From Bacteroidota bacterium (lineage in GTDB: Bacteria; Bacteroidota; Bacteroidia; Flavobacteriales_E; Vicingaceae): a stretch of 38,563 bases of DNA. A program made the translations under genes and the position numbers. The DNA lies in the NCBI GenBank assembly GCA_016183805.1, contig JACPDX010000024.1, positions 1-38,563 on the forward strand. The letters run 5' to 3'. Shown in pieces: positions 1 through 38,563 of the stretch. Within the stretch, counting starts at the first letter, position 1. The number at the start of each line of letters is the position of its first letter. The notes under the pieces are model-generated. The model had not been told where the DNA came from, made no database searches, and saw only the letters and a program-made list of their open reading frames with translations.

Positions 1-1527
1 GGAAATTCTTATGTTTGGTCGCCTGTTACCGGTTTATCAAGTTCTGCCGTTGCTAATCCGTTGGCTTTTCCAGCTAATACAACTTCTTATATCGTTAACG
101 GAACGGATACCAATTTTTGTGTGAATAACGATACTGTTGTGGTTACGATTAATCCGCTTCCAACTATTAATGCTGGAACTGATACTTCGTTTTGTTTTGG
201 TGGTTCGGTGCAATTAACTGCTACTGGTGGTACTAGTTATTTATGGACTCCTTCGCTTGGTTTATCAGATACTACTATTGCTAATCCTGTTGCTAATCCT
301 ATTGTTTCTACTGTTTATACTGTTGTTGGTATGGATGGCAATTCTTGTGCTAATACTGATAGTGTGTTGGTTACTGTCAATCCGCTTCCTGTTATTAATG
401 CGGGAGCTGATACTGCTATTTGTATGGGTGCTTCGGCTCAGCTAAATGCTACGGGGGGGACTTCTTACGTTTGGTCTCCATCGCTTGGTTTATCGGATAC
501 TACCATTGCTAATCCTGTTGCTACGCCTATCGTTACAACTACATACATTGTAAATGCTTTAGATGGTAACAGTTGTGCTAATGCTGATACCATTACGGTT
601 ACGGTTAACAATCTTCCTGTAATTAATGCTGGTAGCGATGTAGCGATTTGTTTTGGCGATACTACTCAACTTTTAGCTTCCGGAGGAAATTCTTATGTTT
701 GGTCGCCTGTTACCGGTTTATCAAGTTCTGCCGTTGCTAATCCGTTGGCTTTTCCAGCTAATACGACTTCTTACATCGTTAACGGAACGGATAACAATTT
801 GTGTGTAAATAATGATACTGTTGTGGTTACTGTTAATCCACTTCCAACTGTTAATGCTGGTGTTGATACATCTTTCTGTATTGGTGGTTCGGTGCAATTA
901 AATGCTTCTGGTGCTACCGGTTACGTTTGGTCTCCTTCAACAGGTTTGTCGAATACTGTTATTGCTAATCCGATTGCTAATCCGATTACAACTACTCTTT
1001 ATACTGTTACCGGAACCGATGGCAACACTTGTTCTAATTCGGATGCTGTTTTGGTTACGGTTAATCCGCTTCCAACCATTACCGCTTTTAGTGATACTGC
1101 TATTTGTATTGGTGCTTCGGCTCAGTTAAATGCTACGGGTGGAACTTCTTACGTTTGGTCTCCATCGGCAACTTTGTCAAATCCTAACGTTGCTAATCCT
1201 GTTGCTACACCTATCGTTACCACTACCTATATTGTAAATGCTTTAGATGGTAACAGTTGTGCTAATGCTGATACCATTACGGTTACGGTTAATAATCTTC
1301 CTGTAATTAATGCTGGTAGCGATGTGGCTATTTGTTTTGGTGATACTACTCAACTTTTAGCTTCCGGTGGAAATTCTTATGTTTGGTCGCCTGTTACCGG
1401 TTTATCAAGTTCTGCCGTTGCTGATCCGTTGGCTTTTCCAGCTAATACAACTTCTTATATCGTTAACGGAACGGATAACAATTTGTGTGTAAATAATGAT
1501 ACTGTTGTGGTTACGGTTAATCCATTA
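1..1527 (+). repeat. Higher-order tandem repeat, 684-bp period made of three 228-bp units
   Basis: The stretch starting 'ggaaattcttatgtttggtc' occurs at 1, and near-identically at 685 and 1369, giving a period of exactly 684 bp. Each period holds three diverged 228-bp units: C at 160 and 844, A at 388 and 1072, B at 616 and 1300, plus a truncated B at 1-159. Same-type units are nearly identical in DNA, while neighbouring types differ much more. No indels break the reading frame. This points to recent in-frame duplication of a three-domain block. Confidence 0.92.
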
Positions 1528-2502
1528 CCTATAATTAGTATTGGAGTAAGCGACACCGTTTATTTATGTTTAGGCGATTCAACACAACTAATTGCAACAG
1601 GAGGAGTTAGTTATCAATGGGCTCCAAACACTTTTATTTCAAACACTTCTATTTTTAACCCATTTGTATATCCTCCAAATACAACAACTTATACAGTAAT
1701 AGGTACTGATTTAAATTCTTGTAAAAACAAAGATACCATATTGGTTTCTGTTTTTACTGTTCCAAACTTAACTGATACAACAATTTGTATTGGTGATAGT
1801 TTGCAATTAAATGTTTCTGGACCAATAAATGCCACTTATACATGGTCACCAACAACCAACTTATCCAACCCAAATATTGCTAATCCATATACCAACACGA
1901 CAATTACAATAACTTACAACGTAATTGTACAAAATGCTGGCGGATGTACCGATACTACATCCATAACTGTGGTGGCGGTCGATAAACCATTGGCTGACTT
2001 TACTATTGAAACTTCTCTTTCCTGTGATGGAATTTTAGTAAATTACAACAATCAAAGTACGTTAGCCAACAACTATGTTTGGAATTTTGGTGATGGACAA
2101 CAATCAACGTTAGTAAACCCCAGTCATGTTTTTAACTATGGAACATCAGTTATTACCATTTTAACAGCTATAAGTATTAATGGATGTACTGACACCTATT
2201 CTATCCCTATCATCAATGGAAATTTTGAAGACTTGTTTAATTTAACTCCAGCGAGTGTTTTTACTCCAAACAGAGATGGATTTAACGATTTATTTAGACT
2301 TGATTTACCAGAAGATATGGGAACATGTACAAATGTTCAGATTTTTAACCGTTGGGGGATGTTAGTGTTTGAAGCCATAAATCAAAATATTGGTTGGGAT
2401 GGACGAACCACTACCGGAACAGAAGTTCCTGCTGGTACCTATTTTTATATTGTTGAAGTTAACGGTATAGTGAAAAAAGGTACTTTGACTTTGTTTAGAT
2501 AA
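1..2502 (+). CDS. Giant repeat adhesin, 3' part, T9SS type B sorting domain
   Basis: The frame is open from the first base, so this is the C-terminal part (about 833 residues visible) of a larger secreted protein; the ATG at 61 is an internal codon. It consists of Ig-like/PKD-like beta-sandwich units of 76 residues, each with a Cys pair (one in an 'IC.G'-like motif, one in 'GN.C.N'), which may form a disulfide. The units recur in a B-C-A order up to about nt 1527. Two divergent units follow (about 1528-1975), then a PKD domain (about 1985-2215, core 'VWNFGDG'), then a gliding-motility-type C-terminal domain (about 2251-2502) with 'FTPNRDGFND', 'IFNRWG' and 'PAGTYFY'. That last domain is the type B T9SS sorting signal. 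The protein is expected to be surface-bound or released. No catalytic domain is visible. Its stop lies 21 nt from that of the convergent gene, with no clear terminator between them. Confidence 0.9.
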   Translation, partial: GNSYVWSPVTGLSSSAVANPLAFPANTTSYIVNGTDTNFCVNNDTVVVTINPLPTINAGTDTSFCFGGSVQLTATGGTSYLWTPSLGLSDTTIANPVANPIVSTVYTVVGMDGNSCANTDSVLVTVNPLPVINAGADTAICMGASAQLNATGGTSYVWSPSLGLSDTTIANPVATPIVTTTYIVNALDGNSCANADTITVTVNNLPVINAGSDVAICFGDTTQLLASGGNSYVWSPVTGLSSSAVANPLAFPANTTSYIVNGTDNNLCVNNDTVVVTVNPLPTVNAGVDTSFCIGGSVQLNASGATGYVWSPSTGLSNTVIANPIANPITTTLYTVTGTDGNTCSNSDAVLVTVNPLPTITAFSDTAICIGASAQLNATGGTSYVWSPSATLSNPNVANPVATPIVTTTYIVNALDGNSCANADTITVTVNNLPVINAGSDVAICFGDTTQLLASGGNSYVWSPVTGLSSSAVADPLAFPANTTSYIVNGTDNNLCVNNDTVVVTVNPLPIISIGVSDTVYLCLGDSTQLIATGGVSYQWAPNTFISNTSIFNPFVYPPNTTTYTVIGTDLNSCKNKDTILVSVFTVPNLTDTTICIGDSLQLNVSGPINATYTWSPTTNLSNPNIANPYTNTTITITYNVIVQNAGGCTDTTSITVVAVDKPLADFTIETSLSCDGILVNYNNQSTLANNYVWNFGDGQQSTLVNPSHVFNYGTSVITILTAISINGCTDTYSIPIINGNFEDLFNLTPASVFTPNRDGFNDLFRLDLPEDMGTCTNVQIFNRWGMLVFEAINQNIGWDGRTTTGTEVPAGTYFYIVEVNGIVKKGTLTLFR

Positions 2503-2523
2503 TGAAATTGAAATAGATAGACA

Positions 2524-2700
2524 CTAGTATTTTATCATTTTCTGATTCTTAATCAATAACCCATTTTCATAAATGTTCATCAAATAAACACCTTTTTTAT
2601 AGTTGTTTTGTAATTGAATGTTGTTTTCATTTGTAAAGTCGAATTTATCAACCAATCTTCCGGCAACATCAACTATTTGTATTTGAATAGCTGAAGTATG
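2524..2700 (-). repeat. Sorting-domain cassette, copy 1
   Basis: The last ~177 bp of this gene match those of its upstream paralogue (5044-5220) far better than the adjoining sequence does. Both encode the same run 'VDKFDFTNENNIQLQN'. The similarity drops sharply where the CTD begins. Confidence 0.75.
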
Positions 2701-4890
2701 ACTATTGTTTAAGAATTGAACATTAATTAGTTTACTAAAAGGGTTTGGAAAAATGTTCACAACATTAACATTATTTTGTTTCGGTTCATTAGTACTTACC
2801 AATCCTTCAGTAACTTCAAATACGTCAAAACCACCCTCAACAATGTTTTCTGCAGGAATATCATTAACCGAAACAATAATTCTCATATTATTTGTTGGAG
2901 TAAGATAATTAGATATCTGTACCGATTTACTGATCCAAGAAGAGTTGCCAGAAGAAGTTGATATGATTGAATCAATAGTTATTGTATTTGTTCCGTTGCT
3001 TAATTTTACAGTCATATAATCATTAAAAGGGCTTCCTCCTTTATTAAAGAACCAACTATAATAATTAATAACAGGATTAGAATAAATTGTGGCATCAAAA
3101 ACAGGAGAAGTAAGTATCGTCTCTCCATTATCCACATCATCATTGGTAAAGTTGCCACCAGCATTTCCGGTAATAAAAGCCTCAATGTTACAATCACTAT
3201 TTACATCAAAATCTGGATTGGCTTGATTTGAACTAAATAGAGTGCCGACTGGCTCTCCAATTTCCCAAATACCAGTAGTTGCAGTTCCAGAAACAGTCCA
3301 ATTATAATCAAATGAAAAATCGTCATAATAACCCGGTGTTAAAGCAATTGTAATAGTATTCGTTGAAGTATCAAGAAAAAAAATTTCACAAGCAGTTCGA
3401 TAGCCCCATTTTCCTGCGGTAATGGTATAGTTTGAATCCGTAAAATTAGTAAAGGTATAAACACCTAAAGTATCGGTTGCTACAGTACTTATGAAAGAAG
3501 TATTTTCAATCCGAATATTTACATTCGGAATACTGTTTAGTGTAATAGCGTCTATTATCTGTACCTGAAAACTAAATGGAATCAATGGTATTAATTGCAT
3601 GTCAACAATTGTAGTATTTCCGGAAGTTAAGTTCGCGTTAAATATGGTATCGGGATAAAAACCTATTTTAGAAAAAACAACATCATAACTTCCAGCTGTT
3701 GCAACTCCAATTTTATAATCACCAATAACGTTAGTACTTGTTGAATTTGATGTAATAATTTGAACTGTAACTCCATTTATTGGAGCTGTTGTATTAAAGT
3801 TAGTAACATTTCCTTTTAAATAGGATGCACGAACATAGTTAACTCCTAAAACATATAAACCATTTTCAATATCATTTGCAATAATATTTCCTGAAGGTAA
3901 CCAAGGATATACCCCCCAACAACCATCAAAACTACCTCCTGAAAAAGCTGGTGAGGTATCATAATTTCCTACTTCAACCATTACTGATGGGTCAGATACA
4001 TCATGAATTACAACCCCATCCGCATAGTATGAAGTTACAATAAAATTATTAATAAAATGGGTATTATGAGCAACCACATTCATTCCTGGACTTGATTGTA
4101 TTCTATCCAATTCAGAAATGTTGGTAATATCACTAACGTCAAATGAAGCCAAATAAGCATTTATCTTTTCATCTGCTGTAAAAAGCGTTTTTCCATCGTC
4201 TGAAATCCAACAATTATGACTAGATGAGTTTGGGGTTGCTTGAGTTGCTTTAGTAATTGGTAATGATTTTGTTGAAACATCAACAACTACAAAAAAACCA
4301 TCATTAATTGCTCCTCCCCACAAAGTATCACCTCGAACCATACCATCGTGCAAATAATAATCATTGTAAATTCCAATTTCAAAATTTGGGTCTGTAGTTG
4401 GAACGTTTAAATTTAAAATAATTGCACCACCTACACCTGGTTTCGCCCCAAAAATATAAGCATAACCGTTCTCATCAATATATAAATTATGAGCAGTTGT
4501 AAAAGGATAAGTTGAACCGGTATAATTGGTTACAGTCAGAGCTGTACTTGCAGGTAAAGGATCTAAATCAATAATCATCAATCCATTTCCTCCTTCATTG
4601 GTGATATATGCTTTATTATTCCATGTTTTCATATCTCTCCATATTGTATTTGCACCGGTTGTCCAAAATACTTCATTAAGAGATGAAGGATTCGTAACAT
4701 CAACAATTGATACTCCTGTTTGTAACCCAACTATCGCATATTCATTTCCAAACTCATCAACATATCCCCAAATATCAGATCCACTTCCCTTGCCTGAATA
4801 TGGAAATTGTCCTAAAAGTGACATGTTCAACTGCGAGAAAACAAAATTTATTTGAAGAAACAACAAGCTTATTACAACTACCTTTTTCAT
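2524..4890 (-). CDS. Choice-of-anchor B family secreted protein, T9SS type A sorting domain (copy 1)
   Basis: This is a 788-residue secreted protein. Residues 1-19 are a signal peptide (MKKVVVISLLFLQINFVFS). Residues about 20-350 form a choice-of-anchor B domain with LVIVD-like repeats; 'SDIWGYVDEFGNEYAIVG' and 'HNLYIDENGYAYIFG' are visible. Two carboxypeptidase-regulatory-like beta domains follow (about 355-520), then a jelly-roll-like segment (about 525-690), and a type A T9SS sorting domain (about 705-788, with 'IFPNPFSKLINVQF', 'DVAGRLVDKF' and 'KKGVYLMNIYENG'). Such proteins are secreted through T9SS and anchored or released at the surface; their function is unknown. It lies 153 bp downstream of a paralogue with the same layout. 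The ATG at 4890 is chosen because it gives a clean signal peptide. Confidence 0.88.
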   Translation of the reverse strand: MKKVVVISLLFLQINFVFSQLNMSLLGQFPYSGKGSGSDIWGYVDEFGNEYAIVGLQTGVSIVDVTNPSSLNEVFWTTGANTIWRDMKTWNNKAYITNEGGNGLMIIDLDPLPASTALTVTNYTGSTYPFTTAHNLYIDENGYAYIFGAKPGVGGAIILNLNVPTTDPNFEIGIYNDYYLHDGMVRGDTLWGGAINDGFFVVVDVSTKSLPITKATQATPNSSSHNCWISDDGKTLFTADEKINAYLASFDVSDITNISELDRIQSSPGMNVVAHNTHFINNFIVTSYYADGVVIHDVSDPSVMVEVGNYDTSPAFSGGSFDGCWGVYPWLPSGNIIANDIENGLYVLGVNYVRASYLKGNVTNFNTTAPINGVTVQIITSNSTSTNVIGDYKIGVATAGSYDVVFSKIGFYPDTIFNANLTSGNTTIVDMQLIPLIPFSFQVQIIDAITLNSIPNVNIRIENTSFISTVATDTLGVYTFTNFTDSNYTITAGKWGYRTACEIFFLDTSTNTITIALTPGYYDDFSFDYNWTVSGTATTGIWEIGEPVGTLFSSNQANPDFDVNSDCNIEAFITGNAGGNFTNDDVDNGETILTSPVFDATIYSNPVINYYSWFFNKGGSPFNDYMTVKLSNGTNTITIDSIISTSSGNSSWISKSVQISNYLTPTNNMRIIVSVNDIPAENIVEGGFDVFEVTEGLVSTNEPKQNNVNVVNIFPNPFSKLINVQFLNNSHTSAIQIQIVDVAGRLVDKFDFTNENNIQLQNNYKKGVYLMNIYENGLLIKNQKMIKY

Positions 4891-5043
4891 GTCTTAATTT
4901 TTTTGCTAAATATAATTGATATCTACAATATTTCAGATATCTGTTTCATTAACGGTTGCAAATAATCAATTTCAAGCAAATAACATTTATTTTCTCAACA
5001 TAAAGAAGGTAAATTATTTCTTAATTAAAATGTTTAAAAGTAA

Positions 5044-5220
5044 TTAGTACTTTATCACTTTCTGATTCTTAATCAATAACCCATTTTCATAAATATTTAT
5101 AAAATAAACACCTTTTTTGTAGCTATTTTGTAATTGAATGTTGTTTTCATTTGTAAAGTCGAATTTATCAACCAATCTTCCCGCAACATCAACTATTTGT
5201 ATTTGAATGGCTGAAGTATT
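5044..5220 (-). repeat. Sorting-domain cassette, copy 2
   Basis: Partner of the block at 2524-2700. Long stretches, for example the one encoding 'IQIQIVDVAGRLVDKFDF', differ by only an occasional base. The preceding segment of the two genes has diverged clearly. Confidence 0.75.
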
Positions 5221-7422
5221 TAAGTGGTTTAATAATTGAATATTAATTTCTTCATTAAACGGATTTGGATAAATATTAACATTATCCTTAAATTTAACCT
5301 CGTCAACACCGACTAATCCTTCGGTAATCTCAAACTTATCAAATGCACCTTCAGAAATATGTCCTCCGGGAATATCGTTAACAGTTACTATAACTCTCAT
5401 GTTATTTGTAGGTGTTAAAAAAGAAGAAATTTGGTGAGATTTATCTACCCAAGATGAATTTCCTATCGTTGAAGCGGTAACAGTTTCTATGGTTACTGTA
5501 GTTGTTCCGTTACTTAATTTTATGTTCATTTGGTCGTTTGCTGAACCTGTACCTCCGGCATTATAAAACCAACGGTAATAATTCACATAAGGATTAGAAT
5601 ACGTTGAGGCATCAAAAACAGGAGAAGTTAAAATGGTCTCGCCACCATCCACATCATCATCGCCAACATTTCCACCTGCATTTCCAGTTACAAAAGCTTC
5701 AAAATTACAATCGGTAGTTACATCAAAATCTGGGTTTGATTCCTCCGAACCAAGAAGAGTACCAATAGGCTCACCTCTTTCCCAAATACCTGCCGAAGCA
5801 GTTCCTGAAATTGTCCAATTAAAATTAAACGAAAAATCATCATAATAACCTGTATTGATTGCTATGGTATAATTTGAATTTGCGGTATTAACAACTACAT
5901 TCTCATCACAATTGGTCACATAACCCCATTTTCCGGCTGTAATGGTATAAACATCTTCTGTAAAGTTGCTAAAAGTATAAATTCCTGAAGCATTTGTAGT
6001 TACCATATTAGTATAAGAAGTGTTTTCAATTCTAACTTTAGCATTTGGGACAGGAGCTAAAGTGTTCGCATCAATTACATTTACTACAAAAGTAAAAGGT
6101 ACTAAAGGTATTAATTCAACATTTAAAATTGTTGGGTCGCAAGTAACTGCATTTAAACTCACACCTGTAATTGTTTTTGATACATAACCTGCTTTAGAAA
6201 AAGAAATATCATAAGTTCCAGTAGCTGCTATACCTATTTTGTAACCACCTATAACATTAGTGTTTGCTGTTGCTGAAGTTGAAACAATGTTTACTTGAAC
6301 TCCATTTATTGGGTTAGATGTAATTGAATCTGTTACAACACCTTCTAATTTTTGTGCTCTAATATAATTAATACCCAAAACAAATAAACCGTTTTCAATA
6401 TCTGAGGCAATAATATTTCCTGAGGGTAACCAAGGGTAAACTCCCCAGCAACCGTTAAATCCATCGCCACTATATGTCGGTGATGTATCGTAATTTCCAA
6501 CTTCAACCATGTTGGTTGGGTCGCAGACATCATGAACGGTAACACCATCGCGATAATAAGATGTTATGATATAATCATTCATAAAATGAACATTGTGAGG
6601 TATTACATTCATTCCAGGGCTTGATTGTACTCTACCCAATTCTGAAATATTTCCTAAATCGCTTACATCATAAGCACCTAAATAAGCATTAGGTTGTTCA
6701 TCAGTGGTAAAAATAGTTTGATTATCATCAGAAAACCATGCATTATGCGTAAAAAAACTTGGGGTTGTTTTAGTTGCCATAGACACAGGAGCAGATTTTG
6801 TTGCTACATTAATAACTACCAAAAAACCGTCGTTAATTGCCGCACCCCACAAGGTATCACCTCTTACAACTCCATCATGCAAATAATATTGATTATATCT
6901 ACCTACTTCAAAATTTGGATCTGTAGTAGGTAAATTTAAATTTAAAATTATTGCACCACCTACCCCACTATTTGCTCCAAAAATATAACAATATCCATTT
7001 TCGTCAATATACAAATTATGAGCAGTTGTAAAGGGATAAGTTGAGCCAGTATAATTGGTTACAGTCAAAGCTGTACTTCCTGGTAAAGGATCTAAATCAA
7101 TAATCATTAATCCATTTCCACCCTCATTTGTAATGTAGGCTTTATTGTTCCATGTTTTTAAATCTCTCCACCAAGTGGTATTTCCAGCAACCCAAAACAC
7201 TTCGTTAGGGGCTGAAGGAATAGTTACATCAACAATAGATACCCCAAATTCCATACCCACCAAAGCATATTCATTACCGAGTTCATCAACATACCCCCAA
7301 ATATCGGATCCATCTCCTTTACCAGAAAGAGGTAACTGTCCTAAAAGTGACATATTTAATTGAGCAAAAGAAAATTGTAATTGCAAACAAATTGCAATAG
7401 AGAAAAGTAATTTTTTAAACAT
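5044..7422 (-). CDS. Choice-of-anchor B family secreted protein, T9SS type A sorting domain (copy 2)
   Basis: This 792-residue paralogue of the downstream gene has the same order: signal peptide (MFKKLLFSIAICLQLQFSFA), choice-of-anchor B domain (about 22-350), two regulatory-like beta domains, a jelly-roll-like segment, and a type A sorting domain ('IYPNPFNEEINIQLL', 'KKGVYFINIYENG'). The pair looks like a tandem duplication. Identity is highest in the first half and in the last ~60 residues, and lower in the middle beta domains. A perfect 18-nt palindrome lies upstream of the start. Being secreted through T9SS follows from the sorting domain; any enzymatic or binding role is unknown. Confidence 0.88.
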   Translation of the reverse strand: MFKKLLFSIAICLQLQFSFAQLNMSLLGQLPLSGKGDGSDIWGYVDELGNEYALVGMEFGVSIVDVTIPSAPNEVFWVAGNTTWWRDLKTWNNKAYITNEGGNGLMIIDLDPLPGSTALTVTNYTGSTYPFTTAHNLYIDENGYCYIFGANSGVGGAIILNLNLPTTDPNFEVGRYNQYYLHDGVVRGDTLWGAAINDGFLVVINVATKSAPVSMATKTTPSFFTHNAWFSDDNQTIFTTDEQPNAYLGAYDVSDLGNISELGRVQSSPGMNVIPHNVHFMNDYIITSYYRDGVTVHDVCDPTNMVEVGNYDTSPTYSGDGFNGCWGVYPWLPSGNIIASDIENGLFVLGINYIRAQKLEGVVTDSITSNPINGVQVNIVSTSATANTNVIGGYKIGIAATGTYDISFSKAGYVSKTITGVSLNAVTCDPTILNVELIPLVPFTFVVNVIDANTLAPVPNAKVRIENTSYTNMVTTNASGIYTFSNFTEDVYTITAGKWGYVTNCDENVVVNTANSNYTIAINTGYYDDFSFNFNWTISGTASAGIWERGEPIGTLLGSEESNPDFDVTTDCNFEAFVTGNAGGNVGDDDVDGGETILTSPVFDASTYSNPYVNYYRWFYNAGGTGSANDQMNIKLSNGTTTVTIETVTASTIGNSSWVDKSHQISSFLTPTNNMRVIVTVNDIPGGHISEGAFDKFEITEGLVGVDEVKFKDNVNIYPNPFNEEINIQLLNHLNTSAIQIQIVDVAGRLVDKFDFTNENNIQLQNSYKKGVYFINIYENGLLIKNQKVIKY

Positions 7423-7445
7423 GATACGTTTAAGTTAAGTTTTGA

Positions 7446-7463
7446 AAACCTAAATTTAGGTTT
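7446..7463. promoter_or_regulatory. Perfect 18-nt palindrome upstream of the copy 2 anchor B gene
   Basis: AAACCTAAATTTAGGTTT reads the same on both strands. It lies 24-41 nt upstream of the ATG at 7422 and includes TAAATTTA, a weak version of the -7 box TAnnTTTG. It could be an operator overlapping the promoter, or a chance feature of AT-rich DNA. Confidence 0.4.
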
Positions 7464-7530
7464 ATTAAGGAACTAAATAGGTTGTTTAATAGGTAAATGT
7501 TGAAATCCTAAATGATAGCTAATATCAAAA

Positions 7531-7929
7531 CTAATTATCTACTGAGTCTTTTGAATTATCATCAAAAGCTGAAGGCAATAGATTTATTCCTTTTTTTTGA
7601 GCTACTTTTATTAAAATGGGAATAAGGATACTTGCACCCGGAATTAATGCAAAAGGAACTCCAATTCCTAATGTTTTAAGAACATCATAAACCTGTTGAC
7701 GAAGTTCAAACTCTTCTTCTTTTGTGATAGAACCTTTAGAAATATACTTAATGGCAATTTTGGTAGCTTGTTTTGTTTCTCTGGTTTCAGTTCTTAAACC
7801 AATCATTACTCTTCTAAAAATCAGTAAAACATTATTTCTCTTTATTTTAATTTTTTCAGAAAAATCTATATTAGATGTATTTTTAAATATATCTATCTCA
7901 TATTCATTTGAATCTGGTTTTTTATCCAT
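7531..7929 (-). CDS. LETM1-like domain protein
   Basis: This is a 132-residue protein without a signal peptide. Its C-terminal half has the features of the LETM1-like domain: a helical segment ('TKEEEFELRQQVYDVLKTLG'), then 'PFALIPGASILIPILIKVAQ' and 'INLLPSAF'. In eukaryotes LETM1 is an inner mitochondrial membrane protein whose soluble domain is ribosome-binding-like. The bacterial family is poorly characterised. The one hydrophobic stretch (about residues 92-112) is short and may or may not span the membrane. It starts 3 nt after the stop of the upstream LysM gene, so the two are probably co-transcribed. Confidence 0.7.
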   Translation of the reverse strand: MDKKPDSNEYEIDIFKNTSNIDFSEKIKIKRNNVLLIFRRVMIGLRTETRETKQATKIAIKYISKGSITKEEEFELRQQVYDVLKTLGIGVPFALIPGASILIPILIKVAQKKGINLLPSAFDDNSKDSVDN

Positions 7930-7932
7930 TTG

Positions 7933-9783
7933 TTAATATACCATTCTTAGGGTGTAGTTATCAAACTTTAGCAGTCTGATAGATGTGTTTTCATAACCAC
8001 TTTCTATTCCTGTTTTGAAAAAATTAAAATCAGTACTTACTAATTTGCTTGATAAATTTGGTTGATAGGCATTTCCTGTTTTAATAAGGTTCAACATAAA
8101 ATAAGATACCACATCATATCCTAAAAATGAGTTGGTTGAAGGATAAGTTTCAAATTTATTGTAGTATTTTTCGGTAAGTTGTTTAGTTGTTGGATTTTCG
8201 AAATCTACAAAATTATTTACAGTTAAATGAACATTTAAGGTTTGAAAGTATTCTATATCTATACTTTCAAATTGTAGCCATTCTTCTAACCCGATCAAAG
8301 TAATTGTACAGTTATTGTACTCTTTTGAGTTTAATTTTGATGTTAATGAAATAAACAAATTAGTTACAAACGTTGAACTTTTAGTTGGTATAAAGATAAC
8401 ATTGTTTGCATTTAGTTTTAAATGAGAAACAATTTCATCACTTCTTGTAACCACTACTTTTTTTATTGGAGAATATCTAGAAGTATCATTTTTACCTAAT
8501 ACGGCTGCGTTATATCCCTTAATATATCCATCCACCAAAGTGTTATCGGTAATGTTTTGCGATTGTACTACCAATAAATTATCGGTACTAAAACTATCAA
8601 TCACCAATTTTACAATTTGATTCAACGAAGAAATTTTTGATGGAACAACTTTAAATACATACTCATTTCCAAGTAAAACTTTATTATTTTGTTTTACAGG
8701 CGAAATAATCGGAATGTTATTTTTTTTGGCAAAAACAGCAGCCCGCTCAAAATTACTGGCATAAAGAGGTCCGATAATTAAATCCACACTTTTTAGTTCG
8801 GGTTTTGATAAAATTTTAACGGTTTGTGAGGAGTCTTGTCCTTTAGTATCATAAACAAATAATTCAAACTTCACATCGTCGGTTGATAATGAATCGAGTG
8901 CCAATAAAACCCCTTGATAAAACTCAATGGCAAATATTGATTTTGGATAGACTTTTCTTTTTTCTAAGGCACTTTGTGTCATTTCTTGATTTTCTTCCAA
9001 ATAGAACGACAACATCAGGGCAATTTTATAAACCGACTTTTTACCGGAATACATGTTAGGTTGCAAAATTTGTTTTATGGTATCAACAACAGTTGTAGTA
9101 ACTAAACTTGTTTGAACAATATTTTGCGAAGCTAACCGTCCTTGTTTTATCGGTAAAAATATGGTTTGACCTTCTTTTAAACCTTCATCCAAACCATTAT
9201 TTACCAGCTTGATGGAATCGATTGAAACATGATATGATTTACTCAATGAGTATAACGTTTCCCCGACCTTAACCAAATGGGTTTTATAATTACCCGTTGG
9301 AATCTCGACTTCAACTGGTTTTGTTTGCCTAATTTCCTTTACGGGAATTTTAATTAGTTGACCTTCTTTGATTCCAATTTCATCAATTTCAGGATTTAGG
9401 GTAATAATGTCTTTTTGTTGTAAGTTAAACTCTTTGGCTAAAGAATATAATGTTCTTCCTTTTTCTACTTTATGTAAAAAATAATTCCCATCAATCGATT
9501 GAAATTCTGCTTCTGTATCTTTTTTTATTGGAATAAAAATTTTTTCTCCAAGGCTTAATCCATCAGCAACAGAAGGGTTTTCTTTCTCAATCACATCAAT
9601 AGGAACATTATATTTTTTATGAATAGCATATAACGTATTACCGGATTCTACTATATGTATATAATAGCTTTTCCCATTTATTTGATGTACCTCTAACGAA
9701 TCAATTTGTGCACTAACATTTATTGCTACAAACATTGTTAGCAGTATAAATATAGTTTTTACTATGCTTTTTAAATTTTCCAT
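7933..9783 (-). CDS. LysM-repeat protein with periplasmic-binding-like (type 1) domain
   Basis: This 616-residue exported protein has a signal peptide (about 1-25, ending NVSAQ) and three LysM peptidoglycan-binding repeats at about 40-88, 101-149 and 165-215. Each repeat has the pattern 'H.VE.G.TLY.L...YN' and ends in 'EGQ...IP'. From about residue 250 to the end it resembles a type 1 periplasmic-binding (Leu/Ile/Val-binding-like) fold, with 'DLIIGPLYASNFERAAVFA' and 'NNIPIISPVKQ'. It probably binds peptidoglycan in the periplasm and a small ligand or protein partner. It follows guaA and precedes the LETM1-like gene. No transporter gene is nearby, so a role in ABC uptake is unlikely; a cell-wall sensor or scaffold is more plausible (inference). 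Confidence 0.82.
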   Translation of the reverse strand: MENLKSIVKTIFILLTMFVAINVSAQIDSLEVHQINGKSYYIHIVESGNTLYAIHKKYNVPIDVIEKENPSVADGLSLGEKIFIPIKKDTEAEFQSIDGNYFLHKVEKGRTLYSLAKEFNLQQKDIITLNPEIDEIGIKEGQLIKIPVKEIRQTKPVEVEIPTGNYKTHLVKVGETLYSLSKSYHVSIDSIKLVNNGLDEGLKEGQTIFLPIKQGRLASQNIVQTSLVTTTVVDTIKQILQPNMYSGKKSVYKIALMLSFYLEENQEMTQSALEKRKVYPKSIFAIEFYQGVLLALDSLSTDDVKFELFVYDTKGQDSSQTVKILSKPELKSVDLIIGPLYASNFERAAVFAKKNNIPIISPVKQNNKVLLGNEYVFKVVPSKISSLNQIVKLVIDSFSTDNLLVVQSQNITDNTLVDGYIKGYNAAVLGKNDTSRYSPIKKVVVTRSDEIVSHLKLNANNVIFIPTKSSTFVTNLFISLTSKLNSKEYNNCTITLIGLEEWLQFESIDIEYFQTLNVHLTVNNFVDFENPTTKQLTEKYYNKFETYPSTNSFLGYDVVSYFMLNLIKTGNAYQPNLSSKLVSTDFNFFKTGIESGYENTSIRLLKFDNYTLRMVY

Positions 9784-9869
9784 ATTCAGTTCTCAGTTGG
9801 CAGTCTTCAATTCTCAATTCTCAGCCCTCAAAAATAATAGATTATCTTTTGAGGACTGTGGACTGTAGT
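9784..9869. repeat. Word-like low-complexity intergenic DNA
   Basis: Read on the minus strand it consists of variants of one word (ctgagaattg, agaattgaag, actgccaact, gagaactgaa), ending at the LysM ATG. It is neither homopolymer nor simple tandem repeat. It contains the palindrome at 9826-9854. Confidence 0.55.
9826..9854. other. Long imperfect palindrome between guaA and the LysM gene
   Basis: The arms CCTCAAAA and TTTTGAGG enclose ataat/attat arms, making a stem of about 13 bp with one bulged base and a 2-nt loop. It lies after the guaA stop on the minus strand, so it could end or attenuate the guaA transcript, but no T-run follows it in either direction. It is embedded in word-like repetitive DNA (9784-9869). 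Confidence 0.5.
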
Positions 9870-11399
9870 TCACTCCCATTCTATTGTTGCAGGTGGTTTT
9901 GAACTTATGTCGTACACTACTCTATTCACACCTTTAACTCTATTAATAATTTCGTTTGAGGTTTTTGATAAAAACTCATAAGGTAAATGACACCAATCTG
10001 CTGTCATTCCGTCAGTTGATTCAACAGCTCTTAAAGCTATCACTTTTTCGTAAGTTCTTTCGTCGCCCATTACTCCAACTGATTGGATTGGAAGTAATAT
10101 TGCTCCTGCCTGCCAAACGGTATCGTATAAATTTGCTTTTTTCAATCCTTCTATAAAAATAAAATCCACCTCCTGCAAAATCTGTACCTTTTCCTGAGTT
10201 ATATCTCCTAATATGCGAATCGCAAGTCCTGGACCTGGAAATGGGTGTCTTCCCAAAAGATTTTCATTTAATCCTAAAGTTCTTCCCACTCTCCTTACCT
10301 CATCTTTAAACAATAAACGCAATGGTTCTACTATTTTAAGTTTCATGTAATCCGGTAATCCGCCAACGTTGTGATGTGATTTTATGGTTGCCGATGGACC
10401 ACCTGTTGCAGAAACAGACTCGATAACATCAGGATAAATGGTTCCTTGAGCCAACCAACTCACATTTTCGATTAAGTGAGCTTCTTCATCAAAAACTTCG
10501 ATAAAAGTTTTCCCAATAGCTTTTCGTTTGGTTTCAGGGTCGGAGACTCCGGCTAACGCTTTATAAAACTTATTTTTGGCATCAACGCCTTTTACATTTA
10601 ACCCTAAATGTTTATATTGTTCTAAAACATTTTCAAACTCATTTTTACGAAGTAAACCGTTATCTACAAAAATACAATACAAATTTTTACCAATAGCTTT
10701 ATGTAACAATACGGCAGCTACAGTACTATCAACACCTCCAGACAAACCAAGCACCACTTTATCGTTTCCTATTTTTTGCTGTAAATCGGCAACAGTAGTT
10801 TCTACAAAAGCATTTGGAGTCCAATCTTGAGAGCATTTACAAATGTCAACAATAAAATTTTTCAACAGTTGAGTTCCATCGGTTGAATGATAAACTTCCG
10901 GATGGAATTGAATTCCATAGGTTTGTTCCCCTTCAAACTCAAAACCAGCAACTTCTACATCTGATGTACTTGCAAAAATTTTAGTATTATTTGGTAATGT
11001 TTTTATAGTATCGCCATGGCTCATCCATACTTGTGAGTTATTACTTACCCCTTTCATTAAACCATGGTTATTGTTTACAAATGATAAATTTGCACGACCA
11101 TATTCTCTTATTTTGGAAGGTAAAACTTCACCTCCGCTGCTTTGGGCTAAAAATTGAGCACCGTAACAAACCCCCAACAAAGGAAGTTTATTCCTGTAAT
11201 TCGATAAATCAGGTTTTGGAGAATTTTCCTCTCTTACCGAAAACGGACTACCCGACAATATAATCCCTTTTACAGTATCATCAATCTCCGGAGCCTTATT
11301 ATGCGGATGAATTTCACAATAAACATTAAGTTCACGCACTCTTCTTGCTATTAACTGAGTATATTGAGAACCAAAATCTAAGATTATTATTTTTTCCAT
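9870..11399 (-). CDS. guaA: GMP synthase (glutamine-hydrolysing)
   Basis: This 509-residue enzyme converts XMP to GMP with ATP and glutamine in purine synthesis in the cytoplasm. The N-terminal class I amidotransferase domain shows '[12 protein letters not shown]' (nucleophile Cys, about residue 78) and 'FHPEVYHS' (catalytic His/Glu, about 165-172). The ATP pyrophosphatase domain has the P-loop '[13 protein letters not shown]' (about 217), and the C-terminal dimerisation domain has '[15 protein letters not shown]' and ends 'KPPATIEWE'. It is full length and complete. A -7 box lies only 4 nt upstream of the ATG, so the mRNA may be leaderless. Confidence 0.98.
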
Positions 11400-11403
11400 G
11401 CCA

Positions 11404-11411
11404 CAAAGATA
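11404..11411 (-). promoter_or_regulatory. -7 promoter box of guaA
   Basis: On the minus strand TATCTTTG matches the Bacteroidota -7 consensus TAnnTTTG. It ends 4 nt before the guaA ATG, which would put the transcript start at or next to the A of the start codon. No convincing -33 TTG is seen. Confidence 0.55.
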
Positions 11412-11533
11412 AAATTTGGATTTGGAATAACTTATTTTTATGAGTTTAAGTTTCTACATCAAAAAATACAACTTATAAACAATTGTTAAGATTTTTTAAT
11501 GTTGACTTAACATGAACTAATTATTTAACTTCT

Positions 11534-11541
11534 TATCTTTG
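11534..11541 (+). promoter_or_regulatory. -7 promoter box of the 11612 secreted protein gene
   Basis: TATCTTTG matches TAnnTTTG perfectly. The expected start (about 11547) coincides with the first base of the hairpin leader. The nearest TTG (11502) is too far upstream (29 nt) to be a standard -33 box. Confidence 0.6.
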
Positions 11542-11546
11542 TTTCG

Positions 11547-11597
11547 AAAATTAAGTTTGATTACCTAGAGGGAACATCCCGAAACCATCTTAATTTT
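11547..11597 (+). ncRNA. Structured 5' leader, copy 1 (candidate cis-regulatory RNA)
   Basis: The outer stem is AAAATTAAG (11547-11555) with CTTAATTTT (11589-11597). Inside is a conserved internal loop, ATTACCTAGA on the 5' side and GAAAC on the 3' side. An inner stem GGG (11570-11572) with CCC (11578-11580) closes a 5-nt loop. The core TGATTACCTA-S-AGGG-N5-CCCGAAACCAT is shared base for base with the leader of the gene at 14551. The outer stem differs completely but still pairs. The element ends 14 nt before the ATG. I cannot match it to a known RNA family. Confidence 0.65.
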
Positions 11598-11611
11598 TTC
11601 CTGATTTAACC

Positions 11612-14293
11612 ATGTTTATTGATGCAAAGACTAGTTTATTAGTTCTTGTTTTATTCATTCTCACTCCGCTTACCACAATCCAAGCACAAACTCCAAGTAC
11701 TTGTTTTGAAATTGAAAGCATTTTGGTTGATGCATGCGGAACTATTGAGGGAGAAAATGAAATGGTTCGTTTTATTGTTGGGCCTACAGCATTAAACAGT
11801 AATAACCTCTCTGTAAATTGGCCAAGTAATTCTTTTTTGGGTATCTGTCAAAATGGAACAACTGCTACTAAAGTGGCTACATTAAACAATGGAATACAAG
11901 GCTGTGGATTGTTAAAAGAACCATCTGGAGGGATTTTACCTGCTGGATCAAAAGTGATTTTAATTTCGAGTACAAGTTTCAATGTTGCTGCAAATTCTTT
12001 TAATGATTTAAATGACACCTTATATGTTATATTTCAGTGTTCAGGAAATACCCAAGGTCATTTCGCAAACTATAGCACTTCGGGTACTCTAACCAAAACA
12101 TTATCTATGTCATTTTCTTCTCCAAGTGGTTGCTCAGATAACGTAACATATAATAAAACTTTATTGATTGACCAAAGTGGAGGTTCTACAGATGAAGATG
12201 GAGCTACCGTTAACTTTTTATGGAATGGAGCTGCCACATATTCCAACATTGGTTGCACAGCTCCTATTAATATAGCTGAAGTTGACATCACTACTTCTTC
12301 TCCAACCATCTGCTCAGGAGAAATTATAAATTTAACCTCAACATCTACAGGTGGCATTACTTCATTAATTTGGAGCGGTGGAACTGGCACTTTTTCCTCA
12401 CCAAATTCAAATATAACGAGCTACACATCTTCACCGACTGATGTATCTAATTTTTATATTTATTTACAAGGATCTACCACTTGTGGCGAAATCATAAAAG
12501 ACAGTTTGTTAATTCAAATAAGTGGAAACAATTCATCGGTTGATATTACTACCTCAACTACCGAATTGTGCAATGGAGACAGTATTCTATTAACGGCAAC
12601 CGGATCAGGAAATTATACATGGAGTACCGGCAGTAATTCTGCTTCAATTTATGCTTTAAACTCTGGCTCTTATACTGTAACAAGTAACTCTTCATGTGGA
12701 AGTTCTGCTGACACCATTATAATTACTAATGCCCCTACAATTAACCTAAATCTAATTGCTTCTTCAACAGAAATTTGCAACGGAAATACTGCCACTTTAA
12801 CCGCAAGTGGAGCACCAAATTATACTTGGTTTAATGGCACCACAGGAACTACACAAACAGTAAATTCGACTGGAAATTATTACGTAATTGGCTACAACAA
12901 TTGTTATAATGATTCTCAATCTGTTTCTATTTCGGTTATTACCCCACCATCTATAACAATTTCTAGCTCATCATTATCAAATACACTTTGCAGTGGTGAA
13001 ACAATAATTCTTATGGCTAGTGGAGGAGATAATTATTTATGGAATACCACTGATACATCGACTTCATTACTTGTTACAAATGCTGGAACTTATACTGTTA
13101 CAAGTACTTCGATTTGTGGAAATTCTACCGATAATATTACAATAACTGATTCTCCAACCATAAATTTAAATTTAACCGCTTCTGACACACTAATTTGCAA
13201 TGGAAATACAGCTATATTAACAGCTAGTGGTGCTCCAAACTATTTTTGGTTTAATGGAACTACTGGTACTTCACAAAACGTAACTACAACTGGAGATTAT
13301 TATGTAATTGGGTACAACGATTGTTATCGTGATTCTCAATCGGTTTCTATTTCGGTTATAACACCACCATCCATAGCGATTTCTAGCTCATTATCATCTA
13401 ATACACTTTGCAGTGGTGAAACGATTATTCTTACAGCTAGTGGTGGAAATAATTATTTATGGGATACCTCTGACACCACAAGCTCTATTGCAATTACAAT
13501 CGCAGGAGTTTATACCGTTTCTTCCAGCAATTTTTGTGGAACCATTAGTGAATCTATTTCAATTACTACAGGTGTATTCCCAATTGCTTTAATAACTGGC
13601 GATTCTGTAATATGTAACAACAACGGAATTGTTTTAACAGCTGCTGGTGGTGATACCTATTTATGGTCGAATGGAAATCAATCAAATACAACAAATATTA
13701 ATGCAGCACAACAAATTGAAGTCGTTGCTTTTAATAGTTGCGGAAGCGATACTGCTTACAAAACTATTTATGATTATAGTTTAACAGCAGCTTTTACTTC
13801 AAACTACACACCCGATAGTAATACGCCTATTGAAATTGGTTTCATCAACTCATCTACAAATAGTTTAACTTATCATTGGAATTTTGGTGACGGGAGTACT
13901 GATACATTAGAAGACCCATTACATACTTATACCGATAATGGAGAATATACTATAGTACTAACCTCAAGCAATGGATTCTGTGCTGATACTTTTGAAACTA
14001 CTTTTATATTTAGCAATCCGAATGCTGTTTATATACCCAATGTATTTACTCCAAATAATGACGAAATAAATGATGTTTTTTCAATTGTTGGAGAAAATAT
14101 TTCTAAAATAGAATGTCAAATTTTTAATAGATGGGGTGAAAAGTTATATACTTGGAATACTTTAGATGGTTTTTGGGATGGAAAATTTAAAAATAATACG
14201 GTGTCTGACGGAACCTATTTTTACATTGCTCGTATAGTTTGGAGCAATAATTTATCCGAAATTTTTAACGGGCATTTAACTGTTTTAAAATAA
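11612..14293 (+). CDS. Large secreted repeat protein with 'ILVDACG' domain, T9SS type B sorting domain
   Basis: This protein has 893 residues. Residues 1-25 are a signal peptide (ending TIQAQ). Residues about 30-222 form a domain ('ESILVDACGTIEGENEMVRF') also found in the gene at 14551. An Ig-like region (about 229-310) follows, then paired ~70-residue beta units, two of which are duplicated as a 140-residue block (about 370-650). A PKD domain (about 730-805, 'YHWNFGDGSTDT') leads to the C-terminal type B sorting domain ('FTPNNDEINDVFSI', 'IFNRWGEKLYTW', 'SDGTYFYIARI'). It is predicted to be exported by Sec and T9SS. It may be a surface adhesin; no enzymatic motif is seen. Its leader and the shared domain link it to the next gene. 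Confidence 0.88.
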   Translation: MFIDAKTSLLVLVLFILTPLTTIQAQTPSTCFEIESILVDACGTIEGENEMVRFIVGPTALNSNNLSVNWPSNSFLGICQNGTTATKVATLNNGIQGCGLLKEPSGGILPAGSKVILISSTSFNVAANSFNDLNDTLYVIFQCSGNTQGHFANYSTSGTLTKTLSMSFSSPSGCSDNVTYNKTLLIDQSGGSTDEDGATVNFLWNGAATYSNIGCTAPINIAEVDITTSSPTICSGEIINLTSTSTGGITSLIWSGGTGTFSSPNSNITSYTSSPTDVSNFYIYLQGSTTCGEIIKDSLLIQISGNNSSVDITTSTTELCNGDSILLTATGSGNYTWSTGSNSASIYALNSGSYTVTSNSSCGSSADTIIITNAPTINLNLIASSTEICNGNTATLTASGAPNYTWFNGTTGTTQTVNSTGNYYVIGYNNCYNDSQSVSISVITPPSITISSSSLSNTLCSGETIILMASGGDNYLWNTTDTSTSLLVTNAGTYTVTSTSICGNSTDNITITDSPTINLNLTASDTLICNGNTAILTASGAPNYFWFNGTTGTSQNVTTTGDYYVIGYNDCYRDSQSVSISVITPPSIAISSSLSSNTLCSGETIILTASGGNNYLWDTSDTTSSIAITIAGVYTVSSSNFCGTISESISITTGVFPIALITGDSVICNNNGIVLTAAGGDTYLWSNGNQSNTTNINAAQQIEVVAFNSCGSDTAYKTIYDYSLTAAFTSNYTPDSNTPIEIGFINSSTNSLTYHWNFGDGSTDTLEDPLHTYTDNGEYTIVLTSSNGFCADTFETTFIFSNPNAVYIPNVFTPNNDEINDVFSIVGENISKIECQIFNRWGEKLYTWNTLDGFWDGKFKNNTVSDGTYFYIARIVWSNNLSEIFNGHLTVLK
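12721..13560 (+). repeat. Two-unit higher-order repeat, 420-bp period
   Basis: Two consecutive 420-bp copies (12721-13140 and 13141-13560) are in register without indels. Each encodes two ~70-residue beta units, and both contain 'YYVIGYN', 'DSQSVSISVITPPSI' and 'LCSGETIIL.ASGG'. The two units within a copy are far less alike. Confidence 0.85.
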
Positions 14294-14299
14294 TATCAC

Positions 14300-14392
14300 A
14301 TGAGTATTAGGACTGTACAAGATTTTCAAAAACTGATGTTAATCATTTTTAGTATTATAGCTCCATTATTTTTAGTGTTTATTACGTATTAA
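14300..14392 (+). CDS. Possible 30-residue membrane peptide
   Basis: An ATG 7 nt after the preceding stop opens a 30-codon frame. It has a polar N-terminus (MSIRTVQDFQK) and one hydrophobic stretch (about residues 12-30) that could span the membrane. No family is recognised. The length is short enough for chance, but position and composition are what a small membrane protein would show. Confidence 0.25.
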   Translation: MSIRTVQDFQKLMLIIFSIIAPLFLVFITY

Positions 14393-14453
14393 ATAACTCC
14401 TTTTCAACAATTTGTTGAAAAAATTAACCCTCATTTAATTTACCCTTAACACA

Positions 14454-14472
14454 TACGAATTTTAAATTCGTA
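14454..14472. promoter_or_regulatory. 19-nt palindrome next to the -7 box of the 14551 gene
   Basis: TACGAATTTTAAATTCGTA is a perfect inverted repeat around a central T. Its right end overlaps the putative -7 box (14471-14478), so a protein bound here would compete with RNA polymerase or act from the core promoter. It is absent from the otherwise parallel promoter at 11534. Confidence 0.5.
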
Positions 14473-14478
14473 CCTTTA
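14471..14478 (+). promoter_or_regulatory. Putative -7 box of the 14551 secreted protein gene
   Basis: TACCTTTA fits TAnnTTTG except for the last base. It holds nearly the same place relative to leader and ATG (80 nt from box start to ATG) as the stronger box at 11534 (78 nt). The transcript would begin at about 14484, at the leader. Confidence 0.45.
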
Positions 14479-14486
14479 CTTGTGTA

Positions 14487-14536
14487 AATTATAAAATGAT
14501 TACCTACAGGGCTTTTCCCGAAACCATTTTATAATT
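14487..14536 (+). ncRNA. Structured 5' leader, copy 2 (candidate cis-regulatory RNA)
   Basis: The outer stem is a perfect 12 bp: AATTATAAAATG (14487-14498) with CATTTTATAATT (14525-14536). The internal loop has ATTACCTACA and GAAAC, and the inner stem is GGG (14509-14511) with CCC (14517-14519) around CTTTT. The core matches that at 11547-11597, and the element again ends 14 nt before the ATG. Two dissimilar outer stems around the same core are evidence for pairing in RNA. Confidence 0.68.
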
Positions 14537-14550
14537 ATTTCAATTTCAAC

Positions 14551-16563
14551 ATGTTTTCTCGGGTAGTACTTTCTTGTATTATTCTTTTAACTTCAATAGG
14601 TTTGTCTGGGCAGGCTGTATTTATTAATGAAATTCATTATGATAATACTGGAGGGGATGTTGATGAAGGAGTAGAAATAGCTGGACCAGCAGGTACAGAT
14701 TTATCATGTTATACGATTTACTTATATAATGGATCTGGTGGAGCAAATTACACTCCAACTACCATCTTATCAGGTACTATTGATGATGAAGGTTGTGGGT
14801 ATGGAGCTGTGTGGTTCTCGATAAGTGGGATACAAAATGGTAATCCTGATGGTATTGTTCTATATAATACATGTACTTCAAGTGTAATTCAATTTATCAG
14901 TTACGGAGGTACTTTCACTGCAACAAATAATGTTGCAAACGGATTAGGTTCAACTGATATTGGAGTTACGGAAGCCGGTGGATCAGCCATTGGTAATTCA
15001 CTACAACTAGGAGGTACTGGTACAATTTATACAGATTTCACATGGGCAGGATCAGCAGCGAATTCAATGGGTAATATAAATCCAACTCAAGACTTTTGTA
15101 CAGTTTGCTCCCCAGATGCAGAACCAACCACAAATTCTTCATCATTATCATTTCCAGACACCACTTGCTCAAGCATTGATTTAAGTTGGACATCAGGTAA
15201 CGGAAGTAATAGAATTGTTGTGGTTTCAACTTCACCAATTGTTGGTATACCTACAGATCAAACTAACTATACTGCTAATGCAATTTTTGGTTCGGGAAGC
15301 ACAATTGCAGTTAACGAATTTGTGGTTTACAATGGAAACGGAAATACTGTTACTGTTTCAGGACTTACAGCTTCTACTACTTATTATTTTGCCATTTTTG
15401 AATACAATGGAACTACGTTAAATTGTACCGAAAATTATTACACCACATCTGTTTTAACAGGAAATTTTTCAACCCCTGCTTGTCCTGTTTCATCTTGTGC
15501 CGAAATAACAGGAATTTTGGTTGATGCATGTGGTGGAACATCTGAAGGTATTAACGAATTTTTTACTTTTACCAATGGCAATACAAATTTAGCTATAGAT
15601 AGTCTTACCGCTACTTTCCCTTCAGGTGGTTCGTTCTGTAATTCAGGTTGTGCAGCTCAAACTTGGACAACTAACGCAGTTTTTACTGATTCATTAAATA
15701 CATGGGCGGGTTGTGCAGGTTTATTTGTGGAAACAGACCCTATTCCGGCCGACGCAAATGTTATTGTTTTTACTGGTGCTTCACCGACTTTTAATTTTGA
15801 TTTTAGTGGTTTGTGTGGAACTGGTCCTTATTATGCTGTTTTTGCTAATAATGCAAGTACCGGAGGTAGGTTTGCAAATTATGCTGCCTGTGCAACAAGA
15901 ACATTAACTGTTTCTTTTGGGGCTAACTGTTCTGATACTGCAATATACGACAGGTGCTTAGTACCTAATTCAGATGGTGCTTATGTTGCTTTTGATGCTC
16001 CAGGCAATGCAACTTATGCCAATGATGGATGTACTCCAATTGCAACACTTCCAATCGAATTACTTTCTTTTACTGGTAAATTAATTGGTTCTTCTAATCT
16101 ATTAGAATGGGCAACAACAACTGAAATAAACAACGATTATTTTACCCTAGAGCGTTCAGCTAATGCAACTCTTTTTAGCGAAATAGGAACAATTCAAGGA
16201 GCCGGAAATAGCAATACAATACTCTATTATAATTTTATTGATGAAACTCTACTAAAAGGAGTTAATTATTATAGATTAAAACAAACTGATTTTGACGGCT
16301 CTTACAGTTATTCTAATATTATTGCACTATCAAACAACTCCACCAAGTTTAACATTTGGAATTCATCCAACATATTGTTTGTTAAAGGCGAAAAGGGAAA
16401 TTTACCAAGTTCATTAAAAATATACAACCTGCTAGGAGAATTGGTTTTCGAAAAGGTTTTTGAAGAAAACACTTCGGTGGAAACTTCAAATTTTAGTTCT
16501 GGAATTTATTTGGTAAAAGTTCAAACTGCCGAATCAACTTATACTCAAAAAGTAAAATTCTAA
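14551..16563 (+). CDS. Secreted lamin-tail-like protein with 'ILVDACG' domain, T9SS type A sorting domain
   Basis: This protein has 670 residues. Residues 1-20 are a signal peptide (ending GLSGQ). Residues about 22-185 resemble a lamin-tail domain ('VFINEIHYDNTGGDVDEGVE'), which in this phylum often precedes extracellular nuclease domains, but no nuclease follows. A fibronectin-III-like segment ('SSIDLSWTSGNGSNR', about 195-305) is next. Then comes the ~180-residue domain (about 316-497) shared with the 11612 protein ('ITGILVDACGGTSEGINEF'). The C-terminus has the usual 'LPIELLSFTGKL...LLEWATTTE' region and a type A sorting domain ending in 'YTQKVKF'. It is secreted, with unknown ligand. Its TAA overlaps the stop codon of convergent bshC. 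Confidence 0.88.
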   Translation: MFSRVVLSCIILLTSIGLSGQAVFINEIHYDNTGGDVDEGVEIAGPAGTDLSCYTIYLYNGSGGANYTPTTILSGTIDDEGCGYGAVWFSISGIQNGNPDGIVLYNTCTSSVIQFISYGGTFTATNNVANGLGSTDIGVTEAGGSAIGNSLQLGGTGTIYTDFTWAGSAANSMGNINPTQDFCTVCSPDAEPTTNSSSLSFPDTTCSSIDLSWTSGNGSNRIVVVSTSPIVGIPTDQTNYTANAIFGSGSTIAVNEFVVYNGNGNTVTVSGLTASTTYYFAIFEYNGTTLNCTENYYTTSVLTGNFSTPACPVSSCAEITGILVDACGGTSEGINEFFTFTNGNTNLAIDSLTATFPSGGSFCNSGCAAQTWTTNAVFTDSLNTWAGCAGLFVETDPIPADANVIVFTGASPTFNFDFSGLCGTGPYYAVFANNASTGGRFANYAACATRTLTVSFGANCSDTAIYDRCLVPNSDGAYVAFDAPGNATYANDGCTPIATLPIELLSFTGKLIGSSNLLEWATTTEINNDYFTLERSANATLFSEIGTIQGAGNSNTILYYNFIDETLLKGVNYYRLKQTDFDGSYSYSNIIALSNNSTKFNIWNSSNILFVKGEKGNLPSSLKIYNLLGELVFEKVFEENTSVETSNFSSGIYLVKVQTAESTYTQKVKF

Positions 16564-18170
16564 AGTTCTATTACTTTGAACTCTTCCTCCAATGGATTTA
16601 ACTGTGGCATCAATTGGTCTATTACGTCAAATCCCATCAATAAAAAAAGCAGTATTAAATTATCTTGTCTTTCTTGTAAAGAACCTTTAGGAAAAAGTTT
16701 CTCTTTAATATTCTTGAATTGATTTATCGTTACTTCTTCCTTTTGTTTCTCTGCTTTAATTAATCTTCCTTCAATATTTCGTATGATTTTCAATGTTTTT
16801 TGAAGTTCAGCACTAATCATGGGTTTAAGTGTAGCATCAATTTTCTCCGCTTTAGTTATCATTTCATTAAAAATTAAAGCTATTTCATTTTCTTCCTTTT
16901 TTAAATCAAGCACAACTTCAGCTCCTTCTTTCAAAAACTGATTGATAAATAAATCAGTATCTCCAAACAAGTGCTTAACAGATATACCCATTTTATCAAG
17001 TCTTTTTTTATTTCCTTCATCAACGATTAAAGCAGAATTTCTAAGTACTAATATTGGAAACGAAATTTGATTTACATCAAACATTTCTTTTAATTGAAAC
17101 CAGTAAGCTAATTCGCCTCCACCTCCGATATATGCCAAGTTGGGTAATATTTTCTCTTGATACAATGGACGAAGTGCAACATTAGGGCTAAAACTCTCCG
17201 GATGAGTCTCTAATTCCGTCATAATATCTGGTTCGGAAAACGAAATGGAAGTATTCAACACGTGATATAATCCATCCTCAAAAACAATACGTTCTCTTGA
17301 ATTTTCTTGCAAGTAAAACAAGTTGATTTCGCGAGGAGTAATCTGAGATTTGTATCCTAAAGCTTCTAATTTAGCTGTAGTTTCATTAATTATTTTAACA
17401 TTTTGTTGATGAGTTAATTCAACCTTAAACTCCTCAACCATTTGTTTTTTTATGTTGGTATCATCTCCATCAATAATAACTAAGCCATATTTACCAAACA
17501 AATGATTTACAAATGCTCTGGTAGCTTCTGCAAAAGTTTTTTGTTCAGTATAAAACTCTCCAAACAAGTTTATCAATTCTTCTGTTTGAGAGCCTGTCCA
17601 ACCATTGGCGGATCTGTTTCCAAGAATTTCTTTCAGTTGATTCAAAACTTCTTGAACTCCGGTTAATTTCATTTTACCAACCGCACCTTCATACGTTTTT
17701 GGTAAAGTTATTTTATTCCCAAAAACATTAAAATGGTTGATTTCTTCAAAATCGTGGTCTTCGGTTGCCATCCAATAAACAGGCACAAAATTAAACTCAG
17801 GGTAGTTGTTTTTTAGCGATTTTGCTAAATTAATGGTCGAAATTATTTTGTAAATGAAATAAAGTGGACCAGTAAACAAATTCAGTTGATGACCGGTAGT
17901 GACCGTAAAGGTATTTTCGGAAGAAAGTTTTAGAATGTTTGTATTGGTTAATTCGGAAATAGCTACAGCTTGATATTGTTTTTGAAGCGACTGAACCAAA
18001 ACACTTCTATTAATTGGCATCGACTTTCTTTGCTCAATCAGTTGAGCAAATGATTCCATTTTAAAAGGTAAATTATAAAATGAAGTCAACTTCTCATTTT
18101 CATTCAAATAATCAATAATGAGTTTCGAAAAATATCCGGTTTGTTGATATGTAATAGTTGAACTATTCAT
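16560..18170 (-). CDS. bshC: Putative cysteine ligase BshC (bacillithiol synthesis)
   Basis: This 536-residue cytoplasmic enzyme is assigned to the last step of bacillithiol synthesis, adding cysteine to glucosaminyl-malate. Family features are 'TVTTGHQLNLFTGPLYFIYK' (about 111-130), 'VYWMATEDHDFEEI' and 'YIGGGGELAYWFQLK', with a coiled-coil-like segment near the C-terminus. The start overlaps the end of rimO by 8 nt (ATGAATAG), so translation is probably coupled. Its TAG stop shares bases with the TAA of the convergent gene at 14551. bshA and bshB are not in this window. Confidence 0.93.
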   Translation of the reverse strand: MNSSTITYQQTGYFSKLIIDYLNENEKLTSFYNLPFKMESFAQLIEQRKSMPINRSVLVQSLQKQYQAVAISELTNTNILKLSSENTFTVTTGHQLNLFTGPLYFIYKIISTINLAKSLKNNYPEFNFVPVYWMATEDHDFEEINHFNVFGNKITLPKTYEGAVGKMKLTGVQEVLNQLKEILGNRSANGWTGSQTEELINLFGEFYTEQKTFAEATRAFVNHLFGKYGLVIIDGDDTNIKKQMVEEFKVELTHQQNVKIINETTAKLEALGYKSQITPREINLFYLQENSRERIVFEDGLYHVLNTSISFSEPDIMTELETHPESFSPNVALRPLYQEKILPNLAYIGGGGELAYWFQLKEMFDVNQISFPILVLRNSALIVDEGNKKRLDKMGISVKHLFGDTDLFINQFLKEGAEVVLDLKKEENEIALIFNEMITKAEKIDATLKPMISAELQKTLKIIRNIEGRLIKAEKQKEEVTINQFKNIKEKLFPKGSLQERQDNLILLFLLMGFDVIDQLMPQLNPLEEEFKVIEL

Positions 18171-19479
18171 TGATTACTTTACCGTACAAATCAAAATCAT
18201 CTGCCCCAGTAATTTCAACTGTAGCAAAATCGCCAATTCTGACGAAATTATCCACTTTTTCTACCAACACTTCATTATCTACTTCCGGCGAATCGAATTC
18301 TGTTCTTCCAACAAAATAATTGCCTTCCACTCTATCAAACAACACTTTAAAAGTTTTGCCTATTTTACTTTCGTTAAGTGCCAACGAAATTCCTTGTTGT
18401 AATCCCATTACTTCGGCTGCTCTTCGCTGTTTCTCTTTTTCCGAAACATTATCTTTTAAAGCAAAAGCATGAGTATTTTCTTCATGAGAATAGGTAAAAA
18501 CTCCTAGCCTATCAAACTTCATTTCCTTTACCCAATTCTTCATTTCTTCAATGTCTTCTTTGGTTTCGCCCGGAAATCCAACTATAAAAGTGGTACGAAT
18601 GGCAATGTTTGGTATTAATGTTCTTATTTCATTCACCAACTTAGTGGTATTTTCTCTTGTTGTACCTCTTCTCATGGCTTTCAGCATATTATCAGAAGCA
18701 TGCTGTAATGGAATATCCAAGTAGTTACATATTTTTGGATTATTTTTCATGGTTTCAATCACGTCCATCGGAAATCCTGTTGGGTAAGCATAGTGCAATC
18801 GAATCCATTCAATACCTTCTACTTTACACAATTCTTCCAATAAAGTCGAAAGTTTACGTTCTTTATAAATATCTAAGCCATAAAAAGTAAGTTCTTGGGC
18901 AATCAGAATCAACTCTTTCACCCCTTGTTTAGCAAGGTTTTTAGTTTGTTCAACCAATTGCTCTATTGGAGTAGAAATGTGTTTTCCTCTCATTATTGGA
19001 ATTGCACAAAACGAGCAAGGTCTATCGCAACCCTCCGAAATTTTTAAAAAAGCATAATGACTTGGTGTAGTAATTATTCGTTCCCCTATCAACTCATGCT
19101 TGTAATCGGCATTTAAAGTTTTTAAAAGCTTAGGCAATTCTCTTGTCCCGAAAAACGCATCTACTTCTTTAATCTCGTTTTCCAAATTATCTTTGTATCG
19201 TTCCGACAAACAACCAGTAACATATAATTTATCAACCAAACCCTCTCTTTTAGCTTGTGCATATTCCAAAATAGTATCAATCGACTCTTGTTTGGCATTA
19301 TCAATAAACCCACACGTATTTATAATTACAATAGACGAATCATTCTGTTCAGATTCGTGTTCAACTTCAAAGCCGTTTGCTTTAAGTTGCGTCATGGTAA
19401 CTTCAGAATCAAACAAATTTTTGGAACAACCCAGTGTTATTACGTTAACTTTATTTTTTTTTAGGGTTTTGGTTTTCAA
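18163..19479 (-). CDS. rimO: Ribosomal protein uS12 methylthiotransferase RimO
   Basis: This 438-residue radical SAM enzyme methylthiolates an aspartate of ribosomal protein uS12. The N-terminal domain supplies three Cys for one iron-sulphur cluster ('TLGCSKNLFDSE', 'INTCGFIDNA', 'VTGCLSERY'). The radical SAM motif is 'SEGCDRPCSFCAIPIMRG' (about residues 147-164), and a TRAM domain is at the C-terminus. It is full length. It precedes bshC with an 8-nt overlap and follows the DUF1566-like gene. Confidence 0.96.
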   Translation of the reverse strand: MKTKTLKKNKVNVITLGCSKNLFDSEVTMTQLKANGFEVEHESEQNDSSIVIINTCGFIDNAKQESIDTILEYAQAKREGLVDKLYVTGCLSERYKDNLENEIKEVDAFFGTRELPKLLKTLNADYKHELIGERIITTPSHYAFLKISEGCDRPCSFCAIPIMRGKHISTPIEQLVEQTKNLAKQGVKELILIAQELTFYGLDIYKERKLSTLLEELCKVEGIEWIRLHYAYPTGFPMDVIETMKNNPKICNYLDIPLQHASDNMLKAMRRGTTRENTTKLVNEIRTLIPNIAIRTTFIVGFPGETKEDIEEMKNWVKEMKFDRLGVFTYSHEENTHAFALKDNVSEKEKQRRAAEVMGLQQGISLALNESKIGKTFKVLFDRVEGNYFVGRTEFDSPEVDNEVLVEKVDNFVRIGDFATVEITGADDFDLYGKVINE

Positions 19480-19510
19480 GTTGATTGATTTTATTATGTT
19501 ATAAAATTAT

Positions 19511-20158
19511 TTAAAATGATCGAATTGCCCTTACTAAATAGGGCATATACTTTTTGCTTGGAGATTGCTTTGTTTTACCTCCCAACGAAAAATTATGGCC
19601 CCAAGCTAAATGAACTTTATCGATATAACAATAAGGTTTTTCACTACAATCTACATCTGTGGAGCTCCAATAGGATTTTCTGTCAAAAGATTCTCCGCCA
19701 TTTTTGTTAGCCACTTCATTAATAATTTCACGATTTAAATACAACATATTTAATTCTTCTCGTGAAGGCAAATACCAATCATCATAAACGAAACTATCTT
19801 GAGTCATCACAAAGTCATCACAAATTAACGCAGCAAACAATTTATCTCTTTTATTTACAAACTTTAAAATTGCCTCAGTATTTTTTTTACCTGCATAAAC
19901 GCCATCATATATTGCAACCGATTTCGTATCTCTATCTGGCGGAAATTGTGCGTCTCCTTTAAAATCAATTTCAGTATCCCAAGGAATATTTGATCCTTGA
20001 TTTGATGTAGCACAAACCAATCCATGTTGCCCTGTTTGATCTAACCAAAAAATGACCCCACCTTGAACAAAGTCTCCAATTTTATATTGTAATTTTTCTT
20101 GTCCAAAAGAAAAAAGAAAACTAAATGTTAAAAAAGAAAATAGAACTGATTTATTCAT
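19511..20158 (-). CDS. DUF1566-like exported protein
   Basis: This 215-residue protein has a signal peptide (about 1-19, ending SFGQ). Motifs of the DUF1566/Lcl C-terminal domain family are 'YKIGDFVQGGVIFWLDQTGQ', 'DDWYLPSREELNMLY', 'SYWSSTD' and the terminal 'LVRAIRSF'. Family members are secreted or lipid-anchored and mostly uncharacterised. The ATG directly abuts the ftsY stop codon with no spacing, so it is probably read from the same mRNA. It sits between ftsY and rimO, an odd place for a secreted protein. Confidence 0.8.
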   Translation of the reverse strand: MNKSVLFSFLTFSFLFSFGQEKLQYKIGDFVQGGVIFWLDQTGQHGLVCATSNQGSNIPWDTEIDFKGDAQFPPDRDTKSVAIYDGVYAGKKNTEAILKFVNKRDKLFAALICDDFVMTQDSFVYDDWYLPSREELNMLYLNREIINEVANKNGGESFDRKSYWSSTDVDCSEKPYCYIDKVHLAWGHNFSLGGKTKQSPSKKYMPYLVRAIRSF

Positions 20159-21112
20159 TTATTCCTTAAATAGAGAATCAACAAATTCTTGTTTGTTAAA
20201 CACTTGTAAATGTTCCATGCCTTCACCAACACCAATGTATTTAACAGGAATTTTAAACTGATCAGAAATACCTATAACCACACCGCCTTTTGCAGTTCCA
20301 TCAAGCTTTGTTATTGCTAAAGCATTAATTTCGGTTGCTAACGAAAATTGTTTGGCTTGTTCATAAGCGTTCTGACCGGTTGAACCATCTAAAACCAATA
20401 AAATTTCATGAGGAGCTGTTGGAATAACTTTTTGCATTACATTTTTAATTTTTGTAAGCTCATTCATCAAATTGATTTTGTTGTGTAATCTGCCTGCTGT
20501 ATCAATAATTACTACATCAACATTTTTTGCTTTTGCAGATTGTAAAGTATCAAATGCAACCGAAGCTGGATCGGCATTCATACCTTGTTCAACAATAGGA
20601 ACATCTACACGTTTTGCCCAAATTTTAAGTTGATCGACTGCTGCTGCTCTAAACGTATCTGAAGCTCCAAGCATTACCAATTTACCTTGTTTTTTAAATT
20701 GATAAGCCAATTTGCCAATAGTAGTTGTTTTACCAACTCCGTTTACACCAACAACCATAATTACATACGGCTCATTTTGTGTTGGAACAATGAATTCAGA
20801 ATAATCTCTAGAATTATTTTCATCTAATAAAGAGGAAATTTCCTCTCTTAATAATTTATTTAATTCAGCCGTTCCAAGATATTTATCTTTAGAAACTCTA
20901 ACCTGAATCTTTTCGATAATCCTTAAAGTGGTAGTAACACCAACATCAGATGAAATAAGAATTTCTTCTAAATTATCTAAAACATCATCATCAATTGTAG
21001 ATTTACCTGCAATTACTTTTGAAATTTTAGAAAAAAAACTTTTTTTTGTTTGATCAAGCCCTTTGTCTAAAACTTCTTTTTTATCTTTTGAAAATATATT
21101 AAAAAAGGCCAT
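20159..21112 (-). CDS. ftsY: Signal recognition particle receptor FtsY
   Basis: This 317-residue SRP receptor GTPase docks ribosome-SRP complexes at the inner membrane. A short N-terminal region leads into the helical N domain, and the G domain has 'GVNGVGKTTTIGKLAYQF' (about 118-135), 'DTFRAAAVDQL', 'IIDTAGRL' and 'TKLDGTAKGG'. There is no long acidic N-terminal extension, which is common outside the enterics. A strong terminator lies between DUF4295 and ftsY, so ftsY probably has its own promoter. Confidence 0.97.
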   Translation of the reverse strand: MAFFNIFSKDKKEVLDKGLDQTKKSFFSKISKVIAGKSTIDDDVLDNLEEILISSDVGVTTTLRIIEKIQVRVSKDKYLGTAELNKLLREEISSLLDENNSRDYSEFIVPTQNEPYVIMVVGVNGVGKTTTIGKLAYQFKKQGKLVMLGASDTFRAAAVDQLKIWAKRVDVPIVEQGMNADPASVAFDTLQSAKAKNVDVVIIDTAGRLHNKINLMNELTKIKNVMQKVIPTAPHEILLVLDGSTGQNAYEQAKQFSLATEINALAITKLDGTAKGGVVIGISDQFKIPVKYIGVGEGMEHLQVFNKQEFVDSLFKE

Positions 21113-21119
21113 AATTTAA

Positions 21120-21154
21120 AATAAAAAAGCTTCTTTCATAGTGGAAAGAAGCTT
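21120..21154 (-). terminator. Rho-independent terminator after DUF4295
   Basis: On the minus strand an 11-bp perfect stem (AAGCTTCTTTC with GAAAGAAGCTT, plus-strand 21127-21137 and 21144-21154) with a 6-nt loop is followed by a T-rich run (plus-strand A's 21120-21126). It would end the rpmG-DUF4295 transcript just before ftsY. Confidence 0.88.
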
Positions 21155-21176
21155 CTGATTACACATGTACAGTAAA

Positions 21177-21329
21177 TTATTTTGCTGATAAAAATTCTTG
21201 AACTTTATCGTTTGGAACAATACTTTGTTTAAAAGCATAAGCTCCTGTTTTTTCTGACTTAACCATTTTAATTACTTTGGTTAAGCTTTTTCCTGCTTTC
21301 TGTAACGAAGCTACTGTTTTCTTTGCCAT
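21177..21329 (-). CDS. DUF4295 small basic protein
   Basis: This is a 50-residue, lysine-rich protein beginning MAKKTVASLQKAGKSLTKVI and ending QEFLSAK. The family (DUF4295) is known from Bacteroidota and normally follows rpmG. Its function is not established; location and charge suggest a ribosome-linked role (inference). It lies 8 nt after the rpmG stop, and a terminator follows. Confidence 0.88.
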   Translation of the reverse strand: MAKKTVASLQKAGKSLTKVIKMVKSEKTGAYAFKQSIVPNDKVQEFLSAK

Positions 21330-21337
21330 AACGTATA

Positions 21338-21520
21338 TTATTTAATTTCTCTGTGAACAGTTACTTTTTTAAGTATTGGATTGTACTTTTTTAACTCCAT
21401 TCTGTCTGGAGAATTTTTTTTGTTTTTAGTTGTAATGTATCTTGAAGTACCCGGCATACCGCTTTCTTTGTGCTCCATACACTCCATAATAACTTGAACT
21501 CTATTTCCTTTTTTTGCCAT
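21338..21520 (-). CDS. rpmG: Large ribosomal subunit protein bL33
   Basis: This 60-residue protein is typical L33 of this phylum: '[20 protein letters not shown]', '[13 protein letters not shown]', '[19 protein letters not shown]'. It has only one Cys, so it is the zinc-independent form. It starts 65 nt downstream of the murB stop, from its own promoter. rpmB, which I would expect directly upstream in many relatives, is absent here. Confidence 0.96.
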
Positions 21521-21549
21521 GATTGGTCTCTTTAATTTTTTACGGACTG

Positions 21550-21578
21550 CAAATGTAGTATTTTTTTTATTATCTCAA
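21550..21578 (-). promoter_or_regulatory. rpmG promoter
   Basis: On the minus strand TTG (plus 21576-21578), an 18-nt spacer, and TACATTTG (plus 21550-21557) fit the Bacteroidota consensus TTG/TAnnTTTG. The start would be near 21544. Confidence 0.75.
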
Positions 21579-21584
21579 ATTATT

Positions 21585-22595
21585 TTAAACAATATTTACT
21601 TCCCGTTCTAATTCTATATCAAAAGTACTTTTTACCGATTGAATAATTTCTTCCGAAAAATGAAGAATTTGTTTGCCAGTCGCTCCTCCGTAATTAACTA
21701 TAACTAATGCTTGTTTGGTATGCACGCCATAATTATCAACTCGCTTTCCTTTCCAACCACAGGTTTCAATCAACCATCCTGCGGCAATTTTAAAAGAGCC
21801 GTCATTTTGTAAATAATGGGGGATGGATGGGTATTTTTCTAACAATAAATTTTTTTTTGAAATGGAAACAACCGGGTTTTTAAAGAAACTACCCGAGTTA
21901 CCCAATTCATTCGGGTTGGGTAATTTACTTGAACGAATATTGATTACTGCCTTGCTAATATCTTGTATAGTCGGATTAACCACTCCCATGATTTTTAATT
22001 CCTCTTCAATTGCACCATAAGAGCTATTAATAGTAGGCTTTTTAGATAGTTGAAATACTACCGAGGTTATAAAATACTTTCCTTTTTGAGAAGTTTTAAA
22101 TATGCTGCTTCTATAATCAAATTCACATTCAGCATTAGAAAAGTTTCTAATTGTACCATCCTTTATATTTAAGGCTTCTACACTAATAATTGATTCTTTA
22201 ACCTCAACACCGTAAGCACCAATATTTTGCATAGGGCTAGCTCCTACTGTCCCAGGTATTAACGATAAATTTTCTAATCCTGCATAATTTTTAGAAACAC
22301 AATACATTACAAAGTCATGCCAATTTTCTCCTGCCCCGACTTTAAGTATTACTTCATTCTCGTTATCGTTGACAAGCTCTATTCCTTTAATATTATTCTT
22401 GATTAAAAGACCACCAAATTTTTTTGTAAAAAGTATGTTGCTTCCACCTCCTAAAATTAAAATTTCTTTTTGGTTATTTTTTAAAATTTCTTGGAGTTTC
22501 ACAATCGAATTAATTTCAACAAATGATTCTGTTTGAACATCAATTCCAAAAGTGTTAAATGGTTTTAACGAAATATTATGTTTTAATTCTACCAA
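21585..22595 (-). CDS. murB: UDP-N-acetylmuramate dehydrogenase
   Basis: This 336-residue flavoenzyme reduces UDP-GlcNAc-enolpyruvate to UDP-MurNAc in peptidoglycan synthesis. Visible features are the FAD-binding 'ILGGGSNILF' (about 46-55), 'LSLIPGTVGASPMQNIGAYG' (about 105-124), 'YRSSIFK', and the active-site serine region 'LPNPNELGNSGSFFKNPV'. It is complete and lies 11 nt downstream of ispF. Confidence 0.96.
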   Translation of the reverse strand: MVELKHNISLKPFNTFGIDVQTESFVEINSIVKLQEILKNNQKEILILGGGSNILFTKKFGGLLIKNNIKGIELVNDNENEVILKVGAGENWHDFVMYCVSKNYAGLENLSLIPGTVGASPMQNIGAYGVEVKESIISVEALNIKDGTIRNFSNAECEFDYRSSIFKTSQKGKYFITSVVFQLSKKPTINSSYGAIEEELKIMGVVNPTIQDISKAVINIRSSKLPNPNELGNSGSFFKNPVVSISKKNLLLEKYPSIPHYLQNDGSFKIAAGWLIETCGWKGKRVDNYGVHTKQALVIVNYGGATGKQILHFSEEIIQSVKSTFDIELEREVNIV

Positions 22596-22606
22596 AACAA
22601 TACGAA

Positions 22607-23086
22607 TTAGCTTTTCTGAATTAACACTACCGCATAAGCAGAAACGCCTTCTTCTCTACCTTCAAAACCGAGCCTTTCGGTTGTTGTTGCTTTAATAGAA
22701 ACATCATCTTCTTCTACCTGCAAAAGTTGAGCTAACACTTTTTTCATTTCAGGAATATGTGGGTTAATTTTTGGTCTTTCTAAAGCTATTGTTGCATCAA
22801 TATTTCCAACCTGATACCCTTTTTCAGCAACTAGTTTGATTACTTCTTTTAATAGAATTTTACTATCTATTCCTTTATACTTATCATCTGTTGGAGGAAA
22901 ATGGAAGCCTATGTCTCTTAAATTTGCTGCTCCTAAAAGAGCATCACAAATGGTATGAATTAACACATCAGCATCAGAATGTCCAACAGTTCCTTTTGTG
23001 TGCGGTATTTTGATTCCGCCCAACCAAAAATCTTCGCCTTCTTTTAACTGGTGTACATCAAACCCAAAACCAACTTTAATCTTCAT
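22607..23086 (-). CDS. ispF: 2-C-methyl-D-erythritol 2,4-cyclodiphosphate synthase
   Basis: This 159-residue enzyme of the MEP isoprenoid pathway works as a trimer. The zinc ligands are in 'VGFGFDVHQL' (Asp/His, about residues 9-12) and 'HSDADVLIHTICDALLGA' (about 36-53). 'DIGFHFPPTD' and the late 'IKATTTERLGFEGREEG' are also typical. It stands between porV and murB on the same strand. Confidence 0.97.
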   Translation of the reverse strand: MKIKVGFGFDVHQLKEGEDFWLGGIKIPHTKGTVGHSDADVLIHTICDALLGAANLRDIGFHFPPTDDKYKGIDSKILLKEVIKLVAEKGYQVGNIDATIALERPKINPHIPEMKKVLAQLLQVEEDDVSIKATTTERLGFEGREEGVSAYAVVLIQKS

Positions 23087-23101
23087 AAAATGATTTCTAG
23101 T

Positions 23102-23116
23102 CCCGAAACTATCGGG
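23102..23116. other. CCCGA/TCGGG hairpin between ispF and porV
   Basis: CCCGA-AACTA-TCGGG can form a 5-bp GC-rich stem with a 5-nt loop. It lies between the ispF start and the porV stop. No T-run follows, so it is not a classical terminator; it may be a palindromic repeat unit or an RNA stability element. Confidence 0.5.
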
Positions 23117-23117
23117 G

Positions 23118-24329
23118 TTAATTTTCTTCTTTTTGTTTTTTAAAGTCGTCGAAATTAAACATCAAACTAAAACGCATGGTATTTGCCAAAGGATTGTTTT
23201 GAGTTGTTGCAATTAAGTAGGAAAAATCTAAACTAAATACACTCATTTTTAAACCAGCTCCAAAAGTAAGATACTTCCTGTTCCCTTTCGTTACATGTTC
23301 ATGAAAATAACCTGCTCTTACAGCAAATTGTTTGTTATACCAATATTCCAGTCCGGCAGATAAATTATACTCTCTTAATTCTTCTGACATACCTCCGGGT
23401 GCGTCATAAAACGATTGCATAATTCCACTCATTACAGAAACATTTGGGTCTTTGCCTGATTCAATAATTGGCTCATTAGTTATTGGATCTAATTCAGGAC
23501 TACCTTGATCATCAGTTTTATAAATTGGCGGGGTCGGAACCAATAATTTATTTATATCAGTAATAATTGCAATAGAATTATAATCATCCAAAACAAAAGC
23601 AAGAGATTGACCCAACTTCATATTTATGGGAATAAAATCTTTGTTTGCATCATCGGTATAGGAGATTTTTGCCCCAATATTAGAAAGATTTAACCCCACA
23701 TTAAAGATAGCTTCTTGTCCGAATAATTCAACATCTGGATTGGTATAAAATGCACTAACATCTACTGCAAATGAAGTTCCTGCTCTGGTACTAGACCCAC
23801 TTACATCAATACCTCCGGTAAGATTTGAGTATATATATCTGGCGGCAATACCTCCTGAAAAATTATCACTCAATTTTCTTGCGTAGGCAACATCAACCGC
23901 AAATTCATTCGGTCTAAAATCGCCCAAAGCATTACCTACATCATCGGTAAATTTTATATCTCCCAATGAAAAATACCTTAATGAGGCTGCTAATGTGTGG
24001 TCTTTACCTAATTTTTTATAAAAACTAACATATGACAAACTGATATCCGGAACTAATTGTTTAAGCCATGGGGAATAGGATATAGATAATCCCATATCTT
24101 TATCAATAAAAGCAAGTTTTGACGGATTCCAATGAATTGAATTTGCATCTGGAGATGTTGCCACACCAGCATCTCCTAATGCACCAGCTCTTGAATCTGG
24201 AGCAATCAATAAAAAAGGTACTGCTGTTGTAATGGTATTCAATTGTAAGTCGCTCCTACCCAGCGTACTTTGTGCGTTTATACTTGTTAATGATAAACCC
24301 AAAATCAATCCAAAAAAAATCTTTTTCAT
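23118..24329 (-). CDS. porV: Type IX secretion outer-membrane protein PorV
   Basis: This 403-residue outer-membrane beta-barrel protein of the PorV/LptO family brings T9SS cargo to the PorU attachment complex. It has a signal peptide (about 1-19) and the family's N-terminal block 'AVPFLLIAPDSRAGALGDAG', followed by 'SIHWNPSKLAF' and alternating strands to the C-terminus. It lies downstream of porU and upstream of ispF on the same strand. A -7 box (TATATTTG, minus strand, plus 24351-24358) lies upstream, suggesting its own start in addition to read-through from porU. Confidence 0.93.
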   Translation of the reverse strand: MKKIFFGLILGLSLTSINAQSTLGRSDLQLNTITTAVPFLLIAPDSRAGALGDAGVATSPDANSIHWNPSKLAFIDKDMGLSISYSPWLKQLVPDISLSYVSFYKKLGKDHTLAASLRYFSLGDIKFTDDVGNALGDFRPNEFAVDVAYARKLSDNFSGGIAARYIYSNLTGGIDVSGSSTRAGTSFAVDVSAFYTNPDVELFGQEAIFNVGLNLSNIGAKISYTDDANKDFIPINMKLGQSLAFVLDDYNSIAIITDINKLLVPTPPIYKTDDQGSPELDPITNEPIIESGKDPNVSVMSGIMQSFYDAPGGMSEELREYNLSAGLEYWYNKQFAVRAGYFHEHVTKGNRKYLTFGAGLKMSVFSLDFSYLIATTQNNPLANTMRFSLMFNFDDFKKQKEEN

Positions 24330-24350
24330 TTACTAATTTTATAAAAAAAG

Positions 24351-24358
24351 CAAATATA
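24351..24358 (-). promoter_or_regulatory. -7 box upstream of porV
   Basis: Minus-strand TATATTTG, 21 nt upstream of the ATG. No clear -33 TTG at the right spacing. Confidence 0.5.
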
Positions 24359-24424
24359 CATTTATTTAATAGTTGCTTTATAGTTTTTAAACCATCAAAA
24401 CGATAAGGTTTTGATATTATTGTT

Positions 24425-27400
24425 TTATCTTAAAATAACTAATTTTTCATATTTATCTGCCATTGATAAGTTTTCTGCCCTAACTTTTAAATGGTAAATA
24501 TATACTCCTCTTGCTAATCTATCTCCATAATCATCAAGCCCATCCCAAGTTATTGAAGTAGATCTAAAACCTTCGTTAAATAGATTTTTTTCAATCGTTT
24601 TGACTAATTTACCAGACACCGTAAAAACTTGAACTTGAACAAAGAGTTGTTTATTTGCTTGATTATGCTCAAACCAAAATTCGGTATGGGTTGTAAATGG
24701 ATTGGGGTAATTATAAACCCTGCTTAAAACAACATCTTTTGCTTTTACAACATTAAATTCAGTTGTTACTTCGCGTGAGTTGTTGTAAACATCCCACACT
24801 TTAAGTGTCAACTTATGTCGCCCCTCCTCTAACTCTTTAAATGGAAATTTAATGGTGCCTTTCTGATAACTATTTAAATCTGCTTCATAATAATTATTTA
24901 ATACAAAGGCATCATCTGTTTTATCATCCAAAACAGCAACAATATCATGACCTATACCATTTCCTACCATGTTAATTCCATGCAAATCGCTCACATAAGC
25001 TACAAGAGATGGATTTTCATCTGTTAATCCACCAAACACAAATGATTTATCATTCATGTACAATTCTACTTCCGGACCCTCATTATCTTCTACAAAATTT
25101 GCAGAAGTTCCTCCAATATAAAAATCAGTAAAATATCCATTTGCATCCTCAACTTGATTTTCAGCATAATAGCTGACTTTCCCTTTGCCAAAATTATAAC
25201 CGATATCTTTTGGTACAATAAAAGAAAATGAAAAATCGCCATTAGAAACACTAACTTTACCTTTAAACAATTTGCTTATTTGAGAATTAAATACAAAAGG
25301 TGATACTCCACCATCATTTTTCAATGTAGTTATCGTTTTACTTTTATCAAATACAGTAGGATATATTGTTCCGTTATAGTTAGTTAGTTTATTTCCATTT
25401 TCATCTTGAACATAACCTTCAAGGGATACTTTTTGTAGTGCTCTTACCGTGTCCAGAGTTGTTGTTATTACAGCTCCATTAAATTTTGTTGTCTTAACAT
25501 CATGTTTAGGATATGCTAACTTTAAAGCTGGGTCACCTAATAATGTAAAGTTTCTGTTGTTTGAATTTGAAGCATTCAAATTTTTAGTTATTCTAAAAAT
25601 TTCACCAATTGTTCTTTCTTCATTATTTAGCTCTATAAATACATTTTCGTAAAAACTTTTGTTTAAATAAAAATTTGGGCTAGAATACACCAATCTAACT
25701 GTTGTTAATAATCCTATTGCCCCTGCTTTATTAATCAAAACCAATTCTCCCGCAGATGTTCTTTGAGGGTCATCAAATCGACTAAATTCACAAGTTGCTG
25801 TAATTACCAAAGGCAAATTGGTGGTTTTTTCCAATTTATTTATATCGCCAACTGTTAATACCCTTTCGTGAGCCCATCCTGTTTCACCTCCATGACCGGT
25901 ATAATTAATCATTAGCGAACCATCCTCAAAAGCTTTGATAATTTCTTTATTTACATCAGGATATCTATCCCCTCCGGGTGTTGACTCTTGCTTAAAAGCA
26001 TCAAAAAATATTTTATAAGGATTATATTCTGGGTTATCATTCTCTACCATTGTTGCTAATTGATTAGCCTGATTCATGTGTTCATTGGAATCTTCATCAT
26101 CACCAATAAATGTAATTTGATTTCGCCAATCCTTCATGGTTGAAGGATAATAATAATTTAACACTTTATTAGTAACATTATTTGCTTCTTGCTGGCTTTT
26201 AACCGGAAACCGTCCTATTCCAATATCAACAAGCTCAACCCCAAAAGTCCATTTACCTTCATTATTATCTAATAGCCCAAAATAATCATCTGTAACTAAA
26301 GAGCCTATTATACCCAATGAATTTGTTGATTGATAAGTAGGTATAAAATTTGAATTTCCAGCAATCCTATTTTTATTATCATACGAACCATCTCCAAAAA
26401 GTAACAAATGTTTAGGTAATTCTTCTGTTGTTGTTGCTCTGTCGTAAAACATTTTCATTAAACTTCTTATCGCTACCGGATCTTGAGAACCGGAAGAAAA
26501 TTCATTATAAATTTGTTGTGTAGTAACCACTAAAACAGTCATTCCTTCTTGTCTGTGAAAATCTGCAATTTGTTCTGCTTGACCTAAAAAATCTGGATGA
26601 CTTACTATTACAAAGTCTTGTTGCGATAACCCATGTAGATTTTGATTGTCTATCTTACCCAAAAGATATACTTGTGTTTCAAAATTATTGGTTAATGCAA
26701 CAAATTCTCTAAGAGTATCAGTTGCTGCAACATACGATATGGAATTATTTTGTGTGAATTGTTGTGCTTTTATATTTAAAGGGTCGGTAATATCCCAAAT
26801 TTGAACAATATTATTAGCATTAGTAATATTAAATTGACTCACATTTCCGGTTCCAACAGAATTCAAATCTCTAAAAAACAACTGATTACCTGTCATTTTC
26901 AAATTTCTTCTTGCATTCAATTGTATGGCATCCAACCAAGCAATTGATGAAGAATTTGGTTTGTTATATCTTATTTTAACATCAATTAATTCTGATGAAG
27001 GACTAAAACTAAAAGAGCCTTGCCCAGAATTAGCATATTGACAGCTGTAGCAGCTTGTAACTACCGAATTAAATCTGATTTTAAGTGAATTACTTCCCGA
27101 AAAAACATCAAAAGAATTCAGCGAACTAGTATCAGAACTTCTTCCGGCACCAATAGTTTTGATATATACAGGACTTGATAAATCAATATTAGGAACATTA
27201 AAAACAAAGTCATACTCTGTTTTAATGTCAAAAACTTCACCATACCAATCCTGCCCCGATTTAATAAGGTTTAAATTATCCTTTTCATAAAACTGATATT
27301 CATTAAATGTATTTACTATTTTATTCGGAGATTGTGAAGACGAGGTTGATAAAATTCTTTTGGGTGGTTCATTTGTATTTGAAACAGTAATAAAATAATA

Positions 27401-28234
27401 TGTTGTATCGCTATGTCTATTTAATTGATGAAAAAATAAATTATTACTGGAATTTAAATTAATAGCATTCGGACTTTGTCCATAAAATAAAATATAATCA
27501 GCAGAATTGAATACACCATCATTTTCTCCCTCTACATAAATAGCATTTTGCATTAAATCATCATGTCTAAATTCAGAATTAATTTCAGGTAACATTTTTC
27601 CGCCATTACCATAAATCTTAATATTTTGAGGATTAATAACATCTACATCAACTCCTAAATCTTTTAAAAAAGAATAGGTTAATTTAAAAACTCCATCTTT
27701 TAAAACACCAATTTTATACCAATCGCCCGAAGCTAATACAGAGTTTTGGACAGTCTGTTTTAAATTAGATTTGTATATTATATTTTTACCTGTTGTATTT
27801 ATCTTTAATTTTATATTAACCACACGTTGATAAACACCTAATTTTTTATTGTACATAATAGGTGTAAAAGAAATTATACCAAAATTTTGTTTTTTACTAA
27901 CCGAATTTGAAAATTTAACATCAATTTCATTTTCTATAAATGATAATCCTGATACATTTTCAATACTTTCAAATTCAATAGTTGAAAATTCAATATTTAT
28001 CACTTCAACACTAGCTATCTCTTGGTTTACTAAACTCAATTGTTTTGAGTAAAAGGGTAAAAAGTCTTTCTCATGATTATACTGAGCATTTTCAAATGAT
28101 AGAAAAGTACGACCTTTGGTACCTAAAAAATCATTTGTAACATTTTCATGCCAAATAATTTTTTCATCTATTAAATTATTTTGAGAAATTAATAAGAAAG
28201 GAGTGAAAATGAATAAGAAAATAAGTAATTTCAT
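24425..28234 (-). CDS. porU: Type IX secretion system sortase PorU (C25 peptidase family)
   Basis: This is a 1269-residue protein with a signal peptide (about 1-17). PorU removes the C-terminal sorting domain of T9SS cargo and attaches cargo to the surface. The gingipain-like C25 catalytic region is in the middle: His in 'INYTGHGGETGWAHERVL' (about residue 780) and the nucleophile Cys in 'ATCEFSRFDDPQ' (about 814). Both catalytic residues are present. A C-terminal type A-like domain ends the protein ('YNYPNPFTTHTEFWF', 'RLARGVYIYHLKV'). The length is normal for PorU. It is divergent from the porP/sprF-gldJ pair across 178 bp. Confidence 0.94.
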   Translation of the reverse strand: MKLLIFLFIFTPFLLISQNNLIDEKIIWHENVTNDFLGTKGRTFLSFENAQYNHEKDFLPFYSKQLSLVNQEIASVEVINIEFSTIEFESIENVSGLSFIENEIDVKFSNSVSKKQNFGIISFTPIMYNKKLGVYQRVVNIKLKINTTGKNIIYKSNLKQTVQNSVLASGDWYKIGVLKDGVFKLTYSFLKDLGVDVDVINPQNIKIYGNGGKMLPEINSEFRHDDLMQNAIYVEGENDGVFNSADYILFYGQSPNAINLNSSNNLFFHQLNRHSDTTYYFITVSNTNEPPKRILSTSSSQSPNKIVNTFNEYQFYEKDNLNLIKSGQDWYGEVFDIKTEYDFVFNVPNIDLSSPVYIKTIGAGRSSDTSSLNSFDVFSGSNSLKIRFNSVVTSCYSCQYANSGQGSFSFSPSSELIDVKIRYNKPNSSSIAWLDAIQLNARRNLKMTGNQLFFRDLNSVGTGNVSQFNITNANNIVQIWDITDPLNIKAQQFTQNNSISYVAATDTLREFVALTNNFETQVYLLGKIDNQNLHGLSQQDFVIVSHPDFLGQAEQIADFHRQEGMTVLVVTTQQIYNEFSSGSQDPVAIRSLMKMFYDRATTTEELPKHLLLFGDGSYDNKNRIAGNSNFIPTYQSTNSLGIIGSLVTDDYFGLLDNNEGKWTFGVELVDIGIGRFPVKSQQEANNVTNKVLNYYYPSTMKDWRNQITFIGDDEDSNEHMNQANQLATMVENDNPEYNPYKIFFDAFKQESTPGGDRYPDVNKEIIKAFEDGSLMINYTGHGGETGWAHERVLTVGDINKLEKTTNLPLVITATCEFSRFDDPQRTSAGELVLINKAGAIGLLTTVRLVYSSPNFYLNKSFYENVFIELNNEERTIGEIFRITKNLNASNSNNRNFTLLGDPALKLAYPKHDVKTTKFNGAVITTTLDTVRALQKVSLEGYVQDENGNKLTNYNGTIYPTVFDKSKTITTLKNDGGVSPFVFNSQISKLFKGKVSVSNGDFSFSFIVPKDIGYNFGKGKVSYYAENQVEDANGYFTDFYIGGTSANFVEDNEGPEVELYMNDKSFVFGGLTDENPSLVAYVSDLHGINMVGNGIGHDIVAVLDDKTDDAFVLNNYYEADLNSYQKGTIKFPFKELEEGRHKLTLKVWDVYNNSREVTTEFNVVKAKDVVLSRVYNYPNPFTTHTEFWFEHNQANKQLFVQVQVFTVSGKLVKTIEKNLFNEGFRSTSITWDGLDDYGDRLARGVYIYHLKVRAENLSMADKYEKLVILR

Positions 28235-28256
28235 CTTAATTTTTAAAGAATTTGAA

Positions 28257-28290
28257 CAAATTTACACTTTATAAAGTCTTTATTTTACAA
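28257..28290 (-). promoter_or_regulatory. porU promoter
   Basis: On the minus strand TTG (plus 28288-28290), a 23-nt spacer, and TAAATTTG (plus 28257-28264) fit the Bacteroidota consensus, though the spacer is at the long end. Confidence 0.6.
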
Positions 28291-28325
28291 TAAAGTTAAT
28301 GAAAAACGAAACATTTTTTTAAATA

Positions 28326-28360
28326 TTGTTTTAATAAGTATTCCAAATTTAATACATTTG
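28326..28360 (+). promoter_or_regulatory. Promoter of the porP/sprF-family gene
   Basis: TACATTTG (28353-28360) is a good -7 box. TTG at 28326-28328 is 24 nt upstream, slightly far. The gene starts 52 nt after the box. Confidence 0.5.
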
Positions 28361-28412
28361 GAACTTCATAAAACATTTTTACGTAAAAGTGTTTGTATGA
28401 AATAAGATATTT

Positions 28413-29375
28413 ATGGGGAAATCTTTTATAAGTAAACAATTATCATTTGTGGCGTTAATGCTTCTTACGATAAATTTATTCGGACAAGATCCAGAGTTTA
28501 CTCAATTTTATGCAAATCCGTTATATTTAAACCCTGCATTTGCTGGATCAGCTAACTGTCCCAGAATTTCATTAAATTACCGTAATCAATGGCCTGGAAT
28601 AAGTGGGTCGTTTATTACATCCAGTGCCTCTTACGACCAACACATTGACAACTTATCCGGAGGTATAGGGCTTATTGTATTAAATGATAGAGCAGGTGAA
28701 GGAACATTAAATACTACAACCGTTAGCGGAATGTACTCTTATCAACTCCCTGTTACTAGAAGATTTTCTATTAAAGCTGGTTTACAAGCAACTTGGGCAC
28801 AAAAATCTGTTGATTGGAGTAAGTTAACTTTTGGAGACATGATTGATGCTAGAAGAGGTTTTGTTTATAACACCAATGAAGTAAAAAGAGATGCCCCTGC
28901 TAGCTATGTTGATTTTTCAGCCGGAATATTAGGTTATAGCGACAAATACTTTGTAGGTATTGCCGTTCATCATTTAACAGAACCCAACGAATCGGTAATT
29001 AAGGGTGAGAGTCCTCTACCTAGAAAATATACATTCCATGCTGGTGCAGTGATTCCACTTGAAGGAAAAGGTGATGTCGCTTCTATTTCTCCCAACTTAT
29101 TAGTACGAATCCAACAAGATTTTAAACAAATAAATTTTGGCATGTATTACTCAAAAGGTCCTATTATTGGTGGTTTATGGTATAGAAATTCAGATGCTTT
29201 TATTACTCTAATTGGAATTCAAACAGGAATATTAAAATTTGGGTATAGCTATGATATTACCATTTCAGATCTTACCAATAAAACAGCTGGTTCTCACGAA
29301 CTGTCTTTAGGATTACAGTTTGACTGCAAACCAAAAAAGAGAAAATTTAGAACAATAAGTTGTCCTTCTTTTTAG
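28413..29375 (+). CDS. PorP/SprF family T9SS membrane protein
   Basis: This 320-residue outer-membrane beta-barrel has a signal peptide (about 1-24, ending LFGQ) and the family signature 'DPEFTQFYANPLYLNPAFAG' just after it. Also visible are 'NYRNQWPGISGSF' and the ending 'ELSLGLQFDCKPKKRKF'. Family members work with T9SS adhesins, SprF being needed to export SprB. Which cargo this one serves is unclear, since PorP/SprF genes are usually multicopy. It is divergent from porU and followed by gldJ after 37 nt, and gldJ has its own promoter. Confidence 0.93.
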   Translation: MGKSFISKQLSFVALMLLTINLFGQDPEFTQFYANPLYLNPAFAGSANCPRISLNYRNQWPGISGSFITSSASYDQHIDNLSGGIGLIVLNDRAGEGTLNTTTVSGMYSYQLPVTRRFSIKAGLQATWAQKSVDWSKLTFGDMIDARRGFVYNTNEVKRDAPASYVDFSAGILGYSDKYFVGIAVHHLTEPNESVIKGESPLPRKYTFHAGAVIPLEGKGDVASISPNLLVRIQQDFKQINFGMYYSKGPIIGGLWYRNSDAFITLIGIQTGILKFGYSYDITISDLTNKTAGSHELSLGLQFDCKPKKRKFRTISCPSF

Positions 29376-29390
29376 TTTATTATATATTTG
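29360..29390 (+). promoter_or_regulatory. gldJ promoter
   Basis: TTG at 29360-29362, a 20-nt spacer, then TATATTTG at 29383-29390: an excellent Bacteroidota promoter. It overlaps the 3' end of the upstream gene. The start is near 29396, giving a leader of about 17 nt. Confidence 0.78.
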
Positions 29391-29412
29391 CATAACATAA
29401 ACCTTTTTAATT

Positions 29413-30909
29413 ATGAAACTTAGACAATTAAATTCCTTAATATTTATATTTTCAGTATCATCTGTTTTATTTTTTACATCTTGTAAAAGAGAACAATCGG
29501 GTGCTACAGGATGGGAATATAACAATTCTAAAAATGGTGGCTTTCAAAAAGTACCGTATTTAGAACAAGAAACTGGTCCCGGATTAGTATTAATTGAAGG
29601 TGGTAGATTTACCATGGGTAGAGTTGAACAAGAAGTTAATTACGATTGGAACAATATACCACGAACAGTAACTGTTTCTTCTTTTTATATGGACGAAGTT
29701 GAAGTAACCAACTTTTTCTATTTAGAATATCTTTACTGGTTAGAAAGAGTATTTAGTGCTGATTATCCTGAAGTTCAACACAAAGCCTTGCCTGATACGT
29801 TAGTTTGGAGAAGTAAATTAGCATATATGGAGCCTTACGTTGACTTTTACTTAAGACATCCAGCTTACCGAGACTATCCTGTAGTTGGTGTAAATTGGTT
29901 ACAAGCAAATGATTTTTGCTCTTGGAGAACAGACCGTGTTAACGAATTAATTTTAATTAGAGAGGGATTATTTGAGCATTATCCAAATCAAATTAATGAA
30001 GATAACTTTAACACTAAAGCTTATATGGCCGCTCAGTATGAAAGTGGGAAACGTGTTGATGGTATCCCAGATTTAAATCCAAACATGGAATACAGAAATG
30101 TTAGAATGGAAGATGGTATTTTATTACCTGAATATCGTTTACCTACAGAAGCTGAATGGGAATATGCTGCTTATGCACTTATTGGAAATACTATTGATGA
30201 ATTAATTCCTGATAGGAAACTATACCCATGGAATGGTCATGCGGTTAGAAATTCAAATGAAAATTACATAGGTCAAATCTTAGCAAACTTTAAAAGAGGT
30301 CAAGGTGACAACATGGGTGTAGCTGGAAAGCTAAATGACAATGCTGATATAACTAACCCTGTTTACGCATATTGGCCAAATGATTATGGTTTATATAATA
30401 TGGCTGGAAACGTTTCTGAATGGGTTATGGATGTTTTTAGACCATTATCAATGGAAGATAACGATGATTTTAGACCATTTAGAGGTAATGTTTATCAAAC
30501 AAAATTGTTGGATGAAGATGGTGCTATTGCCGAAAAAGACAGTTTAGGAAGACTTATCTACAGAAATGTTGATCCACAATTAGATAACTTACAAGCAAGA
30601 AGAAACTATAGAAAAGCTGATAATATCAATTATGCTGATGGTGATTGGGAATCTAATATTAATTGGACAAGTGGTGTAGATAACCCAGACTTTGCTAAAG
30701 AAGATAACAAATTACAAATGTATGATTTTGGTGAAACCACACGAGTAAGTGATAAAGCCAGAGTTTACAAAGGAGCATCATGGAAAGATAGAGCATACTG
30801 GGCTGTACCCGGAACAAGAAGGCATTTGTTAGAAGACCAATCTACTTCTTTTATTGGATTTAGATGTGCAATGACAAGAGTTGGTAGCCCAGTTGGTTTA
30901 GGATATTAA
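29413..30909 (+). CDS. gldJ: Gliding motility lipoprotein GldJ
   Basis: This 498-residue lipoprotein is needed for gliding and T9SS function in flavobacteria. The signal peptide ends in a lipobox (LFFTSC, Cys at about residue 21). The rest resembles the formylglycine-generating/sulfatase-modifying fold: 'LIEGGRFTMGRVEQEVNYDW' (about 56-75), 'GVNWLQANDFCSWRTDRVNE', 'LPTEAEWEYAAYA', 'GNVSEWVMDVFRP' and a C-terminal 'GASWKDRAYW'. As in other GldJ proteins the fold appears structural rather than enzymatic. murF follows after a strong terminator. Confidence 0.94.
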   Translation: MKLRQLNSLIFIFSVSSVLFFTSCKREQSGATGWEYNNSKNGGFQKVPYLEQETGPGLVLIEGGRFTMGRVEQEVNYDWNNIPRTVTVSSFYMDEVEVTNFFYLEYLYWLERVFSADYPEVQHKALPDTLVWRSKLAYMEPYVDFYLRHPAYRDYPVVGVNWLQANDFCSWRTDRVNELILIREGLFEHYPNQINEDNFNTKAYMAAQYESGKRVDGIPDLNPNMEYRNVRMEDGILLPEYRLPTEAEWEYAAYALIGNTIDELIPDRKLYPWNGHAVRNSNENYIGQILANFKRGQGDNMGVAGKLNDNADITNPVYAYWPNDYGLYNMAGNVSEWVMDVFRPLSMEDNDDFRPFRGNVYQTKLLDEDGAIAEKDSLGRLIYRNVDPQLDNLQARRNYRKADNINYADGDWESNINWTSGVDNPDFAKEDNKLQMYDFGETTRVSDKARVYKGASWKDRAYWAVPGTRRHLLEDQSTSFIGFRCAMTRVGSPVGLGY

Positions 30910-30931
30910 CAATAAAATACTAATTACTTTA

Positions 30932-30970
30932 AAAATCCCTTTTGATAGTTTCAAAAGGGATTTTTTATTT
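30932..30970 (+). terminator. Rho-independent terminator after gldJ
   Basis: A 14-bp perfect stem (30932-30945 with 30951-30964) has a 5-nt loop, and the T-rich stretch TTTATTTTT follows. It ends 8 bases before the murF start, so murF must have its own start or depend on read-through. Confidence 0.9.
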
Positions 30971-30977
30971 TTGAACC

Positions 30978-32255
30978 ATGATGAACGTAGAAGATTTATA
31001 TAAGATATATCAAGAACATCCTATTATTAGTACTGATACCCGAAAAATATTAGACGAATGTTTATTTTTCGCATTAAAAGGAGAAAATTTTGATGCCAAT
31101 GAATTTGCTGAAACAGCAATTAATAAAGGTGCTAGTTTCTCAATAATTGACAATAAAAAATATTGTTCATCTGATAAGTGCATCCTTGTTGATAACGTTT
31201 TAGAAACACTTCAAGAATTAGCTAACTACCACAGAAAACAATTAAATATCCCTATTATTGGAATAACAGGTTCAAACGGTAAAACAACTACTAAAGAGTT
31301 AATTTATGCTGTACTTTCAAAAAAGTATAACACAGTTGCGACACACGGCAACTTAAACAATCATATCGGGGTTCCTTTAACCTTACTTTCCATTCCAAAA
31401 AATTGCGAAATTGCTATTATAGAAATGGGGGCTAACCACATTGGCGAAATCGAACAACTGTGTAAAATAGCTGAACCTAATTTTGGAATAATTACGAACA
31501 TAGGAACTGCACATATAGAAGGATTTGGTAGTAGAGAAGGCGTAATTAAAGCAAAAAGTGAACTTTATCATTTCATAAAAAAAACAAAAGGAACTATTTT
31601 TTTAAATAGTGATGATGAGTTATTGGTTTCTTTAGCTAAAGAAATAAGTGCTATAAAATACTCCAAAAACGAAATAAGTAATATCAATTCAAATCCTTTT
31701 CTTTCGTTTTTCTTGGCAGCTTTGAAAATCAAAACTCAACTTTATGGTGAATATAACATACCAAACATATTAGCAGCAATTAAAATTGGAGAATATTTTA
31801 ATGTTGAGAAAAAAGCTATTAAAGCTGCTTTAGAAAATTATGTTTCTACTAATAATCGTTCTCAGATAGTAAAATTAGCCAACCATACTTTATATTTAGA
31901 TGCATATAATGCGAACCCAACCAGTATGAACGCTGCTATTGATACTTTCTCAACATTAGACGTGCCAAATAAGTTTTTAATACTTGGTGATATGTTAGAA
32001 TTAGGGCATGTTAGCCAAGATGAACATCAAAAAATTGCAGATAAAATTCACAACTTAAACTTGCAAGCTTTACTAGTTGGAAATGAATTTCAACAAATAA
32101 AAAACAAATACCATTTTACCGCAGTAAAAAATACAGATGAAGCTATTTTATGGTTAGCAAATCAACTTGATTTCTTTAAATCAATTTTGATAAAAGGTTC
32201 GAGGGGAATTCGATTGGAAAAAGTGAGTGAGTTTATACAAAAAAAGGAGTCTTGA
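30978..32255 (+). CDS. murF: UDP-MurNAc-tripeptide:D-Ala-D-Ala ligase
   Basis: This 425-residue cytoplasmic ligase adds the D-Ala-D-Ala dipeptide to the peptidoglycan precursor. The ATP-binding loop is 'GITGSNGKTTTKELIYAVLS' (about 96-115). 'VATHGNLNNHIGVPLTLLSI' and 'AIIEMGANHIGEI' follow, and the C-terminal domain has 'LYLDAYNANPTSMNAAI'. Two in-frame ATGs (30978, 30981) leave the exact start ambiguous. The last codons and stop lie inside a hairpin (32231-32277). Confidence 0.95.
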   Translation: MMNVEDLYKIYQEHPIISTDTRKILDECLFFALKGENFDANEFAETAINKGASFSIIDNKKYCSSDKCILVDNVLETLQELANYHRKQLNIPIIGITGSNGKTTTKELIYAVLSKKYNTVATHGNLNNHIGVPLTLLSIPKNCEIAIIEMGANHIGEIEQLCKIAEPNFGIITNIGTAHIEGFGSREGVIKAKSELYHFIKKTKGTIFLNSDDELLVSLAKEISAIKYSKNEISNINSNPFLSFFLAALKIKTQLYGEYNIPNILAAIKIGEYFNVEKKAIKAALENYVSTNNRSQIVKLANHTLYLDAYNANPTSMNAAIDTFSTLDVPNKFLILGDMLELGHVSQDEHQKIADKIHNLNLQALLVGNEFQQIKNKYHFTAVKNTDEAILWLANQLDFFKSILIKGSRGIRLEKVSEFIQKKES

Positions 32256-32277
32256 GGTTCCTTTTTTTTGTATAAAC
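32231..32277. terminator. Bidirectional terminator between murF and the convergent dehydrogenase
   Basis: The left arm (32231-32248, GTTTATACAAAAAAAGGA) pairs with the right arm (32259-32277) over 18 bp with a single bulged T, closing a 10-nt loop that holds the murF TGA. A T-run of eight sits in the right arm, and the complementary A-run serves the opposite direction. It therefore overlaps the murF coding end. Confidence 0.8.
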
Positions 32278-32289
32278 TTGTTTGACTTA

Positions 32290-33429
32290 TTACTTCAACA
32301 CAGCTCTTGAAATCACAATTTTTTGAACTTCTGTAGTTCCTTCATAAATTTGAGTGATTTTTGCATCCCTCATCATTCTTTCCACATGATATTCTTTAAC
32401 AAAGCCATATCCACCATGAACTTGAACTGCCTCTGTAGTAACCCACATGGCTGTTTTCGAAGCAAATACTTTAGCCATTGCCCCTTCTTTATCAAAATTT
32501 TGTTTTTGATCTTTTAACCACGCTGCTTTTAAACACAATAAACGTGAAGCTTCAATTTCAGTAGCCATATCAGCTAATTTAAACGCAATGGCTTGATGAT
32601 TACAAATAGGTGTGCCAAAAGCTTCTCTTTCTTTAGAATAAGCCAAAGCTAACTCATAAGCACCCGATGCAATACCTAATGCTTGCGAGGCAATACCTAT
32701 CCTACCACCGGATAACACACTCATCGCAAACTTAAATCCGAAACCGTCTTCTCCTATTCTATTTGCTTTAGGAACTTTTACATCATTAAACATTAATGTA
32801 TGAGTGTCAGAAGCTCTTATACCCATTTTATTTTCTTTTGCTCCAACAATGAAACCTTCCATACCTTTTTCAACAATAAAAGCATTAATGCCTTTGTGCC
32901 CCAATTCCGGATTAGTTTGAGCAATTACTATACAAAAAGAAGATGAACCTCCGTTAGTTATCCAATTTTTAGTTCCGTTCAATATGTAGTAATCGCCTTT
33001 ATCAATTGCAGTAGTTCTTTGTGATGTAGCATCTGAGCCTGCTTCGGGTTCAGATAAACAAAATGCTCCAATTTTCTCCCCTTTGGCACAAGGAACTAAA
33101 TATTTTTGTTTTTGCTCTTCTGTACCGTATTTTTCTACTCCCCAACAAAACAAAGAATTGTTTACAGACATTACAACAGAACAAGAAGCATCTACTTTAC
33201 TAATTTCTTCCATTGCCAAAACGTAAGAAATAGTATCCATGCCGCCACCTCCATATTTTGGGTCAACCATCATACCTAAAAAACCTAATTCTCCAAGTTG
33301 TTTGATTTCTTCAGTCGGAAATTTTTGTTTTTCATCTCTTTCAATTACCCCTGGTTTTAGTACGTTTTGAGCAAAATCTCTTGCGGCATCTCTAACTGCA
33401 ATATGTTCTTCTGTAAATTCTATGTTCAT
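32290..33429 (-). CDS. Acyl-CoA dehydrogenase
   Basis: This 379-residue FAD enzyme of acyl-CoA oxidation (short or branched-chain class) is complete. The start is taken as ATG at 33429 (MNIEFTEEHIAV), not the upstream in-frame ATG at 33462: the promoter -7 box covers 33460-33467, so the upstream codon would not be transcribed. Family motifs are 'GAFCLSEPEAGSDATSQRT' (about 124-142), 'NGTKNWITNGGSS', and the catalytic Glu in 'ITQIYEGTTEVQK' near the C-terminus. Substrate specificity cannot be read from sequence alone. A second family member begins at 38218. Confidence 0.94.
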   Translation of the reverse strand: MNIEFTEEHIAVRDAARDFAQNVLKPGVIERDEKQKFPTEEIKQLGELGFLGMMVDPKYGGGGMDTISYVLAMEEISKVDASCSVVMSVNNSLFCWGVEKYGTEEQKQKYLVPCAKGEKIGAFCLSEPEAGSDATSQRTTAIDKGDYYILNGTKNWITNGGSSSFCIVIAQTNPELGHKGINAFIVEKGMEGFIVGAKENKMGIRASDTHTLMFNDVKVPKANRIGEDGFGFKFAMSVLSGGRIGIASQALGIASGAYELALAYSKEREAFGTPICNHQAIAFKLADMATEIEASRLLCLKAAWLKDQKQNFDKEGAMAKVFASKTAMWVTTEAVQVHGGYGFVKEYHVERMMRDAKITQIYEGTTEVQKIVISRAVLK

Positions 33430-33443
33430 GTGTTTAAATTTTA

Positions 33444-33451
33444 TATTTTTG
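33444..33451 (+). promoter_or_regulatory. -7 box of anmK
   Basis: TATTTTTG matches TAnnTTTG. No convincing -33 TTG is seen. It overlaps the leader of the divergent dehydrogenase, so the two promoters face each other across about 10 bp. Confidence 0.4.
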
Positions 33452-33459
33452 ACGGAGTG

Positions 33460-33489
33460 CAAATTTAATTCTTTAATTCAAAAATTCAA
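33460..33489 (-). promoter_or_regulatory. Promoter of the acyl-CoA dehydrogenase gene
   Basis: On the minus strand TTG (plus 33487-33489), a 19-nt spacer, then TAAATTTG (plus 33460-33467). The initial transcribed region, CACTCCGTC, resembles that of rpmG (CAGTCCGTA). Confidence 0.75.
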
Positions 33490-33494
33490 ATTTT

Positions 33495-34565
33495 ATGGAA
33501 ACTTATCGTGTTATTGGTATAATGTCTGGAACATCATTGGATGGAATTGACATAGCCTTATGCGATTTTGTAAAAAATGATTCTACTACATGGAATTTTG
33601 ATATAATTAAAACCAAAACTATTCCTTATACTAGTGTTTTAAAAGAAAAATTAAGCGATGCTTTAAATTTTTCAGGAATTGATTTAATGCTCTTAAATAA
33701 TGAATTAGGAAGTTTAATAGGACAATCCATCAATAATTTTATCGATGAATTTAACTTGGATAAAAAAACAATAGATTTTATTTCATCACATGGTCATACC
33801 GTTTTCCACCAACCGAATAAAAATTTAACCACACAAATTGGAAATGGAGCAAATATCTCATCCATTACCAAAATCCCTGTTGTTTGTGATTTCAGAAGTG
33901 TAGATGTTTCATTAAATGGTAATGGGGCACCATTAGTTCCTATAGGTGATAAAATGTTGTTTCCACAATACGATTATTGTGTTAATTTAGGTGGAATTGC
34001 AAATATTTCCTACCAAGAACACAATCAAACCCTTGCTTTTGATATTTGCCCAGTAAATATAGTGTTGAATAAATTAGTTGGTGAGTTCGATTTGAATTTT
34101 GATAATGGCGGGCAACTTGCAAAAAAAGGTAAAATCAATGCTCTATTATTAAACGAACTAAACGAATTAGCTTATTATAAGTTAGCTCCACCTAAATCTT
34201 TAGGAATCGAATGGATTAATCAAGAGCTATTTCCCATTATAAATAAATACAATATCGAGGTATTAGATAAACTTCGAACATTTGTTGAACATATAGCTGC
34301 CCAACTATCAAAAGTCATCAAAAAAAATAAAAATAAAGTTCTTTTTACCGGAGGTGGAGTTTATAACAAATTTCTAATGGATAGAATTTCTAATCTTTCA
34401 ACCGCTGAAATCATCATTCCATCAAAAGAAATTATTGAATTTAAAGAAGCTTTAATTTTTGCGTTTTTGGGTGTTTTACGTTATCGCAACGAAACCAACT
34501 GCCTATCTTCTGTAACAGGTGCAGAATTGGATAGCATTGGTGGATGCATTTATTCCGCCAGTTAA
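33495..34565 (+). CDS. anmK: Anhydro-N-acetylmuramic acid kinase
   Basis: This 356-residue kinase converts 1,6-anhydro-MurNAc to MurNAc-6-phosphate in recycling of cell-wall material. Typical motifs are 'GIMSGTSLDGIDIALCDF' (about 8-25), 'SSHGHTVFHQP', 'IPVVCDFRSVDVSLNGNGAP', 'NLGGIANISY' and 'VLFTGGGVYNKF'. It is full length. It starts 33 nt from the divergent promoter of the dehydrogenase. Confidence 0.95.
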   Translation: METYRVIGIMSGTSLDGIDIALCDFVKNDSTTWNFDIIKTKTIPYTSVLKEKLSDALNFSGIDLMLLNNELGSLIGQSINNFIDEFNLDKKTIDFISSHGHTVFHQPNKNLTTQIGNGANISSITKIPVVCDFRSVDVSLNGNGAPLVPIGDKMLFPQYDYCVNLGGIANISYQEHNQTLAFDICPVNIVLNKLVGEFDLNFDNGGQLAKKGKINALLLNELNELAYYKLAPPKSLGIEWINQELFPIINKYNIEVLDKLRTFVEHIAAQLSKVIKKNKNKVLFTGGGVYNKFLMDRISNLSTAEIIIPSKEIIEFKEALIFAFLGVLRYRNETNCLSSVTGAELDSIGGCIYSAS

Positions 34566-34599
34566 CGTGTTGATTTTTTTTATATTGGTAAAGTTTATT

Positions 34600-34607
34600 T
34601 ATATTTG
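34600..34607 (+). promoter_or_regulatory. -7 box of the sodium symporter gene
   Basis: TATATTTG matches the consensus. Candidate -33 TTGs (34570 and 34585) are at non-standard distances (27 and 12 nt). Confidence 0.45.
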
Positions 34608-34628
34608 AACCAATAAAAAAATAAACAT

Positions 34629-34689
34629 GTTTATAAAGTTAGGAGTTTAGAAGGTTAGATAATAGTCTCTAAACTTTAAACTTATAAAC
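34629..34689 (+). other. Long imperfect hairpin in the 5' leader of the sodium symporter gene
   Basis: GTTTATAAAGTT..GGAGTTTAG and CTAAACTTTAAACTTATAAAC form a stem of about 20 pairs with a few mismatches. It ends 14 nt before the ATG at 34704. The sequence is made of repeated words such as 'TTTAGA' and 'CTAAACT'. Confidence 0.5.
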
Positions 34690-34703
34690 TCTAAACTATA
34701 TAA

Positions 34704-36284
34704 ATGACTCAAGAAAAAGAAGCATGGGGTTCGAGAATTGGACTCATTTTAGCAATGGCCGGAAACGCTGTTGGATTAGGTAATTTTTTAAGATTTCCTG
34801 CACAAGCTGTTCAAAATGGTGGTGGTGCTTTTATCATTCCTTATTTAATTTGTTTTTTATTGATGGGATTACCTCTACTTTTTGTAGAATGGTCGAGTGG
34901 TCGGTTTGGTGGAAAATTTGGCCATCATAGTACTCCTTTTATTTTAGATTCGATGGATAAAAGAAAATTCTGGAAATACATCGGTGTTTTCGGAATTTTT
35001 ACCAACGTAGCTGTTGCCTCCTATTATTGTTACTTAGAATCGTGGACTTTATCATGGGTTTGGCATTCCATTTCCGGAACATTTACGGGAAAAAGTCAAG
35101 TAGAAGTTGCTGAATTTTTTGGAAATTATGTAGGATTATCAACTATTGAACCTATTATTTTTTGGTTAATCTGTTTGGTTTTAAACACATGGATTCTATC
35201 GAAAGGATTAAGTGGTGGTGTTGAAAAAGCAGCAAAAATAGGAATGCCTTTACTGTTAATATTTGGTGCATTTTTAGCATTTAAAGCCATTACCTTAAAA
35301 GAAGGTGTTCATGGGGCTGTTAATCCGGGCACTTTGGGTCTAAATTTCTTGTGGACACCACAATTTGAATCCATTTGGTCAATGAAAGTTTGGTTAGCCG
35401 CAGCCGGTCAAGTGTTTTTTACACTCTCATTAGGGATGGGTTCAATTCAATGTTATGCTTCTTACATCAAAAAGAAAGATGATATTGCATTGAATGCCAT
35501 GAGTGCAGGTTGGATGAATGGTTTTGTTGAAATAGTTTTAGGTTCAGCTATTCTAATTCCTATTGCAATTGGTTATTTAGGAATAGATCAGGTGGTAGAA
35601 ATGACCAAAACTGGAGGCTTAGGTCTTGGTTTTAAAACCTTGCCATATTTATTTGAACAATGGGGAGGTATCTTAGCGATTGTTTCCGGTGTCGCATGGT
35701 TTGGTTTATTATTTTTTGCAGGAATAACTTCTTCTTTGGCTATGGGAACTCCTGTAATGGGTTTTTTGCAAGACGAGTTTGGTTGGAAAAGAGGAAATTC
35801 TGCATTGGCATTTGGTGTAATTGTATTTTTATTAGGTTTACCAACAGTAGTATTTTTTAAATATGGTGTTTTCGATGAATATGATTATTGGGCAGGGACA
35901 GTTTCTTTAGTTGTTTTTGCTTTATTCGAAATTATCTTATTTGGATGGGTATTTGGCATGGAAAAAGGTTGGAAAGAAATAACAATGGGTGCCGACATAG
36001 TAGTTCCAACGATTTTTAAATTCATTATTAAGTTTGTTACCCCATTACTTTTAGGATTTGTGTTTATTATGAGTTTACCTGAGATATGGGATAAAATTTT
36101 AAATAAAGGTCTTTACGAAGCAATAGCAAAAACAACAGATTTAGCTGAAATAGCTAATTTAGAAACTACTATACTATTTGTAAATATTTCACGAGCTGGT
36201 TTGCTTCTACTGTGGTTGGGCATTGCATATTTAGTTTACTACGCATACAAGAAACGAATTAAAGAAGAACGATTTACCTCGTAA
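34704..36284 (+). CDS. SLC6/NSS-family sodium-dependent transporter
   Basis: This 526-residue inner-membrane symporter couples Na+ to uptake of an amino acid or similar solute. The N-terminal signature 'LAMAGNAVGLGNFLRFPAQA' (about 15-34) is the unwound TM1 region of this family, followed by 'NGGGAFIIPY'. About 11-12 hydrophobic segments are visible. 'FFTLSLGMGSIQCYASYIKK' (about 238-257) is the TM6 region. The substrate is unknown; a small MetS-like subunit gene follows 24 nt downstream, pointing to a methionine/alanine-type importer. Confidence 0.93.
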   Translation: MTQEKEAWGSRIGLILAMAGNAVGLGNFLRFPAQAVQNGGGAFIIPYLICFLLMGLPLLFVEWSSGRFGGKFGHHSTPFILDSMDKRKFWKYIGVFGIFTNVAVASYYCYLESWTLSWVWHSISGTFTGKSQVEVAEFFGNYVGLSTIEPIIFWLICLVLNTWILSKGLSGGVEKAAKIGMPLLLIFGAFLAFKAITLKEGVHGAVNPGTLGLNFLWTPQFESIWSMKVWLAAAGQVFFTLSLGMGSIQCYASYIKKKDDIALNAMSAGWMNGFVEIVLGSAILIPIAIGYLGIDQVVEMTKTGGLGLGFKTLPYLFEQWGGILAIVSGVAWFGLLFFAGITSSLAMGTPVMGFLQDEFGWKRGNSALAFGVIVFLLGLPTVVFFKYGVFDEYDYWAGTVSLVVFALFEIILFGWVFGMEKGWKEITMGADIVVPTIFKFIIKFVTPLLLGFVFIMSLPEIWDKILNKGLYEAIAKTTDLAEIANLETTILFVNISRAGLLLLWLGIAYLVYYAYKKRIKEERFTS

Positions 36285-36308
36285 ATTATTTTAATTAAAA
36301 ATTCACAC

Positions 36309-36455
36309 ATGAACACATCTGCATTAATAATGATGATTGCAACACAGGTAATCGTAACTTTTGTAACCGGATATTTCTTTGTTAGAGTTTTAAAAACTCC
36401 GCCAAAACCAGAGCCCGATTCTTATGAAGATAATGATGAGGAGATTAGAAATTAG
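36309..36455 (+). CDS. MetS-like small subunit of the sodium symporter
   Basis: This is a 48-residue protein: one transmembrane helix (about residues 5-27, 'LIMMIATQVIVTFVTGYFFV') and a short acidic, proline-containing tail ('TPPKPEPDSYEDNDEE'). Small subunits of this shape (MetS family) pair with NSS transporters such as MetP. The ATG at 36309 lies 24 nt after the symporter stop, so it is probably co-transcribed. It is easy to miss because of its size. Confidence 0.72.
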   Translation: MNTSALIMMIATQVIVTFVTGYFFVRVLKTPPKPEPDSYEDNDEEIRN

Positions 36456-36512
36456 AAATTTACGATTGGAGATTTTTGATTTACGACTAATGACCAATAA
36501 CCAATTGCAAAA
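36441..36512. repeat. Word-like low-complexity DNA before the HhH gene
   Basis: Repeated related words (attagaa, aatttacgatt, gatttacgact, accaataacca) fill the space from the end of the small subunit gene to the ATG at 36513. It overlaps the last codons of the small subunit. Confidence 0.45.
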
Positions 36513-37676
36513 ATGAATATCAAAGATTACTTTGCTTTTACCAAAGGTGAAAAAAGAGGTGTCGTTGTTCTTTTATCAATTATCGTTTTAATTACAGTTG
36601 GAATTCAATTTATCAAATTCTTTCGAATTAATGAGTTTACCGATTTTTCCAGATTCGATGCCGAAATATCACAATTTGAAAAAGAACGAGCTCAACAACA
36701 AAAAGAAGGTAGTTTATCAAAATTCAAAAAAAATGAGACTCCTCTACCTACCGAATTATTTGACTTTAATCCAAACACTATAGAAGATTCAAATTGGTTA
36801 AAATTAGGCTTTGCTTCTTGGCAAATAAAAACCATTAACAACTATAAATCTAAAGGTGGTGAATTCAGAATAAAATCGGATGTGGGTAAGATTTATGGGG
36901 TTTCAGATACTTTATATCAACTCCTCTACCCTTATATTTTGTTGCCAGAAGTTAAAGCCAGCCCGACTGAAAAATCGTTCGGGCGGGAAAATAAATTTGA
37001 TGATACTTTTAAAAAAGAAGCTACTAAAATAACCTATTTTAATTTTGACCCAAATACTATTTCTAAAGAACAATGGGGAAAGCTAGGATTTAAAGACTGG
37101 CAAATAAAAACTATTTTTAACTATAAAGAAAAAGGTGGCAAATGGAAAACCAAAGCTGATGTTAAAAAGATTTATGGTTTATCGGAAACGGATTACTACA
37201 AATTAGAGCCATTTGTCTTATTACCCGATGAAATTTCAAAACCGGAAACATCTGCAACTAAAAAAGATTACACCAAAAAAGTTAACATCAATACTGCTAA
37301 TGCAAAAGAGCTAACTAATTTAAAAGGAATTAGTTCTGAAAAATATGCTGAAATAATAGTAAAATATAGAACCGAATTAGGTGGATTTGTAAAAAAAGAA
37401 CAATTAAAAGAAGTTTGGAATTTAAAAATAGAAACCTATAATGAATTTGTAAATCAACTTGAATTAGGGGCTGTTTTACCTCAGCAACTAAATTTAAATA
37501 AAGCAACAGCAGAAGAATTAAAAGTACATCCATATATAGATTGGAACATGGCAAAAGCAATTATTGCCTACAAAAAAAGTCATGGGAATTTTAAAAATGT
37601 TGAAGACATTAAACAAATTCACTTGATAACTGACGAAATATATAGTAAAATTGCACCCTATTTAACCGTTAAATAA
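36513..37676 (+). CDS. Helix-hairpin-helix protein, membrane-anchored (ComEA-like)
   Basis: This 387-residue protein has an N-terminal membrane helix (about 15-37) and four helix-hairpin-helix repeats. The first two are alike ('FNPNTIEDSNWLKLGF', 'FDPNTISKEQWGKLGF', each with 'QIKTI.NYK.KGG'). The third ('VNINTANAKELTNLKGISS') is closest to ComEA, and the fourth is 'LNLNKATAEELKVHPYIDW'. HhH repeats bind DNA non-specifically, so a role in DNA uptake is possible but unproven. A palindromic GC-rich insert lies in the linker between the first two repeats. apt follows 3 nt after the stop. Confidence 0.85.
   Translation: MNIKDYFAFTKGEKRGVVVLLSIIVLITVGIQFIKFFRINEFTDFSRFDAEISQFEKERAQQQKEGSLSKFKKNETPLPTELFDFNPNTIEDSNWLKLGFASWQIKTINNYKSKGGEFRIKSDVGKIYGVSDTLYQLLYPYILLPEVKASPTEKSFGRENKFDDTFKKEATKITYFNFDPNTISKEQWGKLGFKDWQIKTIFNYKEKGGKWKTKADVKKIYGLSETDYYKLEPFVLLPDEISKPETSATKKDYTKKVNINTANAKELTNLKGISSEKYAEIIVKYRTELGGFVKKEQLKEVWNLKIETYNEFVNQLELGAVLPQQLNLNKATAEELKVHPYIDWNMAKAIIAYKKSHGNFKNVEDIKQIHLITDEIYSKIAPYLTVK
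36961..36984. repeat. GCCCGA/TCGGGC palindrome inside the HhH gene
   Basis: GCCCGA and TCGGGC flank a 12-nt loop. It lies in the linker between HhH repeats 1 and 2 and is the most GC-rich spot in the neighbourhood. It resembles the intergenic CCCGA/TCGGG element at 23102-23116. Confidence 0.5.
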
Positions 37677-37679
37677 AAT

Positions 37680-38207
37680 ATGATAAGTAATAAGCTAAAA
37701 GCAGTAATCCGAGATGTGCACGATTTTCCAAAATCCGGAATAATATTTAAAGACATTACCCCTATTCTATTGGACGCCAAACTTACCAAAGAGGTAGTTT
37801 CTGCTTTAGCAAAAGATACTGAACATTTGAACTTAAATGCTATTGTTGGTATCGAAAGCAGAGGGTTTTGGTTTGGTATTATGTTGGCAAACGAATTAGG
37901 CATCCCTTTTATTCCTATCCGTAAAAAAGGAAAATTACCATATAAAACATTATCCTATAAATACGATTTAGAATACGGTTCAGCCGAAGTTGAAGTGCAT
38001 GAAGATGCCATTCAAAAAAACTGGAATGTATTGGTTCATGATGATTTATTAGCAACCGGCGGGACAGCAAAAGCTGCAGCAGAACTAATCTTAATGCAAG
38101 GTGGAAGTGTTGCCGGGTTTAGCTTTGTTGTGGAGTTAGATTTCTTAGATGGAAGAGCAGAACTTTTGAAATACTCAAAAAATATAATTAGTTTAACAAA
38201 CTTTTAA
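37680..38207 (+). CDS. apt: Adenine phosphoribosyltransferase
   Basis: This 175-residue enzyme salvages adenine to AMP using PRPP. Visible are 'IRDVHDFPKSGIIFKDITPI' (about 10-29), 'IVGIESRGFWFG' (about 55-66), and the PRPP-binding loop 'NVLVHDDLLATGGTAKAAAE' (about 118-137). It is complete, with usual length. It starts 3 nt after the HhH gene and is followed after 10 nt by an acyl-CoA dehydrogenase gene on the same strand. Confidence 0.96.
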   Translation: MISNKLKAVIRDVHDFPKSGIIFKDITPILLDAKLTKEVVSALAKDTEHLNLNAIVGIESRGFWFGIMLANELGIPFIPIRKKGKLPYKTLSYKYDLEYGSAEVEVHEDAIQKNWNVLVHDDLLATGGTAKAAAELILMQGGSVAGFSFVVELDFLDGRAELLKYSKNIISLTNF

Positions 38208-38217
38208 AAAATTACAG

Positions 38218-38563
38218 ATGGATTTTAAATATACCGAAAATCAGTTGATGATTGCTGATATGATTAAAGAGTTTGGCGACAAAAATATTCGCCCAAAAAT
38301 GATGGAATGGGACAATGCTCAAACTTTTCCTGTTGAAGTATTTAAAAAACTAGGTGAACTAGGATTAATGGGTGCAGTTGTACCGCAAGAATATGGTGGT
38401 TCAGGCATGAGTTACAATGAATATGTAACCGTTGTTTCTGAAATTGCGAAAATCTGTGGTTCAATCGGGCTTTCAGTTGCAGCTCACAATTCTTTATGTA
38501 CTAATCATATCTTAATGTTTGGCAACGAAGAACAAAAAAAGAAATGGTTACCTAAACTGGCTA
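38218..38563 (+). CDS. Acyl-CoA dehydrogenase, N-terminal part
   Basis: This gene runs off the window, with 115 residues visible. It starts MDFKYTENQLMIADMIKEFG and includes 'FPVEVFKKLGELGLMGAVVP' and 'EYGGSGMSYNEYV', matching the N-terminal helical domain of the family. It is a paralogue of the gene at 32290. The start lies 10 nt after the apt stop, suggesting co-transcription. Confidence 0.9.
   Translation, partial: MDFKYTENQLMIADMIKEFGDKNIRPKMMEWDNAQTFPVEVFKKLGELGLMGAVVPQEYGGSGMSYNEYVTVVSEIAKICGSIGLSVAAHNSLCTNHILMFGNEEQKKKWLPKLA

What the first reader, a model, noticed from the sequence alone, without database searches (positions are those of the whole stretch)
11547..14536. A shared structured leader RNA before two secreted-protein genes
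Leaders at 11547-11597 and 14487-14536 share the core TGATTACCTA-S-AGGG-N5-CCCGAAACCAT at identical internal spacing. Each core sits inside an outer stem of entirely different sequence, yet both stems pair (9 bp in copy 1, a perfect 12 bp in copy 2). The distance from CCAT to the ATG is 23 nt in both, and from -7 box to ATG 78 and 80 nt. The inner GGG/CCC stem and the internal loop (ATTACCTASA against GAAAC) are conserved; the 5-nt loop varies. This is what a cis-regulatory RNA, or a hairpin bound by a protein, would look like. Inferred role: control of translation of surface proteins. I do not recognise it as a named riboswitch or ribozyme.
Basis: partly seen in the sequence, partly recalled or inferred. 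Interest (0 to 1): 0.78.

Follow-up and report, generated by a model that had tools for sequence, protein, structure and literature searches.

The report
New leader RNA for T9SS-secreted proteins
The two look-alike hairpins are members of a previously uncatalogued structured RNA that sits at the start of many messenger RNAs for secreted surface proteins in several families of Bacteroidota, which suggests that these bacteria control a whole set of secreted proteins through one shared RNA signal.

Summary
Following it outward showed something larger. The window copies are a subtype of a wider RNA element: an outer stem closed by GUG/CRC; an asymmetric internal loop, 5' A-N-Y-A-C-(C)-C-U-A-N-A opposite 3' N-A-A-A-C; and an inner hairpin of almost free sequence and length. 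A model built only from the wider set, without the window subtype, still recovers both window copies. The element occurs 1-7 times per genome in 28 of 38 genomes searched, across five families of one class, and not in the other ten. Stem covariation is strong. Most copies lie downstream of a TAnnTTTG-like promoter and within about 250 nt before an exported-protein gene; most of those proteins carry a type IX secretion (T9SS) sorting tail. Four leaders hold tandem copies. Rfam 15 has no match. Best reading: a new cis-regulatory leader RNA of the T9SS cargo regulon, recognised at its internal loop by a common trans factor. That it is a structured leader element is about 95% secure; the mechanism is inferred.

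The parts
11534..11541 (+). Bacteroidota-type -7 promoter box TATCTTTG; the transcript would start about where the hairpin starts
   Evidence: sequence; similar box 12-16 nt before most subtype-A relatives
11545..11599 (+). leader RNA element, copy 1 (subtype A): outer stem 11546-11555/11589-11598, core 11558-11588
   Evidence: R3 19.3 bits although that model was built without this subtype
11612..14293 (+). gene 1: 893-aa secreted protein with N-terminal CFEIESILVDACG domain, PKD domain and CHU_C T9SS sorting tail
14471..14478 (+). -7 promoter box TACCTTTA
   Evidence: sequence
14484..14538 (+). leader RNA element, copy 2 (subtype A): outer stem 14487-14498/14525-14536, inner stem 14509-14511/14517-14519, core 14497-14527
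   Evidence: R3 37.4 bits, E 4.4e-7
14551..16563 (+). gene 2: 670-aa secreted protein with Por_Secre_tail T9SS sorting tail

Best explanation
Each copy is a member of a previously uncatalogued family of cis-acting leader RNA. Its fixed part is an asymmetric internal loop (5' A-N-Y-A-C-(C)-C-U-A-N-A, 3' N-A-A-A-C, closed by a GUG/CRC outer stem); both helices serve as scaffolding and may have almost any sequence. Because unlinked genes for exported proteins, mostly T9SS cargo, share this loop near their start codons, the likeliest mechanism is recognition of the loop by one trans-acting factor, most probably an RNA-binding protein. Sitting mostly 15-40 nt upstream of the start codon, that factor would set translation or decay of the cargo mRNAs together. 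Shown here: the conserved loop, the covarying stems, the leader position, the gene set and the absence from Rfam. Inferred: that a factor binds, that it is a protein, and the direction and level of control.
For: Covariation: subtype A, 92.3% of cells paired, score 0.454 against 0.200 shuffled and at most 0.141 when slid; whole family, 65 sequences, 0.449 against 0.215 and at most 0.161. In 41 hits taken by pattern and not aligned by structure, outer flanks pair better with their own partner than with swapped partners (0 of 2000 permutations as good) and inner hairpins have mean folding z of -3.9. Pattern hits far exceed the reversed-pattern control: 22 against 5 in the family, about 40 against 5 in the class. 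A model built without the window subtype finds the window copies. 62 of 65 elements precede an ATG ORF within about 250 nt, 42 of 62 within 40 nt. Most downstream C-termini are T9SS sorting tails. Tandem copies in L189, L187, L188 and L207 fit a repeated binding site. The inner segment between the two conserved half-loops varies from 10 to 34 nt, which argues against a DNA operator.
Against: No expression, binding or probing data. Transcription starts are inferred from promoter consensus. Alignment A6 was fitted to the model, and some conserved columns were imposed by the search patterns. Hits in one genus are related, so counts are not independent events. One own-genome copy (L183) precedes a cytoplasmic SpoIIE phosphatase, not an exported protein. 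No candidate binding protein was identified.
Confidence: 0.5

Rival explanations
1. A small-molecule riboswitch: the internal loop is an aptamer for a metabolite or second messenger, and binding changes ribosome access to exported-protein genes.
For: Highly conserved loop in a small hairpin; tandem copies, as in glycine riboswitches (own knowledge); c-di-GMP riboswitches are known to control adhesins elsewhere (own knowledge); two loop positions fully variable and the rest near invariant, as in a folded pocket.
Against: No obvious expression platform; in subtype A only about 24 nt lie between the core and the ATG. The gene set is defined by export route, not by a pathway that would name a ligand. 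Most known aptamers are larger than one small internal loop.
Confidence: 0.3
2. A passive 5'-end hairpin that protects the mRNA from decay or sets a ribosome standby site, with no trans factor.
For: In subtype A the hairpin starts at or next to the predicted transcription start.
Against: A passive stem needs no invariant internal loop, yet columns 16, 19, 22, 23, 76 and 78 of A6 are invariant over 65 copies. In other genera the element often lies tens of nt inside the predicted transcript.
Confidence: 0.12
3. A DNA-level signal (operator, invertible or recombination site) rather than RNA.
For: Inverted-repeat flanks near a promoter.
Against: Both helices change sequence with preserved pairing. 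The spacing between the conserved halves varies by more than 20 nt. Orientation to the gene is constant.
Confidence: 0.03
4. Shared ancestry of duplicated promoter regions of paralogous genes, without function.
For: Genes 1 and 2 share the ILVDACG domain (a stretch of gene 2 from 15472 matches gene 1 at 42%); orthologous loci recur across genomes.
Against: Elements occur before unrelated exported proteins in five families. Flanks and stems have diverged completely while the loop has not, and the stems covary.
Confidence: 0.02

Closest known systems
Flavo-1 RNA (RF01705)
   Same: Structured RNA motif found computationally in Bacteroidota.
   Different: No Rfam match to Flavo-1 at gathering or permissive thresholds. 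Flavo-1 hits in F. psychrophilum lie in sense and antisense and often outside transcribed regions (PMC9723704), whereas this element is oriented and in leaders.
Protein-bound mRNA hairpins with a conserved loop or bulge on variable stems (IRE-type elements; aminoacyl-tRNA synthetase operators)
   Same: One loop signature on scaffolding stems, in leaders of unlinked genes.
   Different: Different loop; no binding protein known here. Resemblance is from general knowledge, not tested.
c-di-GMP and other second-messenger riboswitches that control adhesins
   Same: Leader RNA in front of surface-protein genes; tandem forms exist.
   Different: No Rfam similarity; much smaller architecture; ligand unknown.
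RRM-type RNA-binding proteins of Bacteroidota such as RbpB (PMC11697453)
   Same: Post-transcriptional regulators known in the phylum; candidate trans factors.
   Different: No link between them and this element was tested.

Membership tests
Any Rfam 15 family, Flavo-1 included | Score at or above the family's gathering cut-off | tested here: not met
   0 matches over the window and 16 related loci; permissive scans gave only hits far below cut-off
Cis-regulatory structured RNA (general kind) | Covarying helices with conserved unpaired positions | tested here: met
Cis-regulatory structured RNA (general kind) | Constant orientation and position in 5' leaders of functionally related genes | tested here: met
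Cis-regulatory structured RNA (general kind) | Effect on expression of the downstream gene | not testable with these tools
   needs reporter assays
Riboswitch | Specific ligand binding and a switching platform | not testable with these tools
   no platform is obvious; start-region accessibility was uninformative
Protein-binding leader hairpin (IRE-like) | Specific protein recognising the loop | not tested
   no candidate protein identified
Mobile or repeat element | Identity between copies extending beyond the core | tested here: not met
   flanks and both stems differ between copies; only the loop is shared

The most novel reading that the evidence does not exclude
A regulon specific to Bacteroidota: one uncatalogued internal-loop RNA that co-ordinates expression, or membrane targeting, of the mRNAs for T9SS cargo and related outer-membrane proteins across several families, read by a new riboswitch ligand or a dedicated RNA-binding protein.
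Probability: 0.6. Interest if true: 0.88.

Novelty: new variant of a known kind. Interest (0 to 1): 0.8.

Why it matters
T9SS delivers gliding adhesins, hydrolases and other surface proteins of Bacteroidota. To my knowledge no RNA element shared by T9SS cargo genes has been described, and the searches here found none. An oriented, covarying leader RNA in front of unlinked cargo genes gives a direct handle on a post-transcriptional cargo regulon, and an orphan loop whose ligand or binding protein can be sought with standard assays.

Tried and rejected
Exact-core hits outside the family were examined and rejected: IS256-like transposase (8 in Bacteroides ihuae), a histidine kinase and other coding frames, without a properly paired outer stem. 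One weak model hit in a coding frame was set aside (L023). Hits of the wider pattern judged coding or chance: L104, L112, L113, L141-L144. Three viral-contig hits lacked the outer stem. A class-wide pattern that fixed the inner GG/CC found nothing; together with later hits this showed that the inner stem varies. CsrA-type ANGGA recognition was considered, because subtype A often reads ANGGA, and dropped because other subtypes lack it. A hammerhead-like GAAA resemblance was considered and dropped because the other catalytic parts are absent. Start-codon sequestration was computed and is uninformative. The 2017 paper on 224 candidate RNAs is not held, so motif collections outside Rfam were not fully checked.

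Full report
CHECK. Both cores exist exactly where stated, at 11558-11588 and 14497-14527, with zero expected by chance and no third copy within 3 mismatches in the genome. Both fold as described. Distances to the ATG and to the TAnnTTTG-like boxes agree with the finding. Rfam 15 has no match in the window and nothing credible at permissive thresholds. The genes encode 893-aa and 670-aa T9SS cargo proteins with CHU_C and Por_Secre_tail sorting tails.

FIRST EXPANSION. A covariance model from six same-genus copies and then from 17 copies found relatives in three genera of the same family (g1, g6, g9), in leaders of orthologous T9SS genes, most with the N-terminal CFEIESILVDACG domain. The locus is syntenic in the genus: both genes in order in L003 and L006, and guaA upstream in L005. 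Outer-stem covariation is strong. A scan of the 84,980-species collection with the exact subtype core found stem-paired leader copies only in Flavobacteriales/Vicingaceae-type MAGs; the other hits were coding or unpaired. Contig lengths identify G044 and G045 as Flavobacteriales MAGs; the family assignment is an inference.

SECOND EXPANSION. Weak model hits and leaders of orthologous genes that the model missed revealed the same loop with a different inner stem, for example GTGAACACCCTGG-AAGTC-TAAAC-GACTT-CAACCAC in L086. Searching the family for GTGANYAYCCTNNA-N(6-36)-AACCRC gave 22 matches against 5 for the reversed control. A slightly stricter form gave about 40 against 5 in 395 genomes of the class, concentrated in one genus (g36 of family f21), with others in families f29, f37 and f41. 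Flanks showed paired outer stems and a downstream signal-peptide gene for nearly all, apart from seven coding or chance hits.

STATISTICS. For 41 wider-family elements taken by pattern, not by structure, 5' and 3' flanks pair better with their own partner than with swapped partners (0 of 2000 permutations), and inner hairpins fold better than shuffled sequence (mean z -3.9). A model from these 41 recovers both window copies although it was built without their subtype: 37.4 bits, E 4.4e-7, and 19.3 bits, E 0.04. This is the main evidence that the window copies belong to the wider family. In 38 genomes, 28 carry 1-7 copies and ten genomes of ten other genera carry none; counts are lower bounds because only the top candidates per genome are scored. 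The 65-copy alignment has covariation 0.449 against 0.215 shuffled and at most 0.161 slid; because it was fitted to the model, one search is the cleaner test.

ANATOMY. Outer stem ending GUG/CRC. 5' loop strand: A, any, Y, A, C/U, (C), C, U, A, any, A. 3' strand: any, A, A, A, C. Two positions of the 5' strand are free and the others nearly invariant (partly imposed by the search pattern). The inner segment spans 10-34 nt. The window subtype lacks one C of CCC. A further subtype with an inner GAAG/CTTC-type stem precedes TonB-receptor-like genes (L184-L186).

GENE SET. 62 of 65 elements precede an ATG ORF of at least 60 aa within about 250 nt on the same strand; the median distance is 28 nt. 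Of 47 C-terminal ends scanned, Pfam Por_Secre_tail matches 21 and CHU_C 19; NCBIfam gives T9SS type A 22, type B 15 and type C 9, with overlaps. The base rate of such tails was not measured here; from general knowledge it is a few percent of genes. The rest are small secreted proteins, TonB-receptor-like proteins and one SpoIIE phosphatase. The own genome holds at least five copies: C39 (two), C30, C56 and C9. Tandem copies occur in L189, L187, L188 and, degenerate, L207.

MECHANISM. Shown: a structured, oriented leader RNA shared by exported-protein genes. Inferred: a trans factor binds the loop near the ribosome-binding region and co-ordinates translation or decay of cargo mRNAs. Protein recognition is preferred (about 0.5) because the signature is one small loop on interchangeable stems with no visible expression platform, and the gene set is defined by export route. 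A small-molecule riboswitch is the main rival (about 0.3).

LITERATURE. No described RNA motif tied to T9SS cargo was found. The 2010 list of candidate RNAs (PMC2864571) includes Bacteroidota motifs without an Rfam number, such as GUCCY-hairpin and Bacteroides-2, and the 2017 list could not be read, so an earlier description outside Rfam is possible.

LIMITS. No transcript data. Related genomes inflate counts. Promoters and start sites are consensus-based.

Noticed in passing
L105, L121, L125 (and a diverged form in L123), between the element and the ATG of small secreted-protein genes: A second conserved hairpin-like leader segment, e.g. GGCAACTATTTGTTAAAATAGTGCGTCT, with variable stem and conserved GRCAAC / TGCGTC ends; possibly another uncatalogued leader element.
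   Followed up: partly
L183:2229-2290:- (own genome, contig C9): A copy of the element precedes a SpoIIE-type phosphatase gene, the only cytoplasmic regulator in the set; it could be part of the regulatory circuit.
   Followed up: partly
L184, L185, L186 and L192: Elements precede related outer-membrane proteins of about 843 aa with a TonB-receptor plug (tested for L184); L184-L186 show a distinct inner-stem subtype.
   Followed up: partly
L189:301-445, L187:6026-6169, L188 around 6001-6132, L207 around 5930-6069: Two copies of the element in one leader, some degenerate.
   Followed up: partly
window 11612-12271 and 15472-16038: Genes 1 and 2 share an uncharacterised ILVDACG...EGxNE domain, N-terminal in gene 1 and internal in gene 2.
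   Followed up: no
L219 (G406): One element precedes a lipoprotein-like gene in the set that gave a thiol-activated cytolysin family match; the match was not assigned to it individually.
   Followed up: no
L095 and L101 (G007): Two gene-1 homologues on one contig lack the element: the ATG follows the promoter almost directly.
   Followed up: no
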